Part shown: piece by piece, positions 1-64,000 of the stretch | Position numbering within the stretch: the first letter of the stretch is position 1 | Layout of the letters: each line of letters starts with the position of its first letter | From: Archaeoglobales archaeon | GTDB taxonomy: Archaea; Halobacteriota; Archaeoglobi; Archaeoglobales; Archaeoglobaceae | NCBI GenBank assembly: GCA_030055525.1 | Contig: JASFYJ010000001.1 | Location: forward strand, 152,616 to 216,615 | Reading direction: 5' to 3' | DNA: 64,000 nucleotides | Position numbers and translations under genes: made by a program | Notes under the pieces: generated by a model | Database searches by the model: none | The model's input: the letters and a program-made list of their open reading frames with translations, nothing else | Told to the model about the DNA's origin: nothing

Positions 1-99
1 TGTGGCGGTTGTCCAATGTCCATGATAACGCTTACGGCATTTGTAGAACGCTACCTCAAGGAAAAAGTTCCGGAAGTGAAAAGAGTAGTACCGGTTTGA
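1..99 (+). CDS. NifU-like Fe-S scaffold protein, C-terminal end (partial)
   Basis: The window opens inside a reading frame whose last 32 codons begin with a C-G-G-C-P motif, followed by an amphipathic helix and a V-P-E-V-hydrophobic ending. This is the signature of the NifU C-terminal (Nfu) domain, whose CxxC pair binds a transient [4Fe-4S] cluster for delivery to target proteins. Only the C-terminus is visible, so it cannot be told whether this is a short Nfu protein or a longer one. The stop is followed one base later by the next start, so the two genes are probably co-transcribed. Confidence 0.75.
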   Translation, partial: CGGCPMSMITLTAFVERYLKEKVPEVKRVVPV

Positions 100-100
100 T

Positions 101-514
101 ATGAAGTTGATCGAACCTCTTCGGAAATTTCTTCTGGAAGGTGCAGCATTGGACTGCGAAGAGGTCGATCAAAATTTATTTGGGGGTTTTTGTAGTTGTG
201 GAGGTACCTTAAGACAGAGATTCTGGATAAGGAGGGACAATTTGGAGATCATGATCTCCGAATGCGAGAGGTGCTGGAGTTACGAGATGGCAGTTTTTGA
301 GAATAAAAAATTCGTAGAAAGGAAAAAAGTTGAAGTTATAAAAAAGAAGGAAGTCAGGGATCTTCTGAAGGATCTTCTAAGCCCAGCAGAGTTTGAGGCT
401 TTGATCGGGAAAGTTGAGGGAAGGAATTACAATCCATCGTTGTTTTCGAGGGCTAAAAAAAGGCTTTCGGATTTGAATTTAGATATATCAAAAATTATAG
501 AAATACTTAGATGA
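101..514 (+). CDS. uncharacterised small protein with a four-cysteine knuckle
   Basis: A 137-residue protein I do not recognise. The first half holds two cysteine pairs (C31/C33 in CSCGG and C55/C58 in CERC), spaced as in a zinc ribbon; the second half is Lys/Arg-rich and helical, ending in a predicted helix-turn region. It begins one base after the NifU-like stop and its own stop overlaps the next start in an ATGA arrangement, so it sits in a tight operon between an Fe-S scaffold gene and a membrane protein. A metal-binding or nucleic-acid-binding role is possible but is inference only. Confidence 0.6.
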   Translation: MKLIEPLRKFLLEGAALDCEEVDQNLFGGFCSCGGTLRQRFWIRRDNLEIMISECERCWSYEMAVFENKKFVERKKVEVIKKKEVRDLLKDLLSPAEFEALIGKVEGRNYNPSLFSRAKKRLSDLNLDISKIIEILR

Positions 515-1101
515 GAAGGAAAGTAGATTTTCTGGAAAATCTTAAGCTTTACTCCTCTTTAACTGACCTCTCCTCGATCTCGAGGAGGTACTTTATAATA
601 GGCTTTTTCGATGGAGTTCTGACTTTAGTTGGGCTTGTAATTGGATCTTACTTAGCTGGACACTTGGATTCTGAACTAATAATCTCCTCAGGTATAGCTA
701 CTGGCTTGGCTTTGGGGATATCGAGCGGCTGGGGAGCTTATGAGGCTGAGAGAGTTGAGCAGAAGATACAAAAGGATATGAAAGAAAAGGCTCTGTTGAC
801 AACTTTCAAGTACAGCACCTTCGATAAAGCACACAAATTTGCTGTTGTTGTTTCTTCTTTTGTTCATGCAGTGGCTCCAATCTTAGCGGCGCTCATAGTT
901 CTAATCCCATTTGTAATCTTTAATGAATTCGAAGCCTTCTTGACTTCTCTCGCTGTAGCCCTATCAAGTCTCTTCATCATTGGTGCCTTTTTTGGAAAGA
1001 TTGCCAATTTAAACGTCTTTTTCTGTGGTTCAAGAATGATGCTGGCTGGGATAGTAACCATAATAATTGTAACCCTATTAAGTCCAAGCCATCTTGTGTA
1101 G
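511..1101 (+). CDS. VIT1/CCC1-related membrane protein (TIGR00267-like)
   Basis: A 196-residue integral membrane protein with about five hydrophobic segments. The first transmembrane segment carries F-F-D-G and the second is followed by a G-W-G-A-Y-E-A-E-R motif, both typical of the VIT1/CCC1-like superfamily of iron/manganese transporters and of the archaeal conserved family TIGR00267. The charged loop after the second segment corresponds to the cytosolic metal-binding region of the eukaryotic members, but is much shorter. Transport of a divalent metal is a family-level inference. ATGA overlap with the upstream gene supports co-transcription. Confidence 0.65.
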   Translation: MRRKVDFLENLKLYSSLTDLSSISRRYFIIGFFDGVLTLVGLVIGSYLAGHLDSELIISSGIATGLALGISSGWGAYEAERVEQKIQKDMKEKALLTTFKYSTFDKAHKFAVVVSSFVHAVAPILAALIVLIPFVIFNEFEAFLTSLAVALSSLFIIGAFFGKIANLNVFFCGSRMMLAGIVTIIIVTLLSPSHLV

Positions 1102-1134
1102 CTAATTTTTAATTCCCAAGGACAATTGGAGTTC

Positions 1135-1614
1135 ATGGGCAGAGCTTGGAAATTTGGAGACAATATAGATACAGACGTCATAATTCAGGGAAAATGGCTA
1201 GTCATTAATGAAGCTGAGGAGCTTGCAAAACACGTTTTTGAGAACATAAGACCGGATTTTGCGAAAAAAGTTAAGCGTGGCGATTTTGTTGTTGCAGGTA
1301 AAAATTTTGGTTGCGGGAGTAGCAGAGAGCATGCAGTTTTAGCTTTGAAGGGTACTGGAATTTCGGCTGTAATAGCGAAGTCTTTTGCAAGAATTTTCTT
1401 CAGAAACGCGATAAATACAGGACTTATGCTTGTTGAATGTTCTGAAACTGATAAGATAGATGAAGGAGATGAGCTCGAACTCGATTTTAAGAATGGGGAG
1501 ATAATTAACCTGACAAAGGAAGAGAGATACAAGATAAATCCAATGCCGGAGTTTCTGCTTAAGATCGTAGAGGTAGGTGGGCTTATAAATTACTGTAGGA
1601 TGGTGATGAAATGA
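1135..1614 (+). CDS. leuD: 3-isopropylmalate dehydratase small subunit
   Basis: Small (swivelling) subunit of the aconitase-family enzyme that isomerises 2- to 3-isopropylmalate in leucine synthesis, or a homologue acting on a similar tricarboxylate. The family hallmark G-K-N-F-G-C-G-S-S-R-E-H is at residues 56-67, and D-T-D near residue 12 is the usual N-terminal signature. Length (159 aa) is normal for archaeal LeuD. I chose ATG 1135 over the in-frame TTG at 1126 because a GGAG element lies just upstream of 1135. The stop overlaps the leuB start. The large subunit LeuC is not in this window. Confidence 0.9.
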   Translation: MGRAWKFGDNIDTDVIIQGKWLVINEAEELAKHVFENIRPDFAKKVKRGDFVVAGKNFGCGSSREHAVLALKGTGISAVIAKSFARIFFRNAINTGLMLVECSETDKIDEGDELELDFKNGEIINLTKEERYKINPMPEFLLKIVEVGGLINYCRMVMK

Positions 1615-2585
1615 GGATTGCTGTAATTCCAGGGGATGGTATAGGAAAAGAGGTGATGGAGGCTGCAATCTTCGTGATGGACAGGATGAATCTACCTCTC
1701 AAATACGAATTTTATGAAGCTGGAGATGAATGCTTGAAAAAATACGGCAAAGCCCTACCAGATGAAACTCTTGAAGCATGCAAAAAAAGCGATGCTGTAC
1801 TCTTTGGCGCTGCAGGTGAGACGGCTGCAGATGTGATTGTTAGATTAAGGCAGGAACTGCAAACCTACGCCAACGTAAGACCTGCAAGGGCTTTAAGGGG
1901 TGTTAATTGCCTTTATCCTAAAACGGACATATTGATCGTTAGAGAAAATACGGAATGCCTTTATTTGGGATTGGAATTTCAAATAGGAGATGTTGCGGAG
2001 GCTATAAGGGTTATAAGTAAAAAAGCTTCCGAAAGAATTGCTCGCTTCGCCTTCGAGCTTGCAAAGAAGGAAGGAAGAAGAAAAGTTACGGCACTTCACA
2101 AAGCAAATGTGATGAAGAAAACCTGTGGTTTATTCAGAGATGTATGCAAGGAAGTGGCCAAAAACTATCCGGAGATAGAGTTCAACGAGTATTATATAGA
2201 TGCTGCATGCATGTATATGGTCATGGACCCCTACAGGTTCGATGTAATTGTAACAACAAACATGTTTGGGGATATAGTTTCAGATCTGGCAGCTGGCTTG
2301 GTTGGGGGCTTAGGATTGGCCCCTTCGGCAAATATAGGTGATAAATATGCTATTTTTGAGCCAGTCCACGGCGCTGCGTTTGATATAGCAGGAAAGGGAA
2401 TAGCAAATCCAACTGCTATGATTTTGACAGCATGCATGATGCTTAAACATCTAAAGTATCTAGAAGAGGCAAAGAGAATCGAAAAAGCTTTAGAGGATGC
2501 AATATACGAGGGATACAGAACCAGAGATATTGGAGGAAATATGAAGACAATGGAGTTTGCTAGAGAGGTTGCAAGGAGACTTTAA
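1611..2585 (+). CDS. leuB: 3-isopropylmalate dehydrogenase (isocitrate/isopropylmalate dehydrogenase family)
   Basis: A 324-residue beta-decarboxylating dehydrogenase. Visible family features: N-terminal GDGIGKEV, the substrate arginines around residues 78-94, R111 in RENTE, the catalytic lysine K164 in HKANVMK, metal-binding D221 and D225 in NMFGDIVSD, and the NAD-binding loop [14 protein letters not shown]. Following leuD with an ATGA overlap, it most likely oxidises 3-isopropylmalate to 2-oxoisocaproate using NAD. Isocitrate or homoisocitrate paralogues share this fold, but the leuD context favours leucine synthesis. Confidence 0.88.
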
Positions 2586-3130
2586 TGGAAGTTTACGTTT
2601 TGAGGTTGGGGCATAGGCCGGAAAGGGATAAAAGGATATCTACTCACGTAGCTTTAACGGCGAGAGCTTTTGGGGCTAGAGGAATTTATTTCGACACTTT
2701 CGATAAAAATCTTTTTGAGAGCGTCAGAAAAGTTGTGAAAAGCTGGGGAGGAGATTTTTTTATAGAATTTGTCGAGTGGAAAAAATTGCTCAGAGAATTC
2801 GAAGGATTGAAGGTCCATCTTACAATGTATGGGATCCCCCTACCGCAGAAGATAGAGGAAATCAAAAAATTCGAAAAAGTGCTTGTAGTCGTTGGAGCAG
2901 AAAAAGTACCTGGAGAGGTATATTATCTCTGCGATATGAACATATCGATCGGCTTACAGCCACACAGCGAGGTTGCGGCTTTGGCGGTTTTCCTTGAAAA
3001 AGTTTTACAAAAAGTTTTTACGCTCGAATTCAGTGATGCAAAAGTCAAGGTAATTCCATGCGAGAGGGGTAAAAAGGTGATAAAAAATGTGGATGGAAAA
3101 AGAGAAGAGGTATTTGATTCAGTTTTTTAA
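2585..3130 (+). CDS. trm56: tRNA (cytidine-56-2'-O)-methyltransferase Trm56
   Basis: A 181-residue SPOUT-class methyltransferase. The N-terminus ([13 protein letters not shown], then [12 protein letters not shown]) is characteristic of archaeal aTrm56, which methylates the ribose of C56 in the T loop of tRNA using S-adenosylmethionine. The [13 protein letters not shown] stretch near residue 100 and the following [15 protein letters not shown] correspond to the knotted SAM-binding C-terminal half. The start codon overlaps the leuB stop (TAATG). Its end overlaps the argD start by 44 nt, so this is a four-gene translationally coupled run. Confidence 0.88.
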
Positions 3131-4226
3131 GAGACAAAAGGTTGTTTTGGAGAGAGGAGAGGGCTGCTATGTATACGATGTCGATGGTAAATGCTATTTA
3201 GATTTTGTCGCGGGAATTGCAAGTGTAGCTATAGGTCACTGCGATGCGGAATTTGTGAGAAAAGTCAGCGAACAACTTTCAAAGCTTGTTCACACTTCCA
3301 ATCTTTTCTACACAATTCCACAGATACAGTTAGCTGAAAAACTTTCGGAAGTTACAGGAATGGATAAGTTCTTCTTCTGTAACAGTGGAACTGAAGCTGT
3401 TGAAGCTGCATTAAAGTTTTCGAGAAAAGCTACGGGAAAAAAGAAATTCTTAGCTTTTACAAACGCCTTCCATGGAAGAACGATGGGTGCCCTGTCTGTA
3501 ACCTACAAAGAAAGGTTCAGAAAACCTTTTGAGCCATTGATTCAGCCAGTTGAATTTGCAAAATACAACGACTCTGAAGATTTCAAGAGCAAAGTAGATA
3601 AAAATACAGCTGCAGTTATATTAGAGTTAGTTCAAGGTGAAGCCGGCGTGCATCCTGTGAATAAAGACTTCTTGAAGACGATATTTGATTTAAAAGATGA
3701 AATGGGATATCTTGTCATCTTCGACGAGGTACAAACTGGGTTTGGAAGAACTGGAAAGTGGTTTGCTAAGGACCACTTCAAGCTTCAGCCAGACATAATG
3801 GCGATGGCAAAGGCCATGGGGTCTGGGATTCCTATAGGATGCACCGCTGTAAAAGAAGAGGTAGCTAAACATTTAGAGGCTGGAGATCATGCATCAACCT
3901 TTGGCGGAAATCCTTTAGCCTGCACAGCAGCTTTGGCGACTATAGAGATAATAGAGAAAAGAAAACTTGTAGATAATGCAGCAAAGATGGGGGAGTATTT
4001 GCAGAAGAGGTTGAAGGAACTATTTACGGAGGTCAGGGGTTTAGGACTAATGGTAGGTTTCAGAGTTCCTAAAGCATACGAACTAGTTGAAAAATGCCTT
4101 TCGAAAGGTTTACTGATCAACGCTACGAGTGAAGATAATATAAGGCTTGTTCCACCGCTTATAGTAAGCAGCAAGGAGGTCGACAAAGCTGTAGAGATAA
4201 TGAAGGATTGCTTGAGAGGTGGCTAA
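3087..4226 (+). CDS. argD: acetylornithine/acetyl-lysine aminotransferase
   Basis: Class III PLP aminotransferase of 379 residues. It shows the ArgD-type N-terminal G-x-Y-D-G-K-x-Y-L-D-F motif, a glycine-rich [12 protein letters not shown] cofactor loop, the [13 protein letters not shown] aspartate motif, and the PLP lysine in [12 protein letters not shown]. It transfers the amino group from glutamate to N-acetylglutamate semialdehyde in arginine synthesis (or to an aminoadipate-derived carrier substrate in lysine synthesis). A GGTGAT ribosome binding site lies about 6 nt before ATG 3087, which is why this start is kept although it overlaps trm56. It converges with the MgtE-like gene, leaving 3 nt between stops. 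Confidence 0.87.
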
Positions 4227-4229
4227 GGA

Positions 4230-5366
4230 CTAAAGAAATGCTAGGAGTATGACAAAGGCCGTAGCGATCAGATCGGTGAGTGTGGTTATTGTTGGAATTG
4301 TAACGTTGTCTGGGTCTAGGTTGTGCCTATAAGCAAACACAGCAAAAAAATGGGCGAGTAGCATAACCAGGAGAGCTATCGTGGGATACAAAAAGAAAAA
4401 GATCAAAGTCAATTCGGCCTCTCTACCGAGTATCGAAGAAACAACAACTCCTATGAGAAAAATTATAACTGACAAGGCCAGGGAGGTCGTAAGAAGGGAG
4501 AGAATGTATTCAAAGGATTTTTTGTCTATTACGTGATTTATTTCACCCATGTGCAACCTTGTAGATGTTTTCGATCCTATTATGCATCCATAGTTTCCCA
4601 AACTGTCCAAGATAGCGGGATACAGTACAGTTAAAATAAAAACTTCATATATTTTCTCACTAAAGCTTTCCAGTATCGAACCTGTAACGCTGCTTAACAA
4701 GGCTAAGAATGAAAGTGCGATTCCCACCTCTAAAAAAACTTTTTTCGATGGTCTGAAGTAGAATAGCATTACAAAAAATAGAACTAAAAATGAAAAAGCA
4801 GATAAAATTACGATCTTATCGTTTACTTCGAATAGGACTATAAAAAGTATCAGAGTGGGAATCGTAACGAGATCTGCGACAGAAGTTATTGTAGGTGTAG
4901 CCAAAAGATCTGGATCGAGGTTTTTTCTGAATGGCACCACTGTTACTAGAGAAGTTGTAAAGCCAAGAATTAAGCATGCAAAGATAGTTGAGGCGATTAA
5001 AATAGCGAATGCCGGTAAAAAATTCAAAAATTCCGTCTTTATTCCACCAATAAACCAGAGGATAACTACGGGAAAGATCGCAAGCGATATACTGAGAGTT
5101 AAACCTTCGTAAACTCTTCTGTCTTTCAGTGAGGGCTCCATCTCTCCTAAATATAGGCTTGTTGTAAACCTCGATGCTAAGGCGCCGAAGATGTTACCTC
5201 TCATGCCCATAAGACCCGGTAAAGCTACTAGCAATATGGGATAGCTGGTAATTATATTTTCAAAGTTTACCCCTAAGGCCATTCCTGGAACGAAATCGAG
5301 AGCTAGGCATAACAATAGCGTGGGAAAAGATAGTTTCCAAGCACTTTTTAGTGTCTCTAGAGCCAT
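4230..5366 (-). CDS. MgtE/SLC41-like divalent cation transporter
   Basis: A membrane protein of about 378 residues with roughly ten hydrophobic segments arranged as two related halves. Each half contains an N-L-D-P-D-x-x-x-x-P-T-I-T motif followed by D-L, the repeat signature of the MgtE membrane domain and the SLC41 eukaryotic relatives, which move Mg2+. The cytosolic N and CBS regulatory domains of bacterial MgtE are absent, as in archaeal SLC41-like proteins. The start is set at ATG 5366 rather than the TTG two codons upstream. Mg2+ or another divalent cation is a family inference. It converges with argD. Confidence 0.8.
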   Translation of the reverse strand: MALETLKSAWKLSFPTLLLCLALDFVPGMALGVNFENIITSYPILLVALPGLMGMRGNIFGALASRFTTSLYLGEMEPSLKDRRVYEGLTLSISLAIFPVVILWFIGGIKTEFLNFLPAFAILIASTIFACLILGFTTSLVTVVPFRKNLDPDLLATPTITSVADLVTIPTLILFIVLFEVNDKIVILSAFSFLVLFFVMLFYFRPSKKVFLEVGIALSFLALLSSVTGSILESFSEKIYEVFILTVLYPAILDSLGNYGCIIGSKTSTRLHMGEINHVIDKKSFEYILSLLTTSLALSVIIFLIGVVVSSILGREAELTLIFFFLYPTIALLVMLLAHFFAVFAYRHNLDPDNVTIPTITTLTDLIATAFVILLAFL

Positions 5367-5561
5367 GACCAAGCTTGATCACTCATTTCAGAAAAATCAA
5401 CGTCTTTAAAAATTTGTCGCGGACTCGAAGATCTTTCAGATTTTATACTGAATTTTCTTTGGCGGTTTAGATATATCTTTCTGCACTATAAAAGCCAAAA
5501 TTTGTTTTCAAATAACTAAAGCTTCTACAGAAAAATTTTAGTACCTGAACCAACATACTTC

Positions 5562-6161
5562 ATGAAACTTTTTCACAGACTTACGGTAGCCCTTACTGAG
5601 GATGACCTCAAAATATTGGAAGAGTTGAGAGAAGACTCAAAAGAAAGCTACAGCGAGATAATCAGAAAATCTCTGGATCTCTACTATAGAATATACAAGA
5701 GTTTCAAGGCTGCAGGCTACGAATTCAACAAGTTGCCGAAAGACGTGGAGAGGCTTGCTTACCACATATACAACGTGGAATTGAGGCAGTACGTTATAAT
5801 GGATAAGGAAGTCTACAGGATGCTTTTGAAAAAGATACAGCAGAAGTATTCAGCTGAGGAGCTTGAGAAAGACTCCGAGTTTATAAATGCAATTAGAGGT
5901 TTTGCGAACCTCTTTTACATATGGAACAGATGGAACGAAAATACTAAAGCTGTAGAGAAGGCAGAGGAGGTTCTTAGAACGATAGAGTTCGCCGGTGGTG
6001 GAGAGTTCAAAAAAGTCAGCAACAACGAGTTTATATTCAGAACAGTTCCTGAAAATGTAGTTGTTACCAAAGCCATAATTAAGACCGTTTACGAACTTCT
6101 TTCTGTAGCTTCGGAGATGAGGATAAGTGATGAAAGGATTTTTATAAAAATTTTTGATTAA
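5562..6161 (+). CDS. ribbon-helix-helix domain protein, putative regulator
   Basis: A 199-residue protein. The first ~45 residues (a short strand RLTVAL, then TEDDLKILEELRE, then a turn and SYSEIIRKSLDLYYR) fit a ribbon-helix-helix DNA-binding fold. The remaining 150 residues are a mostly helical domain I do not recognise, ending with a mixed segment. No enzyme motif is visible. It stands alone, between a divergent transporter and thioredoxin, with about 190 nt of A+T-rich DNA upstream. A transcriptional repressor with a C-terminal ligand or oligomerisation domain is the simplest reading. Confidence 0.6.
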   Translation: MKLFHRLTVALTEDDLKILEELREDSKESYSEIIRKSLDLYYRIYKSFKAAGYEFNKLPKDVERLAYHIYNVELRQYVIMDKEVYRMLLKKIQQKYSAEELEKDSEFINAIRGFANLFYIWNRWNENTKAVEKAEEVLRTIEFAGGGEFKKVSNNEFIFRTVPENVVVTKAIIKTVYELLSVASEMRISDERIFIKIFD

Positions 6162-6179
6162 TTATTTCAAAACGTAAAT

Positions 6180-6207
6180 CTTTAAAAACTCTTTACAAAT
6201 TACATTT
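6180..6207 (+). promoter_or_regulatory. likely TATA-type promoter of thioredoxin gene
   Basis: A BRE-like A-rich stretch followed by TTTAAAAA lies about 25-28 nt before the ATG at 6208, with no Shine-Dalgarno sequence between. The spacing predicts that transcription starts at or next to the start codon, giving a leaderless mRNA. Confidence 0.4.
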
Positions 6208-6618
6208 ATGGATGAATTGGAAGAATTGAGACTGAAGAAGATGAAGGAAATAATGGAAAAAGCTCTAAAAGATGCGCAAAATCAAAATAAAACCCAAATA
6301 GATTCCCCACAACATGCGGATTCAAGGAACTTCGATGAGCTTGTTTCAAAAAACACGAATGTGGTTGCAGACTTCTGGGCTGAGTGGTGTGGACCATGCA
6401 GGATGGTAGCTCCAATTGTAGATGAGCTTGCTAAAGAGTATGCCGGAAAAGTTTTGTTTTTGAAGGTGAACACAGACCAAAATCCGAAACTTGCTGCAAG
6501 ATTTGGAATAACTGCAATACCGACGCTATTATTTTTTAAAAACGGGAGAGTTGTTGATAGAGTAGTTGGCGCTTTACCAAAAAGAGATCTAAAAAGATGG
6601 ATAGAAAAAAATATATAA
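6208..6618 (+). CDS. trxA: thioredoxin with charged N-terminal extension
   Basis: The C-terminal ~95 residues are a canonical thioredoxin: ADFWAEWCGPCRMVAP with redox cysteines C61 and C64, the cis-proline motif AIPTLLFF, and the closing G-x-x-x-K helix. It would reduce disulfides in cytosolic proteins. The first ~40 residues are a Lys/Glu-rich helix and a Gln/Asn-rich linker not found in minimal thioredoxins (about 105 aa). No signal peptide or membrane anchor is present, so it is cytosolic. Cotranscription with neighbours is unlikely, since the next genes are on the other strand. A VKOR-like protein at 32.7 kb could be a partner of some thioredoxin-fold protein. Confidence 0.92.
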   Translation: MDELEELRLKKMKEIMEKALKDAQNQNKTQIDSPQHADSRNFDELVSKNTNVVADFWAEWCGPCRMVAPIVDELAKEYAGKVLFLKVNTDQNPKLAARFGITAIPTLLFFKNGRVVDRVVGALPKRDLKRWIEKNI

Positions 6619-6620
6619 AA

Positions 6621-6902
6621 TCATTTTTTCTTGAATTTTTCTAGGAAGTCTCCTATAATCGTTCCAACTATGAAGAAAAGTGCAAAAATTATTGCTAGGA
6701 TCACAAAGCCTATCGTAGCGCCAAGGGTCATTGCTATTAATGATCCCCCAACTAGGAACGCTCCTATAAGCCCAAAGATAACTCCAAATATTACACCTAT
6801 TATAAACGCGTTTTTGAACATCTTTACTCTGTCCTCTTTCCCTGGTCTGACGTAGCCGTAAACTATCCCGAGGAACAGCAGGAGCAATGCTAGCAGTTCC
6901 AT
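6621..6902 (-). CDS. small membrane protein, unknown
   Basis: A 93-residue protein with three hydrophobic segments: one at the N-terminus (residues 1-18), a Gly/Phe/Val-rich one around 32-55 and a long one around 58-85, closing with FLEKFKKK. The glycine-rich pattern resembles small glycine-zipper membrane proteins, but no family is recognised. It ends 3 nt after the thioredoxin stop on the opposite strand. Confidence 0.5.
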   Translation of the reverse strand: MELLALLLLFLGIVYGYVRPGKEDRVKMFKNAFIIGVIFGVIFGLIGAFLVGGSLIAMTLGATIGFVILAIIFALFFIVGTIIGDFLEKFKKK

Positions 6903-6947
6903 AAAATTTAAAATTTAATTTAGGCATATAACCTTTACTCCTGGAAA

Positions 6948-7235
6948 TCAATCTTCACGTTTAGATCCGGCGCTCATAATTCCTAAAATAATTGAGTAGG
7001 CAACTTTTTCGAACTCCTTGTCATCTAGAAATAGAATTTCTTCGAGCATTTCTGCCAAATCCTCTTTTTTGCTATCGTTTATGGTATTTAAATTTCTTAA
7101 AAGTTCGAATACAAAGTTTTCCCGATCCTTGGTTCTGATGGAGTTCAGTAGTATATGGATCAGTTTAGCCCTTAAACTTGGAGAAATTCTTGAAAAAAGC
7201 TGCTTGGTGGTGGAGGTAATCTGTCTGTACTTCAT
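6948..7235 (-). CDS. hypothetical protein, helical
   Basis: A 95-residue, charged, probably all-helical protein with no cysteine pairs or membrane segment and no family I recognise. Two Asp/Glu-Lys-rich helices (around residues 50-70) could be protein-protein interfaces. It is followed on the same strand, 45 nt downstream, by the small membrane protein at 6621-6902, so the two may be one unit. Codon use looks like that of neighbouring genes, which is the main reason to accept it. Confidence 0.45.
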   Translation of the reverse strand: MKYRQITSTTKQLFSRISPSLRAKLIHILLNSIRTKDRENFVFELLRNLNTINDSKKEDLAEMLEEILFLDDKEFEKVAYSIILGIMSAGSKRED

Positions 7236-7346
7236 ATGATTTGATACCTATCGAAATAGATAACACTTTTTGTTATTGAATTTAAAAAAATTATTATCAA
7301 TCAAAATCTTAAAAGTTCTGGAGATCAAGACATTGCGGGGTCAAAA

Positions 7347-7553
7347 ATGGAGAAAGAAAGAGCGAAAGAGGAACTGGAGAATCTAAGTTACAGGATTTCA
7401 GTAATATCTGTTGCATTTTCCACTTTCATGGTCTGCTTTATCGCTTTTCAAACATCGAAAGTTGGAACATTGAACTCTGCGGTAATTTCTTTGTTTATAA
7501 CTTTTTTAGTTGCAACCTCCGCAATATTAATTAAAAAAGTTAAAAATTTTTAA
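7347..7553 (+). CDS. small two-segment membrane protein, unknown
   Basis: A 68-residue protein with a charged N-terminus (MEKERAKEELENLSYR) followed by two transmembrane segments around residues 18-36 and 42-62 and a short basic tail. A GGGGT element lies just before the ATG. No family is recognised. Its last 14 nt overlap the end of the convergent UPF0058 gene. Confidence 0.5.
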   Translation: MEKERAKEELENLSYRISVISVAFSTFMVCFIAFQTSKVGTLNSAVISLFITFLVATSAILIKKVKNF

Positions 7554-7815
7554 TTTGAGCTGCTTTCCTGAATCTTTTACAAAGGCCTTCTACTTCTTTC
7601 TCCTTACCTATTGCCTTCATTATTCCCATGCAGAGGTTTAAAATGGCCTCCTTATGTTCCTCCTTCTGCCTAAATATCTGTACAGGCAGAATATTCATGC
7701 TTTCGTATCGGTCGAAGAACTCGTTTCGAATACCTACGGCTTCAAATGCTCTTTTGACCTGAAAAAGAAGCAAATGCAAATGCACCAACTCCTCCTTACC
7801 AAACTGAGTAGACAT
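7540..7815 (-). CDS. UPF0058 family protein
   Basis: A small archaeal protein (about 91 residues from ATG 7815) that matches the UPF0058 family: KEELVHLHLLLFQVKR near the start, a tyrosine/proline-containing middle, and KEEHKEAILNLC in the second half. The family is widespread in archaea and has no established function. An in-frame TTG at 7854 would add 13 residues that do not look like the family, so I prefer the internal ATG. Confidence 0.7.
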   Translation of the reverse strand: MSTQFGKEELVHLHLLLFQVKRAFEAVGIRNEFFDRYESMNILPVQIFRQKEEHKEAILNLCMGIMKAIGKEKEVEGLCKRFRKAAQIKNF

Positions 7816-8044
7816 ATATCTATTCTGTAGAGTGTTTAAAAAATTTTTGCTCAAAAATAATTTTTAACGAAAAAATGTTCAAATTATTGATAGCAACTTT
7901 TTTAAGTTTTAGCCTATTTCGAGCCCTTCTTGCTTTTTGATGATGTTCTTTCGGATTTTTCGAGAATCTCAGTTTTTTCAAATCTTTTAGACGTCGTGCC
8001 GCTATTAAATACTAAAAACCTTCAAAAGCCTTTGTATCCATACT

Positions 8045-9604
8045 TTAAAGTTTTTTTATCATGTACTCCCCTTTTTTGCGATATCCAAGTTTTCTGTAGT
8101 AAGGTCTTACGCCTACACCACTTATTACAGCGATTTTGTCGTAGCTCTCTTTCGCCAAATTTTCGGCAAATTCTATCAGTTTCTCTCCAAATCCTCTGTG
8201 CTGGAAAGCTTCTTCACTGTTGCATCCAATCGGTAATGCTCTACCATATACATGAACCTCTCTTATCAAAGCACAGTCCTCTATTTCTTTTATAAAAACC
8301 TTGTTTGGATATCTTAACCTCAAGAATCCAACCAATGCATCGTAGTCTGGGATTTCGAAGGATATGAAAAATTCTTTTCCCTTCGAAGCTTCGTATTCTC
8401 TAAGAATGATCTCTGCTTTTTTATATTCTTCAACGGGCACATGCTTATGGCCAACTTCTCTGCATCTTATGCATCTGCAAGAGTGGCCATACTCCATCAT
8501 TTTTTTGTGGACGAGCTGCCTTATGTTTCCCTTGTCAAGCCCTATTGCAGCCTTTACAGGTATATCTCTCTGTATCCTCTGCACTCTCACCCACTCAGGA
8601 AAATACTTTTTAGCCTTTGCTATGAGCTCTACAACCTCTTCAGTTGTGTAAGGTCTATATTCCCCTTTCTTCCAGAGTTCATAAAGCCCCGAACCTTCTA
8701 CAACAAGCGTAGGATAGATCTTCAGATAATCCGGCCTGAAATCCGGATTTTCGAATATCTCTTTCATCATCCTTAAATCCTTTTCGAAATCCGATTTTGG
8801 TAATCCGGGCATTATATGGTAACCAACTTTGAGTGCAGAATCTTTCAAAAGTCTCGTAGCTTCGATAGTTTCAGCTACGCTGTGACCGCGGTTGATGAAG
8901 TTTAGAACTTCATCGTAGATGCTCTGAACGCCCATCTCGACTTTTGTGGCTCCATAGCGAAGCATCTCAATTATGTGTTCTTTTTTTGCATAATCTGGAC
9001 GGGTTTCGAATGTTAGCGAAACACATCTTGCTTTTGCAAACTCGTTTTTTCTTTTTGCAGTTTCAATTGTTAGAGAAGGTCTGTTTCTTTTTTCAAAAGA
9101 ATTTAAGGCGTTGTATATACCGAGCATGAAGAAATCTCTGTAGTCTTTTTCTCTAGCTATAAAAGTACCACCCATGACAATTATCTCTACCTTATCCACC
9201 TCATGCCCCAACTCTTTAAGTTCGTTCAACCTAGCTAAAACCTGGCTGTAAGGATCGAATTTATGCTGCAATCCACGCATGGCTGCAGGTTCTAGGCCTG
9301 TATAGCTCTGTGGAGTCCCTCTTTCAACTCCTCCTGGACATGGCAAACATCTGCCGTGTGGACATCTGGCTGGAGAAGACATCACAGCTACCACAGCTAC
9401 ACCACTTATCGTTCTGACAGGTTTTATCCTCAGTATATTTCTCAGTCTCTCATAGAAGTCGCTACCTTCGGCGGCTTTTAAGATTTCAACATCGCTTGGT
9501 AACTTTTTTATCTTCTTCTCTTTTGCAAAATCCTTTTTTATCCTCAAAACGTCCTCCTTGTCCTTTGCATTTTCAGCTATTATTTTCGCAAGCTCATAGA
9601 GCAC
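8045..9604 (-). CDS. elp3: tRNA uridine-34 acetyltransferase Elp3
   Basis: A 519-residue protein with a radical SAM domain and a C-terminal GNAT acetyltransferase domain, the archaeal stand-alone form of Elongator subunit 3. The [4Fe-4S] ligands are C81, C86 and C89 in CPHGRCLPC (CX4CX2C). The acetyl-CoA loop is in QHRGFGEKLIEFAE near residue 480. It uses acetyl-CoA and SAM to place a carboxymethyl-type side chain on wobble uridine. Length is normal for archaeal Elp3. Upstream, the promoter must lie in the ~90 nt shared with the divergent rps15 gene. Confidence 0.93.
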   Translation of the reverse strand: MLYELAKIIAENAKDKEDVLRIKKDFAKEKKIKKLPSDVEILKAAEGSDFYERLRNILRIKPVRTISGVAVVAVMSSPARCPHGRCLPCPGGVERGTPQSYTGLEPAAMRGLQHKFDPYSQVLARLNELKELGHEVDKVEIIVMGGTFIAREKDYRDFFMLGIYNALNSFEKRNRPSLTIETAKRKNEFAKARCVSLTFETRPDYAKKEHIIEMLRYGATKVEMGVQSIYDEVLNFINRGHSVAETIEATRLLKDSALKVGYHIMPGLPKSDFEKDLRMMKEIFENPDFRPDYLKIYPTLVVEGSGLYELWKKGEYRPYTTEEVVELIAKAKKYFPEWVRVQRIQRDIPVKAAIGLDKGNIRQLVHKKMMEYGHSCRCIRCREVGHKHVPVEEYKKAEIILREYEASKGKEFFISFEIPDYDALVGFLRLRYPNKVFIKEIEDCALIREVHVYGRALPIGCNSEEAFQHRGFGEKLIEFAENLAKESYDKIAVISGVGVRPYYRKLGYRKKGEYMIKKL

Positions 9605-9697
9605 ATAAAATGTAGCTTTCGGATTATAAGATATTCTCCAAACGCAAGATATATATTCAAATCCAGCTTAGCTTTTGAAAAACTTGAGGTGACGATC

Positions 9698-10153
9698 ATG
9701 GCTAGAATGCACGCTAGCAGAAGAGGCAAGTCAGGATCAAAGAGGGTTTATAGGGACAAGCCTCCTGAGTGGGTAGAGTTAAAGGCTGAGGATATAGAAA
9801 AGAAGGTAGTTGAACTTTACAATGAAGGTTACGAGCCAAGCATGATAGGGATCATACTCAGAGATCGCTATGGAGTGCCTTCAGTAAGGGAGATAACGGG
9901 TAAAAAGATCGTTGAAATTTTAAAGGAAAATGGTATACAGATAAAGTATCCAGAAGACCTGAAGGCTTTAATAAAGAAAGCAATAAACCTAAAAAGACAT
10001 GTAGAGGTTCACAGGAAGGATTTCCACAATATAAGAGGTTTGCAGCTCATAGAGGCAAAGATTTTGAGGCTTGCAAACTACTATAAGGAGAGGGGAATTC
10101 TGCCTGCTGACTGGAAGTACGATCTGGACAAGCTCAAGATAGAGATCCACTAA
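9698..10153 (+). CDS. rps15: ribosomal protein uS15 (S15P)
   Basis: A 151-residue archaeal/eukaryotic-type uS15. The basic start MARMHASRRGKSGSKR, then the PPEWV motif, the GYEPSMIGIILRDRYGVP helix-turn and the LRLANYYKERGILPADW ending are all characteristic. It binds 16S rRNA helix 22 in the small subunit platform. ATG 9698 is preferred over GTG 9689 because TTGAGGTGA sits directly before it as a ribosome binding site. lysA follows after 4 nt and may be read from the same promoter. Confidence 0.95.
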   Translation: MARMHASRRGKSGSKRVYRDKPPEWVELKAEDIEKKVVELYNEGYEPSMIGIILRDRYGVPSVREITGKKIVEILKENGIQIKYPEDLKALIKKAINLKRHVEVHRKDFHNIRGLQLIEAKILRLANYYKERGILPADWKYDLDKLKIEIH

Positions 10154-10157
10154 CTTT

Positions 10158-11417
10158 ATGTTCGAGGCGAGAAATGGAATTTTATACGTTGAAGATGTAG
10201 CTGTTACGGAGATAGCAAAAAACGTTGGGACGCCTGTTTACATAACTTCTAAATCTCTTTTGGAAAGAAATCTGAAGGCTTACAGAGATGCCTTCAAAAA
10301 CTCCGAGTTGCTTTACGCTGTAAAGGCCAACAACAACTTGGCTTTGATGAAGATAATTTCAAGATGGGATTTTGGGGCAGATGTCTTCAGCGATGGAGAA
10401 CTTTATCTGTCTCTAATTGCAGGTTTCGATAGAAGAAGGATACTTTTCAACGGAAATTCGAAGAGCGAAAAAGATATAGAGATGGGAATAAATGCTGGAG
10501 TCAATTTTAGCGTTGACAGCCTAGATGAGCTCGAAAGCATATATGAGATAGCAAAAAGAGATTCTAAAGAAGTAGAGATAGCTTTTCGAGTAAATCCAGA
10601 AATAGATCCGAAAACTCATCCGAAGATAGCAACAGGGCTGAAGGAATCGAAATTTGGAATTCCGCATGATGAAGTCGTTAAAGCGTATGAAATAGCCTTG
10701 AAAAAGGAAAGGATAAAACCCATCGGAATTCACTGTCACATCGGAAGCCAGATACTCGAGACATCTCCGTTTGTTGAGGCTTTAAACAGGATGTTTGACA
10801 TAGCGAAAAAAGTGGAAAAGCTCGGCGTTGAATTTGAATTCATCGACATCGGTGGAGGGCTAGGGATAGACTATGAAGGTAAGGGATCTTTAACTCCAAA
10901 GCAGTTAAGCGAGGCAATTTTGCCTGTGTATGAAAGAAGACTTAGCGAGCTTAATTCTGAACCAAAGCTCTGGCTTGAGCCGGGGAGAAGTATAGTCGGC
11001 AATACTACAATTTTGCTTACGAAAGTCAACGCTGTAAAGAGGGCTTTCAAAAACTTCGTTGCCGTGGATGCTGGTTTTAATCTGCTCATAAGACCTGCGA
11101 TGTACAACGCTTTTCACAGAGTTGCGGTTGCAAACAAGATGGAAAAAGAAGCTGAAGAAGTTTACACGATCGTTGGGCCGATATGTGAGAGTGGGGATGT
11201 TTTGGCAAAAGATAGAAAACTTCCGAAGGTTGAGAAAGGAGATCTTATAGCGATCTTTGATGCAGGAGCTTATGGGTTTGCAATGAGTAGCCAGTACAAT
11301 GGAAGGCTGAGATGTGCTGAAGTTCTGGTGGATGGAAGAAGATGGTGGGTTGTAAGGGAAGCTGAAAGTTATGGGGATCTAGTTGCGAAACAGAGGATAC
11401 CAGAATGGCTGTTTTGA
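10158..11417 (+). CDS. lysA: diaminopimelate decarboxylase
   Basis: A 419-residue fold-type III PLP decarboxylase that removes CO2 from meso-diaminopimelate to give lysine. The PLP lysine is in YAVKANNN (about residue 57), and the phosphate-binding glycines are in IDIGGGLGIDY. The C-terminal CGPICESGD-type motif is present as VGPICESGDVLAKDR, which supplies the dimer-partner cysteine, and DAGAYGFAMSSQYNGR follows. Residues match LysA better than ornithine or arginine decarboxylases. Its end overlaps the next start by 13 nt. Confidence 0.93.
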   Translation: MFEARNGILYVEDVAVTEIAKNVGTPVYITSKSLLERNLKAYRDAFKNSELLYAVKANNNLALMKIISRWDFGADVFSDGELYLSLIAGFDRRRILFNGNSKSEKDIEMGINAGVNFSVDSLDELESIYEIAKRDSKEVEIAFRVNPEIDPKTHPKIATGLKESKFGIPHDEVVKAYEIALKKERIKPIGIHCHIGSQILETSPFVEALNRMFDIAKKVEKLGVEFEFIDIGGGLGIDYEGKGSLTPKQLSEAILPVYERRLSELNSEPKLWLEPGRSIVGNTTILLTKVNAVKRAFKNFVAVDAGFNLLIRPAMYNAFHRVAVANKMEKEAEEVYTIVGPICESGDVLAKDRKLPKVEKGDLIAIFDAGAYGFAMSSQYNGRLRCAEVLVDGRRWWVVREAESYGDLVAKQRIPEWLF

Positions 11418-11926
11418 TATTAGGAGATACTCATATCCCTGAGAGGGCTGAATGGTTGCGTAAAGAGTTAGTCGAATTTTTTGAAAGTGAAAGCTTCGAG
11501 CTTGTAGTTTTAACAGGGGATCTGACATCAAGATCTGTTCTTAGCTACTTTGAAAAGCTTGGAAAGGTTTTAGCTGTTAGAGGGAACATGGATCACTTGA
11601 AGCTTCCCGATTACTGTGAGTTCGAGTTTTTTGGATTTAAGGTTGGTGTTATTCATGGCCATCAGGTTTATCCGAGAGGAAATAGAGAGATTTTGAACGA
11701 GATAGCGAAAGAAAGAGGGGTTGACATACTTGTAAGTGGTCATACCCATGCTGCAGATGTTTACTTCGGGGAAAAAATTCTTTTAAATCCTGGCTCAGCG
11801 ACAGGAGCATGGGGCGGTGGAGGGGGGAGCTTGAAGCCATCTTTCATAATCTTAAAGCGGAACTGTGTTGAGGTTTACGAGTTGGATAAAGATTTGTTTA
11901 GCGTTGTTTATAGGCTGAGCAGATGA
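11405..11926 (+). CDS. calcineurin-like metallophosphoesterase (YfcE/MJ0936 type)
   Basis: A 173-residue two-metal phosphoesterase. The motif series is complete: GDTHIPER (metal D-x-H), TGDLTS (G-D), RGNMDH (G-N-x-D/H), a histidine in VIHGHQ, and SGHTHAADV (G-H-T-H). The family hydrolyses phosphodiesters such as 2',3'-cyclic mononucleotides or model bis-p-nitrophenyl phosphate; the natural substrate is unknown. It starts inside lysA and ends overlapping mobB (ATGA), so the three are one translationally coupled unit. Confidence 0.85.
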   Translation: MAVLILGDTHIPERAEWLRKELVEFFESESFELVVLTGDLTSRSVLSYFEKLGKVLAVRGNMDHLKLPDYCEFEFFGFKVGVIHGHQVYPRGNREILNEIAKERGVDILVSGHTHAADVYFGEKILLNPGSATGAWGGGGGSLKPSFIILKRNCVEVYELDKDLFSVVYRLSR

Positions 11927-12411
11927 TACTAAGCATCGTTGGCCCATCTGGAAGCGGGAAAACAACGCTCATAACGAAGCTTGTACCGATATTGAAAAAA
12001 GCCGGTTTAAGGGTTGCCGTAGTTAAGAAGGTACATGAAGATTTTGAGATTGACAAAGAAGGCAAAGACTCCCACAGGATCTTTTGCAGCGGTGCAGATA
12101 TTGCCATCTTTTCGTCAAAAAAGCTAGCTTTAATAAAAAGGGCTGAAGATGAAGATCTTGATTCTATAGTGGTTAGATATCTTCCAGGTTACGATCTTAT
12201 CTTAACGGAAGGTTTTAGAGACGCGAAGAAGCCGAGAATAGTTTTTTTAAATCACGAGGATGAGATAGATATGTACGGGCAGGGCGAGATTTTAGCAGTT
12301 ATCTGCGATAAACCCGTGGATGGCTTTTTATGTTTCAGAAGGGATGAGGTCGAGAGGATCGCTGATTTTATACTTTCGCTTTTAAAAAGTAAAAAATTTT
12401 GTGAAAGTTAA
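11923..12411 (+). CDS. mobB: molybdopterin-guanine dinucleotide biosynthesis adaptor MobB
   Basis: A 162-residue P-loop GTP-binding protein. Walker A GPSGSGKTTLITKL is at residues 6-19, followed by the MobB-type V-V-K-K-V-H-x-D-F-E-I-D and D-S-H-R stretch and ILTEGFRDAKKPRI near residue 95. MobB assists MobA in attaching GMP to molybdopterin, giving the guanine dinucleotide cofactor of molybdenum or tungsten enzymes. mobA (41.0 kb) and moaB (63.0 kb) are elsewhere in this window, so the pathway genes are scattered. Confidence 0.87.
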   Translation: MILSIVGPSGSGKTTLITKLVPILKKAGLRVAVVKKVHEDFEIDKEGKDSHRIFCSGADIAIFSSKKLALIKRAEDEDLDSIVVRYLPGYDLILTEGFRDAKKPRIVFLNHEDEIDMYGQGEILAVICDKPVDGFLCFRRDEVERIADFILSLLKSKKFCES

Positions 12412-12444
12412 TTTTGTATATTTAGAAATTATCTTAGTTCCGAA

Positions 12445-12499
12445 ATCGATTTATACGAGTACTTCATCATTATTACAGTGACAAGCTGGGGGTGAAAAA
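12445..12499 (+). promoter_or_regulatory. promoter and ribosome binding site of the pilin gene
   Basis: A CGAAAT BRE-like element followed by TTTATA lies about 50 nt before the ATG at 12500, and GGGGGTGA sits 6 nt before it. Unlike many genes here, this mRNA would therefore carry a leader with a strong Shine-Dalgarno sequence, fitting an abundant structural protein. Confidence 0.5.
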
Positions 12500-12895
12500 A
12501 TGAAGATGGATGAGAAAGGTGTCTCGCCAGTGATCGGCGTGATACTGATGGTGGCAATTACAGTGATCTTGGCAGCAGTGATAGCGAGCTTTGTGTTTGG
12601 TTTTGGGAGTACAGTAACTAGGACGTATACAGTTGCTTTTACAGCAACTCAGCCCAATAGTACCTCTGTCTGGATAACATTCCAAGGTGGACCGGATGTC
12701 AGTTTTGTGGAAACTTGCAAAGCATACCTAGATGGACAAGAGCAGTCTGAAGTTTCTTGGGACAGTAATGAAGTAGGTGTAAGTAAATTAGTATCGGTAG
12801 GGGCTGGCCAGAATATCAAAGACAGAATTATTACGGTGAAATGTACGTTTGCAGGTGGGCAAGAACAAGTTGTTCTCACGTACGTTGGAAGATAA
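12500..12895 (+). CDS. type IV pilin-like protein with class III signal peptide
   Basis: A 131-residue secreted protein. After a short charged leader (MKMDEKG) comes the archaeal pilin signature V-S-P-V-I-G-V-I-L-M and a 25-residue hydrophobic helix ending GFGSTV. This is the Pilin_N (PF07790) pattern: prepilin peptidase would cut after G7, leaving the helix for filament assembly. The exposed domain is Ser/Thr/Val-rich, with a single cysteine (in ETCKAYLDG) and a second near the end (TVKCTF), which may form a disulfide. No secretion ATPase, membrane assembly protein or second pilin lies nearby, so it is an orphan. T-rich DNA after the stop may terminate transcription. Confidence 0.82.
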   Translation: MKMDEKGVSPVIGVILMVAITVILAAVIASFVFGFGSTVTRTYTVAFTATQPNSTSVWITFQGGPDVSFVETCKAYLDGQEQSEVSWDSNEVGVSKLVSVGAGQNIKDRIITVKCTFAGGQEQVVLTYVGR

Positions 12896-12970
12896 GGTTT
12901 CCTATTTATTTTCTTTTATAATAAATTTTTTGAGCGACCTCTAAAAAATATCGAAAGTTTTTAAGTTTTA

Positions 12971-13066
12971 GATGTCACCAAAGCCTACTTCAGCCCATAC
13001 GACATCCACCTCACCAATCCTATGCTTGACAGACTCGTTGAGCTTCTTATCTGGCTTAAAGGATAA
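12971..13066 (+). pseudogene. possible C-terminal remnant of an unidentified gene
   Basis: An open frame of 31 codons without a start codon, closed upstream by a stop nine bases earlier and downstream by TAA. It reads like coding sequence (AYFSPYDIHLTNPML, then DRLVELLIWLKG) with normal amino acid composition, unlike the surrounding DNA. It may be the tail of a gene lost when the accessory region formed. I do not recognise the family, and chance is not excluded. Confidence 0.25.
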
Positions 13067-13200
13067 TATTTATCAATAGCTGAGAAATCTAATCCCAATC
13101 CCGAATTGCCTTAGTCTAAAGAGATAAATCGGATTTTGGCGAATTGGAGATCCGAGCTAAAATATTGTTTAAAAGAATGAAAACGGACTTAGAGACCTTC

Positions 13201-13247
13201 GCGTGCTACGTAGTGTGCAACCCAAAGGGCTACGAAGTAGCGAACGC
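13201..13247. repeat. G+C-rich spacer hairpin element, copy A
   Basis: First of five related elements in this region. It contains GCTAC-GAA-GTAGC, a perfect 5-bp stem with a GAA loop, preceded by a similar imperfect unit GTGCTACGTAGTGTGCAA, and ends in GCGAACGC. The element stands out from the A+T-rich surroundings. Confidence 0.55.
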
Positions 13248-13357
13248 AAACTTATTATATCTTAAATTTTTAAAAAATTCTTGAAGTTAAAATTCTCCAA
13301 ATTGAACAATACTCCTCCATTTTTGCTAAATTGAATTGATGGAGCTAAAAAGAAAAC

Positions 13358-13419
13358 GCGTGCTGTGCTACGCGCGTATGCAAGCGTAAGCTTGCAACTC
13401 TGTATGCACATGCGAACGC
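13358..13419. repeat. G+C-rich spacer hairpin element, copy B
   Basis: Begins GTGCTGTGCTACGC, contains the perfect hairpin GCAAGC-GTAA-GCTTGC and ends in GCGAACGC like the other copies. It lies about 100 nt before the first cassette. Confidence 0.5.
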
Positions 13420-13466
13420 CAATTTTTGATTTTTAAGTGATCTCAAGTTGAAATCTTTGAAGTTTT

Positions 13467-13517
13467 AGCCAATAAACCAATCGAAACCTATTTCTATTTT
13501 CAAAGTTAACTAAATCT
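13467..13517 (+). promoter_or_regulatory. conserved cassette promoter 1
   Basis: The block running from AGCCAATAAACC through CGAAACCTATTTCTATT to the start codon is repeated with few changes before every antitoxin in the array. CGAAA fits a BRE and CCTATTTCTATT the TATA element; the distance of about 25 nt to the ATG predicts a leaderless mRNA. This version matches promoter 4 most closely. Confidence 0.5.
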
Positions 13518-13742
13518 ATGCCTAAAATAATTGAAGCGATCTACGAAGACGGAGTGTTCAAGCCACTGGAGAAGGTTGATCTTAAGAGAGGTGTAAAAGT
13601 TCGAGTTTTTCTCGAAGAAAGGGGAATCATAACTGAATCACTTATAATTGAGCTCGAAAAAATTCTTAAAAATTTGCCCAAACCCAAAGTGAGGCCAGAA
13701 GATCTTGAAGAGGCTTATTATGCTGGAAAAATGCTTTATTGA
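13518..13742 (+). CDS. AF2212/DUF104 family antitoxin, cassette 1
   Basis: A 74-residue protein of the AF2212-like (DUF104, PF01954) antitoxin family. The first ~22 residues ([20 protein letters not shown]) are shared with the other five copies in the array and form the short beta-rich N-terminal part; the C-terminal ~45 residues, with a helix rich in Glu/Lys/Leu, are unique and should wrap the cognate toxin. It overlaps the toxin start by 23 nt. The pairing with a PIN toxin is typical of archaeal VapBC-like modules. Confidence 0.85.
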
Positions 13743-14163
13743 TGCTTCAGCACTTTTGGAGATTATACTGTGGAAGAGAACTGAACTCTTGCGGAAACTG
13801 TCAAACTACGTTTCATACACCTCTGTAAATGTCCTTGAGGAAGCCGCATTTAAAATTATTTATTCCAGCATAGCAGAGGATAAAATTGGCTTTTTTAAGA
13901 TGAAAGAGAAATTCGAGAAAGATTATTCCATAGATGTTTTAATCAGCAGACTCCATGCATTGAACCTCTTGAAAAATTATATGCTTGTGCTCGAAATTAC
14001 CGAACAAATCTTTGACACAGCGAAGAAGATCATCACAGAATATAGACTTCTTCCAAACGACGCCTTAATAGCTGCGACATGCAAGCATTATGGAATAAGG
14101 AAAATAGCTACCTTCGATGAGGATTTTAAAAGAGTAGATTTCCTCGAGGTTTTGGAGCTTTAA
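13720..14163 (+). CDS. PIN-domain toxin (VapC-like), cassette 1
   Basis: A 147-residue PIN-domain ribonuclease, presumed toxin of the preceding antitoxin. The four acidic active-site positions are present: Asp in FIDAS, Glu in LEEAAF, Asp in PNDALIA and Asp in ATFDED. The last 38 residues are almost identical to those of the other four toxins, whereas the N-terminal ~110 residues are unrelated at sequence level. I start it at ATG 13720, preceded by GAAGAGG, instead of the TTG at 13705. Target RNA is unknown; many VapC enzymes cut tRNA or rRNA. Confidence 0.85.
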
Positions 14164-14239
14164 TTTCTTTAGCTCGACACATCAATGAACTCTTTTAAAT
14201 CCTAAGCTTTCTCTCTTTTAGTTGCTCAGCGAAAAGCTG

Positions 14240-14286
14240 AAAAAGTTAAGCGAAACCTATTTCTATTCTCAAAGCGAACTAAATCT
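14240..14286 (+). promoter_or_regulatory. conserved cassette promoter 2
   Basis: GTTAAGCGAAACCTATTTC followed by TATTCTCAAAGCGAACTAA precedes the second antitoxin. The same BRE/TATA-like block occurs upstream of all cassettes, with the start codon about 25 nt downstream of the TATA-like part. Confidence 0.5.
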
Positions 14287-14493
14287 ATGCCTAAAATAAT
14301 TGAAGCGATTTACGAAGACGGAGTATTCAAACCATTGGAGAAAGTTAATTTGAAGCCCGGAGAGAGGGCGAAGATCATGATTGTGGCGATAGATGACCTG
14401 ATAAATGAGTTTTACGGCTTAATCAACTCAGATCTAACGCTTGAAGATATTAAAAAAGCAAGATACGAGGCCAAAGGATGGAGAAGGTTCTAA
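14287..14493 (+). CDS. AF2212/DUF104 family antitoxin, cassette 2
   Basis: A 68-residue antitoxin with the shared N-terminus (to about residue 30 it differs from cassette 5 by only two residues) and a unique C-terminal half containing [21 protein letters not shown]. It ends 16 nt inside the toxin gene. The DNA differences from the other copies within the conserved block are mostly at third codon positions. Confidence 0.85.
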
Positions 14494-14936
14494 TTGACAC
14501 AAATGTGCTGGTTAATTTTCTTCTTAGAACAAAGTTTTCCGAAAAGTCTAAAGAGATCATAAAGACCGCCTTAACCCTATACTTTCCAGTAATCTTCGTA
14601 AACATCTTTGAGGAGGCAATATTTATACTTATAAGGGAAGAACTAAAATCTAAAGGCATTTCTGAGTTCTACGATCAAAAAGAATTTTTAGAGAAGCACG
14701 GTTATGAAAATCTCTTCATCCACAGAAAGTTCATGGATTTTCTTAGAAAGGCAGAAATCAATGTTCTGGAAAATAGATTTGAATCTCGTGATTTTTTGTG
14801 GATTTTGGAAGAGTATAGGCTTTTCCCAAACGACGCTTTAATAGCTGCAACTTGCAAGCATTATGGAATAAAAAAGATCGCTACTTTCGACGAAGACTTC
14901 AAGAGGGTTGATTTCCTCGAGGTTTTGGAGCTTTAG
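14478..14936 (+). CDS. PIN-domain toxin (VapC-like), cassette 2
   Basis: A 152-residue PIN-domain protein. Acidic residues: Asp in LIDTNVLV, Glu in FEEAIF, Asp in PNDALIA, Asp in ATFDED. The N-terminal and middle parts are specific to this cassette (a longer insert with [17 protein letters not shown]), the 38-residue C-terminus is the common one, with Phe replacing Leu before PNDAL. A GAGG element lies 7 nt before the ATG. Expected role is RNA cleavage when released from its antitoxin. Confidence 0.85.
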
Positions 14937-14958
14937 AATTTATTTTCATTTAATCCGC

Positions 14959-15006
14959 CTGCTAAGAAGTGCGCAACTCGCAGAGTTGCGGTGAAGTAGC
15001 GAACGC
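14959..15006. repeat. G+C-rich spacer hairpin element, copy C
   Basis: Runs from CTGCTAAGAAGTGC to GCGAACGC and contains the perfect hairpin GCAACTC-GCA-GAGTTGC. It lies between cassettes 2 and 3, followed by TTCTTGTAATTCTA, a tail shared with copy E. Confidence 0.55.
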
Positions 15007-15050
15007 CAGATTCTTGTAATTCTACCCCTTAGACTTAACCCAAGAAAGAA

Positions 15051-15098
15051 TGAAAAGTTAAGCGAAACATATTTCTATTCTTAAGGCGAACTAAATCC
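15051..15098 (+). promoter_or_regulatory. conserved cassette promoter 3
   Basis: GTTAAGCGAAACATATTTC and the following TATTCTTAAGGCGAACTAA before the third antitoxin repeat the common promoter block, with one change in the TATA-like part. Confidence 0.5.
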
Positions 15099-15299
15099 AT
15101 GCCAAAAATCATTGAAGCAATCTACGAAGATGGAGTGTTCAAACCATTGGAGAAGGTTGATTTAAAAGATGGAGAGAAAGTGAGAGTGGAAATAAAGAAA
15201 GACATAGATCGGTTGAGAGGAAAGTATAAAGCCAAGCTTCCCCAGATGGTCGAGCTAAAGGATGAAATTTATGACAGAAGGTGCCATCTTCATAGATAG
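15099..15299 (+). CDS. AF2212/DUF104 family antitoxin, cassette 3
   Basis: A 66-residue antitoxin with the common N-terminal ~30 residues and a unique basic C-terminus (IDRLRGKYKAKLPQMVELKDE). It overlaps the toxin by 29 nt, the longest overlap of the array. Confidence 0.83.
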   Translation: MPKIIEAIYEDGVFKPLEKVDLKDGEKVRVEIKKDIDRLRGKYKAKLPQMVELKDEIYDRRCHLHR

Positions 15300-15723
15300 T
15301 TCCGCGTTTCTGTCTTTTTTCATGGAGGGCATTGATTTATTCCAGAAGCTTTCTGGTGAGCTCGTTACTTCTGTAAATGTGATTGAGGAGGTAGTTTATA
15401 TCCTTATAAAGGAAAAAGCCCGAGAAATCACTAAGATGGATAAACACTATGATCTTTTGATTTACCTTCGAGAAAATCCTGAAACCACATCAAAAATCGC
15501 AGAAGAAGTTATTTCTGACATTTCAGCTATTATCGATTACTTTGGAATTATGGTGTTGCCAACCGCAAGATATGAGGAGATGTTTGAAATCATCAAAAAA
15601 TACGGTTTACTTCCAAACGACGCTTTAATAGCTGCGACTTGCAAGCATTATGGAATCAGGAAAATAGCAACATTCGACGAAGACTTCAAAAGGGTTGATT
15701 TTCTAGAGGTTTTGGAGCTTTAG
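15271..15723 (+). CDS. PIN-domain toxin (VapC-like), cassette 3
   Basis: A 150-residue PIN-domain protein with Asp in FIDSS, Glu in IEEVVY, Asp in PNDALIA and Asp in ATFDED. The C-terminal 38 residues are identical to those of cassette 1. I use ATG 15271 because an AAAGG element is correctly spaced for it; the ATG at 15262 is only three bases from that element. The middle of the protein (residues 40-110) resembles none of the sibling toxins. Confidence 0.84.
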   Translation: MTEGAIFIDSSAFLSFFMEGIDLFQKLSGELVTSVNVIEEVVYILIKEKAREITKMDKHYDLLIYLRENPETTSKIAEEVISDISAIIDYFGIMVLPTARYEEMFEIIKKYGLLPNDALIAATCKHYGIRKIATFDEDFKRVDFLEVLEL

Positions 15724-15758
15724 AATTCTTTTTTACAAGCGGATCTTAAAATGTTTAA

Positions 15759-15803
15759 GCTTGCAATGAGCTGTGCAATCCAAAAGTGCTTAGTAGTGAA
15801 TGC
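15759..15803. repeat. G+C-rich spacer hairpin element, copy D (degenerate)
   Basis: GCTTGCAATGAGCTGTGCAA then a linker and GCTTAGTAGTGAATGC between cassettes 3 and 4 aligns with the other copies but has lost most stem pairing; the GAACGC end has become GAATGC. Confidence 0.4.
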
Positions 15804-15824
15804 TAATTTTCTTAATTTTTTAGC

Positions 15825-15872
15825 CAATAAACCTATCGAAACCTATTTCTATTTTCAAAGCAAACTAAATTC
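15825..15872 (+). promoter_or_regulatory. conserved cassette promoter 4
   Basis: Same block as promoter 1 (AGCCAATAAACC, then CGAAACCTATTTCTATT, then CAAAG), placed about 25 nt before the fourth antitoxin start. Confidence 0.5.
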
Positions 15873-16058
15873 ATGGCAAAGATCATTGAAGCGATCTACG
15901 AGAATGGCGTTTTCAAACCATTGGAGAAGGTTGAGCTAAAGGATGGGGAAAGAGTTAAAATAAGGATTGGAAATGTCGTAGAAAGAACAAGGGGGATAAT
16001 TAAAGGGTGTGATATGGATAAAATAATAAAGGAGGTTGAAAATGGAAGTTTTCTTTGA
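15873..16058 (+). CDS. AF2212/DUF104 family antitoxin, cassette 4
   Basis: The shortest and most divergent antitoxin of the array, 61 residues. The common N-terminus is present with Ala for Pro at position 2 and Asn for Asp at 11. The C-terminus ([20 protein letters not shown]) resembles that of cassette 5 slightly ([15 protein letters not shown]), so these two cores may share ancestry. It overlaps the toxin by 17 nt. Confidence 0.83.
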
Positions 16059-16461
16059 TTCAAATGTTTTTCTGCATCATTTAGCCAACACTCGTGAAGT
16101 TGCGAGCAAATTGCTTGAAGACGTTGAAAACGGCAAGATTACTGGATTTATCAACGACGTAGTAGTTTCTGAGGTAATTTATGGATATCTGCGTGCTTTA
16201 ACGAATTTAAAGCCCCATCAACTTCAATCAAAACTACCCAAAATCGATTTTGATCTCAGCCCCATTAAGGACTTGCTCAGTTTGTTTCGAGTTCTTTCCT
16301 GCAGCTTTGGTGTGGAAGTTGCTGAAATCGTCGAGAAATACAAGCTGCTCCCGAATGACGCTTTAATAGCTGTGACTTGCAAGCACTACGGAATAAAAAA
16401 GATCGGTACTTTCGACGAAGACTTCAAGAGGGTAGATTTCCTCGAGGTTTTAGAGCTTTAG
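16042..16461 (+). CDS. PIN-domain toxin (VapC-like), cassette 4
   Basis: A 139-residue PIN-domain protein, the shortest toxin here. Asp in FFDSN, Glu in VSEVIYGY, Asp in PNDALIA and Asp in GTFDED give the complete acidic set. In the common C-terminus it has two private changes (AVTCKHY and KKIGTFDE). A perfect AGGAGG ribosome binding site 6 nt before ATG 16042 fixes the start. Confidence 0.85.
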
Positions 16462-16482
16462 AATTTATTTTCATTAATCCAC

Positions 16483-16527
16483 GTGCTACGAAGTGAGCAA
16501 TCTCAAGGATAGCGAAGCGGCGAACGC
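16483..16527. repeat. G+C-rich spacer hairpin element, copy E
   Basis: GTGCTACGAAGTGAGCAA, a short linker, then GATAGCGAAGCGGCGAACGC between cassettes 4 and 5. It shares both the core and the downstream TTCTTGTAATTCTA tail with copy C. Confidence 0.5.
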
Positions 16528-16570
16528 AACTTCTTGTAATTCTATCCTTTAGACCACCTAGAAAGAATGA

Positions 16571-16615
16571 AAAGTTAAGCGAAACCTATTTCTATTCTTA
16601 AAACAAACTATATTC
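16571..16615 (+). promoter_or_regulatory. conserved cassette promoter 5
   Basis: AAGTTAAGCGAAACCTATTT and the following CTATTCTTAAAACAAACTA repeats the common promoter block directly before the fifth antitoxin. Confidence 0.5.
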
Positions 16616-16813
16616 ATGCCTAAGATAATCGAAGCAATTTACGAAGACGGAGTTTTCAAACCTCTGGAGAAAGTTAATTTGAAGCCCGGGGAGAGGGTAA
16701 AAATTAGACTCGAAGATGCGGATTCCATAGTAGAAGAAGTTTTCGGTATCCTGAAGGGAAAGGACACAAATAAAGCTCTCAAAGAGTTGGAAAATGAATG
16801 GGGTTTTTGTTGA
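16616..16813 (+). CDS. AF2212/DUF104 family antitoxin, cassette 5
   Basis: A 65-residue antitoxin: common N-terminal ~30 residues, then a unique acidic stretch ([16 protein letters not shown]) and a C-terminal [13 protein letters not shown]. It overlaps its toxin by 20 nt. Confidence 0.84.
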
Positions 16814-17225
16814 TTCCTCTGTTTTTCTTAAAGTTTTAGAGGGAAACGAAAAAGTCAAGGAGTCATTTAAGTCCCTGATAAGAAAAGAGAGATTGTATCG
16901 TAATGCAATCGTTTACAGCGAGGTTCTTTATGTGTTTATAAAGCTAAAGACGGGCAAAAAGAGTTACGAGATCAGAAGTCAACCGGAGATCATCAAATCC
17001 AGCGAAAAAGAGCTTCAAAAACTGTTTGAATTCCTTAACTTAGCGCACTCGCTACCGATAACTGAAGAAGTGGAAATGATCTCTGCGAGCTTAATGAAGG
17101 AATATGGTTTGTTGCCAAACGACGCCTTAATAGCTGCGACCTGCAAGCATTATGGAATAAGGAAAATAGCCACCTTCGACGAGGATTTTAAAAGAGTAGA
17201 TTTTCTGGAAATTTTGGAGCTTTAA
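16794..17225 (+). CDS. PIN-domain toxin (VapC-like), cassette 5
   Basis: A 143-residue PIN-domain protein: Asp in FVDSSVFL, Glu in YSEVLYV, Asp in PNDALIA, Asp in ATFDED. The common 38-residue end has one change (Ile for Val in LEILEL). Both the DNA of this end and the spacer that follows are closest to those of cassette 1, although the cores of the two toxins are unrelated. Confidence 0.85.
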
Positions 17226-17300
17226 TTTCTTTAGCTTGACTCATCAACGAACTCTTGCAATTCCTAAGTTTTCTCTTTTTAATCGCTCAGCGAAGGCTGA

Positions 17301-17346
17301 AAAAGTTAAGCGAAATCTATTTCTATTTCCAAAGCGAACTAAATCT
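17301..17346 (+). promoter_or_regulatory. conserved cassette promoter 6 (in front of truncated copy)
   Basis: The common BRE/TATA-like block (AAAAAGTTAAGCGAAATC, then TATTTCTATTTCC) is intact, so the truncated antitoxin frame could still be transcribed. Confidence 0.45.
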
Positions 17347-17451
17347 ATGCCTAAAATAATCGAAGCAATCTACGAAGACGGAGTATTCAAGCCATTGGAG
17401 AAGGTTAATTTGAGAAGCTTTTTTGAGAAATTTCACAACTTCAGGATTTAA
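17347..17451 (+). pseudogene. truncated AF2212/DUF104 antitoxin, cassette 6
   Basis: Reads the common antitoxin N-terminus for 22 residues (through EKVNL), then changes abruptly to an unrelated tail [12 protein letters not shown] and stops. The change coincides with the constant/variable border of the intact cassettes. The DNA of the tail is the reverse complement of the start of a RelE-like gene, so this copy lost its own core and toxin by recombination with a neighbouring relBE locus. A 34-residue peptide could still be made. Confidence 0.8.
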
Positions 17452-17469
17452 ATAAACCTCGTAGGTCAT
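17413..17469 (-). pseudogene. RelE-like toxin, N-terminal fragment only
   Basis: On the minus strand an ATG at 17469 overlaps the stop of the upstream antitoxin-like gene (ATGA) and reads [18 protein letters not shown], the typical start of archaeal RelE/ParE-type toxins (strand, then a Lys-rich helix). After about 18 codons the frame runs into the antisense of the truncated cassette-6 antitoxin. The catalytic part is missing, so the toxin is dead. Confidence 0.6.
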
Positions 17470-17678
17470 TTCAAAACTTCATCAAGTTTCTCGATCGGAA
17501 TAAAATCGCTAAAATCACCTTTTTTAATCGCTTCCTTATGTTTTCTGATTAATTCTTGCTCATCTGGAGTCAAAATCGAGTCCGCAAGATCTTCTATGGC
17601 ATCTTCTATCCTTTCGATCCTCTTCTTTATCTCTCTAAGCTCATTGAGTATGTCAATCAGAGATATCGATTCTTGCAT
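17466..17678 (-). CDS. RelB-like antitoxin, orphaned
   Basis: A 70-residue protein: a coiled-coil-like first half (ILNELREIKKRIERIEDAIE) and a C-terminus LTPDEQELIRKHKEAIKKGD ending FIPIEKLDEVLK. This arrangement is common in archaeal antitoxins that precede RelE-type toxins, and a truncated relE-like frame follows with an ATGA overlap. With the toxin destroyed, the antitoxin remains as an orphan. Family assignment rests on architecture and context rather than a strong motif. Confidence 0.55.
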   Translation of the reverse strand: MQESISLIDILNELREIKKRIERIEDAIEDLADSILTPDEQELIRKHKEAIKKGDFSDFIPIEKLDEVLK

Positions 17679-17743
17679 GAATAAAGTTGGCCGTTGTGGG
17701 ATTCATAGATTTTCATCCCTTTCCCCTTCAATCTATTAGATGC

Positions 17744-18832
17744 TCATCGAGAGCTTTCAGGGGCAACAGAGCCCCACATCTGAAGGTTTAGTACAGCTAC
17801 AACATCTCTATCCATTACAAAACCGCATTCTTCGCGTTTCATTATACTGCCATCATAGGAAGCCATGCTTCCTGAGCAGAGTGGGCAGGTTTTGGATGAA
17901 TTGGCCTGATTGATATATTTTACCGGTAAGCCAAGCCATTTAAGCTTGTATTCGAGCATGAACTGGAATGTTCTTGCGTTCCATTTTGATAGCTTTCTGT
18001 TCACGTTTCTCGAGCCACTAAGAATTCGCCTCTTTACACCTTTCAGTTCTTCGAGAATCGCTCCGCATTTCATCTCTTTAAGCTCTCTCGCAATCCGCGC
18101 GGTTAGCTTGTGCATGAAGTTCCTTAGCCCTATTCTTCTCACACCCAGAATACTTTTTTAGCAGCTTCTTTGAGGTCAGAGGTTTAATCCTGGATAACTT
18201 TTGTATCTTCCGTCTTTTTACCTCGTAGACTCTGTGGATATGGTAAAGTTTTCTTAAGTCATAGCGCCTAATCTCGCCATCTATGAATGCCGTTATGTTC
18301 GTCAGGTTCACATCGAAGGAAGCCCACTTTTCCGCTTTAGGTTCAACATTCTTCCTGAACGTGATTATCAGCTCTTTCTCCGTTAAGATTAGTCCGCCGA
18401 TTCTATCAAAATCGCTCGGAATCCAGCTATACTTTCTTAAGTCAACTTCAAGATAGCGTTTATTCGGTTCAATGCTTATCCTCAATATTCCTTTTTTGAA
18501 GCTGAAGAGCGTGCTCTTGATGTAAACCGTTCTTTTAGTCATCTCGGGCTTACCTTCAGTTTTTCTCCTATTGTAGAGCGTTATCCAGCCCTTAACTAAG
18601 CCTATGACGGAGTTTATTGCTGAATCGACGTAGTGTTTTGAAAATCTCTAGTCTTTCAGCAGCTCTCTAAGTCTTTTCCTGTCTTCTCTATCGAATTCAA
18701 GGTGAGCCTTCCTGGAAATCTTGACATGCGATAGGATTACGTCTAAAACCTTCTGCTTAACTTTGAAGTATTCTTCGATTAAATCCCTTGGAGCTTCTAT
18801 TGGTATCTTGTAGCTTTTAACTGCTTCTACAA
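17744..18832 (-). pseudogene. tnpB: TnpB (IS605/IS607 OrfB RNA-guided nuclease), frameshifted
   Basis: Three pieces are readable. From about 18832: KSYKIPIEAPRDLIEEYF to RLRELLKD, then an in-frame TAG at 18648-18650 where a Trp is expected. From 18542: NRKYLEV-type strand region and the RuvC-I aspartate in ASFDVNLTNITAF. A frameshift near 18118 moves into the frame 18142-17744, which holds the RuvC-II glutamate region (ILEELKGVKRR), the zinc-ribbon cysteines (CPLC, and a degraded EECG) and the RuvC-III aspartate in DRDVVAVLNL. With one nonsense codon and one frameshift the protein is not made intact. All three catalytic acids survive, so inactivation looks recent. Confidence 0.8.
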
Positions 18833-18975
18833 CCTCTCAACCTCGCTCTTGGGATAGCGGAGCTTACCAGTCGGGAGCCTAACAGCTTTAATGATCCCCC
18901 TTCTTTGCTACTCCCAGAGAGTCTTAACCGAGATGTTAAATATCCTCGCAATCTTCAGATTAAAATTGAAGTGAT
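18831..18975 (-). pseudogene. IS607 resolvase, HTH domain fragment
   Basis: Reads KIARIFNISVKTLWE, an in-frame TAG (18908-18910), then QRRGIIKAVRLPTGKLRYP and KSEVERL. This is the MerR-like N-terminal domain of IS607-family serine resolvases, in which W-x-x-G-x-I/L and G-x-R-x-Y/F-P are the usual wing residues. The frame then runs straight into the TnpB N-terminus, with no catalytic serine domain. Confidence 0.65.
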
Positions 18976-19350
18976 CAAACTCTATTTAAAACCTATCGAT
19001 CTCAAAACTGCTGACTACAGCAAAAAACAGTTTAATGGGATTCGCTCCTCAAAGAGCGTGATTTTTAATACAAAGTTCGAGGATTTGCATTAGAACGAAA
19101 AAGGCTATCGATAATCAAAAGTTTGTTGATCTATTTCTCTAAAAAACTCAAAAACTTGAACCCTTTGTATTAACAAACTCCAGCTTGGAAACTTTCGAAT
19201 TCTTCTCCTGAGGTTGCCAACCGAGTTGCCAACTCTGAAAACATTCTAAGCGAAGATAAAATTCCACAACCTTCAAAACGAAAATCGAGCCATTCAAAAA
19301 ACCAAGAATCTAACGTTGGTCTTTCTGAAGTCTCAGATTACCGTAAGAAA
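18976..19350. other. spacer between IS607 remnant and tRNA-Ala
   Basis: About 375 nt without a credible gene. It holds two adjacent perfect hairpins, GGTT-GCC-AACC (19212-19222) and GAGTT-GCC-AACTC (19223-19235). No copy of the tRNA 3' end, which would mark an attachment site, is visible here. Confidence 0.45.
19212..19235. repeat. tandem GCC-loop hairpins
   Basis: Two back-to-back perfect inverted repeats, GGTTGCCAACC and GAGTTGCCAACTC, share the GTTGCCAAC core. The second uses the same GAGTTGC/GCAACTC arms as spacer element C in the toxin-antitoxin array. Confidence 0.45.
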
Positions 19351-19422
19351 TGGACTCGCCGGGATTTGAACCCGGGGCCTCCGCCTCGCAAAGGCGGCGC
19401 TCTACCGCTGAGCTACGAGCCC
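19351..19422 (-). tRNA. tRNA-Ala (UGC anticodon)
   Basis: The minus strand folds into a full cloverleaf: acceptor GGGCTCG/CGAGTCC with discriminator A, D arm with AGCTCAGCGGTAGAGC, anticodon stem CCGCC/GGCGG around loop TTTGCGA (anticodon TGC), and T arm with GGTTCAAATCC. CCA is not encoded and no intron is present. Anticodon TGC decodes GCN alanine codons. Confidence 0.93.
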
Positions 19423-19491
19423 TCTTGAGTAACTGTAACGCTCAAAATAAATTCTTTTCGCATGAATTTAAAACAAAAATTAGATAAGATT

Positions 19492-20940
19492 TCAGTCTTT
19501 TGGAATTTCCTCAGAAATTCCAGCCAGATACTTCGCTATATCCTTTTTCTTTTCAAAGTTGTAAGTTCTCCAGATCAATATCTCTTCCATCACCGGTGAA
19601 CCGCCGCCATGGACACCAGCAACAGCCTGAACTCCTCCAAGAGAAGAGCATAGAATATTAGATATCCCAAAAAGACATCTATAAACGTGTTCTGGTGGAA
19701 CATCGCTTTTTCTCTTTATGTATTTCTCTATGAGTGGTCTTGTTTCTGGATTTAGGTAATCTTCAACAAAAGGAAGAGCTGCTGGAAGTCCACCTGCAAG
19801 TTCAGCAAGTATTTCAAGCTCCTTGTAGTAATTTAAACCTGCATGTCTTCTTCCAACGTTTGCGTAAACTTCGTTCGGTAAATATGTCCCCGCGGGCGTC
19901 TTTCTACCAAATACTGCTGAAGCTACACCTGCTGCGTACACCAACTCAGCAGTTGCCGCAAGTTCAACCAGCTTCTCTCTGATGTTTGGCCTGTCATAAA
20001 CACCATTGTATTCAGCTATCAGCGCACCAAATCCCATCATTATGTCTGTACTTGCAGGTTTGCAGCCAGTATAGCTATGTCTGTGGAATAGGGCAAATAG
20101 ATGAGCTGCTAAAGTTGCATATTTATACTCTCCACATATAAAAACTCTCTCCCACGGTACAAAGACATCATCGAAGATTATCAGATTTTCATCATCCCCT
20201 ATCTCCCCCTGAGGCATCTTCAAACCTTCAGGTGCTCTAAGCTTGCTAGTTCTTGAGATTATCTTCACACCATCTGTATCTGCAGGAACTGCAAAAGCGA
20301 CACTGTAATTTACATCTTTTTCAGTCATAGCTCTTGTTGGTACAACGATTATCTCATCAGCAACAGCTGCCATGGTTATGCAATTTTTTGCCCCTCTAAC
20401 TACTACTCCATCACTTCTCTTTTCAACCACTCTAACGTACATGTCCGGATCTGATTGTTCATGTGGCCTTTTGCTACGATCACCCTTAACATCTGTCTGT
20501 GCACACGCTGCAACAAGATCTCTCTCCTGGAACTCTTTTAAGTAATCTAGAAACTTCTTGTGATAATCCGTTCCATGCTCCAAGTCGCAGAAGTACGTCG
20601 CAACTGAAAGTCCATTTATGGCATCACAGCCCATGCATCTCTGAATACACCCTCCAACCAAGCGACACAGTTTTCTTGTTACTTCTTGTTTCTTCATCAA
20701 ATCCTCGACAGACTGGTTTATGTGGGTAAATCTGTTTATTTTTTTTCCAGTAAGATGCGATTTGGCTGTTAAGATGTCTTTGAAGTATTCATTGTCCACA
20801 AGATCAAAAGTTTTGGAGATGACGTTTATACCTCCCGAAAGCTCATCTGAATCTCTACGTACCTTTTTCCCTCTTACATATACGTTTGGTTTCATCTTGT
20901 ATAAATCCTGTCTATACTCTTCTGAAGTTCTCATCATCAA
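19492..20940 (-). CDS. abfD: 4-hydroxybutyryl-CoA dehydratase
   Basis: A 482-residue FAD and [4Fe-4S] enzyme of the HpaB/AbfD family that dehydrates 4-hydroxybutyryl-CoA to crotonyl-CoA by a radical mechanism and also isomerises vinylacetyl-CoA. The cluster ligands of the characterised clostridial enzyme (C99, C103, H292, C299) have counterparts C98 and C102 in CIQRC, and H286 and C293 in HRHSYTGC, with matching spacing. This argues for a true dehydratase rather than a 4-hydroxyphenylacetate hydroxylase relative. Three ATG codons stand in a row at the start, after a GGTG element. It is the last gene of the operon, 6 nt after the thiolase. Confidence 0.9.
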   Translation of the reverse strand: MMMRTSEEYRQDLYKMKPNVYVRGKKVRRDSDELSGGINVISKTFDLVDNEYFKDILTAKSHLTGKKINRFTHINQSVEDLMKKQEVTRKLCRLVGGCIQRCMGCDAINGLSVATYFCDLEHGTDYHKKFLDYLKEFQERDLVAACAQTDVKGDRSKRPHEQSDPDMYVRVVEKRSDGVVVRGAKNCITMAAVADEIIVVPTRAMTEKDVNYSVAFAVPADTDGVKIISRTSKLRAPEGLKMPQGEIGDDENLIIFDDVFVPWERVFICGEYKYATLAAHLFALFHRHSYTGCKPASTDIMMGFGALIAEYNGVYDRPNIREKLVELAATAELVYAAGVASAVFGRKTPAGTYLPNEVYANVGRRHAGLNYYKELEILAELAGGLPAALPFVEDYLNPETRPLIEKYIKRKSDVPPEHVYRCLFGISNILCSSLGGVQAVAGVHGGGSPVMEEILIWRTYNFEKKKDIAKYLAGISEEIPKD

Positions 20941-20946
20941 ACACCT

Positions 20947-22143
20947 TCAAACTCTCTCGATTATAACTGCCGCTCCTTGCCCACCGCCAACGCAGGCTGT
21001 TGCTAAACCATAATCTCCTCCAGTTTCTTGTAAAATTCTTGCACATGTTCCGATCAATCTAGCTCCCGAAGCTGCAAGCGGATGACCAATAGCAATAGCT
21101 CCACCCTTGATATTCACCCTTTCAGGCTCAACTTTAAGCTCATGTATCGCATAAAGAGGAACAATTGCAAATGCTTCATTGATCTCCCAAACATCTATAT
21201 CACTTATCTTCAAATTTACTTTCTCCAAAGCCTTCTTAGATGCTGGAACGGGTCCTTTACCCATAACATAAGGCGGTACACCTGCGGTTCCATAAGTTAC
21301 TATCTTTGCGAGAGGTTCGATGCCGAATTCCTTTATTTTTTCCTTGCTCATTAGCAACAAACCAGAGGCTCCTGCATTTAGTGGTGATGAATTGCCGGCA
21401 GTTATAACTCCATCCGGTTTAAAGGCTGGAGGTAATTTTACAACCTGTTCAAGGCTTGTATCTCCTCTTATCGACTGATCAGAATCTACGACTATCTTCT
21501 TACCGTCAGCCTGCTCAGCTTCAACCGGCATTATCTCTCCCTTGAAGTAACCTTCTTTAAGCGCTTTGTAAGCTAATTGGTGACTTCTAACTCCCCATTG
21601 ATCCATATCTATCTTCTTTAGTCCGAATTTTTCTGCAGCCTCTTTGAAAAGTTCTTCAGCCGTTAGACCCATTACAAAGCCTATATCCATTCTGTAATCT
21701 TTATATTCTTCACTCAAAAGTTTCAGATTTGGGCTTCTGTGTGGATTGTCACCCATAGGAACCCTTGTCATGTGCTCAAATCCACCGGCTATTACAACAT
21801 CGCAGATACCTGCGGCAATCTCTAGAAATGCAAAACCGGTGGTCATTAAAGAGGATGCACACTGCATATCTACTACTGTTGTTGAAACTTCGTGTGGGTA
21901 TTTAGCTAGGATCGTTGCCATCTTACCTCCATATCCCCAGTTTTCCCATATTGGAAAAGCACATCCGATGTGGATTCTATCCACATCTCTTTTCTCTATT
22001 CCAGCTCTTCTTGGTAACTCCTCTAAAACCATCGCCATCAGTTCATCTCCCCTTATTTTGTGAAAAACATCCCTCTCAGGTTGTTGAGGCCTGCTCCTAG
22101 AGAAGGGCGTTCTTACGTATGCTGCAATGTAAACTTCCCTCAT
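20947..22143 (-). CDS. acetyl-CoA acetyltransferase (thiolase)
   Basis: A 398-residue thiolase. The nucleophilic cysteine is in VDMQCASSL, the active-site histidine in IGHPLAASGAR and the second cysteine in ATACVGGGQGA near the C-terminus; NEAFAIVPL supplies the usual NEAF motif. It thus has the complete biosynthetic/degradative thiolase active site and lacks the archaeal SCP-x-type pattern and its DUF35 partner. In this operon it could cleave acetoacetyl-CoA to two acetyl-CoA. A GGAGGTG ribosome binding site precedes the ATG. Confidence 0.9.
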   Translation of the reverse strand: MREVYIAAYVRTPFSRSRPQQPERDVFHKIRGDELMAMVLEELPRRAGIEKRDVDRIHIGCAFPIWENWGYGGKMATILAKYPHEVSTTVVDMQCASSLMTTGFAFLEIAAGICDVVIAGGFEHMTRVPMGDNPHRSPNLKLLSEEYKDYRMDIGFVMGLTAEELFKEAAEKFGLKKIDMDQWGVRSHQLAYKALKEGYFKGEIMPVEAEQADGKKIVVDSDQSIRGDTSLEQVVKLPPAFKPDGVITAGNSSPLNAGASGLLLMSKEKIKEFGIEPLAKIVTYGTAGVPPYVMGKGPVPASKKALEKVNLKISDIDVWEINEAFAIVPLYAIHELKVEPERVNIKGGAIAIGHPLAASGARLIGTCARILQETGGDYGLATACVGGGQGAAVIIERV

Positions 22144-22256
22144 CGATTCACCTCCAACTAATGATTTTTGTATTCAAATTTAAAACTTTCGCATTTTTCG
22201 AAATAATTTCGAAAATATTTCGTAGAACATGAAAATAAAAATATTAAATTTAAATG

Positions 22257-22835
22257 TTAAGATTGATGTACGGCCATCTTTTTCGCCATCTGCCTCTTTA
22301 CAAAGTTTGTAACGAACTTTAAGACTCCTAGAACACCCAGTATTAGTACTGCTCCACCAATTATCTCCACTGCAATCCATGAGATCCATATGTTGTGGTT
22401 TGCTAAAAAGCTTGCAAGATCGGCGAAAGAGACTGTGAAGTACATGAAAGCGTAGCTGTTGAAAAGCCAAGGTAGCTTTTGAGTCAATACAACTATTAGG
22501 AAGACGAAGACTGCAACGTAGATCATTACCGGCAATAGCATTGCTAAATCTTTTCCAAAGGTTGCAAAATAGTGCGCTGTCGAGTTTACAAACAACATGC
22601 AAAGGAAAAAGTTCACTATACCAAAGGCTCCACCTACTATTATCTTGCTGATTTCTTGTTTGTTTTCGTGCGTAACAAAGAACAATATCATTGCTACAAA
22701 GGCTGGCCAAGTTGCTAAATGTAATGCTTCAAGAGCAAATAGTACTATCAGAACCTCCAGCACCAGCAAAATTCCAAAAAACACGCGTGCATTCAAAGGT
22801 AAGCCAAACTTCTGTTCAATCTTTTGTTCAGTCAT
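22257..22835 (-). CDS. six-segment membrane protein in the 4-hydroxybutyrate operon
   Basis: A 192-residue integral membrane protein with about six hydrophobic segments (approximately residues 17-40, 42-56, 64-82, 93-117, 124-145 and 150-176) and a basic C-terminus. The pattern of Trp/Pro/Ala in the second segment followed by a glycine-rich third is vaguely like DUF1097-type proteins, but I cannot assign a family. It lies between the CoA ligase and thiolase with GAGGTG before its ATG. The location suggests uptake or sensing of the carboxylic acid degraded by the operon; this is inference. Confidence 0.65.
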   Translation of the reverse strand: MTEQKIEQKFGLPLNARVFFGILLVLEVLIVLFALEALHLATWPAFVAMILFFVTHENKQEISKIIVGGAFGIVNFFLCMLFVNSTAHYFATFGKDLAMLLPVMIYVAVFVFLIVVLTQKLPWLFNSYAFMYFTVSFADLASFLANHNIWISWIAVEIIGGAVLILGVLGVLKFVTNFVKRQMAKKMAVHQS

Positions 22836-22872
22836 CTAAACACCTCTATCCAAAAATTTAATTTTTATTTTA

Positions 22873-24657
22873 TTATTTTTTCAGACCAAGTTTTTTCAGT
22901 TCCTCCTCACGAAGCAGCCTTCTTAAATATTTTCCAGCAGCTGATTTTGGCAACGATTCTCTGAATTCAACTACCCTTGGATATTTGTAAGATGCCATCC
23001 TTTCTTTGCACCAGTCGATTATATCCTTTTCCCTAACTTTTCCTCTGTACTCTGGTCTAAGAACTACGTAGGCTTTAATCGTCTCGCCACCAGCTGCTAT
23101 ATCAGGTAATCCCACAACACAAACTTCTTGAACTGCTGGATGTTCGTATATGACTTCTTCGACCTCTCTTGGATAAACACTATGTCCTTTGTATTTTATG
23201 ATATCCTTCAGCCTGTCAACTATGTAGAAGTAGCCATCTTCATCCATCTTTGCTATATCCCCAGTTCTAAGCCACTTCATTCCATCAACGTAGAAGAATA
23301 CTTCTTCAGTCTCTCTTGGCCTGTTCCAATAACCTTTCATAACCTGCGGTCCGCTAATAACTAATTCCCCTTCTTTACCAGGAGGTAGAAATTCCAGAGT
23401 TTCTGGATCTATGACTGCTGCATAAGTGTTTGGAATTGGTGGGCCAATCGATCCAACTTTTCTCTTTCTAAGCTGAGGAGGAAGACCATGTGTATGGGTG
23501 ACTGGAGAGGCTTCACTCAAACCATAGCCCTCGCAAAGCAATACCTTCTGGCTCGTAAGTTCATCCCACTTATATACAATTTCTGCAGGTATTGGACCAG
23601 CACCGTTGTTCACGTATAAGAGAGAACTGATATCGTACTTCTTAAAGAGTTCTGGATAGTTGTTCACGTAAGCTATGAATATCGCCGGTGCGCCCATGAA
23701 GGTCGTCACTCTGTACTTTTCAATTGTTTCAAATATTTTTTCTGGTTCAAACCTTGCAAATATGAACAAAAGTTCTCCGTTGACAAGCCCAGCATTGAGA
23801 TCTACTGTTTGGCCGTAGATATGGTACCATGGCAATAGTGCTATCCTCGAACCGCGCTTGTTGATGTAGTAATCCTTCATAGTTTTGTATTCTTTTCCAT
23901 CGAAGTCAAGAATCAAGTATTCCCCTTCTTCTCTGACGACTCTACGTGAAAAAGCCCAGTTGGTAATTATGTCTGTGTAGGGTTTCAGCTCGAAGCAATT
24001 GGCTACGACATTTTGGTGAGTTAACATAGCAGCTTTTGGCAATCCAGTAGTTCCGCCAGTATATTGCAGTACAGCGACATCTTCTCTGAAATCCCAATCA
24101 ATCTTTGGAGGTTTAGGTTCTGTTGAGAATAAAACTCTGAAATCTATAAATTCTCCATCAACTTTTGCCTCCCCTCCAGTAATGTTCGCCACTATAACCT
24201 TCTCAACCTTTGTGTTCTTCCTCACAGCATTAAAATTCGGATAAAGTTGCTCAACCGTAAAGAGAACTTTGGCACCACTATCGTTTAGCTGATACTCTAC
24301 CTCTCTTGGTGCATAGAGTGGGGATAAAGCAGTAACAGTCGCTCCAGCCTTCATCGCTCCATAGTAAGCTACAACAAACTGCGGACAGTTTGGAGAATAG
24401 ATAGCCACTACATCGCCTTTTTTAATACCTAAATTGGCAAGAAGTGTTGCAAATCTATCAATGAAGTTTTTTAGCTGTTTGTAAGTAATGCGAAATCCGT
24501 AGAAATCGACAGCTACTCTTTCTCCGTAGTTTTGGCATGCTTCGTCTATTACCTCGTGCAAAGGTTTTTCTGGAATGTATGTATCAGCCGGTAAATCTTT
24601 GGGCCATTCCCTGTTCAGCCAAAACCTGTTTTTTATAAACTCCGGTACACTTGTCAT
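22873..24657 (-). CDS. AMP-forming acyl-CoA synthetase
   Basis: An ANL-superfamily acid:CoA ligase of about 594 residues. Adenylate-binding motifs are visible: the P-loop YTGGTTGLPKAA, the GEGYGLSEASP-type A5 motif (CEGYGLSEASP), the YLRTGD-type A7 (WLRTGDIAKMDEDGYF), and the hinge DRLKDIIKYKGHSVYPREVE, with the catalytic lysine in PKSAAGKYLRR. It activates a carboxylic acid with ATP; as first gene of an operon ending in 4-hydroxybutyryl-CoA dehydratase, 4-hydroxybutyrate is the favoured substrate, though medium-chain acids are possible. I prefer ATG 24657 (GGTGG upstream) over ATG 24669. The extra ~50 residues before the core (GEYLILDFDGKEYKTMKDYY) are an unusual insertion. Confidence 0.88.
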   Translation of the reverse strand: MTSVPEFIKNRFWLNREWPKDLPADTYIPEKPLHEVIDEACQNYGERVAVDFYGFRITYKQLKNFIDRFATLLANLGIKKGDVVAIYSPNCPQFVVAYYGAMKAGATVTALSPLYAPREVEYQLNDSGAKVLFTVEQLYPNFNAVRKNTKVEKVIVANITGGEAKVDGEFIDFRVLFSTEPKPPKIDWDFREDVAVLQYTGGTTGLPKAAMLTHQNVVANCFELKPYTDIITNWAFSRRVVREEGEYLILDFDGKEYKTMKDYYINKRGSRIALLPWYHIYGQTVDLNAGLVNGELLFIFARFEPEKIFETIEKYRVTTFMGAPAIFIAYVNNYPELFKKYDISSLLYVNNGAGPIPAEIVYKWDELTSQKVLLCEGYGLSEASPVTHTHGLPPQLRKRKVGSIGPPIPNTYAAVIDPETLEFLPPGKEGELVISGPQVMKGYWNRPRETEEVFFYVDGMKWLRTGDIAKMDEDGYFYIVDRLKDIIKYKGHSVYPREVEEVIYEHPAVQEVCVVGLPDIAAGGETIKAYVVLRPEYRGKVREKDIIDWCKERMASYKYPRVVEFRESLPKSAAGKYLRRLLREEELKKLGLKK

Positions 24658-24824
24658 CTCTACCACCATTTTTAATTAGCAAATCGCAACTATTTAATTT
24701 TTTCTCTTTTTGCGCAATTTTAAAATTTTAAATGCCGATAATGTGAAAAATTTTTTTAGTAAAATAAAATTCATTACGTTACAGTTAAACTCAAAACTTT
24801 TAAAAAGCTAGAAACATCTTCATT

Positions 24825-26081
24825 ATGCTTCTAATAAAAAACGCTAAAATTTTGACTGAAAAAATTGTTACTGGAAACATACTTATCGAGGAGAACAAGA
24901 TAATCGCATTAGGAGAAGTTTCAGACAAAAGTGACATCGTTATCGACGCTAAAGGTTTGGCAGCGATCCCCGGGTTATTTAACGCTCACACACATGCAGC
25001 AATGTGCTTGCTAAGGGGTTATGCGGAGGATATGAAACTCCAAGATTGGCTTGAAAAAAAGATATGGCCCATTGAAGCAAAGCTTGATAGCGAGGCAGTT
25101 TATTGGGGAACAAAGCTTGCCTGCATTGAGATGTTAAAGGGGGGTACGACGTTCTTTAACGATATGTACTTCTTTTCTCCAGCTGTTGCAAAAGCTGCGA
25201 GTGAGTGTGGGATCAGAGCTTGTATATCCTCAGCGTTTTTCGACTTCTTCAACATGGATCTGCTAGAAGAAAATCTGAAAAAAGTAGAGAGGGAAATAAA
25301 AGAGATAAAAAGCTTTAAAAATATAATTCCAGCCATTGGCCCGCATGCAGTATACACTGTAAGTCTGGAGGGTCTAAGGAGAAGTGTTGAAATTGCTGAA
25401 AAGTACAATGCAATTATACACTTCCATTTAGCTGAAACAGAGAAAGAAGTAGTTGATTTTAGGAAGAAGACTGGAAAAAGTATCGTAAAGGCCCTAGATC
25501 AGATTGGATTTCTTAACAAAAGGTTAATTGCAGCCCACTCGGTTTGGCTTGAAAAAGAAGAAATCGAAATTTTAGGAAAAAGAAACGTAAGTGTCGCTCA
25601 TTGCCCGGCAAGTAACATGAAACTTTGTGTTGGAAAGGCGATAGATTTTGCAACGATGAAAAATTTTGGAGTGAACTTCTGTTTAGGCACAGATGGGGCT
25701 GCAAGCAACAACAGCTTAGACATGTTTGAAGAGATGAAGTTCGCAGCTTTGCTTCAAAAGTTTTATTACAACGACCCTACTAGACTTAAAGCTGAGGAAG
25801 TTTTTAAAGCTGCAACTATCAATGCAGCAAAAGCATTTGGAGTTAACGCTGGAGAGATAGCTAGTGGAAAGCTAGCAGATATAGTTCTGATTGATCTTAA
25901 GAAAGCACAGTTGAATCCAGATCATAGCTTAATCGCAAATTTGGTCTATTCAGCCAATTCGGGTTGTGTAGATACAGTAATTGTTGATGGAAAGATCCTA
26001 GTCGAAAATGGATACTTTGAGGGAGAGGAAGAAATAATCGAACGGGCAAATGAAGTTGCTTTTAGGATAGTAAGAGATTAA
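24825..26081 (+). CDS. mtaD: S-adenosylhomocysteine / 5'-methylthioadenosine / 5'-deoxyadenosine deaminase
   Basis: A 418-residue amidohydrolase. Metal and catalytic residues: HTH in FNAHTHAAM, the LRGYAEDMKLQDWL signature of the MtaD family, H in IHFHLAETEKEV, H in AAHSVWL and D in LGTDGAASNN. It converts the adenine of SAM by-products to hypoxanthine; archaeal homologues (DadD) prefer 5'-deoxyadenosine made by radical SAM enzymes, many of which occur in this window. A TTTAAAAA element about 25 nt before the ATG suggests a leaderless transcript. ahcY at 44.4 kb handles the competing hydrolysis route. Confidence 0.85.
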   Translation: MLLIKNAKILTEKIVTGNILIEENKIIALGEVSDKSDIVIDAKGLAAIPGLFNAHTHAAMCLLRGYAEDMKLQDWLEKKIWPIEAKLDSEAVYWGTKLACIEMLKGGTTFFNDMYFFSPAVAKAASECGIRACISSAFFDFFNMDLLEENLKKVEREIKEIKSFKNIIPAIGPHAVYTVSLEGLRRSVEIAEKYNAIIHFHLAETEKEVVDFRKKTGKSIVKALDQIGFLNKRLIAAHSVWLEKEEIEILGKRNVSVAHCPASNMKLCVGKAIDFATMKNFGVNFCLGTDGAASNNSLDMFEEMKFAALLQKFYYNDPTRLKAEEVFKAATINAAKAFGVNAGEIASGKLADIVLIDLKKAQLNPDHSLIANLVYSANSGCVDTVIVDGKILVENGYFEGEEEIIERANEVAFRIVRD

Positions 26082-26316
26082 GCAAAAAGACCCACACAAT
26101 ATACCACCCAGCAAAAGTTAGAAAAGATATCGCCACCCAATCTTTCGCTTCTATCTTTTCAAATTTTGGAATCAGAAACTTCTGGGCGTATATAAGAAAC
26201 ACAAGTACTATTATACCAAAAGGATCTCTGGTTCTAACGTCTTGAGTTATTAAGAAAGAGATTACCCCTGCCAGAAACCCCATTAAAAGTGGAATCAGGG
26301 TCTTAGCGTAGCTCAA
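26062..26316 (-). CDS. small membrane protein, unknown
   Basis: An 84-residue protein with three hydrophobic stretches (about residues 4-22, 33-49 and 59-82) and no recognised motif. It overlaps the convergent deaminase gene by 20 nt and starts 5 nt after the thrS stop, so it is probably read from the thrS message. Confidence 0.5.
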   Translation of the reverse strand: MSYAKTLIPLLMGFLAGVISFLITQDVRTRDPFGIIVLVFLIYAQKFLIPKFEKIEAKDWVAISFLTFAGWYIVWVFLLNLLLS

Positions 26317-26320
26317 AAAA

Positions 26321-28177
26321 TCACCTCATTGAAGGTCTTTTGGAAAGCATCTTTGGAATACTCAGCTTTGCAGTTGGTTTTCCATTACATTCCTTCTTTA
26401 TCCTTTCCGCAAGCTCCTTTACACTCATCTCCAACCTTGTTTGCTTGTTTAAAGTCGATTCGGCTCTTATAGTTACTGTCAATTTTCCACTCTCAACCTC
26501 TTTTTCACCAACTACAACAACGTATGGGACCCATTCTGTAGCGGCATCTCTTATTTTCTTTGAAAGCGTCTCCGCTCTATCGTCGATATCTACCCTTATG
26601 TCGTAGTTTTCAATTTCTTTGCATATTTCTACGGCCTTATCGAGAAATCTTTCGCTTACAGGGATAATCCTTACTTGCGTTGGAGATAACCAGACTGGAA
26701 GCATTGGCAACTTTCCTTTATCAAACTCAAATTTACATTTTTCAAGCAAGGCATACATAACTCTCTCAATCGCCCCACTTGCGGAGCAGTGAAGTATTAG
26801 GGGGTACTTCCTACTACCGTCTGCATCTACATAAGTTATTCCGTACCTTTCAGCGTTTTCAACATCTATTTGAACCGTAGATAAAGCAGAAGCTTTTTCC
26901 AATGCATCGACGAAGTTGAATTCAAACTTCAGAACGAAGTAGAAGAACCTCTGATTCCACATCTCAATTAAGATAGGCTTTTTAAGTATATCTATTAAAC
27001 TGTGCACGAAATCCCTATTCTGCTCATAGAAATCCCTCGTAACCCTCACTGCGATCTCATAATCTTCCGGATTGAGTCCTATCTCTTTTAAAACTTCTAC
27101 AGCTAGCTTATATTGCTCGAAAAACTCTTTTTTCGCCTCTTCCATATCTCTTACTATCGTATGCATATCCGGCATCGTAAAAGCTCTTAAACGTCTTAAA
27201 CCGACAAGCTCCCCTCTTTGCTCTTTCCTGAAAGAATATCTCGTTAATTCATAGATTCTGAGCGGTAAATTTTTATAAGTTAGCGTCGCACTGTTTAGCA
27301 TCAGAAATTGACCGAAACAAGCAGCAAACCTTAAGAAAAATTCTCTTTTATCTCCTAAAAGGACATATTGCCTTGCTGGAAATCTTTCGAGGTATCTTCT
27401 CAACGTAGGATGGTTTCTGTCATACATTATTGGCGTTTCAACTTCCATTGCACCATAATCTATGCATTTCTGAGTGACAAATCTTTCAAGCAGACTTTTA
27501 ATCAATCGACCCTTTGGATAGTATCTTAGATGGCCTGAATCGCTCGCCTCCTCGTAATCTGCGATTTCAAGTTTTTTCATGTACTCTACATGTGGAGGTA
27601 CAACATCTACAGCCCTTCTTTTTGCAATTTCATAATTTACAAACTTTCTAAGGTTTTCATAGTTTGTAAAACCGAATTTTTCAACTTCTACCAGTTCTTT
27701 TTGCGGAGTTAAAATGTACCAATAGCTTACAACTTTCTCTTCATCTTTAAGGGCTTTAGTAACTTCCAATTCAGCTTCACTGCTTATTTCTCTGGAGAGC
27801 TCACTTAGTGGGTGACCTTTACATGATAACTTAAAAGCTTTATACCATCCAAAAGGTGCTCTATGAACTTCTAAATCCGACAATTCAGCCTCCATGATTT
27901 TCAGGAGGTTTATCGCGGTCTCAGAGTCGGCCAAGTTTGAAGATAGGTGAGCATAGGGATATATCATTATTCTTTCAGCTCCCACTTTTTTTGCTACATC
28001 TCTTATCTCGTTGGCTGCCTTCTTCGCAACTTCTTCATTATCGTTTTTTTCAACAGAAGTAAATGCTATGAGCACCTCTTCAACCCTTTCACTTTTTTTG
28101 TTAAATTCTTCAGCGATAGCTGTTTTCTCTTTGATTTCGTATTCTATAAAGTCAGCGTGAATTAACAGTAACCTCAT
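26321..28177 (-). CDS. thrS: threonyl-tRNA synthetase, archaeal type
   Basis: A 618-residue class II synthetase. The N-terminal ~140 residues ([18 protein letters not shown] onward) are the archaeal editing domain, homologous to D-aminoacyl-tRNA deacylases and different from bacterial ThrS. The catalytic core shows the usual ThrS motifs: [13 protein letters not shown], the RFAACFGQF variant near motif 2, [17 protein letters not shown], and [18 protein letters not shown] in motif 3, followed by the anticodon-binding domain ([18 protein letters not shown]). It charges tRNA-Thr and clears mischarged Ser. Confidence 0.94.
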
Positions 28178-28223
28178 AAAGATTTCAGATGAAGTTGGGA
28201 AGATAAATTTTCTGATTGGAAAA

Positions 28224-28249
28224 TCGATGCTCAGCTAAGTGAGCGTCGA
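28224..28249 (-). promoter_or_regulatory. 10-bp dyad in the thrS leader/promoter
   Basis: TCGATGCTCA-gctaag-TGAGCGTCGA is a near-perfect inverted repeat (one G-U pair if transcribed) located 47-72 nt before the thrS ATG. On the minus strand a TTTAAAATTTA element ends just upstream of it, which places the dyad at the expected transcription start. It may be an operator or a 5' hairpin. There is no T-run, so it is not a typical terminator. Confidence 0.4.
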
Positions 28250-28455
28250 GGTAAATTTTAAAAAGGCCCAAGTTTTTCTTTTTTGCAGCTAATCTATTCT
28301 AGCAAGCTTAATTTACACAAAAATTTGTTTTTTGATATCTGAATTTCGTCAGAAGTTTTTATTCTAACGCATTAAATAGATAGCCTAATTTAATATAAAA
28401 TATTTTATTTTTTCTATTGCATTAACTAAACAGAAAGGCTTATTAATCTTCAAGA

Positions 28456-28471
28456 TTTAGGTCAACCTAAA
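28456..28471 (+). promoter_or_regulatory. DtxR/MntR-type operator overlapping the feoA start
   Basis: TTTAGGTCAACCTAAA is a 16-nt inverted repeat with one mismatch at the centre, ending one base before the feoA ATG. It closely matches the TTAGG-type palindromes bound by iron-dependent DtxR-family repressors. The TATA-like TTATTAA at about 28440-28447 would start transcription inside the palindrome, so repressor binding would block initiation. Confidence 0.6.
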
Positions 28472-28472
28472 T

Positions 28473-28706
28473 ATGAAGACGCTAGAAAATTCCGAGGGTA
28501 GAGTGACTGTAAAAGGCATTGTTGGAGGAAAAGGGCTATTAAGAAGACTTTTTGATATGGGTATATATCCTAGTCAAAAGATAGAGGTACTGACCAACAG
28601 ACCACAGGTTGTTGTGAAGTTAGGAGATACAAAGATAGCGCTTAGCAGAGGTATAGCAAAGAAAATAGTCGTGGAGGAGGATCCAGTTGAACAAGAAGAG
28701 CCTTGA
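28473..28706 (+). CDS. feoA: ferrous iron transport accessory protein FeoA
   Basis: A 77-residue SH3-like protein. GRVTVKGIVGGKGLLRRLFD followed by MGIYPSQKIEVL is the FeoA core motif (G-x-x-x-R-L-x-x-M-G), and the C-terminal strand KIALSRGIAKKIVVE completes the fold. It works with FeoB in Fe2+ uptake. It overlaps feoB by 20 nt and sits directly behind the putative iron operator. Confidence 0.92.
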   Translation: MKTLENSEGRVTVKGIVGGKGLLRRLFDMGIYPSQKIEVLTNRPQVVVKLGDTKIALSRGIAKKIVVEEDPVEQEEP

Positions 28707-30699
28707 AAGTCCCTACAAGATATTCTTACTAGCTCAACCGAACTCCGGAAAGACAACTCTCTTTAACACATTAACGGGTAAAAGATGTTATGTTGCCAAC
28801 TGGCCTGGAAAAACGGTTGAAGTGTTCCACGGAGAGATAACTCACCATGGTAAAAAGATCCTGATAGTCGATCTTCCTGGGATTAATAGCTTCAAAACTC
28901 TCGGAAAAGAAGAAGAGTTAACAAAAGAGATAATATTTGGAAAAGAAGGAGTAGTCGTGTTGTTGATAAATGGGGAATCTTTGTATAGATCACTTTACTT
29001 CGCAATACAGGTGCTTGAGGTAAGAAGCAACGTTCTAGTTGTTATAAACAAATCAGATTTTTTAGAGAGTAGGGGTATTCATATAAATTTAAAAGCTTTT
29101 AGCGAGAAATTGAATGTAGATGTTATACAGATAAGCGCTCTAAAGGGTATAGGAGTAAACCAGCTGATCGACAGAGCTCTGGACCTACTTGAAGGAAGAA
29201 AGAGAACTGAAAAGCTAAAAATAGACTACGGAATTCTGGAAAGTTATATTGAAGAAATTGAAAGTTTGATTCACGACAGAGGTTTGGCTGTGAAGCTACT
29301 AGAGGGAGACGAATACGTTTTGAAAATGTTTGAAGACAAAAAGGAAGCGATAGAGAAAATTAAGAAAGAAATTGAGGCGAAATACTCGAACGCCGAGGAG
29401 ATAATCGCAATGCAGAGACACAAGTTTGTTTCAGATATAATAAAGAGTTCTGTAAGAGAAGTAAAGGTCAGCAGGAATGAATTCGAAGAAAGACTCGATT
29501 CCATATTTTTCAGCAGATTTGGATTTATACCGGCTATTTTGCTATTGCTCGGGACTATTGCTCTTGCATTTACAATAAACACAGGATTTCCGTTTAATCT
29601 GATTTTCTCCGCTTTGGGACTTGAAGGTATTTCAGAAAAGCTTGAGAAATACAGTCTTGCAGGGTTGATCTCTCTAATTATTGAAAATTCCTCAGATATG
29701 CTGAAAAGTTATATTCCCGACTCTTGGTGGGGAAGCTTAATTACAGATGGTATCATTGCAGGCTTGGGAGTAATATTAACTTTTTTCCCGATCATAGTGG
29801 TCGTAAATTTCCTGATGTCGATACTTGAAGATAGTGGATTGATGGCGAGAATAGCAGTGTCTCTGAACAAATTTTTCTCAATGTTTGGACTTACGGGAAA
29901 ATCTGTTTTTCCATTCGGAATTAGCTTAGCTTGCAACGTTCCAGGTGTCATGGCTTCGAGGATACTCGAGACTGACGCTGAAAGAATTAAAGTAGCTTTG
30001 TCATCTCCATTCGTAATATGCCAGGCAAGGCTGCTTGTAATTGTACTGTTTGCAGCAGCTTTCCTAAGTTCTCCGCTTGTGCAAAGCTTAATAGTTACTT
30101 CGATGTACCTTCTTTCGACGATCCTGTTCCTTTCAATTTCTAAATTATACGGGAAAATTACTAGAGAAGAAGTCTCTGAACTACTTCTCGAACTACCCCC
30201 TTACCATTTTCCGAGCATGAAGGTTTCTTGGTGGATAACCTGGGAAAGAAGTAAATCCTTTATAACTAAAATAAGCGGATTTCTACTACTCTTTGCAGTT
30301 TTAATCTGGGCTTTAGACTATTTCGCTTTAGCTGAGCCTATAGGTTCGTTTATTGCAAAAATTTTTAAGCCAATGGGCTTAGATGATTGGACTCTTGGTT
30401 TTTCCTTGATTGTTGGTTTCTTCGCAAAAGAGTTGATAATTGAATCTCTCGCGATAGTTCACGGGACTTCAGACATTTCAAAGATTTCAGAAGTGCTGAA
30501 CCTGAACTTACCTCAAACAGTGGCTCTGCTTGTATTTGTCGCCTTCTATACTCCATGCGCAGCAACTTTGTTTGCAATATTTTCAGAAGTTAGAAATAAA
30601 AAATTGGTCACTGCAGCGATTATTTTGCAGATTCTTATAGCCTACGCAATCAGTTTCCTATTTTTTGTTGTTATTGATGCTGGCACCAAAATTATCTAG
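28687..30699 (+). CDS. feoB: ferrous iron transporter FeoB
   Basis: A 670-residue protein with an N-terminal GTPase domain and a C-terminal polytopic membrane domain. G motifs: AQPNSGKTTLFNTLTG (G1), NWPGKTVE (G2 region), DLPGI (G3), NKSD (G4). The membrane part carries the Gate signatures LACNVPGVMASRILE and FYTPCAATLF, with conserved cysteines in both. It imports Fe2+ through the cytoplasmic membrane. Its start is within feoA (translational coupling), and its last four bases overlap the convergent MscS-like gene. Confidence 0.94.
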   Translation: MNKKSLESPYKIFLLAQPNSGKTTLFNTLTGKRCYVANWPGKTVEVFHGEITHHGKKILIVDLPGINSFKTLGKEEELTKEIIFGKEGVVVLLINGESLYRSLYFAIQVLEVRSNVLVVINKSDFLESRGIHINLKAFSEKLNVDVIQISALKGIGVNQLIDRALDLLEGRKRTEKLKIDYGILESYIEEIESLIHDRGLAVKLLEGDEYVLKMFEDKKEAIEKIKKEIEAKYSNAEEIIAMQRHKFVSDIIKSSVREVKVSRNEFEERLDSIFFSRFGFIPAILLLLGTIALAFTINTGFPFNLIFSALGLEGISEKLEKYSLAGLISLIIENSSDMLKSYIPDSWWGSLITDGIIAGLGVILTFFPIIVVVNFLMSILEDSGLMARIAVSLNKFFSMFGLTGKSVFPFGISLACNVPGVMASRILETDAERIKVALSSPFVICQARLLVIVLFAAAFLSSPLVQSLIVTSMYLLSTILFLSISKLYGKITREEVSELLLELPPYHFPSMKVSWWITWERSKSFITKISGFLLLFAVLIWALDYFALAEPIGSFIAKIFKPMGLDDWTLGFSLIVGFFAKELIIESLAIVHGTSDISKISEVLNLNLPQTVALLVFVAFYTPCAATLFAIFSEVRNKKLVTAAIILQILIAYAISFLFFVVIDAGTKII

Positions 30700-31274
30700 T
30701 CAGCATTTTTATTCTCCAACTCCTCGAATCTTCTGTAGAATTCAATCAGGATCTTACTCCTAACATCTACCATGCTGCAGGTTTCACTTTCAAAAATCCC
30801 ATGGATTATAAAATACTTCTCCTTTTGAAATACTCCCACATCAACTACCTTCTGTCCAAGCTTCTCAATCGATTTTCTCATGATATCTACAAGTTCTGGC
30901 CGGAACTTGCTCTCTTCAACGTGAGCAACCACTTCATCGATTATCTTATCACCGTAAACAAGTACTGGATTGTTAAAGAGGAAAAAATTCGGAAGTTTTA
31001 GTATTCTTCCCGTTCTAACACTTGGAAGTCTTTCTCCGTCCCCAACTTCCATAAGTGTAGTTCTAAGCCAACCGATCTCCACTATATCTCCCTTGATGAT
31101 CGGATTTGTCAGAACTTTGATTCTTCTATTGGGACTTATATGTTTTACTTTTCTAAATATAATACCTGCTATAATACTCGCTACATAATCTTTTAACACG
31201 AAGGAGAATCCAAGCGCACTTACCAGCGTTACGAGTATCTGAAAGCTATAGACATCGGCCATATCCGTATCCAT
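30696..31274 (-). CDS. short MscS-family protein (TM3 plus beta domain)
   Basis: A 192-residue protein that aligns with MscS channels only from the pore helix onward. The N-terminal segment (LVTLVSALGFSFVLKDYVA, then SIIAGIIF) resembles TM3, followed by the beta-domain pattern IKGDIVEIGWLRTTLMEVGDG and LPNFFLFNNPVLVYG. The first two membrane helices and the sensor paddle are missing, and no coding sequence precedes the start. It may be a naturally short form, an accessory subunit or a truncated channel. Opposite-strand overlap with feoB is 4 nt. Confidence 0.65.
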   Translation of the reverse strand: MDTDMADVYSFQILVTLVSALGFSFVLKDYVASIIAGIIFRKVKHISPNRRIKVLTNPIIKGDIVEIGWLRTTLMEVGDGERLPSVRTGRILKLPNFFLFNNPVLVYGDKIIDEVVAHVEESKFRPELVDIMRKSIEKLGQKVVDVGVFQKEKYFIIHGIFESETCSMVDVRSKILIEFYRRFEELENKNAD

Positions 31275-31333
31275 TAAGCTTGCGATATAAAGATTTGACG
31301 TTCGACTTCTTATTCTAAAGTTGCAATTAATTT

Positions 31334-32512
31334 TTAAATCTTCAAAACTGTTCTTTTAGTTGTTTCTTCAAAAATTTCTGCCGAATCGAGCGTCATGTTC
31401 AGCAACCTTTCTATATCTATTATGTTAGCCTCAGGCGGGAAAATTCCAGATTCCTCTGACTTCATAATTTCTTTTGCTGCAATCGCTGCAGGTAATGCTG
31501 TTGCAAGTGTCGCATCTTCAAAAGCGATGCTGTATTTTATCTCTACCTTTTCTGAATTTTTTAAACCCTTTAAAAATACAGACAAACCTAGACCCTTTAA
31601 CGCAAAATTTCCTAAGCGATTGTAAATTTTTTCCATCATTCTCTGTAACCTGTCTTCGGGCATCAATGTATGTATAGCCGTCGCCAGTTCTACAGCTAAA
31701 TCTCTAGCTTTAAATATTACATCCCTAAATCTAATTTCCTTTAGACTGCTTAAACCTACCATCGAAAGGAACTTTGCAAATTCACTAAGCTCATACGGCC
31801 AAATTCCACCTTTATTTAGCACGTTCTTCACTTTTATATATTTTGGTATAGTTATTGGTTCGGGATGGCCAACGTTGGCAACTTCCCATCTACCTATCGG
31901 CTCAGGGAAATCAAAAAATTCTGCTTCAGATAAAGCTTCAACATTGACAAGCTTCCCATTTCTGTAACTCGGTACAAATCCATCTATTGCATGAAAGTAG
32001 TGGTTAATTATAGCGTTACCTACATCTGGATCTATACCCGTCCAAACCCAGTAGGTTCCGATTGTTTCAACTTCATCCATCTTTTTAGAACCTAAAAAGC
32101 TTAAAATGTTCGTAATACCAGGTGTAGCACCCATACCTATCAAAGCACAAAAACCATTTTTTTTAGCCTCTTCAACGAGTTCTAGAGCTTTCATAGTTGC
32201 ATCGTAGTCATCGTTTATGTCTACATACTTTACTCCAGCATTTAAAGCCGCTTTAAGTACTAAGATTCCGAATCTGTAAAAGGGTCCAATAGAATTTACG
32301 ACTACATCGTAGTTCCTTAAAAAATTGCCATTAAGTTCCTTTTCAACATCTATCTTCAAAAAATATCCATCACATTTTCTAGCAACCTCTCGCCCCTTTT
32401 CTTCGTTTATATCTCCTAAAACTATCTCAGCATTACTATCAATTGATCTCAGCTCGGAAGCTATCTCTGCTCCAATGTGCCCCGCTCCCCCCAGTATGAG
32501 CACTTTCACCAT
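31334..32512 (-). CDS. saccharopine dehydrogenase-like oxidoreductase
   Basis: A 392-residue NAD(P)-dependent protein with an N-terminal Rossmann motif (VLILGGAGHIGAEIASEL), then DVVVNSIGPFYRFG and the GATPGITNILS loop typical of the saccharopine dehydrogenase/Lys9 superfamily. The substrate is unknown: archaeal members are found in lysine, polyamine and lipid contexts, and none is evident here. An AAGGTGG ribosome binding site precedes the ATG. The gene stands alone between the MscS-like gene and a divergent VKOR-like gene. Confidence 0.8.
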   Translation of the reverse strand: MVKVLILGGAGHIGAEIASELRSIDSNAEIVLGDINEEKGREVARKCDGYFLKIDVEKELNGNFLRNYDVVVNSIGPFYRFGILVLKAALNAGVKYVDINDDYDATMKALELVEEAKKNGFCALIGMGATPGITNILSFLGSKKMDEVETIGTYWVWTGIDPDVGNAIINHYFHAIDGFVPSYRNGKLVNVEALSEAEFFDFPEPIGRWEVANVGHPEPITIPKYIKVKNVLNKGGIWPYELSEFAKFLSMVGLSSLKEIRFRDVIFKARDLAVELATAIHTLMPEDRLQRMMEKIYNRLGNFALKGLGLSVFLKGLKNSEKVEIKYSIAFEDATLATALPAAIAAKEIMKSEESGIFPPEANIIDIERLLNMTLDSAEIFEETTKRTVLKI

Positions 32513-32689
32513 ACCACCTTAATTAATAATGATTATACTTCCAATAAATTTTTTGTAAAATAAGTTTATTGTAAAAATTGGATATGTCCACTTGAAAAAA
32601 TTAATACGAACCTAAAAAATTTGAGGTCTCTAAATTGAGAATACCCAGAATTTCACAAATCTTAAATATCTCTGGTCAATCGCTTCAAT

Positions 32690-33058
32690 ATGAATCTAAG
32701 GCTCCTTTCAGCTCCTCTATTTGCAGTGGGAATCTTAGACTCGATATATCTGCTCCAAGAACATTACAGGCTTTACAATCTTCCCTACTGCCCGGTAAAT
32801 TCTTGTTTGCCACCAGATATGCCTTTTCCAAGTTTTATACTCCCAATACTTGGATTGGTATGGTTTTTAGCAGGAGTTTTTCTGTTTTACGTTAAAAATC
32901 AAAAAATTTTGCTTAAAGCTTGGCAGATATCTGGAATCTTGGGCATTTTAATTCTTTTCAGCTACTCCATAGCTATCAACTACCTTTGTCCATACTGCTA
33001 CTTGGCGCACGCATCGGGATTAATTCTCGTAGGACTATCTTTCAAATCGAACTCCTAG
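32690..33058 (+). CDS. vitamin K epoxide reductase-like membrane protein
   Basis: A 122-residue protein with four hydrophobic segments. It has the two cysteine pairs expected in the VKOR family: C34 and C39 in the loop after the first segment (CPVNSC) and the redox CxxC C100/C103 in YLCPYCYLAH at the last segment. VKOR proteins pass electrons from disulfide-bond formation outside the membrane to a quinone. No thioredoxin domain is fused. A TTAAATATC element 25-30 nt before the ATG suggests a leaderless transcript. Confidence 0.75.
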   Translation: MNLRLLSAPLFAVGILDSIYLLQEHYRLYNLPYCPVNSCLPPDMPFPSFILPILGLVWFLAGVFLFYVKNQKILLKAWQISGILGILILFSYSIAINYLCPYCYLAHASGLILVGLSFKSNS

Positions 33059-33151
33059 CTTTTAAAAGTAAAACAAAATAACTTCAGCTCTGGGATCGTA
33101 AAGTTTTGATGAGTCCACTGCTAATTGTTCGCATAAAATTGCACATGCTTA

Positions 33152-33171
33152 TAAGTTTTGAAGAAAACTTA
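33152..33171. promoter_or_regulatory. inverted repeat overlapping the promoter of the FAD oxidoreductase operon
   Basis: TAAGTTTT-gaag-AAAACTTA, a perfect 8-bp inverted repeat, overlaps the TATA-like TAAATTAA found about 30 nt before the ATG at 33202. Its position suits an operator; the A+T-rich sequence means chance occurrence is possible. Confidence 0.35.
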
Positions 33172-33201
33172 AATTAACGCAACCAAAAAGTTTACAAATG
33201 T

Positions 33202-34596
33202 ATGAAATTTGACGTTGCAATAGTTGGAGCAGGACCAGGAGGGCTATTTGCAGCTTACAAGCTTGCCAACGATCTCAAAGTAGCTGTTTTCGAGGCTGGG
33301 AGAGATATCTCAGATAGAAAATGTCCAGTAAATTTAGCAGAGACCTACTGCAGAAAATGTAATCCATGCAATATAACATCTGGTGTTGGAGGAGCTGGAG
33401 GACTTTCAGATGGCAAATTGAACTATGTACATCCGAATTATCCTTCGAGTTTTACTGTTGGTGGAAACTTCGAATTTATAGATCCAAACTACCTTATAGA
33501 AAAAATGAAGGAAGTAGATGAAATTTTTCTGCAGCATGGAGCACCAAATGAGCTCTATGGAGGTAAAGAAGATAAGATAAATGAGTTTCTAAAGAAAGCA
33601 AACGCTGCAGGAATCGAATTCGTGCCGCTTATACAGAGACATGTAGGAAGCGATGAACTTCCGAAAGTTATATACAGCATTGAAGACAATCTAAAAAGAA
33701 AAGGAGTGGAGATATTTACAAAAAAGACAGTTGTAGATATAAATCCAAGAGATAAAATTTTAAAGACTTCTGATGGAGAAATTTATTCTTACGATTACTT
33801 AGTACTGGCTGTAGGAAGGAGTGGTGCTAATTGGCTTGAAGAATGGGTAAAAAAATACAAACTCGACGTACTAGATGATGAAAAAGCCATAGATATAGGA
33901 GTGAGGGTTGAAGTTCCGGCATCGATAATGGACGAGATAACCTCAACTATATACGATCCCAAACTTAGGGTTGTGACTAAAAGGCATGACGATTACATGC
34001 GAACCTTCTGTACTTGCCCAAGAGGCTGGGTTATAAGGGAAGACTATGGCGATTTTTGTTTGGTAAATGGACATAGTAAAGCAAAGGAAAAAACAAACAA
34101 TAGTAACTTCGCACTTCTTGGGCATTATATATTCACCGAACCATTCGATGAGCCGAACGAGTGGGGTAGAGATCTTGCAAGAATTACAACAAAGCTAGGT
34201 GGTGGAAATCCAATAGTACAGAGGATGAAAGATCTGAAGTTAGGGAGAAGAAGCACTGAGGCTAGAATTAAAAACAACAGACTAGTTCAACCCACACTTA
34301 AGACCGCGATTCCTGGTGATATAAGCCTAGCCTATCCAGGAAGAGTTATCGACGACATAATAGATGCGCTTGAAAGACTGGACAAAGTTATCCCAGGAGT
34401 TGCTGACGATTCAACACTTTTATATGCTCCGGAAGTAAAGTTCTACTCTTTAAGGCTAAAAGTAGATGAAAACATGAGAACGAACATACCTTATATATAT
34501 GCAGTAGGTGACGGAGCCGGAATAAGTAGAGGCATCGTCGGCGCTGCAGTTACTGGATTAATAGCCGCAGAAAGTATTCTGAGGGAGAAAGAATGA
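33202..34596 (+). CDS. FAD-dependent dehydrogenase (COG2509-like)
   Basis: A 464-residue flavoprotein. The N-terminal dinucleotide-binding fold is VAIVGAGPGGLFAAYKLAN; the second family block holds a CRKCNPC cysteine cluster (around residues 54-60) and the glycine-rich SGVGGAGGLSDGKLN. The C-terminal FAD motif is YAVGDGAGISRGIVGAAVTG. This matches the uncharacterised FAD-dependent dehydrogenase family COG2509, whose substrate is unknown. It is the first gene of a run with tldD, tldE, a ferredoxin and geranylgeranyl reductase; the tldD start overlaps its stop. Confidence 0.8.
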   Translation: MKFDVAIVGAGPGGLFAAYKLANDLKVAVFEAGRDISDRKCPVNLAETYCRKCNPCNITSGVGGAGGLSDGKLNYVHPNYPSSFTVGGNFEFIDPNYLIEKMKEVDEIFLQHGAPNELYGGKEDKINEFLKKANAAGIEFVPLIQRHVGSDELPKVIYSIEDNLKRKGVEIFTKKTVVDINPRDKILKTSDGEIYSYDYLVLAVGRSGANWLEEWVKKYKLDVLDDEKAIDIGVRVEVPASIMDEITSTIYDPKLRVVTKRHDDYMRTFCTCPRGWVIREDYGDFCLVNGHSKAKEKTNNSNFALLGHYIFTEPFDEPNEWGRDLARITTKLGGGNPIVQRMKDLKLGRRSTEARIKNNRLVQPTLKTAIPGDISLAYPGRVIDDIIDALERLDKVIPGVADDSTLLYAPEVKFYSLRLKVDENMRTNIPYIYAVGDGAGISRGIVGAAVTGLIAAESILREKE

Positions 34597-35864
34597 AATT
34601 TTACGATATCAGAAGATTGAAATCCGAGTCTTTGGTCTTAAATTTTGAAAATGGGAGATTGGAAAAACCAAAATATGTTTCAATCAAGTCTAAAGCCTTT
34701 AGAGTTTTAAAAAATGGATTTTGGGGATTTTTTGAAGGAGATGTCGATGATAGAGAGGGGCTAGAGATTGCTGAAAGACTTGCGGCTTTCGAAGGAGATA
34801 GCGATGTGCTTGAGATAAGCAGCAGAGGAGATTTCAAACTTAAAGTGAAAAAAGATCCGAAAGATATCTCGATAGAAGAAAAGATCTCCCTTCTAAAAGA
34901 TCTGTATACCATAATCAGAGCTGATAGCGTAAAGATCTCATATATGGAGAATAAAAGAGTCTTCGAATACGTCGATTCCTGTGGTAACGAGTGTAACTAT
35001 GAAGTTTGGAGATGTGGAGTGGTAATCTTTGCTGTGGCAAAGGATAAAAGTTTACAGGCCTACTCAAGAAGGCTCCTGAAGGTTGGAGGTTTTGAAGTTA
35101 TAGATGAAAGTTACGAAATTGCAGAAGATGTTAGTGAGGTAATTTCAAAACTAGTAAATGCAAAATCACCGCCTAGCGGAGAGATGAACGTTGTACTTGA
35201 TCCATCCTTAGCAGGTGTTTTTATACACGAAGCTTTTGGACATTCAGCTGAAGCTGATCACGTGCTTCAATCGTCAACGGTTTTGAAATCAAAAATAGGA
35301 GAGAAAATAGGAAGTGAGGAAGTTGATATCTACGATGATCCTACGATTCCAGAGTTTGGTTTTTATCCATTCGATGATGAGGGAGTAAGAGCTGAAAAAC
35401 ACATCCTTGTTGAGAACGGGATTCTAAAAGGATTTCTGCATAGCAGAGAGACCGCTAAAAAACTTGGCGGAAATCCTGGAAATGCAAGAGCCGATGGGAC
35501 CAGCTTTCCGATTGTAAGGATGAGCAACATATATCTAGCTCCCAAAGACTGGAAGTTTGATGAACTTCTTGAAGAATGCAAGAGTGGTGTGTATCTGGTA
35601 GGTACAAGAGGAGGTGAAACAGATCCTGCAACAGGCTTCTTCCAGTTCAGTGCCCAGTATGGTTATATCATAAGAAATGCTGAGATCTGTGAAATGATAA
35701 GAGATGTCTCCCTTTCAGGAAACACACTTGAAATACTAAGAGATCTGAAAATCGGAAACGAGGTAAAATTTGATCCAGGATTTTGCGGAAAAGCTGGACA
35801 GTACGTTCCAGTAAGTGATGGCGCTCCTCATGTGATTTGCAAAGCTATAGTTGGTGGTGCGTGA
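34593..35864 (+). CDS. tldD: TldD-family metalloprotease subunit
   Basis: A 423-residue protein of the TldD/PmbA family. The zinc motif HEAFGH with a second ligand downstream (H-E-x-x-x-H form, FIHEAFGHSAEADHV) is present, and the C-terminal TRGGETDPATGFFQFSAQYG and GKAGQYVPVSDGAPHV blocks are diagnostic. With TldE it forms a heterodimeric protease that cleaves unfolded peptides or removes leader peptides. It overlaps its neighbours on both sides (ATGA, TGATG). Confidence 0.9.
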   Translation: MKFYDIRRLKSESLVLNFENGRLEKPKYVSIKSKAFRVLKNGFWGFFEGDVDDREGLEIAERLAAFEGDSDVLEISSRGDFKLKVKKDPKDISIEEKISLLKDLYTIIRADSVKISYMENKRVFEYVDSCGNECNYEVWRCGVVIFAVAKDKSLQAYSRRLLKVGGFEVIDESYEIAEDVSEVISKLVNAKSPPSGEMNVVLDPSLAGVFIHEAFGHSAEADHVLQSSTVLKSKIGEKIGSEEVDIYDDPTIPEFGFYPFDDEGVRAEKHILVENGILKGFLHSRETAKKLGGNPGNARADGTSFPIVRMSNIYLAPKDWKFDELLEECKSGVYLVGTRGGETDPATGFFQFSAQYGYIIRNAEICEMIRDVSLSGNTLEILRDLKIGNEVKFDPGFCGKAGQYVPVSDGAPHVICKAIVGGA

Positions 35865-37030
35865 TGGATTGGGAGCTTTATGAACTCTGGAGCAAAAAAA
35901 TCGGTGTTAAAGTTGAGAACAACAAGATAAAAGTTTTTGGCGGTTCTCAAAGTAAACTTTATGCAGCAAGAGTAATAATTGATGGAAAAGTTGGCTTCGC
36001 TTCTGCTGAAGATCCAAAAAATGCCATAGAATTTGCAAAAAAGGTTGCGAAAATTTCAAACGAAGAACTCGACGATTTTCCATGCGAAAAACCTTCAAAA
36101 GTCTCAGGAATTTATGATAGAAGAGTTGAAGATATAACGGTAGATTACCTCAGAGAAGAAGTTGAAAGGCTTTTGTCTTCTACAGAGAAGATTTCTACCG
36201 CCGAAATATCTCACGAGGTTAGCGAAGTTAGAATAACAAACTCTTACGGATGCGAACTTGAAGAGCGTTCGACTTTTTCTTCGTTAAACGTAGAGGTTGT
36301 GATAGATAATGGGAGTGGTTACGACTTCTTTGAGAGCAGAAGTGTTGAGTTAAGAATGGAAGAAGTAGCCAAAAAAGCTGAAGAACTGGCAAAATTATCT
36401 GCAAAAAGCAAAAGAATCGAAAGAAAAGTATCTGACATCATTTTGTCACCTTACGCAGTACATCAACTTTTCTCAAACACTTTGTATCCTTCGCTTTCTG
36501 CTGAAAACGTTTTAAAGGGAAGAAGCAGATTTAAGATTGGAGATTACGTTGGCAACTTAAGAATTATAGACGATTCCACGATAGATGGTGGATTGATGAG
36601 CTGTTCTTTTGATGATGAAGGATGCGCTGGGCGCAGGAAAGTGATAGTGGATGAAAATATCTTAAACTTCTTTACTGACTGGAAAACAGCTAAAATCTTC
36701 GGTTGCACAGGCAATGGGTTCAGAGATGAGGCAACAAATCCACCGGCACCATCGCCAAGCAACGTTGTTTTGGATGTAAAAGAGAAATGCGATCTAGATG
36801 ATGCGATATACATAAACTACTTTACTGGAGCGCATACCGCTAACCCTGTGAGTGGTGATTTTAGCTACGAATGCCACAACGCAACTTTAAATGATGAACC
36901 TGTAAGGATGATGATCTACGGAAATGTCTTTGAACTTCTCAATAAACTTGCAGGTAAATTTGGAGAGGCTAAACAAGTTGAAAATACGATAACTCCAGCA
37001 TTAAGGTTTAAAAGTGTGAAGTTGATTTAG
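35864..37030 (+). CDS. tldE: TldE/PmbA-family protease subunit
   Basis: A 388-residue TldD/PmbA-family partner without the HExxxH zinc motif, as expected for TldE. Conserved family blocks include LSPYAVHQLFSNTLYPSLSA, GNGFRDEATNPPAPSPSNV and FTGAHTANPVSGDFSYECHNA. The start is the ATG overlapping the tldD stop; the longer upstream frame is antisense-like extension. Together with TldD it should form the active heterodimer. Confidence 0.88.
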   Translation: MDWELYELWSKKIGVKVENNKIKVFGGSQSKLYAARVIIDGKVGFASAEDPKNAIEFAKKVAKISNEELDDFPCEKPSKVSGIYDRRVEDITVDYLREEVERLLSSTEKISTAEISHEVSEVRITNSYGCELEERSTFSSLNVEVVIDNGSGYDFFESRSVELRMEEVAKKAEELAKLSAKSKRIERKVSDIILSPYAVHQLFSNTLYPSLSAENVLKGRSRFKIGDYVGNLRIIDDSTIDGGLMSCSFDDEGCAGRRKVIVDENILNFFTDWKTAKIFGCTGNGFRDEATNPPAPSPSNVVLDVKEKCDLDDAIYINYFTGAHTANPVSGDFSYECHNATLNDEPVRMMIYGNVFELLNKLAGKFGEAKQVENTITPALRFKSVKLI

Positions 37031-37082
37031 AACTTTTGCTTTTTATCAGAAAATCTCTTATTCAGCGTACAGACTTGCAGTT

Positions 37083-37265
37083 ATGAAAAAAAGGGCTGTT
37101 GTAGACAGAAAAAAATGTGCCTACTGTGGTGCTTGTGTGGCTGTATGTAATTTAGATGCAAACGAACTTGTTGAGACTTATCTTGAAATAAAAGAGAACT
37201 GCACTGGCTGCGGGGCTTGTGCTAAAGTTTGTCCACTTGGAGCTTTAAGTATAGAGGAGGTGTAA
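37083..37265 (+). CDS. 2x[4Fe-4S] ferredoxin
   Basis: A 60-residue ferredoxin with two cluster motifs: [11 protein letters not shown] at residues 12-22, and [12 protein letters not shown] at residues 40-51. The first lacks the usual Pro after the fourth cysteine. It lies 2 nt before the geranylgeranyl reductase gene. In Methanosarcina a ferredoxin encoded next to geranylgeranyl reductase is needed for full lipid saturation, so this protein is likely the electron donor of the next gene product. Confidence 0.9.
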
Positions 37266-37267
37266 AC

Positions 37268-38434
37268 ATGTACGACGTCGTAGTCGTCGGCGCTGGACCT
37301 GCTGGAAGTATGGCGGCAAAAACCGCCGCTGAAAAAGGTCTTGAAGTTCTTCTAATAGAAAAAAGGCAAGAGATAGGTACTCCTGTTAGGTGTGCAGAGG
37401 GTATAAGCAAAACGAGCATCGAAAGATTCTTTGAAGTGGATAAAAGATGGATAGCAGCAGAAGTTATTGGAGCTAAAATATACTCTCCAGACATGACAGA
37501 AGTCGTAATGAGTGAAGAAATGGCAGGAAATGAAGTAGGATACGTTCTTGAAAGAAAAATATTTGATAGACAGATCGCTAGGCTGGCGGCAAAAGCTGGT
37601 GCGGAAGTTAGGGTTAAAACTGCATTTGAGAAATTTGAAAGAGTTGGAGACAAATTAAAAGTCCAGATGCGTTGCATCGGTGAAAAAATTGAGGTTGAAA
37701 CAAAGATTTTAATTGGTGCAGACGGTGTTGAGAGCAAATTAGGAAGGATGGCTGGTATAATAAGAACTCTAAAATTAGACGAGATAGAAAGCTGCGCGCA
37801 GTATCTAATGTCTGGTTTAGACATAGATCCAAACTACACTTACTTCTATCTCGGAAGAGATATAGCCCCCGGAGGTTACGCATGGGTATTTCCGAAGGGA
37901 GAGAATTCTGCAAATGTTGGCATAGGCGTTTTACCAAAAATGGCTGAAAAAAGCGCCAAAGAATATCTGGACAGGTTCATAGAGAAGATAGGAATGAAAG
38001 GTAAGATCGTCGAATTTGTTGCTGGAGCGGTCCCTGTATATGGCGAGATTGAGACTGCTGTTGCTGACCATTTAATGCTCGCCGGAGACGCTGCGTATCA
38101 TTCAGACCCAATTACTGGAGGTGGTATTGCAAACGCCTTGGCTGCAGGTTATTACGCTGGGCTGGTCGCTTATGAAGCTGTAAAGAACAACGATTTTTCA
38201 GCAGAATTTTTGAAAAGGTACGACAAATTGTGGAAGGAGGACTTTGGAAAAAAGCTGAGAAGAAACAAAAAACTCCAGGAGAAGTTTTTAAAGATGGATG
38301 ATGAAACCCTCAACAAGCTCGCAAAAAGTATTTCAGGAAAGAATTTAAAAGAAATGAGCGTACAAGCCATTGTAAAGGAACTTCTCAAGGCTCATCCACG
38401 ACTACTGTGGGATCTAAAGGATCTTTTCATATAA
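37268..38434 (+). CDS. digeranylgeranylglycerophospholipid reductase
   Basis: A 388-residue FAD enzyme of the geranylgeranyl reductase family. FAD motif [21 protein letters not shown], the substrate-site cysteine block [12 protein letters not shown], the [11 protein letters not shown] motif (P-x-x-Y-x-W-x-F-P) and the [17 protein letters not shown] second FAD motif are all present. It hydrogenates the isoprenoid chains of archaeal ether lipids at the membrane. ATG 37268 after GAGGAGGTG is the clear start. It converges with gyrA, overlapping by 8 nt. Confidence 0.9.
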
Positions 38435-40754
38435 CCAAAGCCTTTTTTATTCCTTTTTTACTTACTATTACCCCTGCAGAGTTCCTACCGTAGATCGGGA
38501 TCTTTTCTATCTCAACCCTTATGCAGTACCCTTCATGGCTGAATGCAAACAATTCCTTACCACAAAACTCTGATAGCACAAGCTTCCCTGTTTTCTCATT
38601 TATCTTGTGGGCAATAACACCCATGGCACCTCGTCCTGATTTTCTGAACTCTTCCAACTTCGTTCTTTTTCCATAACCATTTTCAGTCAGGGTAAGCAGA
38701 AGATCTGAAGCTCCACACGTAATATTTGCTATTTCATCACCTTCTCTGAGTCTAATGCCAACTACGCCCTTTGCACTTCTACCGTACTCTGGTATCTCTT
38801 CAGCATCAAACCAAGCAGCGTAGCCAGATTTCGTAGTTACAACAACTTCTCTGCCTTTCAGTGGAACCACTGAAAATATCTCTCCACTTGAAGCTATTAT
38901 TCCTGCCCTTTTTGCATTTTCGAATTCAGAGATCTTGATTTTTTTGATATAACCATCAGGGGAGAGAACGACGACGTAACCTTCAAAGTTCCTTGTACCA
39001 ACAATAGATACTATTTTTTCGTCATTTTCAAGTCTTACGAGCTTTCTTATCTGTATACCTTTTGAAGTTCTATCGACCTTTGGAATTTCACTTGCGTTTA
39101 TCCAGAAAACTCTGCCACTGTTCGTGAAAATTAAAATTTTATCAAGGGAATTACAGAAACTTACGCATTGCAGATTATCCATCCCGTAGCTTATCCCCAC
39201 TCCTCCTCTGTTCTGCACCTTAAAATCTTCTAGTGGCAACCTCTTTATGAACCCATCTTCGCTGACCAAAATTAAATTGTCTTCTTCAGCAACGAGATCA
39301 ATGTCAGTTATTTCCTCTTCCTCGTAGATTATTTGGGTTCTTCTTTCGTCTCCATATTTCTCCTTTATCTCCTTTAACTCGTTCAGTATTATTGTATCAA
39401 CTCTCTTCGGATCAGCAAGCACAGCCTCGAGTTCCTGTGTTAATTTAACGAGTTCTTCATACTCTTTTATTAATGAACCGATTTCCATGTTTGTCAGTTT
39501 CTGCAATCTTACTTGCAAAACAGCCTCTGCCTGCTTTTCACTTATTTTGTAGGTGTTCATTAAACTAATCCTTGCCTCTTCTGGTGTTTTGCTGTTCTTT
39601 ATCAGCTGTATCGCGTTATCTAAATCCTCGAGAACCTTTTTAATACCCTCAATAATGTGCAACCTCTGTTTAGCCTTTTCAAGTTCAAATTTTGTTCTTC
39701 TCCTAACTACATCCCTCCTGTGCTCTAAGTAAAACTCTATCATCTCTCTAATACCCAGAATCTTCGGTTCGTTGTTTACAAGTGCTAAATTTATTATTCC
39801 AAAGGTCGTTTGGAAACTCGAATAGGCGCACAGTTTTTTTACCACAACATCTGCATCTGCCTCATCTCTCAGTTCTAGAACCACTCGCAATCCTTCTCTA
39901 TCTGACTCATCTCTTACAGCCTTAATTTCCTCTATCTTCCCCTCTTTAGCTAAATCTGCAATGTTTTCGACCAACTTTGCCTTGTTTACCATATAGGGTA
40001 TCTCCTTTATTACCAGTCTCTTCCCTTCTTTCTCTATCTTCCCTCTAACAACTATCTTTCCTTTTCCCGTAATGTAGGCCTCTTTTATCCCTTTAACCCC
40101 AACTATAATGCCTCCAGTTGGAAAATCGGGTCCCTTAATGTGTTTCATTATGTCTTCAATGTCACAACTAGGATTTTTTATAAATTCTTCAATTGCTTCA
40201 CAGACCTCCCTTAAGTTGTGAGGGGGTATGCTAGTCGCCATTCCTACTGCTATTCCGCTTGACCCATTAACAAGCAGATTTGGAATCTTTGCGGGTAAAA
40301 CGACAGGTTCTTTAAGTGTAGCGTCAAAATTAGGAATAAAATCTACCGTTTCCTTTTCGATATCTGCCAACATTTCTTCAGCTATCTTCGTTAATCTTGC
40401 TTCCGTATATCTCATAGCCGCTGGAGAATCGCCGTCGATGCTTCCGAAGTTTCCTTGGCCTTCAACAAGGGGATACCTCATTACAAAATCTTGAGCTAGT
40501 CTGACGAGTGCATCGTAAACGGTAGCATCACCGTGTGGATGGTATTTGCCTAAAACTTCTCCAACTATTCTTGCTGATTTTCTTGTTGGTCTGTTGCTTA
40601 ATAGCCCCATTTCATGCATTGCATAAAGAATTCTCCTCTGAACCGGTTTTAAGCCATCTCTGACATCAGGAATAGCCCTTCCGACGATTACACTCATCGC
40701 ATAGTCGATATAAGAACTTTTAAGTTCTTCACTGATATCTCTGACTAATTCCAT
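38427..40754 (-). CDS. gyrA: DNA gyrase subunit A
   Basis: A 775-residue bacterial-type type II topoisomerase subunit, present in Archaeoglobales and some other euryarchaea. The catalytic tyrosine is Y116 in [10 protein letters not shown]. The C-terminal domain (from about residue 490) is a beta-pinwheel of repeated blades, and QNRGGVG is a divergent GyrA box, needed for DNA wrapping and negative supercoiling. At the quinolone-determining site HGDATVYD carries Ala where E. coli has Ser83; the second key residue (Asp87) is kept. gyrB is not in the window. Confidence 0.95.
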
Positions 40755-40840
40755 TTTTTGAATTATACCTCAGGGCTAAAAATAGTAACTGCTGAAGATA
40801 GCGAAAGGGTTTTTAATTGCGTTTCCCAAAACATCATATA

Positions 40841-40914
40841 GCCGAGGTAGCCTAGCTGGTGAGGGCGACAGACTCATAATCTGTAGGTCGCGGGTTCAAA
40901 TCCCGCCCTCGGCA
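40841..40914 (+). tRNA. tRNA-Met (CAU anticodon), elongator type
   Basis: Cloverleaf with acceptor GCCGAGG/CCTCGGC and discriminator A, D arm TAGCCTAGCTGGTGAGGGC, anticodon stem ACAGA/TCTGT around loop CTCATAA, and T arm with GGTTCAAATCC. The first pair G-C and the D-loop fit elongator Met; initiator features (A1-U72 or three G-C pairs in the anticodon stem) are absent. A tRNA-Ile2 with modified C34 cannot be wholly excluded. CCA is not encoded and no intron is seen. Confidence 0.92.
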
Positions 40915-41035
40915 GTAATTTAGAAGTTCTTTTAAATTTGTTAACCAAAAGAAAGCAATTTCAAAAGGTAACAAAAATCCGAAAAGCAGCTTTTCGTTTT
41001 AAAGTGCAGTTACAGGTTTTAAAGAAAGAAAATTT

Positions 41036-41614
41036 TTATAATTTTCTACATATCTCTTCTGCAAGCTTCAGATCCTCCAATGTGTTGATGTTAAAGAATG
41101 ACAAAAGATCTGGATCTATCTTTTTAAGATATTCCGAAGGATAAAACACAACTTTTCCCCTTAAGGCATTCAAAATTCTTTTCTCCCCGCACAAAATAGC
41201 CCTCTCCAAAACTTTGACTAGAGTTGAGGAATAGAACGCGAGCAAAGGCTCCGGAAACTTTTTAATTGGGACTAAAGCGTCACACTTCAATTCCTCCGCT
41301 TTTTTCCATATTTCCATCAAAACTTCAGGCTTTACAAACGGCATATCCACAGCAAAAACTACGCAGCTTCCCAATCTTTTTATTGCCGTATACAATCCAG
41401 CAAGGACTCCGAAATTTTTGTATTCGTCTACTAACACCCTGCCATATACTTCTAGCTTTTCAGCCTGTTCTTCGTCTCTACAAACTATTGCATAATCAAA
41501 ACTTCTACACTTTTCCACTGCTATTTCGATCAGCTTCTTTCCAAGAAGAAAAACTTCTGTCTTCTCCATACCTATCCTCTTCCCTCTCCCCCCAGCCAAT
41601 ATAGCAACCCGCAC
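41036..41614 (-). CDS. mobA: molybdenum cofactor guanylyltransferase MobA
   Basis: A 192-residue nucleotidyltransferase. The N-terminal GTP loop reads ILAGGRGKRIGMEKTEVFLLGK, matching the MobA pattern L-A-G-G-x-x-x-R-x-G-x-x-K, followed by DEYKNFGVLAGLYTAI and VFAVDMPFVKPE, in which Asp binds Mg2+. It couples GTP to molybdopterin. A distant alternative is adenosylcobinamide-phosphate guanylyltransferase (CobY), which shares the fold; the ...NINTLEDL ending and the presence of mobB support MobA. Confidence 0.8.
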   Translation of the reverse strand: MRVAILAGGRGKRIGMEKTEVFLLGKKLIEIAVEKCRSFDYAIVCRDEEQAEKLEVYGRVLVDEYKNFGVLAGLYTAIKRLGSCVVFAVDMPFVKPEVLMEIWKKAEELKCDALVPIKKFPEPLLAFYSSTLVKVLERAILCGEKRILNALRGKVVFYPSEYLKKIDPDLLSFFNINTLEDLKLAEEICRKL

Positions 41615-41658
41615 AAAAGTAGTTATCTATTTTAATTACATCTACTTTACTCCTCTCC

Positions 41659-42765
41659 ATGGATGTACTCAAGGAGCTCGAAGAGTTCAGGAAAAAAGAT
41701 ATTCCATATACAAGGGTTTTAAGCTCTATGTGCACTCTACCACACCCAATAGCAGTTGAAGCTCATAAAATGTTTCTAAATACAAATTTGGGAGATCCAG
41801 GGATATTTAGAGGTACTTTCGAGCTTGAAAAAAAGTTGATAAAGATGATAGGTGAAATGCTACATAATGATATAGCTTCAGGTTACATCTGCTCGGGAGG
41901 GACTGAAGCAAATATCCAAGGTATAAGGGCGGCAAGAAATTTTATGAAAAAGAAAAATCCGAACATCGTCGTTCCAAAGACAGCACATTTCTCTTTCGAA
42001 AAAATTGGAGACATATTAAGAGTCGAAGTAAGGCGAGCTAAAGTTGATGAAGAGTACAAAGTCGAAGTAGCTGAGGTTGAAAATCTGGTAGATGATTCAA
42101 CCGTAGCTATCGTCGGAATAGCAGGAACTACAGAACTCGGACAGATAGATCCTATCGTCGAACTTTCAAAACTGGCTGAAGAAAAGGGAATTTGGATGCA
42201 CGTAGATGCAGCATTCGGTGGACTTGTAATTCCGTTTATGGACGACCCATATCCATTTGACTTTGTAAATAAAGGTGTCAAGTCGATTACCATCGACCCT
42301 CACAAGATGGGTATGGCGACGATTCCTGCGGGTGGTATAATTTTTAGGGATCAAAGCTACCTAAAAACTTTAGAGGTTGAGACGCCATATCTTACCTCAA
42401 AAACTCAATATACTCTAACTGGAACGCGTCCGGGTACAGGGGTTGCTTCAGCATACGCCGTTTTGAAGTCTTTAGGCTATGAAGGGATGAAAAAGGTTGT
42501 AAAAACGTGCTTAAAAAATACTAGAGCTTTAGTAGATGAGATGAAAGCTTTAAACTTCGAACCTGTAATTGAGCCCGTAATGAACGTTGTTGCCTTTAAA
42601 ACTGAAAAGGCTGATAAAATAAAAGAGGAACTTTACAAAAGGGAGTGGGTAATATCTACGATAAGAAATCCGAGGGCAATAAGATTCGTGATAATGCCAC
42701 ACGTAAGTGAAGAAACAATTAAATCCTTCATTGAAGTATTCAGAAAGGTTCTAGTGGAGGTGTAG
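41659..42765 (+). CDS. mfnA: L-tyrosine/L-aspartate decarboxylase MfnA
   Basis: A 368-residue group II PLP decarboxylase. The PLP lysine is in SITIDPHKMGMATIPAG, and SGYICSGGTEANIQGIRAAR and HVDAAFGGLVIPF are the other cofactor motifs. Archaeal MfnA makes tyramine for methanofuran or beta-alanine for coenzyme A; both needs exist in Archaeoglobales, which use methanofuran in C1 metabolism. Four codons after its stop begins a 49-residue gene, then hisC. Confidence 0.9.
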   Translation: MDVLKELEEFRKKDIPYTRVLSSMCTLPHPIAVEAHKMFLNTNLGDPGIFRGTFELEKKLIKMIGEMLHNDIASGYICSGGTEANIQGIRAARNFMKKKNPNIVVPKTAHFSFEKIGDILRVEVRRAKVDEEYKVEVAEVENLVDDSTVAIVGIAGTTELGQIDPIVELSKLAEEKGIWMHVDAAFGGLVIPFMDDPYPFDFVNKGVKSITIDPHKMGMATIPAGGIIFRDQSYLKTLEVETPYLTSKTQYTLTGTRPGTGVASAYAVLKSLGYEGMKKVVKTCLKNTRALVDEMKALNFEPVIEPVMNVVAFKTEKADKIKEELYKREWVISTIRNPRAIRFVIMPHVSEETIKSFIEVFRKVLVEV

Positions 42766-42768
42766 AAA

Positions 42769-42918
42769 ATGGAAGTTAGACTTGAAGTTGATGGAAAGGA
42801 AATCGATTTAAACGAGTTCGTGACAAAGTTACTCGGCAAGACAATAGAGGGAATGGTATCTACTCTCAAGGGTGTTAAAGAGGATTGGAAAAGTGTAAAA
42901 ATAGAAGTGGTCCGATGA
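42769..42918 (+). CDS. conserved-looking 49-residue protein
   Basis: A short gene, likely real: ATG 3 nt after the mfnA stop, with GTGGAGGTG as ribosome binding site, and a stop that overlaps the hisC start (ATGA). The product begins MEVRLEVDGKEIDLNEFV and ends VKIEVVR, suggesting two strands around a central helix (TIEGMVSTLKG). The composition is that of a small folded domain. No function is known to me; the tight packing suggests co-translation with mfnA and hisC. Confidence 0.65.
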   Translation: MEVRLEVDGKEIDLNEFVTKLLGKTIEGMVSTLKGVKEDWKSVKIEVVR

Positions 42919-43937
42919 AAAATTGCGCAAAATTCGAAGAGTACATTCCAGGAATTTCTCTTCTTGAAATTGCTAGAAAGTACTCAGAGAAGATAATAAA
43001 TCTGGCATCTAACGAAAATCCGTACGGAGCGAGTCCAAAAGCAATAAAAGCTTTTCAAAGCTTTAAAGATCTACATAAATATCCTGATCCAAGTTACAAG
43101 GAGTTAAGAGAGAAGTTGAGCGAGTACACGGGATGGGATTTCAAGAACATAGTTGTTGGAGCCGGTAGTGACGGTATACTGGAAGCGATCTTTCGCTTTG
43201 CTGTGGGTGAGGGAGACGAAGTTTTATTAGCTCCCCCAACTTTTCAGTATTACAGAATTCTTGCAAAGCTCAGTTGTGCAAAGATAGTGGAATGCAGGAG
43301 AGATGAGAATTTTGAAATTACAAACGCTTCAGAACTTGTTACAGAAAAAACAAAACTTTCTATTTTTTGCTCGCCTAACAATCCTACTGGGAATTTAGAA
43401 AATTTTGAAGAGATAAGAGCTGTTGCTGAATCTTCTAAAGGAATAGTGGTTGTTGATGAAGCCTACGTTGAATTTGCAGATAAAAAATTTAACTTTAATT
43501 ATGAAAATGTATTAATTTTAAGAACGTTCTCAAAAGCTTTCGGACTGGCAAACCTGAGAATCGGATATGCAAAAATTCCCGACGAATACTTGAAATTCTA
43601 TAGAAGTGCTTCAACACCTTTCCCCATATCTACTGCTGCAGAGAGGGCTGCAATTGCCTCTTTAGAGGATCTAGATTGGGTTAAAAATTGTGTTGAGAAT
43701 ATTAAAAGAGATAGAGAAAAACTTTTTAAATTTCTGTCCAGAAAGTTCAAAACTTATCCTTCTCAGGCTAATTTCATACTAGTAAAGGCTAAAGACCTCC
43801 ATATCGAACTTGCAAAAAGAGGAATTCTTGTTAGAGAATGCAGCAGTTTTGACTTGCCTAATCACGTTAGGATTAGTGTGGGTAGAAAAGAAGAGAATAA
43901 AGCTTTGATGGAGGCTATAGAATGCTTATCTCCATAA
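42915..43937 (+). CDS. hisC: histidinol-phosphate aminotransferase
   Basis: A 340-residue class I/II PLP aminotransferase: NLASNENPYGASPKA near the N-terminus, FCSPNNPTGN, VVDEAYVEF and the PLP lysine in RTFSKAFGLANLRIGY. These are typical of HisC, which converts imidazole-acetol phosphate to histidinol phosphate; related enzymes act on aromatic amino acids or in cobalamin synthesis. I start at ATG 42915 because it overlaps the preceding stop and the extra ten upstream codons are not family-like. Confidence 0.87.
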   Translation: MKNCAKFEEYIPGISLLEIARKYSEKIINLASNENPYGASPKAIKAFQSFKDLHKYPDPSYKELREKLSEYTGWDFKNIVVGAGSDGILEAIFRFAVGEGDEVLLAPPTFQYYRILAKLSCAKIVECRRDENFEITNASELVTEKTKLSIFCSPNNPTGNLENFEEIRAVAESSKGIVVVDEAYVEFADKKFNFNYENVLILRTFSKAFGLANLRIGYAKIPDEYLKFYRSASTPFPISTAAERAAIASLEDLDWVKNCVENIKRDREKLFKFLSRKFKTYPSQANFILVKAKDLHIELAKRGILVRECSSFDLPNHVRISVGRKEENKALMEAIECLSP

Positions 43938-44446
43938 CTGGAACACCAGGTGTTGGAAAAACAGCAGTTGCTATGGAGCTGACCAAAAGAGGATACAAAG
44001 TAAGAAGTCTAACCGATGTTGCGAAAGAATACAGTTGCATAATGGATGAAGAAGATGGAGAATACGTGGTCGATGTTGAAAAGCTTTCCAGGATAAAAAT
44101 AGATGGGATAGTTGAGGGTCACCTTTCGCATTATCTAAGCGCAGATAAAGTAATAGTGCTTCGATGCAACCCTTTGATAGTGAAGACAAGGTTAGAAAAC
44201 AGAGGATGGGATTACGAGAAAATTATGGACAACGTTGAAGCAGAACTTCTAGACGTTATATTGATTGAGGCCTTGGAAATGGAGAGGGAAGTTTACGAAA
44301 TAGATACCACAGACAAGAGTGTAGAGGAGATTGCAAATGCTGTGGAAGATATAATTAGAGGTAAATTTACCGAAAAATATCGGCCTGGAAAGATTGATTG
44401 GCTTACAGAATTACAAGACAGACTTGAAGAGGTAGTTAGGTTATGA
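43922..44446 (+). CDS. AK6/Fap7-type adenylate kinase
   Basis: A 174-residue P-loop kinase: [14 protein letters not shown] at the N-terminus, VEGHLSHYL in the middle and [24 protein letters not shown] as lid region. The C-terminus YRPGKIDWL is a hallmark of the AK6/Fap7 family, which has adenylate kinase activity and assists late 18S/16S rRNA maturation. It overlaps hisC by 16 nt and ahcY by 4 nt. Confidence 0.85.
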
Positions 44447-45651
44447 TAGGGAAAATAGAGTGGGCAGAAAAACACATGAAAGTTTTAGGGATGATAAGAG
44501 AAAGATTTAGAAAGGAGAGGCCACTCGAAGGGCTGAAAATAGGCATGGCTTTGCATGTAGAAGCTAAAACAGCTGTTTTAGTTTTAACGTTAATCGACGG
44601 TGGCGCTGAAGTGGCAATAACTGGATGTAATCCGCTAAGCACCCAGGATGATGTCGCAAATGCTCTAAGAGAAATGGGAATTAAATGCTACGCTAAGAGG
44701 GGGCTGAAGAGAGAGGAATACTACGAAGCTCTAAGAAACGTCGCAAAAATTGAGCCGGATATAGTTATCGATGATGGCGCGGATTTAATATTTCTTCTAC
44801 ACAAAGAAATTGAGCTTGCAAAAAATGTTAAAGGAGGAAGCGAGGAAACAACCACTGGAGTTATCAGGTTAAGGGCTATGGAAAAAGATGGTGTTTTGAG
44901 ATTTCCAGTTATAGCTGTTAATGATGCCTACACCAAATATCTGTTCGACAACAGGTACGGTACGGGACAATCAGCGATCGACGGAATTGTCAGAGCAACA
45001 AATTTACTCCTAGCAGGAAAGACAGTTGTTGTCGCTGGCTACGGTTGGTGTGGAAGAGGAATTGCAATGAGGGCCAAAGGGATGGGAGCTAAGGTTGTTA
45101 TAACAGAAGTTGACGAAATAAGAGCGCTAGAAGCCCTGATGGATGGGTTTGAAGTAATGAACATGGATGAAGCTTCAGAGATTGGAGATGTTTTTGTTAC
45201 AGCGACTGGAAACATAAATGTCATAAGAGAAGAGCATTTCAGAAGAATGAAGGATGGAGCTATACTGGCGAACGCTGGTCACTTCAACGTTGAGATAGAT
45301 GTCATGATGCTTGAAAAGATTTCAAAGAGGAGTAGAGAGATAAGAAACAACGTTGTAGAGTATGACTTAGGTGACAAAAAACTTTATCTGCTTGCAGAAG
45401 GTAGATTGGTTAATTTAGTAGCTGCTGATGGACATCCAGTAGAAGTTATGGACATGAGTTTTTCAAACCAAGCTCTTGCATGTGAATACATCGCGAAAAA
45501 CTACGAAAAGCTTGAAAAAAGAGTCTACAGAATGCCTGAAGAGTTAGATAGAGAGGTCGCAAAACTGAAGTTGCAAAGCTTGGGTATAAGGATAGACAAA
45601 TTAACTGAAGAACAAAAGAGATACTTAAGCGATTGGAGGCACGGAACTTGA
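44443..45651 (+). CDS. ahcY: adenosylhomocysteinase
   Basis: A 402-residue NAD-dependent S-adenosylhomocysteine hydrolase. Motifs: [18 protein letters not shown], the [13 protein letters not shown] block, [18 protein letters not shown], and the NAD-binding [21 protein letters not shown]. The C-terminus lacks the long C-terminal tail of bacterial enzymes, as usual in archaea. It removes SAH produced by methyltransferases. Operon position after the AK6-like kinase may reflect linked adenosine metabolism. Confidence 0.94.
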
Positions 45652-46046
45652 TAGTTTGGAGTTATAGGGTAATAAAAAATAGGGTCGCAAGAAGAAAATG
45701 GCTTTTGGTTATTTCAGCAATTTTTGTAGCTGGTTTGGCCAACTCTATCTACGAAATAATTAGCGGTGAACCACTGAAAAAATCTGCTGTTATTACAGCT
45801 TTTTTTGTGCTTTTTATGTTTCTGTATACGATCATTGTTTTAGGCAAACCAAGGTACTATTGGATAGATGGCGACACCATATACTACAAGCCATTTAAAA
45901 GAAAGATAACGGAAAATTTTGAGATAGATGAAGAAAGGCTTTTGATAAAATTCAAAGATTGGAAACTTCCAAGGACGCTGTATTTCGAGAACAAAGAAGA
46001 TTTCGAGAATGTAAAAAAGTATCTAAAAAAGAAGTTTGAAGGTTAG
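45648..46046 (+). CDS. two-segment membrane protein with C-terminal strand domain
   Basis: About 132 residues if it starts at TTG 45648, which overlaps the ahcY stop (TTGA) and follows a GGAGG element. Residues 20-40 and 52-70 are transmembrane segments; the remainder, beginning [14 protein letters not shown] and ending [16 protein letters not shown], looks like a PH-like beta-strand domain on the cytosolic side. No family is assigned and no function is suggested by the context. Confidence 0.6.
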
Positions 46047-47063
46047 TTACTCGAGCAAATTGTAAAGAGTATCTCGTTGCTTTGGAATTCTTCCAGCAAC
46101 CCTTATTATTTCTCTCAGTTCTTCAGGGGTTAATTTTTCACCGCTTGTCGCCCCGGCTGCCTTAGATATGTTTTCCTCCATAAGTGTCCCACCTAAATCG
46201 TTTGCACCAGCATAAAGCGCTGCCTGAGCAAGCTTTATACCAAGCTTCACCCAAGAAGCTTGAATGTTTTTAACTTCTGGATAAAGCAGTATCCTCGAAA
46301 CTGCAATAACGAGAAGATCTTCAAAACCAGAAGATCCTTTAAAGTTCTTTCCAAGCTCATTGTTTCTCCACATGAATGGCAGGGGTATGAACTCTGTAAA
46401 TCCGCCTGTTTCTTGTTGAATCTTTTTTATGAGCATTATATGCTCAATTCTATCCTTCCAGCTTTCCATGTGTCCATACATCATCGTGGCCGTCGTCGGT
46501 ATACCATTCTTGTGGGCTAGCTTTATAACATACTCCCACTCAGCTGTTGTAAGTTTTTTTGGACATATGTACTTTCTAACTCTATCTACAAGGATCTCAG
46601 CTGCTGTGCCAGGCATTGAGTTCAAACCTTCTCTCTTAAATATCTTCAGAACATCCTCGACGTGCATTCTGCTGTTTTTTGCTGCATGGTACACTTCCAT
46701 CGGCGAAAAGGCGTGGATGTGTATACTTTTAGATACATCTCTCACCGCCTGCAAAATACCCACATAAAAGTCTACGTCCGCGTTCGGTAGCAACCCACCC
46801 TGTATACAAACCTCAGTACAGCCGAAATCTAAGGCTTCAGCGACCTTCCTCTTTAGCTCCTCATGGCTTAAGATAAATTCCTTTATATTTCTGAAAGAGC
46901 AGAACTTGCAGTCGTTTATGCATATGTCTGTAAAGTTTATGTTTCTGTTTACAACAAAAGTTACTGTATCTCCGACGAATTTTCTTCTGAGCTCGTCAGC
47001 ATATCTCAACGTTTCATAAGGATTTTTTAGAAGATTATCAAGTGCGAGCATAGCCATCAGCAT
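46047..47063 (-). CDS. cofH: FO synthase subunit 2 (CofH)
   Basis: A 338-residue radical SAM protein, with cluster ligands C48, C52 and C55 in CINDCKFC (CX3CX2C). The motif EVCIQGGLLPN, the HAFSPMEVYHAAK stretch and AYGANDLGGTLMEENI-like block (ALYAGANDLGGTLMEENI) identify CofH, which joins tyrosine to 5-amino-6-ribitylaminouracil, the first part of deazaflavin FO formation for coenzyme F420. Its start region overlaps cofG by 26 nt; the ATG at 47063, 47057 or 47051 could be used. Confidence 0.92.
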   Translation of the reverse strand: MLMAMLALDNLLKNPYETLRYADELRRKFVGDTVTFVVNRNINFTDICINDCKFCSFRNIKEFILSHEELKRKVAEALDFGCTEVCIQGGLLPNADVDFYVGILQAVRDVSKSIHIHAFSPMEVYHAAKNSRMHVEDVLKIFKREGLNSMPGTAAEILVDRVRKYICPKKLTTAEWEYVIKLAHKNGIPTTATMMYGHMESWKDRIEHIMLIKKIQQETGGFTEFIPLPFMWRNNELGKNFKGSSGFEDLLVIAVSRILLYPEVKNIQASWVKLGIKLAQAALYAGANDLGGTLMEENISKAAGATSGEKLTPEELREIIRVAGRIPKQRDTLYNLLE

Positions 47064-48021
47064 CCGAATACAATTCTATTAGACCGTCTAAAATCTCACT
47101 CCACCATTTAAGCTTTACGAATCTTGGATAGATGGGTAACCTCTCTTTAAGTGCAAATTCATCTCCAATTATTTTTTGTAATTCATTGATTGAAGGCCAG
47201 GGAGCCTCCGGATTTATAAAATCCGGAGTTATTTCAGAAATACCGCCTAAATCATTTGCACCAGCTTTCAAGTAGGCTTTGAGATCGCTAACGAGGTTTG
47301 GGGGAATTTGAATTGCAACTTCATTTGGCAAAATTTTTCTTGCTATCTTCACAACCTCAACCAATTCACTTTCACTTAATGTTTCAAAATTTTCCATTTC
47401 GGTCCCCTTTTTCGGTAGAAATCTCTGTATAATAACCTCCTGTATATGTCCATAGTTTTTGTAGAGATCTGCTATTACCTCTAGGGAGTATTCTCTGTCG
47501 TATTTTTTTTCACCGATGCCAACAAGAATTCCAGTTGTAAAAGGGATCTGTAATTTTCCGGCGTCTTTTATCGTGTTTATCCTAATTTCTGGCCTTTTTC
47601 CAGGACTTTCAGAGTGGCATTCTAACTCAACAGCTTGTTCAAGCATAAGCCCCATGCTAGCGTTGAATGGCTTTAAGTACTTTAACTCCTCATAGCTTAA
47701 AACGCCTGCATTTGTGTGTGGCAGAAATCCGTTTTTAATGGCTAGAAGATTCATGCTAGCGACATATTCAATAAAGTTCGAATAACCGTAACTTCTAAGC
47801 ATCTCCAAGAAATCCTTTCTGAATTCAGGTCTCTCACCAAAAGTAAAAAGAGCTTCTTTGGCGTTTTTTGCCATTCTTATTAGCTTTTGCACATCTGAAG
47901 GAGACATTAGATCTAATTCATCCCTTCTGAATCCGCAGTATTTGCATCTATTTCTACAGTTCCTTGTGAGAGGTATGAAGACGTTTCGAGAGTACGTGAC
48001 GATCACAACGTATATACGCAA
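47038..48021 (-). CDS. cofG: FO synthase subunit 1 (CofG)
   Basis: A 327-residue radical SAM protein, with ligands C22, C26 and C29 in CRNRCKYC. FTFGERPEFR, LPHTNAGVLSYEELKYL and AGANDLGGISEITPDFINPEAPWP are typical of CofG, which completes 7,8-didemethyl-8-hydroxy-5-deazariboflavin. Together with CofH it supplies F420 chromophore for methylene-H4MPT redox reactions and other F420 enzymes. It has little leader sequence; a TATA-like element lies within about 40 nt upstream. Confidence 0.92.
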   Translation of the reverse strand: MRIYVVIVTYSRNVFIPLTRNCRNRCKYCGFRRDELDLMSPSDVQKLIRMAKNAKEALFTFGERPEFRKDFLEMLRSYGYSNFIEYVASMNLLAIKNGFLPHTNAGVLSYEELKYLKPFNASMGLMLEQAVELECHSESPGKRPEIRINTIKDAGKLQIPFTTGILVGIGEKKYDREYSLEVIADLYKNYGHIQEVIIQRFLPKKGTEMENFETLSESELVEVVKIARKILPNEVAIQIPPNLVSDLKAYLKAGANDLGGISEITPDFINPEAPWPSINELQKIIGDEFALKERLPIYPRFVKLKWWSEILDGLIELYSDADGYART

Positions 48022-48158
48022 CTTGGTTTCAAAAACTTTTTAGTGGTTTAAATGATTGTCAGTGTAATTAAAGAATCATACTGAACTGTTTGTAAGCTAT
48101 TCGTAAATCAACCGCAAACGAAAAGGTATTTATGCAAATTAGTAGTTGTATGTATGCT

Positions 48159-49133
48159 ATGGAGATTAGGAAGTTGCAGCTGATAGGTGGCTCGAGCTAC
48201 ATGGTTAGTCTACCAAAAGAATGGGTAAAAGAGAACAAGCTCAAACAAGGAGATGAGATCCAACTACAAGTGGAGAACAGCGTTATAACAATTTATCCAA
48301 GAAAATTTATGGAAATACAAAAAATAGCACGAGTAGAGATTCCAGAGCTGCCGAGCTACGATGAAAAGTTCTTACGCAGATACATCTACGCCCTTTACAT
48401 CCAAGGACTTGATGAGATATCTATCAAGGACAAAAAGCTCAATGCGAGACTTGTAAGCAAGATCGGTGAGATAGCGAAAGATCTGATAGGCATGGAGATA
48501 ATCGATGCGGGAGATGAGCATCTGAAGTTAAAATGTCTAGCCGGAATAGACTTTGACATGTTTGGAGTTGTAAAAAGATTAACTCAGATAATCAAAAGCA
48601 TGTTGTCGACGCTTCAGGATGGTATATACAAGAAAGATTTCTCGAGCTTCAGAGATATAAAAAACTTTGAAGATGATGCAGACAGACTTTATCTGCTCGC
48701 TGTTAGGCAAGAGCACAAATTGGTAAGAGAATTCTCGAGTCCAGCTAAATGGAACGAGCTTAGGCTAATATTAGGTATAAGAACAGTTGCCAAACTCCTT
48801 GAAGAGATCGCAGATTCTCTCTGTGACTTTTCGGAATATGCAAAAAAGACCACAACTGAATCCCTCACGAAGCATCTTAAATTACTGGAGAATTCTTTTA
48901 ACCTGATGTGTGCAGCGTACTTCGACTCCAGTACTGAAACGGCAGAAAGCGCAATAAGGAGCCTTGAAGCTCTTGAAGAGGAATTTCTAAAAGCTGAGTC
49001 TAGCGATCTATACTACCGACTGTCTCTAGAAGCTTTACTCCGAGCTTGCAGGCATATGAAATCGATAAGTGAAATAGCGTTCAACAAATCAGTCAGAGAA
49101 TCGATCCAAGATATGCAGAAGCAAATCCTATAA
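48159..49133 (+). CDS. AbrB-PhoU two-domain regulator
   Basis: About 324 residues. The N-terminal ~45 residues (MEIRKLQLIGGSSYMVSLPK then EWVKENKLKQGDEIQLQ) form an AbrB/SpoVT-type swapped-hairpin DNA-binding domain, and the rest contains two PhoU-like three-helix units, with acidic metal-binding patches such as NFEDDADRLYLL. Archaeal PhoU-like proteins regulate phosphate uptake and the histidine kinase response. No pst transporter genes are adjacent. A TTTATG TATA element near 48129 makes ATG 48159 the likely start for a leaderless mRNA; the longer frame from 48132 is less likely. Confidence 0.75.
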   Translation: MEIRKLQLIGGSSYMVSLPKEWVKENKLKQGDEIQLQVENSVITIYPRKFMEIQKIARVEIPELPSYDEKFLRRYIYALYIQGLDEISIKDKKLNARLVSKIGEIAKDLIGMEIIDAGDEHLKLKCLAGIDFDMFGVVKRLTQIIKSMLSTLQDGIYKKDFSSFRDIKNFEDDADRLYLLAVRQEHKLVREFSSPAKWNELRLILGIRTVAKLLEEIADSLCDFSEYAKKTTTESLTKHLKLLENSFNLMCAAYFDSSTETAESAIRSLEALEEEFLKAESSDLYYRLSLEALLRACRHMKSISEIAFNKSVRESIQDMQKQIL

Positions 49134-49719
49134 CTGAAAATATCGCTATTAATATTAGCGGTGCTGCAGCAGATATAGCTGCTTTTTTTATATCTAAGTT
49201 TAGACCGTTCTTGGCTGCGAAGAGCAGGTACATGTAGCTCCAAGCGTACGTAGCCAAGCTCAGAATTACCTGCGAAACGTTTATAGAAGATAAAGCTTGC
49301 AAGCCGAACTTCGAAATCATTTCCGCAGTATCATAAACTAAAAATATGGAAAAGGGGCTGAGTACCAACGTAGGAACGAAACTGAACGCAATAAGTTTCA
49401 TCAAATTTGTAAAACTGCCTTTACCCTTAAGCAGGTAGGCCGCAAAATATATTAAAGCACTGTAAATAATCCAATTTATGAAAATACCAGCCGCAGCACC
49501 TACAATACTCATCAGATACGTTAATCTAACTATTCCCTCTACTGTCGACGCATCTAATCCTTCACCAAGTAGCAGTTCTCTCGTACTTTCCGCTATGTAG
49601 GGTGCTAAGATTGAAGCTGAATAAACAGCAACAACAGCAGCCAAGAAAAGTACAATAATTGGCTCCTTCCAAGTAAAACTTCTCTGTAAGAACTTGTCCG
49701 GATTTAAAAAGATATCCAT
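49093..49719 (-). CDS. Yip1-domain membrane protein
   Basis: About 208 residues from ATG 49719, with five hydrophobic segments. The N-terminal MDIFLNPDKFLQRSF and the alternation of membrane segments around a short charged loop fit the Yip1 domain family, found in archaea and bacteria without a known job, and in eukaryotes in vesicle transport. It overlaps the convergent PhoU-like gene by 41 nt and lies downstream of albA. ATG 49719 is chosen because the extra N-terminal residues from 49779 extend into albA. Confidence 0.7.
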   Translation of the reverse strand: MDIFLNPDKFLQRSFTWKEPIIVLFLAAVVAVYSASILAPYIAESTRELLLGEGLDASTVEGIVRLTYLMSIVGAAAGIFINWIIYSALIYFAAYLLKGKGSFTNLMKLIAFSFVPTLVLSPFSIFLVYDTAEMISKFGLQALSSINVSQVILSLATYAWSYMYLLFAAKNGLNLDIKKAAISAAAPLILIAIFSVIGFASAYLGSIL

Positions 49720-49756
49720 AAAATACCAAATTTGCAAGAATTTAAAAAATTTTTGA

Positions 49757-50026
49757 TTATTTAGCGAGGGTAATCTCAATTGTAGAGACGTTTAGCCTCT
49801 TTCCATCACTGCTTTCGAGTTCTTCCGTGTCTATCTTGATGTTCTTAACTTTCAAGTTTGGCATAAATCTGTTTCTGACTATCTCTGCAACATCCACTGC
49901 TCTGCTGATTGCCTTGCCTCTTGCCTTGATTGCAACCTCAGCTGATCCTTCATTCAACATCGTCAATGTAGCCAAAACGTAGTTCATTATCGGTTTGTTA
50001 CCTATAAAGACTACGGACTCCGCCAT
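49757..50026 (-). CDS. albA: chromatin protein Alba
   Basis: An 89-residue Alba protein: [20 protein letters not shown], then [19 protein letters not shown] with the lysines/arginines of the RNA/DNA-binding loop, and the closing strand STIEITLAK. It coats DNA and RNA as a dimer; the lysine in GNKPIMNY corresponds to the acetylatable Lys of Sulfolobus Alba. GGGAGGTG 6 nt before the ATG indicates strong translation, as expected for an abundant protein. Confidence 0.95.
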
Positions 50027-50150
50027 TTTTTCACCTCCCTATATTCAAAAAGAATAACGTAATTTAAATTTTTTTACCGGCGAAGCTTCTATTAATTCTG
50101 ACACAAGTAAATCCAGCAAGCTTTAATAGCAAGCTGATATATTAGCAGCA

Positions 50151-51353
50151 ATGATCGAGATCAAAGAGGCAAAAAAAGCTTACTATGAAGGTACACATAG
50201 AATCAGAAGACCAGAAGATACGCTAAGATGGATAGAGCCAAAATTAAGCTTAGCAGGAATAACTAGAGTAGCCAACATAACTGGACTGGATAGAATAGGC
50301 ATTCCCATTTTCTCAGCTATAAGACCCTCCGCCGCTGAAGGGGCTGTTTCTGTTTATTCTGGAAAAGGTATCACCGAAACACTTGCAAAGATCTCAGCAA
50401 TAATGGAGGGGTTCGAAAGATACTCTGCAGAGTTTAGAGATGAAAAGATCATTAAAGGGACCTATTCTCAGCTATTGAGAAACTACAATGTTTTAGATCC
50501 AGAATCGCTAATCTTGCCAAAAGATCTGCCATACTCAAAAAACGACTCCGTGATAAGATGGACCTGGGGATTCGATTTAATGAGCAAAGAGGAGATACTT
50601 GTACCCGTAAGTGCAGTTTATCACCCCTATTACCCTAAAGGAGATCTTCACCTCTTCAGAACGAACACGAACGGGTTAGCGGCGGGAAACTCAATAGAGG
50701 AGGCGATATTTCATGGACTTATGGAAGTAATTGAAAGAGATGCGTGGAGTATCGCCGAATTTTGTCGTAAAGGTGGGAGAATAATAGAAACAGACAGTGA
50801 ATTAGTGAATACATTGATAGAGAAATTCAAAGCAGCTTCTGTTGATATAATATTGAGAGATATAACGAGTGACATACCCATAACTGTGATTGCAGCAGTT
50901 TCAGACGATCTACTACTTAAAGATCCCGCTTTATTAACCATAGGCTTTGGAGCACACTTGGATCCGGAGATAGCGGCAATAAGAGCCTTACTTGAAGTTG
51001 CGCAGAGCAGAGTTGTGCAGATTCAGGGAGCAAGGGAAGACACTGTTAAAGCTGAACTTATGAGAAAAATCGGTTATGATAGGATGAAAAGACTAAACAA
51101 ACACTGGTTTGAAGAAGGGGATGTAGCTAAGTTGGAGAAGCTTCCAAATTTATCTTCTGAATATATAAAATCCGATATTGAGAAAACCCTATCCATGCTT
51201 AAGAGTAGGGGGTTTGAAAAGGTGATAGCCGTGAATTTAACAAGAGCAGAACTTGAAGTCCCAACAGTAAGAGTTATAGTTCCCGGGCTAGAGGTCTTTG
51301 GAATAGATCCAGCAAGAGTTGGAGAGAGAATAATCGAATTCAGAAGAAGATGA
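50151..51353 (+). CDS. ycaO: YcaO-family thioamide/azoline-forming enzyme (methanogenesis marker 1 type)
   Basis: A 400-residue YcaO protein. ATP-binding residues lie in ERYSAEF (E-x-x-x-E) and in the E-R-D-A-W helix (LMEVIERDAWSIAEF); AHLDPEIAAIRALLEVAQSR is the second conserved acidic region. The tfuA-like gene follows with an ATGA overlap. In methanogens, YcaO-TfuA makes thioglycine in methyl-coenzyme M reductase. The target here is unknown since no mcr gene is visible. The C-terminus lacks a PxPxP motif typical of azoline-forming YcaO. Confidence 0.85.
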   Translation: MIEIKEAKKAYYEGTHRIRRPEDTLRWIEPKLSLAGITRVANITGLDRIGIPIFSAIRPSAAEGAVSVYSGKGITETLAKISAIMEGFERYSAEFRDEKIIKGTYSQLLRNYNVLDPESLILPKDLPYSKNDSVIRWTWGFDLMSKEEILVPVSAVYHPYYPKGDLHLFRTNTNGLAAGNSIEEAIFHGLMEVIERDAWSIAEFCRKGGRIIETDSELVNTLIEKFKAASVDIILRDITSDIPITVIAAVSDDLLLKDPALLTIGFGAHLDPEIAAIRALLEVAQSRVVQIQGAREDTVKAELMRKIGYDRMKRLNKHWFEEGDVAKLEKLPNLSSEYIKSDIEKTLSMLKSRGFEKVIAVNLTRAELEVPTVRVIVPGLEVFGIDPARVGERIIEFRRR

Positions 51354-52003
51354 GAACAGTTATATTTACAGGACCAAGTTTGAGCCACGAAGAGGCGAGA
51401 TCTATTTTCGACTCTGCTGAATACAGGCCGCCAATAAAGAGAGGTGATGCCATAAAAGCTGCCAGAGATGGCTTCGAGATAATTGGCATCATTGATGGAG
51501 TATTTTTGCAGGATGTTGCAGTATCTCCGAGAGAACTGCTGGAGGTTATAAAGAGCGGTGTAAAGGTTGTTGGAGGAGGTAGCATTGGTGCTTTAAGAGC
51601 TGCAGAGCTTAGCGAATTTGGGATGATAGGAGTGGGAGAGATTTTCAGGATGTTTAAAGAAGGTATCCTAGATTCCGACGATGAGGTTGCAGTAATTTTC
51701 AACCCTATGACCTACGAGCCACTTTCCGAGCCGCTTGTGAATATACGAAGCACTGTTGCAAAGCTAACGGCAATGCAGCTTATAGAAAAAAAGTTAGGTG
51801 AGGAGATCTTAAATATAGCAAAGAACCTTCACTACTCAAGAAGAAGTTACCGTACGATACTGAAGTTGGCTGCAGATAGAGGGATGATTGGCGAGAGAGA
51901 TCTTGAAAAACTAAATGAAATCTTTGAAAAAAATCGGGTCGATTTGAAAAAACTCGATGCCGTAAAAGTCGTTGAAAAGGTGAAAGAGTTATCTAAGATT
52001 TAA
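51350..52003 (+). CDS. TfuA-like protein
   Basis: A 217-residue TfuA-family protein: VIFTGPSLSHEEARSIF at the N-terminus, RPPIKRGDAIKAARDG, GIIDGVFLQDVAVSPRELLE, and VVGGGSIGALRAAEL. These are the conserved blocks of the family, which pairs with YcaO enzymes; TfuA is thought to deliver sulfide to YcaO for thioamidation. Start overlaps the ycaO stop, so the two are co-translated. Its end overlaps the convergent radical SAM gene by 11 nt. Confidence 0.88.
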   Translation: MRTVIFTGPSLSHEEARSIFDSAEYRPPIKRGDAIKAARDGFEIIGIIDGVFLQDVAVSPRELLEVIKSGVKVVGGGSIGALRAAELSEFGMIGVGEIFRMFKEGILDSDDEVAVIFNPMTYEPLSEPLVNIRSTVAKLTAMQLIEKKLGEEILNIAKNLHYSRRSYRTILKLAADRGMIGERDLEKLNEIFEKNRVDLKKLDAVKVVEKVKELSKI

Positions 52004-53030
52004 GAAGTTCATATATAGCTGAACAGCCGCCGCATCTGGGGCAACCTGCTTTAAATTTCATCTCCACATTATAGTCATCTTTTATCTCCCTTAGAGCGTT
52101 GTGCACATCTAAAACATAATTAAAATCAACCTTTCTAAAATCAAATGGAGAAGGTCTGAATGGAGCGATGTAAGGTACTACAGCGTTTTCGCTCATAACT
52201 TTAAAACCCTCTAAAACGCTCTCCTTGCTTTCTCCAAGTCCAACCAGAAGCCAAGAAGAGACGTTCCATTCTCCAAAAATTTCTACAGCATCCTTCCAAG
52301 CTTTTAAGTACTCATCTATGCTAGGCTTCCCAGGCACGACTAAATTACGGATTTTTCTATCGAAAGTTTCTACGTGGATTCCAATTGTATCTATACCTGC
52401 CGAATAAAGCATCTCAAAATATCTTCTGTCCACAGGCTCAATCTGTGCGTGTAATGGAATATCCAACTCTTGTCTAATTCTTTCTGCAATTTTAGCGAAT
52501 TTTATAGCTCCTTTATCCTTTAAGTTCACAGTACCTGTAGTAAGCGTAAGATGCCTTCTTCTATCTTCCTCGTACGCAACTTTAACGGCTTCAAATATAT
52601 CTTCGGGATCCTTTTCAAAAATTTGCTGCTCGATTACGTTCTTATCTATTGAACAGAAAATACACTTCTTACCCATTTCGATGTGTATGCATCTTCTTGA
52701 TGCTGCAGTTACAAGGGCATCTATACCGTCCAAAGCCACATATCTCCCAGCAGATATTCCCTTTATTTCGTGCTTGTAGTATTCAGCTTTTGGTAAATAA
52801 GCCTCCCCCAACTTTTCTTCAGCCTTAAAAACATAGTATTTGTCATCAATTCTGACCATCCTGTAAGGAGAATACTTAGCATACCATTGCTTTACTGGGG
52901 CTGAGATAACTGAACCTTTCAGAGATAAACCTACGCCACCTACAGGCCCACCTCCACCCCTTCTTAGTGGCTCAATCGGGGCGTTTATTCCAAAAATTAA
53001 TATTTCAAGTTTCGTTCTGTAGTCAAGCAT
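51993..53030 (-). CDS. radical SAM protein with unusual CX8CX2C motif (COG2516/MSMEG_0568-like)
   Basis: A 345-residue protein with a radical SAM fold. The cluster motif is C114-x8-C123-x2-C126 (CIHIEMGKKCIFC), spaced like biotin-synthase-related proteins of the COG2516/MSMEG_0568 type, not CX3CX2C. RRGGGGPVGGVG near residue 25 also fits that group. The C-terminus has three more cysteines (CPRCGGC), which may hold an extra cluster. TTGTVNLKDKGA follows the SAM site. Substrate unknown. It is the second gene of a minus-strand pair; its start overlaps the marker-11-like gene by 8 nt. Confidence 0.75.
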   Translation of the reverse strand: MLDYRTKLEILIFGINAPIEPLRRGGGGPVGGVGLSLKGSVISAPVKQWYAKYSPYRMVRIDDKYYVFKAEEKLGEAYLPKAEYYKHEIKGISAGRYVALDGIDALVTAASRRCIHIEMGKKCIFCSIDKNVIEQQIFEKDPEDIFEAVKVAYEEDRRRHLTLTTGTVNLKDKGAIKFAKIAERIRQELDIPLHAQIEPVDRRYFEMLYSAGIDTIGIHVETFDRKIRNLVVPGKPSIDEYLKAWKDAVEIFGEWNVSSWLLVGLGESKESVLEGFKVMSENAVVPYIAPFRPSPFDFRKVDFNYVLDVHNALREIKDDYNVEMKFKAGCPRCGGCSAIYELLKS

Positions 53031-53961
53031 AAACCTTTACTGCCTCTTCCGGAGAATCACAAAATGCGAGTGCTGCTATCGCTCCAATCAGTCCATTTTC
53101 ACCACTAATTACGTAGGTTTCTATATCAAGTTCATCTGCAATTTTGTATGCATCCTTAAGATCGACAAGTTCGGATTTCACCCTTTCTCCATACTTCCTT
53201 AGCTTTTCAGGTATGGCTATTTTTCTGTACACAGCCATCGAAGTATTATCGCTGAGAGTTTTTTCTTTTAATTCTTTCTTGAAAGCCTGAATCAGTTCGC
53301 TTGCTCTTTGAGTTGCAAATGTTGCAGAGATAGATACGCAGTTAGTTGTTTTTTTCGGATTTTTTGTATAAAGTTGCGTTATGGTATGTAATAGATAATA
53401 ACCGTAGCCTTCGGACTCTATTTTTGTTGCTATTTCGTTCACTAAACTCCAAGTTGCACCTTTCTCTTTGTTGTCTGTGTCATCTACACCTATTACTATC
53501 TTCTCATACTTTTTGAGCTTAAGTTTTGCTTTACCAAGCTTCCCTCCACCACCAAGCTCAACTATCTCTATACCCTCCACATCTTCCGCCATACCTCTAC
53601 AAACTGTCGCAGCTATCCCTCCCCCAGCTAAGCCCGCGTATGTTATCTCTATTCTTTCACCGACAACAGCCTCCTCAATTCCTGCTCCAGCTATCCCAGG
53701 AACGAGTTTTAGTTCTGTTTTTCCAGGCTTTAAAACAAATATGTTTCTAGCTCCCTCTCTTCTGGCTTTTACTATCAAATCGCTTACTCTTGGATAATGG
53801 TAAACCTCCCATGCTGCTCCACCGTAGCATCTGTTCCTTGCATGAAACTCATGTAGCTCTATAAGGTCCCCGTCAGTCATAGCAACGACCCTTGCATAAG
53901 GGGATATCCAAGCAACGTTTCCGTACTGTTTAAGCAGATCTTCTTTGCTAATGTAAGTCAT
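53023..53961 (-). CDS. methanogenesis marker protein 11-like (DDTD domain)
   Basis: A 312-residue protein that fits the methanogenesis marker 11 family as I know it: an N-terminal domain with GAGIEEAVVGERIEITYAG and CRGMAEDVEGIEIVELGGGG, then IGVDDTDNKEKGATWSLVNE. The DDTD motif resembles the catalytic/ATP-binding motif of TiaS-type enzymes, and TTNCVSISATFA and DNTSMAVYRKI follow. Function is unknown; the family is found in methanogens and some relatives. It is translationally coupled to the radical SAM gene. I am fairly but not completely sure of the family. Confidence 0.7.
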   Translation of the reverse strand: MTYISKEDLLKQYGNVAWISPYARVVAMTDGDLIELHEFHARNRCYGGAAWEVYHYPRVSDLIVKARREGARNIFVLKPGKTELKLVPGIAGAGIEEAVVGERIEITYAGLAGGGIAATVCRGMAEDVEGIEIVELGGGGKLGKAKLKLKKYEKIVIGVDDTDNKEKGATWSLVNEIATKIESEGYGYYLLHTITQLYTKNPKKTTNCVSISATFATQRASELIQAFKKELKEKTLSDNTSMAVYRKIAIPEKLRKYGERVKSELVDLKDAYKIADELDIETYVISGENGLIGAIAALAFCDSPEEAVKVYA

Positions 53962-54042
53962 ACATATCCTTGATTTTAACCTGATTAAAAGTTTTTTGGT
54001 TAACAGAGCGAAAGATTTAACAATTAGAGATCATAGTTTTTT

Positions 54043-55092
54043 GTGTCCAAAAGATTTTTTGAAAAGGTGAGAGAAAGAACAGAGAAACTCAGAGAAGTTG
54101 AAGGTGCTTGTGGTATATGTCATAGTGTAGTTGAAGCTATAACTGATGCAGGAGGTTCAGTTTCTGCTTATGAAAAACCAAATGGTATTTTGGCCGTCTT
54201 AAAGGATGATGAGGGTGAAGAAATTGGTAGAGGATTTGACATAGTATGGTCTCCTGCAATCCTCGATGCTGAAATAGAAGCCGATATTATTCCAAAAACA
54301 TTGAAAGAGAAGCTTGAAGGAGTTATAAGTGAACAAGAAGAGATAAAGAAGGTGGCAGATCTGTTCGGTTTTGGAAGAGTTGTCTCTCCATCGGTTTTAG
54401 CTCTTGAATATGTAAAAAACCTCGGAGGACGAACTACAATTAGAAGAGAAGGTATTGGTGTTGTTGCAAGAATTTTCAACGCCAAAAACGAGCTAATAGC
54501 GGAATCTTCTCTTTCCTACTGTCCAACTTGTGCAATAGTCAAAGCTGTTATAAAGAACGACGAGATATTCGATCATGTAAAAGAGAAGCTAAAAAATGCT
54601 AGAAACACTGGAAAATTGAAGTTTGAACTTGAAGTCGAAAACAGATACGAAGCTAAAGGTGGAGCTGTAAAGGCGAGTATAATCGGAAAAGATCGTGTGC
54701 TTGCAGATAAAGTTGTTGGTTGCTGTATCGCATATGCAACAACGAAGGCTGAGATAGCTGCAGGATTAGTTTCGAAGGAGAGTGCGAGAAGATTTAAAGC
54801 ATATTGCAACCTCTGCCCAATGAAACACTGCTGGATGGAAAAATCGATGGGGGCTGTAGGGAATATAGTTCTTAGCAGATTGTCTGAGATAGGTGTTGAA
54901 ATAGAAGTAACGGCAGAGGGGTTCATAGTTGCAAAAATACCTGGAGAAGGGATAATCGGCCGTGGTACACTTTGTTCTCTAAGCGCTCTTACAAACATGC
55001 TTTTAACATCCGATGCTACAAAACTGCTAAAACCCTCGCCAGCTAGGAGATTTCCAGAAGCTGTAGAGAACAAAAGTGAGGAGAAAAGTTAA
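54043..55092 (+). CDS. cysteine-rich protein, unknown function
   Basis: A 349-residue protein I do not recognise. Three cysteine motifs are visible: GACGICHSVVEA (C23, C26), SYCPTCAIVKAV (C160, C163), and a C-terminal group CNLCPMKHC (C255, C258, C263), plus adjacent C227 and C228. This could accommodate an Fe-S cluster or zinc. Internal sequence alternates strands (e.g. GILAVLKDDEGEEIGRGFDI) and helices. It starts with GTG and has a TATA-like element at about 25 nt, so it is probably leaderless. Its neighbours (marker 11, YcaO) suggest a link to the same unknown pathway. Confidence 0.6.
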   Translation: MSKRFFEKVRERTEKLREVEGACGICHSVVEAITDAGGSVSAYEKPNGILAVLKDDEGEEIGRGFDIVWSPAILDAEIEADIIPKTLKEKLEGVISEQEEIKKVADLFGFGRVVSPSVLALEYVKNLGGRTTIRREGIGVVARIFNAKNELIAESSLSYCPTCAIVKAVIKNDEIFDHVKEKLKNARNTGKLKFELEVENRYEAKGGAVKASIIGKDRVLADKVVGCCIAYATTKAEIAAGLVSKESARRFKAYCNLCPMKHCWMEKSMGAVGNIVLSRLSEIGVEIEVTAEGFIVAKIPGEGIIGRGTLCSLSALTNMLLTSDATKLLKPSPARRFPEAVENKSEEKS

Positions 55093-55133
55093 AAAAACAA
55101 GTTTTTTATACTAGATAATCTTCAAAATTTACC

Positions 55134-57074
55134 ATGCACGTCGTCGTAGTTGGTGCAGGTACGATGGGGCATGGAATTGCTGAAGTTTGCGCAATAGCTG
55201 GACATGATGTTACAATGATAGACTTAAATGAGGAGATCCTGAAAAACGCATTAAATAGGATAAAATGGAGTCTCGAGAAATTTGAAAGGAAAGGACTTGC
55301 AACTTCCGAAGTTTTCTCAAGGATAAAGGCTACAACAAACATTGAAGTAGCAAAAAATGCAGATTTTGTAATAGAGGCTGTTGTTGAGAGAACAGAGGTA
55401 AAAAAAGACGTTTTTAAAAAATTGGATGAAATATGCAGGGAGGAGGTTATACTCTCAACAAATACATCTACTATACCAATTAGTGACATAGCTTCAGCAA
55501 CGAAAAGAGAAGAAAAGGTTATAGGTCTGCATTTTTTCAATCCTCCAACTTTGATAAGGTTAGTTGAGATAATAAAAGGAGAAAAAACCAGCGAAGATAC
55601 ATTGAAAAAAACTATTAAATTTGCCGAAAATATTGGAATGGACTACGTTGTCGTCAAGAGGGATGTTCCGGGATTTCTAATAAATAGAATAAACGTAAGA
55701 GTTATCGCTGAAGCTTTAAGAATGCTTGAAGAATATAAACCAGAAGAGGTTGATTCAGCCCTAATTTACAGGCTTGGCTTCCCGATGGGAATTTTTGAGG
55801 TTCTTGATTTCAGTGGAGTCGATGTAGCTTACAACGTGATGCTTGAGATGAAAAGGAGAGGTTTTGAGATCGAAATTCCAAAAATAATAGAGGAGATGGT
55901 CAAAGAAGGGAGACTCGGAATGAAAACGGGGCGAGGTTTCTATGAATACGGCGGATTCTATGGAAGGGCCAAAATTCCAAAGAATTTAGCTTACAAAACT
56001 AGACCACTAAGGATATTAGCACCAGCTGTTAATGAAGCCGCTTGGATCTTAAGAAACGATGTTGCAAGCAGAGAAGACGTAGATAAAGCTACTGTAAAAG
56101 GTATGGGTTATCCAAAGGGAATTCTGAAGTTTGCTGACTCTTATGGATTGGACTTGATATTGGAGATACTTCAAACAAGAAAAGGTCAAACCGGTTTGAA
56201 GGAGTACGAACCGGATGAAATGTTAATAAAGATGGTGAGCGAAAACAAGCTCGGAATGAAGAGCGGAGAAGGATTTTACAAATGGAACTATGAGCGTTTA
56301 GCCTACAAAACAGTTGAATATGAAAAAAGACACTATTACGCAATCGTAACAATGGCTAGACCAGATAAGTTGAACGCTCTCAATGAGGACATGTGGAAAG
56401 AGCTCAAAGAAGCGTTTGAAAAAGCTTTAAGGGATTCTGATGTTCGTGTTGTATTAATAACAGGAAAAGGTAGAGCTTTTTCTGCTGGGGATGATATAGC
56501 GGTTATGGGATCATGGGGAAGCTTCATCGATGGTGTAAACTTCTTTGAGAAGGTTGCCATGCCCTATGTGAAGCTTTTAGCTGAATACGAGAAACCAACA
56601 ATCTCTCTAGTTAATGGAATAGCTTTTGGAGGTGGAATGGAAATAAATCTACTTTTTGATGTAGTTGTTGCAACTGAAAATGCAAGGTTTGCAATACCTG
56701 AAGGGCTGATAGGTGCTATACCACCCATAGCATCATCCTTAGGTTTTATAGAGTTAGGAAAGAAGATAGCTTACTATGCTCTCACTGGAGAAGAGATGGA
56801 TGCAGAAGAGGCAAAAGAAATCGGTTTGGTAGACCTAATTGTTCCATCTGAACAGATAAACGACGTAGCCATCGAACTTGTAGATAAAATTTTAAGAGTT
56901 TCACCTTTAGCTGCGAAAGCAATAAAATCAACTATGAACTCTATAAGATCATCCTACAAAGCTTTTATCGAAAGAGGAGGAAAAGAAATAGAACTTTTGA
57001 TTCCAACAGAAGATTTCAGCGAGGGTATGAGAGCATTTACACAAAAAAGGAGACCAGAATGGAAAGGAAAATAA
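55134..57074 (+). CDS. fused 3-hydroxyacyl-CoA dehydrogenase/enoyl-CoA hydratase
   Basis: A 646-residue bifunctional protein. Residues 1-~380 are the dehydrogenase: VVVGAGTMGHGIAEVCAIAG, the STNTSTIPISDIA loop, LHFFNPPTLIRLVEI with catalytic His and the GRLGMKTGRGFYEYG ending. Residues ~395-646 are a crotonase-fold hydratase with AFSAGDDIAVMG, NGIAFGGGMEINLLFD and IPEGLIGAIPP, the latter two supplying the acidic catalytic pair. The order (dehydrogenase first) is the archaeal one, as in Metallosphaera crotonyl-CoA hydratase/3-hydroxybutyryl-CoA dehydrogenase. It could connect crotonyl-CoA to acetoacetyl-CoA, fitting the 19.5-24.7 kb operon. A TTTTATACTA promoter lies ~25 nt upstream. Confidence 0.92.
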   Translation: MHVVVVGAGTMGHGIAEVCAIAGHDVTMIDLNEEILKNALNRIKWSLEKFERKGLATSEVFSRIKATTNIEVAKNADFVIEAVVERTEVKKDVFKKLDEICREEVILSTNTSTIPISDIASATKREEKVIGLHFFNPPTLIRLVEIIKGEKTSEDTLKKTIKFAENIGMDYVVVKRDVPGFLINRINVRVIAEALRMLEEYKPEEVDSALIYRLGFPMGIFEVLDFSGVDVAYNVMLEMKRRGFEIEIPKIIEEMVKEGRLGMKTGRGFYEYGGFYGRAKIPKNLAYKTRPLRILAPAVNEAAWILRNDVASREDVDKATVKGMGYPKGILKFADSYGLDLILEILQTRKGQTGLKEYEPDEMLIKMVSENKLGMKSGEGFYKWNYERLAYKTVEYEKRHYYAIVTMARPDKLNALNEDMWKELKEAFEKALRDSDVRVVLITGKGRAFSAGDDIAVMGSWGSFIDGVNFFEKVAMPYVKLLAEYEKPTISLVNGIAFGGGMEINLLFDVVVATENARFAIPEGLIGAIPPIASSLGFIELGKKIAYYALTGEEMDAEEAKEIGLVDLIVPSEQINDVAIELVDKILRVSPLAAKAIKSTMNSIRSSYKAFIERGGKEIELLIPTEDFSEGMRAFTQKRRPEWKGK

Positions 57075-57090
57075 TATAAATTTTTAAGTT

Positions 57091-57621
57091 TTATTTTTCA
57101 ATTGTGGGTTGAATTTTCTTTCCAAAAACAACAAAATCTCTTCCCCCCAAATGCAGCAGTATGTCTTTTTTCCAAACTTTGGAAAAGGCTGTCGAATCTG
57201 CGTAAGATTCCAAGACCTTCGATATATAAACGACGTGATCTCCTGCTTCAACCTTCTTTTCAACAATACACTCCATGTTTGCTAGACAATCGTCCAAAAC
57301 GTAAGTTTTAACTTTTTTAGCTCTGCTAACTTTTAATTTGCAGACTGAAATTTTATCAAGCTCTCTTCCACTCTTGGTTCCGGCTATCCAGACGGAATTC
57401 ACAAGTTCTGGCGGGGGCACATTTACAGTGAACTCGTTAGTTTTTTCAATTATATCGTATGTATAGTTCTCCTTCCATATCGCCACTGCCAACATAAAAG
57501 GCTCATCGCATACAGGAGTTATCCAACTGCATGCCATTACGTTTGGTTTTTCACCAGCACAGATAAGTACAACTGGCCGGGGATGCAGTAATCTGTAAGC
57601 ATCTTCAACGTCCCCCTTCAT
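57091..57621 (-). CDS. flavin reductase-like FMN-binding protein
   Basis: About 176 residues, a split-barrel flavoprotein. The N-terminal HPRPVVLICAGEKPNVMACSW-type region (P-x-P-V/VMACSWITP), the PFMLAVAIW strand and the FTVNVPPPELVNSVWIAGTKSGRE loop are typical of the flavin reductase/flavoredoxin family. Candidate roles are electron transfer or flavin reduction with NAD(P)H. GAGGAGA precedes ATG 57621, preferred over an upstream TTG. It is the last gene of the suf-cysS-DUF1786 run. Confidence 0.8.
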   Translation of the reverse strand: MKGDVEDAYRLLHPRPVVLICAGEKPNVMACSWITPVCDEPFMLAVAIWKENYTYDIIEKTNEFTVNVPPPELVNSVWIAGTKSGRELDKISVCKLKVSRAKKVKTYVLDDCLANMECIVEKKVEAGDHVVYISKVLESYADSTAFSKVWKKDILLHLGGRDFVVFGKKIQPTIEK

Positions 57622-57642
57622 ACTATCTCCTCTCAAAACCTT

Positions 57643-58686
57643 CTAATAATATTTTCCAAAAACTTGTTCAGAAGAGAACTCACAAACTCCTTTTTCAGAA
57701 AGCATAAACAAAATACCCAAGTTTCCAGTAATCATTGGATCTCCTTTGACCTCCTCGATGTCTAAAAGCCAAGAATTTGGGCCAGTACATACTGCACTCT
57801 TAACATCTATCACTTCTCTAACTAAACATCCATGGCCGCCATCGTTAAAGACATCTTCAAAGCTAAGTTTTCCCATAACGAATTTTTTAAGCAAGTTTCT
57901 AACTGCATCTCTACCTCTTTTCGCAACGACACTTGTATGGTGCTCTAAAAGTGACGTGATTTCATAGTTTTCGTTTATAATTGCTGCCGTTAGATGGGAA
58001 TTTCCAAAATTTACAAGTAATGCTGGAGGATTCGCAAACAAAGAACAGCCCGCTATCGCTGCAAAAACCGTGTCAACAACGTAAACCTCAGCACTTCTTT
58101 TATCTTTTATACAGCTAGCAACATCACGCATCCTGTTGAACTCTGCGGGAATTTCATCGTGCTTAAACATAAGTGAAGTTAGCTTGGAACTTTTCTTTAG
58201 AAGTTTTTCGAACATTCTAAATCTGAAAACTCTATTACTTTCTTTTGGTGAGAAACCGTGATCTTGAACAGCAATGGCGTAAATTTCTGGTAAATCGTAA
58301 TCTAAAGAACTTAGCATTTTTGAATAAAACTCTAAATCTACGTCTTTTGTTTCAAAACTCTCAAATTCGCCTTTTGGTTTTTCAATTTTGACTCCAATTT
58401 CTTTTACTTTTTCTAGATTGTCTGAGAATGTTAGAGCTGCTCTTTCATCAGCAAAAACGCGGAAGCCTTTAGAGATATGCTCCTTTACTGCGGAAGTTAT
58501 AGCCCCACCTCCCATAGTATAGCCGTAGAGAAAAACGTCTTTTTTAAATTTCCTAATTTTTGATGCTAGTATTTTTGTAGGAGAAGGCATTATTGCTTTT
58601 GGGCAGTTTCTCAAATTTTTATCTACATAGAGTAAAAAATCTTGCGTACCTGAACCTACATCTAAAGTAAAAATCAGACCAACCAC
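57643..58686 (-). CDS. DUF1786 ASKHA-fold protein
   Basis: A 347-residue protein of the DUF1786 family found mainly in methanogens and Archaeoglobales. The start IFTLDVGSGTQDFLLYVD has the phosphate-1 motif of sugar kinase/Hsp70/actin-like ATPases; LLVNFGNSHLTAAII is the second. Function unknown. It overlaps the cysS end by 13 nt and is followed by the flavin reductase, so these are co-transcribed. Confidence 0.75.
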   Translation of the reverse strand: MVGLIFTLDVGSGTQDFLLYVDKNLRNCPKAIMPSPTKILASKIRKFKKDVFLYGYTMGGGAITSAVKEHISKGFRVFADERAALTFSDNLEKVKEIGVKIEKPKGEFESFETKDVDLEFYSKMLSSLDYDLPEIYAIAVQDHGFSPKESNRVFRFRMFEKLLKKSSKLTSLMFKHDEIPAEFNRMRDVASCIKDKRSAEVYVVDTVFAAIAGCSLFANPPALLVNFGNSHLTAAIINENYEITSLLEHHTSVVAKRGRDAVRNLLKKFVMGKLSFEDVFNDGGHGCLVREVIDVKSAVCTGPNSWLLDIEEVKGDPMITGNLGILFMLSEKGVCEFSSEQVFGKYY

Positions 58687-60065
58687 CTCGTACCTTTTGA
58701 TGTATCTAAAAGTTTTATCCCTTTCTCGGCAAATTCTTTTCGGATTTTGTCTGCGAGCTCAAAATCTTTCCTCCTCCTTGCATCTTCTCTCTCGATTACT
58801 TTTTTGGCATCGTCTTCTCTTAACTTTGGAATTCTTTTATATCCTTCAAAAAACCCTAGAACAGAACTCAGCTTCAGAAAACAATCCAAAGTTCTCTCTA
58901 GAAGCGCTACATTTAAATCAAAAACTATTTTATTTATATAATTTGCAAAATTGTGCAGTACTGCTATAGCTTTTCTGGTGTTTAAATCGTCATCCATGGC
59001 GTTTTCAAAATCTTTAACGAATTCTTCAAGATTTAGTTCTTTTTCCTGGCATTCTCGATCTCCGAAAGTTTTAAGATAGGCGATTTCCATATCTACGGTT
59101 AGAAGAGTATTTTTCAACTTTTCATAAGATTTTTTCGCTGATTCCATGGCTTTTTCGGAATAATCTATCGCACTCCTGTAATGGGCTGAAAGTAAAAAAT
59201 AACGTAATGCCTCTCCCCCAAACTTTTCTACTACATCTCTGATCCTGACGATGTTTCCCAAACTTTTGCTCATTTTTTCTCCATTCACTGTAACAAAATC
59301 GTTGTGAACCCAGATCTTTACAGGTTCAAATCCAAAGCGAGCATAACTTTGAGCCCTCTCATTTTCATGATGTGGAAAAATTAGGTCCTTTCCCCCACCA
59401 TGGATTTCGAAAGGTACACCTAGATAATGTGAAGAAAGAGTAGAACATTCAATGTGCCACCCTGGTCTACCGTCACCCCAAGGAGATTTAAAAACAGCTC
59501 CAACCTCATAATCTTCCTTTTTTGCTTTTTTCCATAGTGCAAAATCTTTTATGTCTCTCTTTCTTTCATCAGGCTCAATTCTATGTTTATTGAGTTCTTC
59601 CAAACTCATCTTCGAAAGTTCGCCGTATCTCTTAAAAATCGGAACGTGGAAGTAGACATCGCCATCTAAAACGTAGGCGTAATTTTTTTCGATCAGGTCT
59701 TGGATGAAGTCGATAATTTCTTTGATATGCTCGCTCACCTTTGGATAAGCATCTGCCGGTTTTACATTTAGCTTTTTCACGTCTTCAAGGTACTCGTTTG
59801 TAAACTTCTCTGAAATTTCTCTCCAGCTTTTTTTCTCATCTAAAGCTCTTTTTACAATCTTGTCGTCTATGTCTGTAAAGTTTTGAACAAATTTAACCCT
59901 AAAACCTTTGTACTCCAAATATCTGCGAAGAGTATCAAAGACTACCGCGCTCCTTGCGTGTCCTATGTGGGAATAGTCGTAAGTTGTAACCCCACAAACG
60001 TAAATTTTTATCTCATTTCCTCTAACTTCTTCATAGGTTCGTGTAAGGGTGTTATATAGCTTCAT
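58674..60065 (-). CDS. cysS: cysteinyl-tRNA synthetase
   Basis: A ~463-residue class I synthetase. The HIGH motif is SHIGHARSAV; KMSKS is in NGEKMSKSLGN. CGVTTYDY, GGGKDLIFPHHENE and the Zn-binding cysteine/histidines in HIECSTLSSHYLG are also present. It charges tRNA-Cys; the alternative SepRS/SepCysS route of some archaea is then not required. Starting at ATG 60065 places it 4 nt after the sufB-like stop; the upstream ATG at 60086 lies inside the preceding gene. Confidence 0.94.
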   Translation of the reverse strand: MKLYNTLTRTYEEVRGNEIKIYVCGVTTYDYSHIGHARSAVVFDTLRRYLEYKGFRVKFVQNFTDIDDKIVKRALDEKKSWREISEKFTNEYLEDVKKLNVKPADAYPKVSEHIKEIIDFIQDLIEKNYAYVLDGDVYFHVPIFKRYGELSKMSLEELNKHRIEPDERKRDIKDFALWKKAKKEDYEVGAVFKSPWGDGRPGWHIECSTLSSHYLGVPFEIHGGGKDLIFPHHENERAQSYARFGFEPVKIWVHNDFVTVNGEKMSKSLGNIVRIRDVVEKFGGEALRYFLLSAHYRSAIDYSEKAMESAKKSYEKLKNTLLTVDMEIAYLKTFGDRECQEKELNLEEFVKDFENAMDDDLNTRKAIAVLHNFANYINKIVFDLNVALLERTLDCFLKLSSVLGFFEGYKRIPKLREDDAKKVIEREDARRRKDFELADKIRKEFAEKGIKLLDTSKGTRWLV

Positions 60066-60069
60066 ATTG

Positions 60070-61176
60070 CTAGAGTAGCTTTTCACCCATCGATTGTATA
60101 GCCTGATCTATTGCCATCTTCAAAACTTCTGGCAGCCCTTTTATCTCTATCTCCATGAAACCCCTAACTATCGCTGAAGTAGCCTCATCCCTACTTAAAC
60201 CCCTTGCCATTAGGTAGAAGATTTCATCTTCGGCAATCTTCCCTACTGCCGCTTCATGGCTAAGTTCTACGTTTGGATGTCTTGCTTCAAGCTCTGGAAT
60301 AGCCAATATAAAACCATTTTCTGAAAGCATCAATCCTCTGCATTCAAGATGCCCTTTAACTCCTGGAGCTTCCCCAACTATATGTCCTCTGCTGATTATC
60401 TTTCCTCCCTTACTGATTGTTCTTGAAACTATTTCAGCACTGCTATTTTCCCCTTTAAGCACAGCTCTTGATCCTACATCTACTTCACTTCCCTCTAAAG
60501 CTACGATTACGCTGCTAAAGACTGCTTTTGCGTCTCTATTTAAATAAGCGGTGGGATACATTTGAACGTACTTCACTGGATTAAGTAGGATGTAGTTGCT
60601 GATGTAAGTTCCACCATCCTCCACGATGATTCCTGTTCTTGGTCTTACCTCTACATCGTAGTTCCAGTTGTGGATCATTGTAAAACTCAGCTTGGCATTT
60701 TTCTTGACGAAAATTTCTGAAACTCCAATATGCATGCCTATTGCAGAACGATGGGATGCACAACCAGATATTATATTTAGCTCAGAATTCTCTTCAGCAA
60801 TTATCACATTATGAACTTTCTGTTTTCCAGCTTTCTTTAGATAAAGACAGGCCTCAACAGGTATTTCTACCTTTGAATTCGGAGGAGCTCTTATAAAGTA
60901 TCCGTTGAAATCTTCGCTATCAACCTCCTTGGTGAAATCATCTTGATCTCTCCTTAAAGCTTTCCAGAAATAATCTTTCAGCCAATCGTACTTTTTTAAA
61001 GCCTCTCTTATGCTCATTATTTCAACGCCCCGATAGAATGACGCCACAGTTTTAACACTCTGATCTTCCTGCAAGAAGGTTGCAGCCCTTCTCTTTGGAT
61101 CGAACTCTATGCCAACCTCTTTAAGCCTCTCAACCTCATCACTTTCAAAATTTAGATTTATATCTCCTTCAGGCAT
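60070..61176 (-). CDS. sufB: SufB/SufD-type Fe-S assembly protein
   Basis: A 368-residue SufB/D-family protein. HPNVELSHEAAVGKI with a conserved histidine and GLSRDEATSAIVRGFME are the family's C-terminal hallmarks; the middle is the right-handed beta-helix region (ISRGHIVGEAPGVKGHLECRG). With SufC it forms the minimal archaeal SufBC (SmsCB) scaffold for [4Fe-4S] clusters. No separate SufD or SufS is nearby. ATG 61176 is chosen; an upstream in-frame GTG (61188) overlaps sufC more. Confidence 0.88.
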   Translation of the reverse strand: MPEGDINLNFESDEVERLKEVGIEFDPKRRAATFLQEDQSVKTVASFYRGVEIMSIREALKKYDWLKDYFWKALRRDQDDFTKEVDSEDFNGYFIRAPPNSKVEIPVEACLYLKKAGKQKVHNVIIAEENSELNIISGCASHRSAIGMHIGVSEIFVKKNAKLSFTMIHNWNYDVEVRPRTGIIVEDGGTYISNYILLNPVKYVQMYPTAYLNRDAKAVFSSVIVALEGSEVDVGSRAVLKGENSSAEIVSRTISKGGKIISRGHIVGEAPGVKGHLECRGLMLSENGFILAIPELEARHPNVELSHEAAVGKIAEDEIFYLMARGLSRDEATSAIVRGFMEIEIKGLPEVLKMAIDQAIQSMGEKLL

Positions 61177-61910
61177 TTCTCCATACACCCCTCGTAGCCA
61201 TACTTTCTGATCTGCCTAAGAATATCTGCTGGATCACCCATACATGCAACTTTTCCGCGATAAAGCACAACCCCATAATCCGCATCTACATAGTCAAGGA
61301 TGTAACCTTGATGGGTTATTATTATACCAGCCTTTTTTCTTTCATCTTTTTTCTTATTTCTCTCTAAAAGTTCTTTCATAGCTTCTCCGAGCAAAACGAT
61401 ATTTTCAAGATCGACACCGCTGTCAGGTTCATCAAGCATAACAAAATCGGGATTCATAAGCATTAGCTGCAAAATTTCAGATCTTTTTACTTCTCCGCCA
61501 GAGAACCCAACATTTACAGCTCTGTAAAGGTGATCTTCAAGCTTCAATCTTTTTGCCATCTCAAAAATATCTTCCTCTCTGTATCCTCCTATTTTTGCAC
61601 AGTACTTCAAGACATCTATCAATTTCACGCCACTTATTTTTGGCGGTGTCTGAAACGATATTCCCATCCCCATCTTTGCTCTTTCATCGGGAGGAAGGCT
61701 TGTAATATCTTTCTTCTTGAATATTACTCTACCGCTAACGATCTTGTAACTCGGATTTCCAATTAGAGCGTTTAAAAGTGTTGTTTTTCCGCTTCCGTTT
61801 GGGCCGAATAAAGCTAAAGTTTCTCCCTCTCGTATGTAAAGGTTTACATTCTCAAGAATTCTCCTTCCACCAATCTCTACGCCCAGATTGACAACTCTCA
61901 GCATATCCAT
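61158..61910 (-). CDS. sufC: SufC ATPase of Fe-S assembly
   Basis: A 250-residue ABC-type ATPase: Walker A GPNGSGKTTLLNALIG, signature loop FSGGEVKRSEILQLML, Walker B VMLDEPDSGVD and switch histidine in IITHQGYI. These residues and the Q-loop region ISFQTPPKI match SufC, which powers the SufB-type scaffold. First gene of the operon, overlapping sufB. A downstream cluster of cysS, DUF1786 and flavin reductase suggests a link with cysteine/sulfur supply. Confidence 0.92.
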   Translation of the reverse strand: MDMLRVVNLGVEIGGRRILENVNLYIREGETLALFGPNGSGKTTLLNALIGNPSYKIVSGRVIFKKKDITSLPPDERAKMGMGISFQTPPKISGVKLIDVLKYCAKIGGYREEDIFEMAKRLKLEDHLYRAVNVGFSGGEVKRSEILQLMLMNPDFVMLDEPDSGVDLENIVLLGEAMKELLERNKKKDERKKAGIIITHQGYILDYVDADYGVVLYRGKVACMGDPADILRQIRKYGYEGCMEKCLKEI

Positions 61911-61990
61911 AGCATCCTTACTTGCTTTTGAAAGTTTTAAAAATTTTCGATAGATGCTAAAATTTTTTAAAATTGGGGATGACTTAGATT

Positions 61991-63001
61991 ATGGGTAGCG
62001 ACATAGGAGATCTTTTCGAAAAGGATGAAGTAGAGTTAGAATACTTTTCAGGAAAAAAGATAGCTGTAGATGCTTTTAATACTCTTTACCAGTTCCTTTC
62101 GACGATAAGACAACCAGATGGAACACCCCTTAAAGATTCACAAGGTAGGATAACTTCTCACCTTTCGGGCATCCTTTATCGAGTTTCTAATATGGTAGAA
62201 TTTGGAATAAGACCCATATTTGTATTTGACGGCAAACCACCGGTATTTAAAAAAGAAGAGATCGAAGAAAGGCAGAAGAGAAGGCTAGAAGCCGAAGAAA
62301 AGTGGCTTGAAGCTGTAGAAAGTGGTGAGGTTTATGCTAAAAAATATGCACAGGCAGCTGCAAGAGTTGATGAGTATGTAGTTAATTCGGCAAAAGATCT
62401 GCTGAAATACATGGGCATTCCTTGTGTACAGGCTCCAAGCGAAGGTGAAGCTCAGGCTGCATACATGGCTGCGAAGGGAGATGTAGACTTTACAGGAAGC
62501 CAAGATTACGACTCTCTACTCTTTGGTAGTCCAAAACTTGCGAGAAATTTGGCAATAACAGGAAAAAGAAAGCTTCCTGGAAAAAATCTATACATCGACG
62601 TAAAGCCAGAAGTTATAGAACTTGCTAAGAATTTGAAAAAACTAGATATAACGAGAGAACAACTTGTAGACATAGCTCTACTTGTTGGTACAGACTACAA
62701 CGAAGGTGTTAAGGGTGTAGGAGTGAGCAAAGCTTACAAGTATATCAAAAGTTATGGGGATATATTCAAAACGCTTAAAGTTTTGAAGGTTGAAATCGAA
62801 AATCTCGAAGAAATAAGGAAGTTCTTTCTTAACCCACCCGTCAGCGACGATTACGAGGTAAAATTTAGAGAGCCAGATTTAAATAAAATTATAGAATATC
62901 TTTGTGAAGAGCATGACTTCAGCAAAGAAAGAGTTGAGAAGGCAGCTGAGAAGTTGAAAGCTCTAAAGGCGAGTCAATCTACCTTGGAGAGGTGGTTTTG
63001 A
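61991..63001 (+). CDS. fen: flap endonuclease 1
   Basis: A 336-residue XPG/FEN1 nuclease: N-domain with [14 protein letters not shown] (D27) and [13 protein letters not shown]-domain with [15 protein letters not shown] and [11 protein letters not shown] acidic catalytic residues, and [13 protein letters not shown] for DNA binding. The C-terminal QSTLERWF is a PIP box that binds PCNA. It trims 5' flaps in Okazaki fragment processing and repair. GGGGATGA lies about 10 nt before the ATG, and the moaB start follows the stop directly. Confidence 0.95.
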
Positions 63002-63514
63002 ATGGAGGAGCACAAAAAGGCTATAGAATTCAAGATAGGTGTAATTACAGTTTCTACCTCGAGATTTAAAAAGTATGGACGAGTTAGGGGTATAAAAAAT
63101 ATTCCCAACGATGACGAATCTGGGAGATTGCTTTTAGAAAACCTTCCAAATGTATGCGAATATCTTTTAGTTCCAGATTCCATTGAAGAGATCAGAAGGG
63201 CTGTTTATGAAATTCTTGATGATGTTGATGCACTTGTACTCACAGGCGGTACTGGAATCTCGCCAAAGGATGTAACAATTGAGGCGATTGAACCAATAGT
63301 GGATAAAAAAATCGATGGTTTTGGAGAAATATTCAGAACATTAAGCTACAATGAAATAGGTGTCGATGCCATACTTAGCAGAGCTTTTGCGGGAGTTATG
63401 GCACAAAAAATCGTTTTCTGCCTACCAGGATCAAAAAAAGCCGTGAAATTGGGAACAGAGATAATAAAAAAGACAATAGTGCACTTGATAAGCCATGCTA
63501 AAGGTTTAGCGTAA
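63002..63514 (+). CDS. moaB: molybdenum cofactor biosynthesis protein MoaB/MogA family
   Basis: A 170-residue protein of the MoaB/MogA family: IGVITVSTSRF at the start, LVLTGGTGISPKDVTIEAIEPI in the middle, and AGVMAQKIVFCLPGSKKAV at the end. It adenylates molybdopterin before metal insertion (archaeal MoaB acts like MogA). ATG at 63002 immediately follows the fen stop. Confidence 0.9.
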   Translation: MEEHKKAIEFKIGVITVSTSRFKKYGRVRGIKNIPNDDESGRLLLENLPNVCEYLLVPDSIEEIRRAVYEILDDVDALVLTGGTGISPKDVTIEAIEPIVDKKIDGFGEIFRTLSYNEIGVDAILSRAFAGVMAQKIVFCLPGSKKAVKLGTEIIKKTIVHLISHAKGLA

Positions 63515-63670
63515 GAAAGATATTCCCTGCTTTTTCATCAATCTTCTACTCCCACAGAAAGGACAATAGAGGTTTGGAAGATGCATCGGACCAGAATAAC
63601 TCGTTGTCCTTTTAACTTCCAAATCAAACTCTGAACCACAACGTGCGCAATAGATGTTTTCAAGCTTCAT
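63506..63670 (-). CDS. 54-residue double-CxxC zinc-ribbon protein
   Basis: A short minus-strand gene not overlapping others except by 9 nt with moaB. The 54-residue product starts MKLENIYCARCGSEFDLEVK and contains a second pair in YCPFCGSRRLM, giving the CxxC...CxxC layout of a zinc ribbon. It converges with moaB and diverges from the cbf5 start. Such small zinc ribbons are often ribosome- or transcription-associated, but no family is assigned. Confidence 0.6.
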   Translation of the reverse strand: MKLENIYCARCGSEFDLEVKRTTSYSGPMHLPNLYCPFCGSRRLMKKQGISFLR

Positions 63671-63738
63671 AATCGCATTCCTTCTGTCAGATTAAAACCT
63701 TTTTGACAAAACTTTTTAGTCTACTAACTACTTGAGAT

Positions 63739-64000
63739 GTGAAACTTGAGATCGGAAACTTCTACGTGAAAGATGAGGCTCAAACAGATGAAGCTTACGG
63801 ATGCTACCCAGCTAAAAGACCGATAGAAGAACATATAAGAAAAGGATTCGTCTGCATCGACAAGCCAATGGGGCCAAGCAGTCATGAGGTAGTTGTATGG
63901 GTTAGGAAGATCCTAGAAGTTGAAAAAACTGGACATGCGGGAACTCTCGATCCAAGAGTGACTGGAGTCCTACCCGTCTTCATAGAAAATGCAACAAAAC
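63739..64000 (+). CDS. cbf5: tRNA/rRNA pseudouridine synthase Cbf5 (partial, N-terminal part)
   Basis: The frame from GTG 63739 runs off the window after 87 codons. [20 protein letters not shown] is the usual Cbf5 start region, followed by [19 protein letters not shown] and the catalytic aspartate motif [16 protein letters not shown]. Cbf5 converts U to pseudouridine in tRNA position 55 and, with H/ACA guide RNAs, in rRNA. The archaeal type (dyskerin-like) is indicated by the longer N-terminal basic region. Confidence 0.9.

Follow-up and report, generated by a model that had tools for sequence, protein, structure and literature searches.

The window, a 64,000-nucleotide stretch of contig JASFYJ010000001.1, comes from an Archaeoglobales genome of 1.56 Mb that is 98.5% complete. 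It includes an array of toxin-antitoxin genes in which five complete vapBC cassettes (13518-17225) are followed by the head of a sixth vapB gene, starting at 17347 (Table 1). In each cassette an AF2212-like antitoxin gene, vapB, precedes the gene for a PIN-domain toxin, VapC. The two antitoxins that were compared with PF01954 matched it at 5e-19 (VapB2) and 4.3e-22 (VapB5), and all five VapC proteins matched the PIN family PF01850 (8e-18 to 1.5e-25). The cassettes have in common a segment that begins near -46 and takes in vapB as far as codon 22, together with the final 38 codons of vapC; the middles enclosed by this head and tail are mutually unrelated. From -40 to the ATG, identity is approximately 0.85-0.9 among the cassettes of the window and those of G053, a genome of the same genus. 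Because residues 1-34 of VapB5 align with the structure of AF2212 (2NWT), for which an AbrB-like DNA-binding ancestry has been argued (PMC2701414), the common VapB block probably carries the promoter and the DNA-binding part of the antitoxin. The core would then comprise the toxin-binding tail of VapB and the N-terminal part of VapC, such that a core kept whole would preserve a matched pair.

Table 1. Features of the vapBC array and the adjoining relBE remnant (window coordinates).
Feature	Position	Strand	Remarks
vapBC cassette 1	13518..14163	+	
vapBC cassette 2	14287..14936	+	against G051:C2: core 99%, tail 85%
vapBC cassette 3	15099..15723	+	
vapBC cassette 4	15873..16461	+	against G053 cassette 2: core 96%, head 83%
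vapBC cassette 5	16616..17225	+	against G051:C28: core 95%, head 83%, tail 85%
Linker, cassette 5 to head of cassette 6	17226..17300	+	type as ahead of cassette 2 and of G053 cassette 2
Constant upstream block of cassette 6, GAAAYCTATTTCTATT, promoter-like position	17301..17346	+	common to all cassettes
vapB6 head, codons 1 to 23/24, up to junction	17347..17417	+	94% of 17385-17417 to G053 cassette 5
Junction, GAAG in both parents	17414..17417		vapB allele TTTGAGAAGGGGG (G053 cassette 5) and relE TTTTGGAAGCTTTTT
relE remnant, first 18 codons, then one-base frameshift at T6 run, then junction	17414..17469	-	intact orthologue in G053 (L010)
relB, 70 aa, intact, solitary	17466..17678	-	86% aa to G053; 92% over 65 aa to G051
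relB internal recombination breakpoint, type-2 middle and type-1 tail	17510..17517	-	18/18 then 16/16 informative sites

Cassette 6 consists of a head alone; the VapB tail and VapC are both missing, so that no complete antitoxin-toxin pair is present. Its reading frame (17347-17451) specifies 34 residues, the last of which, 24 through 34, are encoded by antisense relE. The original prediction held that the match to sibling antitoxins stops exactly at the border of constant and variable sequence. The match does run through residue 22-23 with nothing beyond, but similarity among the sibling cassettes themselves fades gradually over codons 23-32 (0.76, 0.61, 0.54 and 0.39 in successive 12-nt bins). 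To the left of the junction, positions 17115-17413 are 92.6% identical to the G053 array, and to the right, positions 17409-17691 (283 nt) are 90% identical to the relBE locus of the same genome. These two matches lie on separate G053 contigs, in agreement with the proposal that two unrelated toxin-antitoxin loci have been joined. The joined sequence was not found in the 56 other Archaeoglobales genomes (57 in all), and the 34-residue frame is probably without function, its product VapB6 probably being inert.

The junction reads TTTGAGAAGCTTTTT, and the corresponding G053 sequences, given on the same strand, are TTTGAGAAGGGGG for vapB and TTTTGGAAGCTTTTT for relE. Both parents contain GAAG at this point, in keeping with the expectation of a short homology there; when such sequences were joined at random, at least four matching bases occurred in 2.2% of trials. 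The 4-nt match presupposes, however, that vapB6 was of the allele TTGAGAAG; with the TTGAAG of cassettes 2 and 5, almost nothing of it would remain. The GAAG microhomology is therefore suggestive only.

On the other side of the junction, the original reading of an antisense RelE start, overlapping a RelB-like gene by ATGA, was confirmed by the intact relBE locus of G053. There the reverse strand gives a complete RelE of 85 aa, ending in YDRL, whose sequence hits RelE chains of known structure, 1wmi being the best (E 1.5e-8), with 4fxe and others also matched. In the window the antitoxin gene overlaps relE by the same ATGA, and relE is incomplete: 18 native codons remain, and a homopolymer adjoining the junction has grown by one base, from T5 to T6. 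Both toxins are thus dead, as had been claimed, relE being reduced to its start and vapC6 being absent. Two other RelE genes in the genome are distant paralogues, each with its own partner. A RelE tail of the matching type was not found elsewhere in the 98.5% complete genome, which indicates that it has been lost and not moved. Two points of the original account required correction. The vapBC and relBE operons are convergent, tail to tail, instead of head to head, and the locus does not retain two antitoxin genes: VapB6 is a remnant of 22-23 residues whose toxin-binding part is wholly lost, leaving RelB as the sole plausible antitoxin. In substance, a recombination scar that killed both toxins, the original description is right.

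The surviving RelB is itself a recombinant. Archaeoglobales relBE loci fall into two sets, with a RelB tail of either FIPLEKLDEAL or FIDAEDLCIE, each accompanied by a different RelE. In the window, a RelB middle of the FIDAEDLCIE set (type 2) is joined to a tail of the FIPLEKLDEAL set (type 1). At sites where G053 and G051 differ, relB agrees with G051 at 18/18 over positions 114-162 and with G053 at 16/16 over positions 169-200; the switch falls inside a GATTTT common to both types (window 17510-17517). A comparable situation is found in G021 (L020 and L035), where two relB genes with almost identical heads diverge in their tails and in the type of RelE. With the exchange in the vapBC array described below, swapped antitoxin heads are thus seen in two unrelated toxin-antitoxin families of these genomes. 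RelB gave no match above the cut-offs of curated RelB families. It may still bind a RelE, although this genome holds none of its type.

The right flank contains two further features. A broken, frameshifted TnpB gene occupies 17744-18960 on the minus strand, between relB and a tRNA. Directly downstream of this tRNA-Ala (19351-19422) lies a block of approximately 140 nt (19213-19350). Copies of it also follow other tRNA-Ala and tRNA-Val genes of this genome, G051 and G053; comparison of the region with Rfam yielded no family except tRNA.

We consider it likely that the feature is a deletion scar, in which vapB6 became joined to relE and the intervening DNA was lost. Both parents exist intact within the same genus, and the failure to find the missing part of RelE anywhere else favors a deletion between two convergent operons. 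The ancestral array would have had a sixth cassette aimed at a relBE operon on the opposite strand. At cassette 6, either a double-strand break or an attempted cassette conversion involving one side only may have been sealed by joining codon 23/24 of vapB6 to codon 18 of relE, probably via GAAG. The deletion would have removed all that followed in vapB6, the whole of vapC6 and the larger part of relE, leaving the VapB6 head with its promoter-like block and a solitary RelB. Such a junction would suggest microhomology-mediated end joining, which another archaeon, Saccharolobus islandicus, is reported to carry out (PMC12019639). No relative with a vapBC array facing relBE was found, and both G053 and G051 have the two loci on different contigs.

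Since long-range gene order around the array varies between sister genomes, some weight also goes to the junction having arisen as one of the breakpoints when a larger inversion or translocation placed the array beside the relBE and tRNA-Ala region. In G053 the array has a different right flank (permease, thioredoxin and glycerol-1-phosphate dehydrogenase), made up of genes that the window genome carries on other contigs. The reciprocal product, however, a relE tail joined to the rest of vapB6 and vapC6, was sought in the genome and not found, and the one array remnant detected elsewhere in it (G000:C9) represents a different, decayed cassette. We therefore regard such a rearrangement as improbable. 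More doubtful still is that a segment carrying relBE and TnpB was inserted into cassette 6, the far part of which was lost later. The TnpB remnant does lie directly behind relB, and G051 has a relB gene close to a tRNA-Ala that is followed by the same 140-nt block, TnpB being absent there; yet no remainder of vapC was noticed on the right side, and relE is cut within its coding sequence, not at the end of an element. Misassembly across the repeated vapB heads appears very unlikely, as assemblers join through long shared words and the two sides share 4 nt only, even though the repeat unit measures approximately 110 nt and relatives have contigs that stop within the array, as G051 C27 does. Least credible is a conserved small gene, a truncated VapB with a role of its own: the upstream block and ATG are kept and short orphan heads do exist elsewhere, but residues 24-34 are antisense relE found nowhere else, the other orphan heads end differently, and no relative among the 57 genomes carries the 34-residue frame, leaving the scar reading intact.

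Comparison of the array with sister genomes revealed a second process acting on the cassettes. Near-identical partners of the core (VapB tail plus N-terminal part of VapC) exist for cassette 4 in G053 and for cassettes 5 and 2 in G051. For cassettes 4, 5 and 2, respectively, core mismatch is 3.9, 5.1 and 1.2% and tail mismatch 6.9, 14.7 and 14.7%, with head mismatch at 17.0% for both cassettes 4 and 5; the divergence of core versus flank differs significantly in each case (Fisher p 2e-4, 1e-5 and 2e-8). Under selection alone, the common flanks should be the parts best conserved between partners, and the opposite is observed. Because the flanks diverge more than the matched cores, heads and tails have been swapped while the cores stayed whole. 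Tails are often nearest to the tail of another cassette; that of the G051 core-2 partner has 7 differences from cassette 1 versus 17 from its own partner, cassette 2. The last dense mismatch places one edge of the exchanged heads at 15944, in codon 24, and another at 16690, in codon 25. The tail edges, near 17111 and 14823, coincide with the opening codon(s) of the LLPNDA block. Across the order, heads with different cores in the same genome have a similarity of 0.81 (upstream 0.55), against 0.76 (upstream 0.46) for the same core in different genomes. Homogenization of heads within genomes is thus weak at this scale and was set aside, and the strong claim of exchange is confined to the sister genomes. 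Virus-borne cassettes were also considered and rejected, VapB relatives having been sought in viral contigs and not found.

The scar, at codon 23/24, is located 1-2 codons from the mapped head edges, and the original prediction took its breakpoint as a mark of where cassette exchange may normally end. In favor of this are the independently mapped edges at codons 24 and 25, and four other truncated heads that end near codons 23-25 in three genomes (G003 twice, G004 and G016), although this count is inflated, as a truncated cassette is recognizable solely by its surviving head, and some of the four are at contig ends (G016 L164 closely) or have limited downstream sequence. The ends are at codon 25 in G003 L165, codon 24 in G004 L120-989 and codon 23 in G016 L164; in the remaining case, G003 L117-3045, the head runs as far as codon 24 and a VapC tail follows with almost nothing between them, the core being missing. 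Short heads of G001, G002, G003, G004 and G037 that result from frameshifts or stops, with a core or toxin recognizable downstream, were left out of the comparison. Against this reading, the scar is an illegitimate join to non-homologous DNA, and other cassettes break elsewhere. A general hotspot at codons 23-25 was accordingly rejected: four heads fit, but others end at codons 30-35 (G018, G038 and G029), and the array remnant in the window's own genome (G000:C9) breaks within the core. An exchange border at the scar is therefore plausible but unproven, and a causal link between the two would be a further step; cassette exchange rests better on the sister-genome data than on the scar.

Several of these cassettes have unusual structures. 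Coreless cassettes, in which a VapB head leads almost directly to a VapC tail, are present on the minus strand of L117 (3045, the G003 case above) and of L044 (1287). The G000:C9 remnant (L068, about 6217-6750) consists of a degenerate VapC tail, a linker, a complete vapB of the G053 cassette-1 type and a VapC cut after approximately 30 residues. Cassette 4 of G053 (L109 10375-10985), which has relatives in G001, combines the common VapB head with a different PIN toxin that lacks the common tail.

Together, these observations allow us to propose, as a tentative model that we hold at somewhat short of even confidence, that Archaeoglobales vapBC arrays, and relBE in these genomes, behave as recombining cassette systems. 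Homology arms would be provided by the promoter-like block with the DNA-binding head of the antitoxin and by the C-terminal tail of the toxin, and between them cores would swap as units with their pairing kept; broken cassettes, this scar among them, would represent failed exchanges ending at the border of arm and core. The scar itself is ordinary gene decay and illustrates the loss of toxin genes with an antitoxin gene left over. The exchange suggests how toxin-antitoxin arrays could diversify without breaking the match between partners, the interacting parts moving as one block between common ends.

Elements of this locus resemble several known systems. In Archaeoglobus fulgidus, clusters of COG2880/DUF104 (AF2212-like, PF01954) and PIN genes comprise the same families, with tandem related copies and an AbrB-like antitoxin (Makarova et al. 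2009, PMC2701414); the accessible part of that study describes tandem duplication of these clusters, and neither exchange of cores against heads and tails nor a fusion to relE was found in it. That study also treats solo antitoxins arising from toxin-antitoxin decay, to which a RelB without its toxin is similar, whereas here the end point of the deletion can be placed with a precision of a few bases and the antitoxin is recombinant. The intact G053 orthologue is like Pyrococcus horikoshii aRelE (1wmi) in sequence, in having the antitoxin first and in its ATGA overlap; the window copy, by comparison, retains 18 RelE codons and a chimeric RelB. Finally, hybrid systems that pair a MazE-like antitoxin with a RelE-like toxin (PMC2446400) likewise reflect the mixing of antitoxin and toxin parts from separate loci. 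In contrast to those hybrids, the exchange described here takes place within a family and at the DNA level, and the toxin-binding part of the antitoxin stays with its toxin.

Follow-up and report, generated by a model that had tools for sequence, protein, structure and literature searches.

Four minus-strand genes form an operon in the window, by which we mean the whole stretch of 64,000 nt analysed here (Table 1). In order of transcription, they encode an AMP-forming acyl-CoA ligase, a membrane protein, a thiolase and a homologue of 4-hydroxybutyryl-CoA dehydratase (4HBD) that carries all four Fe–S ligands, with intergenic gaps of 37, 113 and 6 nt. This arrangement bears out the first-pass annotation, which had further read the operon as a route from 4-hydroxybutyrate to acetyl-CoA; of that reading, a degradative operon of the acid-activation plus β-oxidation type is supported and 4-hydroxybutyrate as the substrate is not. 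We use 'type B' as our own name for the widespread clade of the dehydratase homologue.

Table 1. Positions of the operon genes, the fusion gene and selected residues in the window
Feature	Position	Strand	Basis
AMP-forming acyl-CoA ligase, 598 aa	22873..24669	−	PF00501 (3e-93) and PF13193
Membrane protein, 192 aa, weakly DUF1097-like	22257..22835	−	PF06496 (2.4e-4, under cut-off)
Thiolase, 398 aa	20947..22143	−	NCBIfam PRK06445, acetyl-CoA C-acetyltransferase (625.8 bits, cut-off 511)
Type B 4HBD-family (HpaB/4HBD-type) protein, 482 aa from a TTG start, ATG follows	19492..20940	−	PF11794 and PF03241
Fe–S ligands C98 and C102 (AbfD C99, C103)	20635..20649	−	Alignment
Gln148, in the place of AbfD Met149	20497..20499	−	Alignment
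Fe–S ligands H286 and C293 (AbfD H292, C299), with Y290 (Y296) between	20062..20085	−	Alignment
K294 (AbfD K300)	20059-20061	−	Follows C293
Ala441, in the place of AbfD Glu455	19618..19620	−	Alignment
3-Hydroxyacyl-CoA dehydrogenase/enoyl-CoA hydratase fusion, 646 aa	55134..57074	+	PF02737, two PF00725 stretches and PF00378

The ligase, whose previously given start at 24657 is the next in-frame ATG, carries the motifs TGGTTGLPK (at 204) and YGLSEA (at 382). Its top NCBIfam models are of the long-chain FadD type, all under cut-off, and its closest PDB chain is 3g7s, FadD-1. The thiolase has the motifs CASS, NEAF, GHPLAASG and CVGGGQG. With only the weak DUF1097 match and a structure model of pLDDT 58, the membrane protein was rejected as a known transporter. 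A family search of 55 genomes found strong homologues of it (73–76%) in four others, together with one weak match containing stops; BLAST at E 1e-8 against the fetched loci gave no match beyond the window. In all four of those genomes the homologue directly follows a ligase gene, and in none of the four loci is there a dehydratase, so the joining of ligase, membrane protein and dehydratase genes in the window could be fortuitous.

At 55.1 kb lies a fusion gene that had been proposed as the missing step between crotonyl-CoA and acetoacetyl-CoA. Matches to 3HCDH_N, 3HCDH and ECH confirm the fusion itself, and its motifs GGGMEIN (at 499) and IPEGLIG (at 521) presumably carry the two hydratase glutamates. 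The proposed role fares worse, as other copies exist. The genome has nine 3HCDH_N matches, comprising three full-length fusions (contigs C11 and C14 and the window), one stand-alone dehydrogenase (C14), four pieces at the ends of contigs C4, C8, C10 and C11, and one match under cut-off. The piece at the C11 edge is 74% identical to the fusion that in Archaeoglobus sp. JdFR-37 (locus L014) adjoins the type B gene, against 38% for the window copy. We therefore rejected the 55.1-kb gene as a specific partner; judged by orthology, it is not the best partner for the operon.

Three types of 4HBD-family protein in Archaeoglobaceae

The window protein combines HpaB_N and HpaB domains with the 4HBD fold, and its matches to HpaB_N (3e-92), 1u8v (2e-101) and 6vjr (1e-99) are far above chance. 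The two structures nearest to its model are 4HBDs: AbfD of Clostridium aminobutyricum (1u8v; Z 48.4, 38% identity over nearly the full length) and the archaeal enzyme of Nitrosopumilus maritimus (6vjr; Z 48.9, 37% identity). In addition to the four Fe–S ligands, AbfD residues Tyr296, Lys300, Thr190 and Glu257 are all kept, as are Gln101 and Arg90. A flavin monooxygenase or hydroxylase of the HpaB kind was rejected at 153 bits against the TIGR02309 cut-off of 480; the canonical type A copy of the same genome also falls under this cut-off (185 bits), so the score does not tell the types apart.

Archaeoglobaceae have three paralogous types of 4HBD-family protein, A, B and C, and the Fe–S ligands are kept in all of them. 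In a phylogenetic tree, type B forms a separate clade (support 95/86), and AbfD and the N. maritimus 4HBD group together in type A (100/99), with the window protein outside this clade of characterised enzymes. The type labels were set from the Glu455 column, and the tree recovers each type as one clade. We collected 87 rows and dropped 6 of under 440 aa from the alignment; PF03241 places were partly sampled, G024:C275, G034:C164 and short fragments being among those left out. The 41 type B rows include the window twice, the second time as L002; the tree, from which L002 was dropped, holds 40.

Two replacements set type B apart from AbfD and the other type A proteins. The column of AbfD Glu455, a residue reportedly essential by mutagenesis of the Clostridium enzyme, holds Ala in 41/41 type B rows and Glu in 22/22 type A rows, and that of Met149 holds Gln in all 41 full-length type B rows and Met in all 22 of type A. 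The equivalence of Ala441 with Glu455 comes from an alignment anchored by HG-GS residues, the structure model being unreliable at 444–446. Type B also differs from AbfD in having Cys at AbfD positions 93 and 106 (40/41 rows; Cys at 106 also occurs in 5/22 type A rows). Save for one unread residue, the type B rows retain Tyr296, Lys300, Arg90 and the Fe–S ligands even though Glu455 and Met149 are replaced, which argues that the protein is maintained and not decaying. Another acid, such as Glu452, which is invariant in type B, could replace Glu455.

The same genome keeps a canonical type A 4HBD on contig C10 (L003:9240-10703), and the surrounding 19.5 kb that we read contain no ligase; given this copy, the window protein need not do the canonical job. 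This copy and the loss of Glu455 both tell against the first-pass view that the operon dehydratase acts on 4-hydroxybutyryl-CoA. Similarly, genome G001 (2,178,400 bp), which we take to be Archaeoglobus fulgidus DSM 4304, carries types A, C and B once each. The type B operon there consists of ligase, thiolase and a dehydratase 85% identical to that of the window; unlike the window operon, it has no membrane protein gene and adjoins acyl-CoA dehydrogenase-like and 3-hydroxyacyl-CoA dehydrogenase-like genes. Three '4hcd' homologues, AF0333, AF0885 and AF1027, have been listed for A. fulgidus (PMC3949148), and by gene order these would correspond to the G001 copies. All three, type A included, are named among the genes upregulated on methoxylated aromatics, so this response does not set type B apart. 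According to the accessible part of a further paper, Metallosphaera sedula has a second 4HBD homologue, Msed_1220, next to Msed_1321, the copy assigned to the cycle (PMC7078158); the former, like the window copy, is a paralogue beside a working 4HBD. A literature search of limited reach returned no account of type B and no reported type B activity, and we do not claim its absence from print.

Gene neighbourhoods and proposed function

The setting of type B recurs beyond the window. In the Archaeoglobaceae locus set, from which all type A and C loci were taken, ligase or β-oxidation genes lie within 4.5 kb of 16/22 type B, 0/5 type A and 2/14 type C genes. In a second, overlapping set of 33 loci, retrieved with exact peptide patterns taken from the window protein and so favouring type B, the figure is 23; we do not sum the two sets, and both counts were made on BLAST clusters, in which distant homologues go unseen. 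The other ten of the 33 have no listed core gene within 4.5 kb; of these loci, four are short or truncated at one end and six are not. Individual loci tie type B to uptake and acid activation. Locus L013 adds an NMT1_3-type receptor, a DctM permease, a CoA-transferase and MaoC to a ligase, and L014 brings together ligase, 4Fe–4S protein, fusion and thiolase. A metallo-β-lactamase-fold gene of a single cluster lies directly upstream of type B in 4/33 peptide-pattern loci, three of which also have a ligase; the nearest match of the one tested is the AiiA lactonase. The window operon has neither a lactonase-like gene nor a transporter gene of the L013 kind. Overall, this linkage supports a catabolic operon.

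With moderate confidence, we propose that the operon activates an organic acid, passes it through a type B γ-elimination or isomerisation of a substrate other than 4-hydroxybutyryl-CoA and feeds the product into β-oxidation. The ligase would form the CoA thioester. The type B enzyme, which by homology would use FAD and a [4Fe–4S] cluster, would then carry out a γ-elimination or a β,γ-to-α,β shift, the substrate probably being a 4-substituted acyl-CoA with a longer or branched chain. One of the hydratase/dehydrogenase fusions of the genome would hydrate and oxidise the 2-enoyl-CoA so formed, and the thiolase would cleave the oxidised product. More tentatively, type B may be a separate flavin/[4Fe–4S] radical γ-lyase whose substrates are 4-hydroxyacyl-CoAs but not 4-hydroxybutyryl-CoA itself, such as lactone-derived, longer or branched ones. 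It would work without the Glu455 base, perhaps relying on Glu452 and on changed surroundings of the cluster (the conserved Cys92 and Cys105). As far as the available part of its description goes, the γ-butyrobetainyl-CoA lyase BbuA, about 10% identical to 4HBD, performs a flavin-dependent elimination at C4 that gives crotonyl-CoA (PMC8364193), which indicates that enzymes of this sort may vary in their leaving group.

Alternatively, type B could function as a 4HBD by means of another general base, in an operon that degrades 4-hydroxybutyrate, crotonate or vinylacetate to two acetyl-CoA. We consider this unlikely. The close match to AbfD over nearly the full length, the retained ligands and Tyr296, Lys300, Thr190 and Glu257, a thiolase that scores as an acetyl-CoA acetyltransferase and the side-by-side ligase, type B, fusion and thiolase genes of L014 would all fit; the clade-wide change of Glu455 to Ala, the canonical 4HBD elsewhere in the genome and the FadD-type leaning of the ligase, under cut-off as it is, speak against it.

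Less probable again is that type B is only a Δ3–Δ2 (vinylacetyl-type) enoyl-CoA isomerase that performs no dehydration and, for example, rescues unsaturated acyl-CoAs in fatty acid oxidation. The known 4HBD also isomerises vinylacetyl-CoA, 6vjr is filed under that name and type B neighbours are often β-oxidation genes. A plain isomerase, however, would not need all the cluster ligands and Tyr296, and the lactonase-like neighbours suggest hydroxy acids.

We regard as more doubtful still a redox enzyme, similar to an acyl-CoA dehydrogenase or reductase, in which the cluster exchanges electrons with ferredoxin-like partners. The acyl-CoA dehydrogenase superfamily fold and a 4Fe–4S protein of 347–370 aa in the type B neighbourhoods of L014 (also L091), L030, L120 and L121 are consistent with such a role, but the window operon has no such partner and the cluster ligands are kept as in the redox-neutral enzyme.

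Carbon fixation in the host and wider significance

The genome, estimated to be 98.49% complete, encodes methane-type McrA and the CODH/ACS subunit CdhC. Its sole DsrA match reaches 17.8 bits, under the cut-off, which none of the 14 control genomes exceeds, there being no sulfate-reducing positive among them. On this DsrA result we rejected sulfate reduction, and together with McrA it argues against the sulfate reducer that the first-pass annotation had allowed for. The same annotation had suggested a search for enzymes of the 3-hydroxypropionate and dicarboxylate cycles. The archaeal PEP carboxylase (PEPcase_2, PF14010) has no match, the bacterial-type family lying outside the search, and there is one carboxyltransferase match. 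At the family level, three iron-ADH matches and one aldehyde dehydrogenase (Aldedh) match are candidates for succinyl-CoA and succinic semialdehyde reductases, and crotonyl-CoA hydratase/3-hydroxybutyryl-CoA dehydrogenase and thiolase are present in several copies. In Archaeoglobus lithotrophicus, no activities of the cycles were found, as relayed by the accessible parts of two citing papers. The preference for degradation over fixation thus holds, on the lack of a PEPcase_2 match, the presence of CdhC and this report. That the loci supply the 4-hydroxybutyrate half of a cycle for autotrophic CO2 fixation is highly improbable, and we rejected it: homologues of the late steps and candidate reductases exist, but the archaeal PEP carboxylase family has no match, the carboxyltransferase match is a single one, a CODH/ACS subunit is present and the cycle activities are reported to be absent from A. 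lithotrophicus.

The available parts of two studies treat 4HBD as a key or marker enzyme of the archaeal CO2 fixation cycles (PMC12794621, PMC3654217). Since all three types share the four cluster ligands, ligand conservation alone cannot tell 4HBD from its relatives; as far as the aligned sequences indicate, residues 149, 296 and 455 can, and this distinction would sharpen carbon-fixation calls from genomes. The result highlights, within a flavin/Fe–S enzyme family, a clade that is uncharacterised and whose genetic context is clear, and makes concrete the question of the role of three '4hcd' genes in Archaeoglobus, which has no demonstrated cycle. Type B as a separate γ-lyase, if true, would mean that Archaeoglobi, Bathyarchaeota, Hadesarchaea, Jordarchaeia and some bacteria have an anaerobic route for γ-hydroxy acids and lactones, and would explain genomes that have several '4HBD' copies yet no 4-hydroxybutyrate cycle.

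The operon and its dehydratase homologue

The first-pass annotation read the window as carrying a 4-hydroxybutyrate-to-acetyl-CoA operon, its 4-hydroxybutyryl-CoA dehydratase (4HBD) keeping all four iron–sulfur cluster ligands and its missing step supplied by a distant dehydrogenase/hydratase fusion gene. Coordinates, domain matches and alignment to AbfD, the 4HBD of Clostridium aminobutyricum, confirm the four-gene operon, the fusion gene and the ligands; the pathway reading itself is only partly supported.

Genes of the window operon, the distant fusion gene and the second 4HBD copy of the genome (C10, another contig; L001/L003, fetched loci)
Feature	Coordinates	Strand	Length	Domain match
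AMP ligase	24669-22873	-		strong
Membrane protein	22835-22257	-	192 aa	not strong
Thiolase	22143-20947	-		strong
HpaB/4HBD-type protein	20940-19492	-		strong
3-hydroxyacyl-CoA dehydrogenase/enoyl-CoA hydratase fusion	55134-57074	+		
Canonical (type A) 4HBD copy	C10:113281-113859 (L001/L003)		487 aa	PF03241

From ligase to dehydratase homologue, the intergenic gaps are 37, 113 and 6 nt. Residues C98, C102, H286 and C293 of the homologue correspond to AbfD C99, C103, H292 and C299, and its nearest solved structures are two of 4HBD (2e-101 and 1e-99). An AlphaFold2 model (mean pLDDT 88.9) matches these two structures with Z scores of 48.9 and 48.4, compared with 40.7 for the highest-scoring HpaB chain.

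Most of the 60 PDB matches listed for the ligase are split into at least two stretches, the best often beginning near residue 276, which suggests an insertion before that stretch. Elsewhere in the window, two overlapping open frames at 17744-18542 (-) resemble, by eye, a broken transposase-associated (TnpB-like) gene, the frame at 18078-18542 (-) having no Pfam match. Five consecutive PIN-domain (VapC-like) genes at 13705-17225 (+) form a single BLAST cluster; those inspected have near-identical C-terminal ends, as if copied or converted.

Three types of 4HBD-family protein

PF03241 matches occur in 35 of 55 Archaeoglobaceae genomes, the window genome included. We compared 87 rows, 81 of them full length, including the fetched Archaeoglobaceae copies (part of all copies) and 33 relatives picked by exact peptide patterns of the window protein. 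In AbfD numbering, all 22 type A rows, including AbfD and the Nitrosopumilus maritimus enzyme, have Met149, Glu257, Tyr296 and Glu455. All 41 type B rows (the window protein counted twice) have Gln149, Tyr296 and Ala455, position 257 being Glu in 25 of them and Asp in 16, and all 18 type C rows have Tyr101, Leu149, Ser190, Thr257, Gly296 and Gly455. Every one of the 81 rows retains the cluster ligands, save one unread residue at C99 in one type B row. In the type C paralogues (L102-L116 without L105, and L063-L066), the ligands coexist with replacement of Thr190, Glu257, Tyr296 and Glu455 together in 18 of 18 rows. Forty of the 41 type B rows have Cys at positions 93 and 106, and Cys106 is also seen in 5 of the 22 type A rows and 12 of the 18 type C rows.

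Because the types were labelled from residue 455, we tested them with a tree that included HpaB as a distant row with a very long branch. Types A (100/99), B (95/86) and C (100/100) were each recovered, with one change needed for each. By record title, the 33 relatives comprise 16 Archaeoglobi and 17 others, among them Jordarchaeia, Baldrarchaeum, Bathyarchaeota, Hadesarchaea, two 'uncultured archaeon' records and three bacteria (Dehalococcoidia, Oscillospiraceae and Sedimentibacter); one locus recorded as Nezhaarchaeota (L010) falls among Archaeoglobi rows.

The window protein, of type B, shares Tyr296, Thr190 and Glu257 with AbfD but lacks Glu455. The E455Q variant of the Clostridium enzyme is reportedly inactive, and the same mutagenesis study is said to have proposed that Glu455 deprotonates Tyr296, with the flavin served by Glu257 and Thr190. 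All 25 aligned type B proteins have Glu452 (window numbering), whose equivalent (AbfD 466) is Gln in at least 90% of type A rows; this residue could substitute for Glu455 in type B. In outline, the 4HBD mechanism involves internal electron transfer giving a flavin semiquinone and an allylic ketyl radical (PMC13101534).

Gene neighbourhoods and the canonical copy

We counted neighbours within 4.5 kb that belong to the ligase, thiolase, dehydrogenase, hydratase, SCPx-type thiolase, acyl-CoA dehydrogenase or CoA-transferase sequence clusters. Among the Archaeoglobaceae survey loci, such neighbours flank 16 of 22 type B genes, none of 5 type A genes and 2 of 14 type C genes; they also occur at 23 of the 33 type B relatives, a set overlapping the 22 survey loci, and a ligase is present at 13 of the 33. 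Gene orders vary: ligase–thiolase–type B in one Archaeoglobaceae genome (G001); a divergent ligase, then type B, a 4Fe-4S protein, fusion and thiolase in Archaeoglobus sp. JdFR-37 (L014); a CoA-transferase on the opposite strand, then an NMT1_3-type receptor, DctM permease, ligase, type B and MaoC in L013; and type B, SDR-like, CoA-transferase-like, dehydrogenase-hydratase, thiolase, hydratase and ligase genes in Sedimentibacter (L037).

In 4 of the 33 relatives (L007, L010, L017 and L019), a metallo-beta-lactamase-fold gene of a single cluster lies directly upstream of type B. The L010 protein, the one of the four tested, has the AiiA lactonase as its nearest PDB entry (2e-19) and nearest NCBIfam model, the latter far under cut-off (85.5 versus 375 bits). 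These observations suggest that lactone-derived 4-hydroxy acids may be substrates in those four relatives; the window operon contains no such lactonase-like gene.

The window genome (1.56 Mb in 16 contigs, with an estimated completeness of 98.49%) has two PF03241 genes. The second, on C10, carries AbfD residues Met149, His188, Thr190, Glu257, Tyr296 and Glu455, where the window protein, 45% identical to it, has Gln, Cys, Thr, Glu, Tyr and Ala. The 19.5 kb examined around the C10 copy showed no ligase; a metallo-beta-lactamase-fold gene lies upstream of this copy. Small proteins of 81-113 aa, all from a single cluster, are encoded one or two genes downstream of type A in 17 of 22 distinct loci, many fetched with a 1.5-kb flank only, and are possible partners of canonical 4HBD. 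The two such proteins read (L003:9002-9286 and L119:5070-5315) both carry YCGGCNP, and the L119 protein has no Pfam match. Two unusual dehydratase systems are close together on C10: L003:5210-8183 holds two 2-hydroxyglutaryl-CoA dehydratase D-component genes and a BcrAD/BadFG activator, and between these and canonical 4HBD lie the small gene downstream of the latter and a single gene on the opposite strand.

From operon to pathway

Strong matches to the membrane protein (73-76%) occur in 4 other genomes of the 55, its gene directly following the ligase gene in all four (one ligase being cut by a contig end). No dehydratase was seen at these loci (L146-L149); ligase and membrane protein, joined at L146 by a thiolase, are therefore a module of their own, whose junction with type B in the window could, but need not, represent one pathway.

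The 55.1-kb fusion is a possible partner but not the leading candidate for the missing step. The genome has nine 3HCDH_N matches: three full-length fusions (C11:25180, C14:3439 and the window copy), one 303-aa stand-alone dehydrogenase, four contig-end pieces (C4, C8, C10 and C11) and one under cut-off. The fusion next to type B in L014 shares 74% identity with the C11-edge piece (497 aa) and 38% with the window copy. After the C4 piece come homologues of two proteins found beside type B elsewhere, the 4Fe-4S protein and MaoC. All four contig-end pieces are parts of fusion genes; as those on C4 (L139 end) and C11 (L137 start) share their initial residues and then differ, the assembly probably broke inside repeated copies.

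The genome encodes CdhC and McrA (PF02249, E 4.5e-65; 900 bits to methanogen MCR versus 570 to ethyl-CoM reductase), and its one DsrA match scores 17.8 bits against a cut-off of 392.85. This profile agrees with that of MCR-bearing Archaeoglobi such as Ca. Methanoglobus and Ca. Methanomixophus, for which beta-oxidation genes are described and dsrAB is reported absent in Ca. M. hypatiae and Ca. M. hydrogenotrophicum and present in Ca. M. dualitatem (PMC10945360, PMC7380581); text look-up of the main texts of both papers gave no occurrence of 'hydroxybutyr'. Published work credits A. fulgidus with three 4hcd homologues, AF0885 being induced 1.5-fold on H2/CO2 with thiosulfate; activities of the 4-hydroxybutyrate CO2-fixation cycle were reported as not detected in A. 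lithotrophicus, and an alkene degradation role was suggested from five homologues in Desulfatibacillum (PMC3949148). AF_0333, AF_0885 and AF_1027 are among genes upregulated on methoxylated aromatics versus lactate (PMC8359953). Within a search of limited coverage, we found no earlier separation of the three types. The window locus is better stated as an acid-catabolic operon whose central enzyme belongs to a distinct and widespread clade of the 4HBD family.
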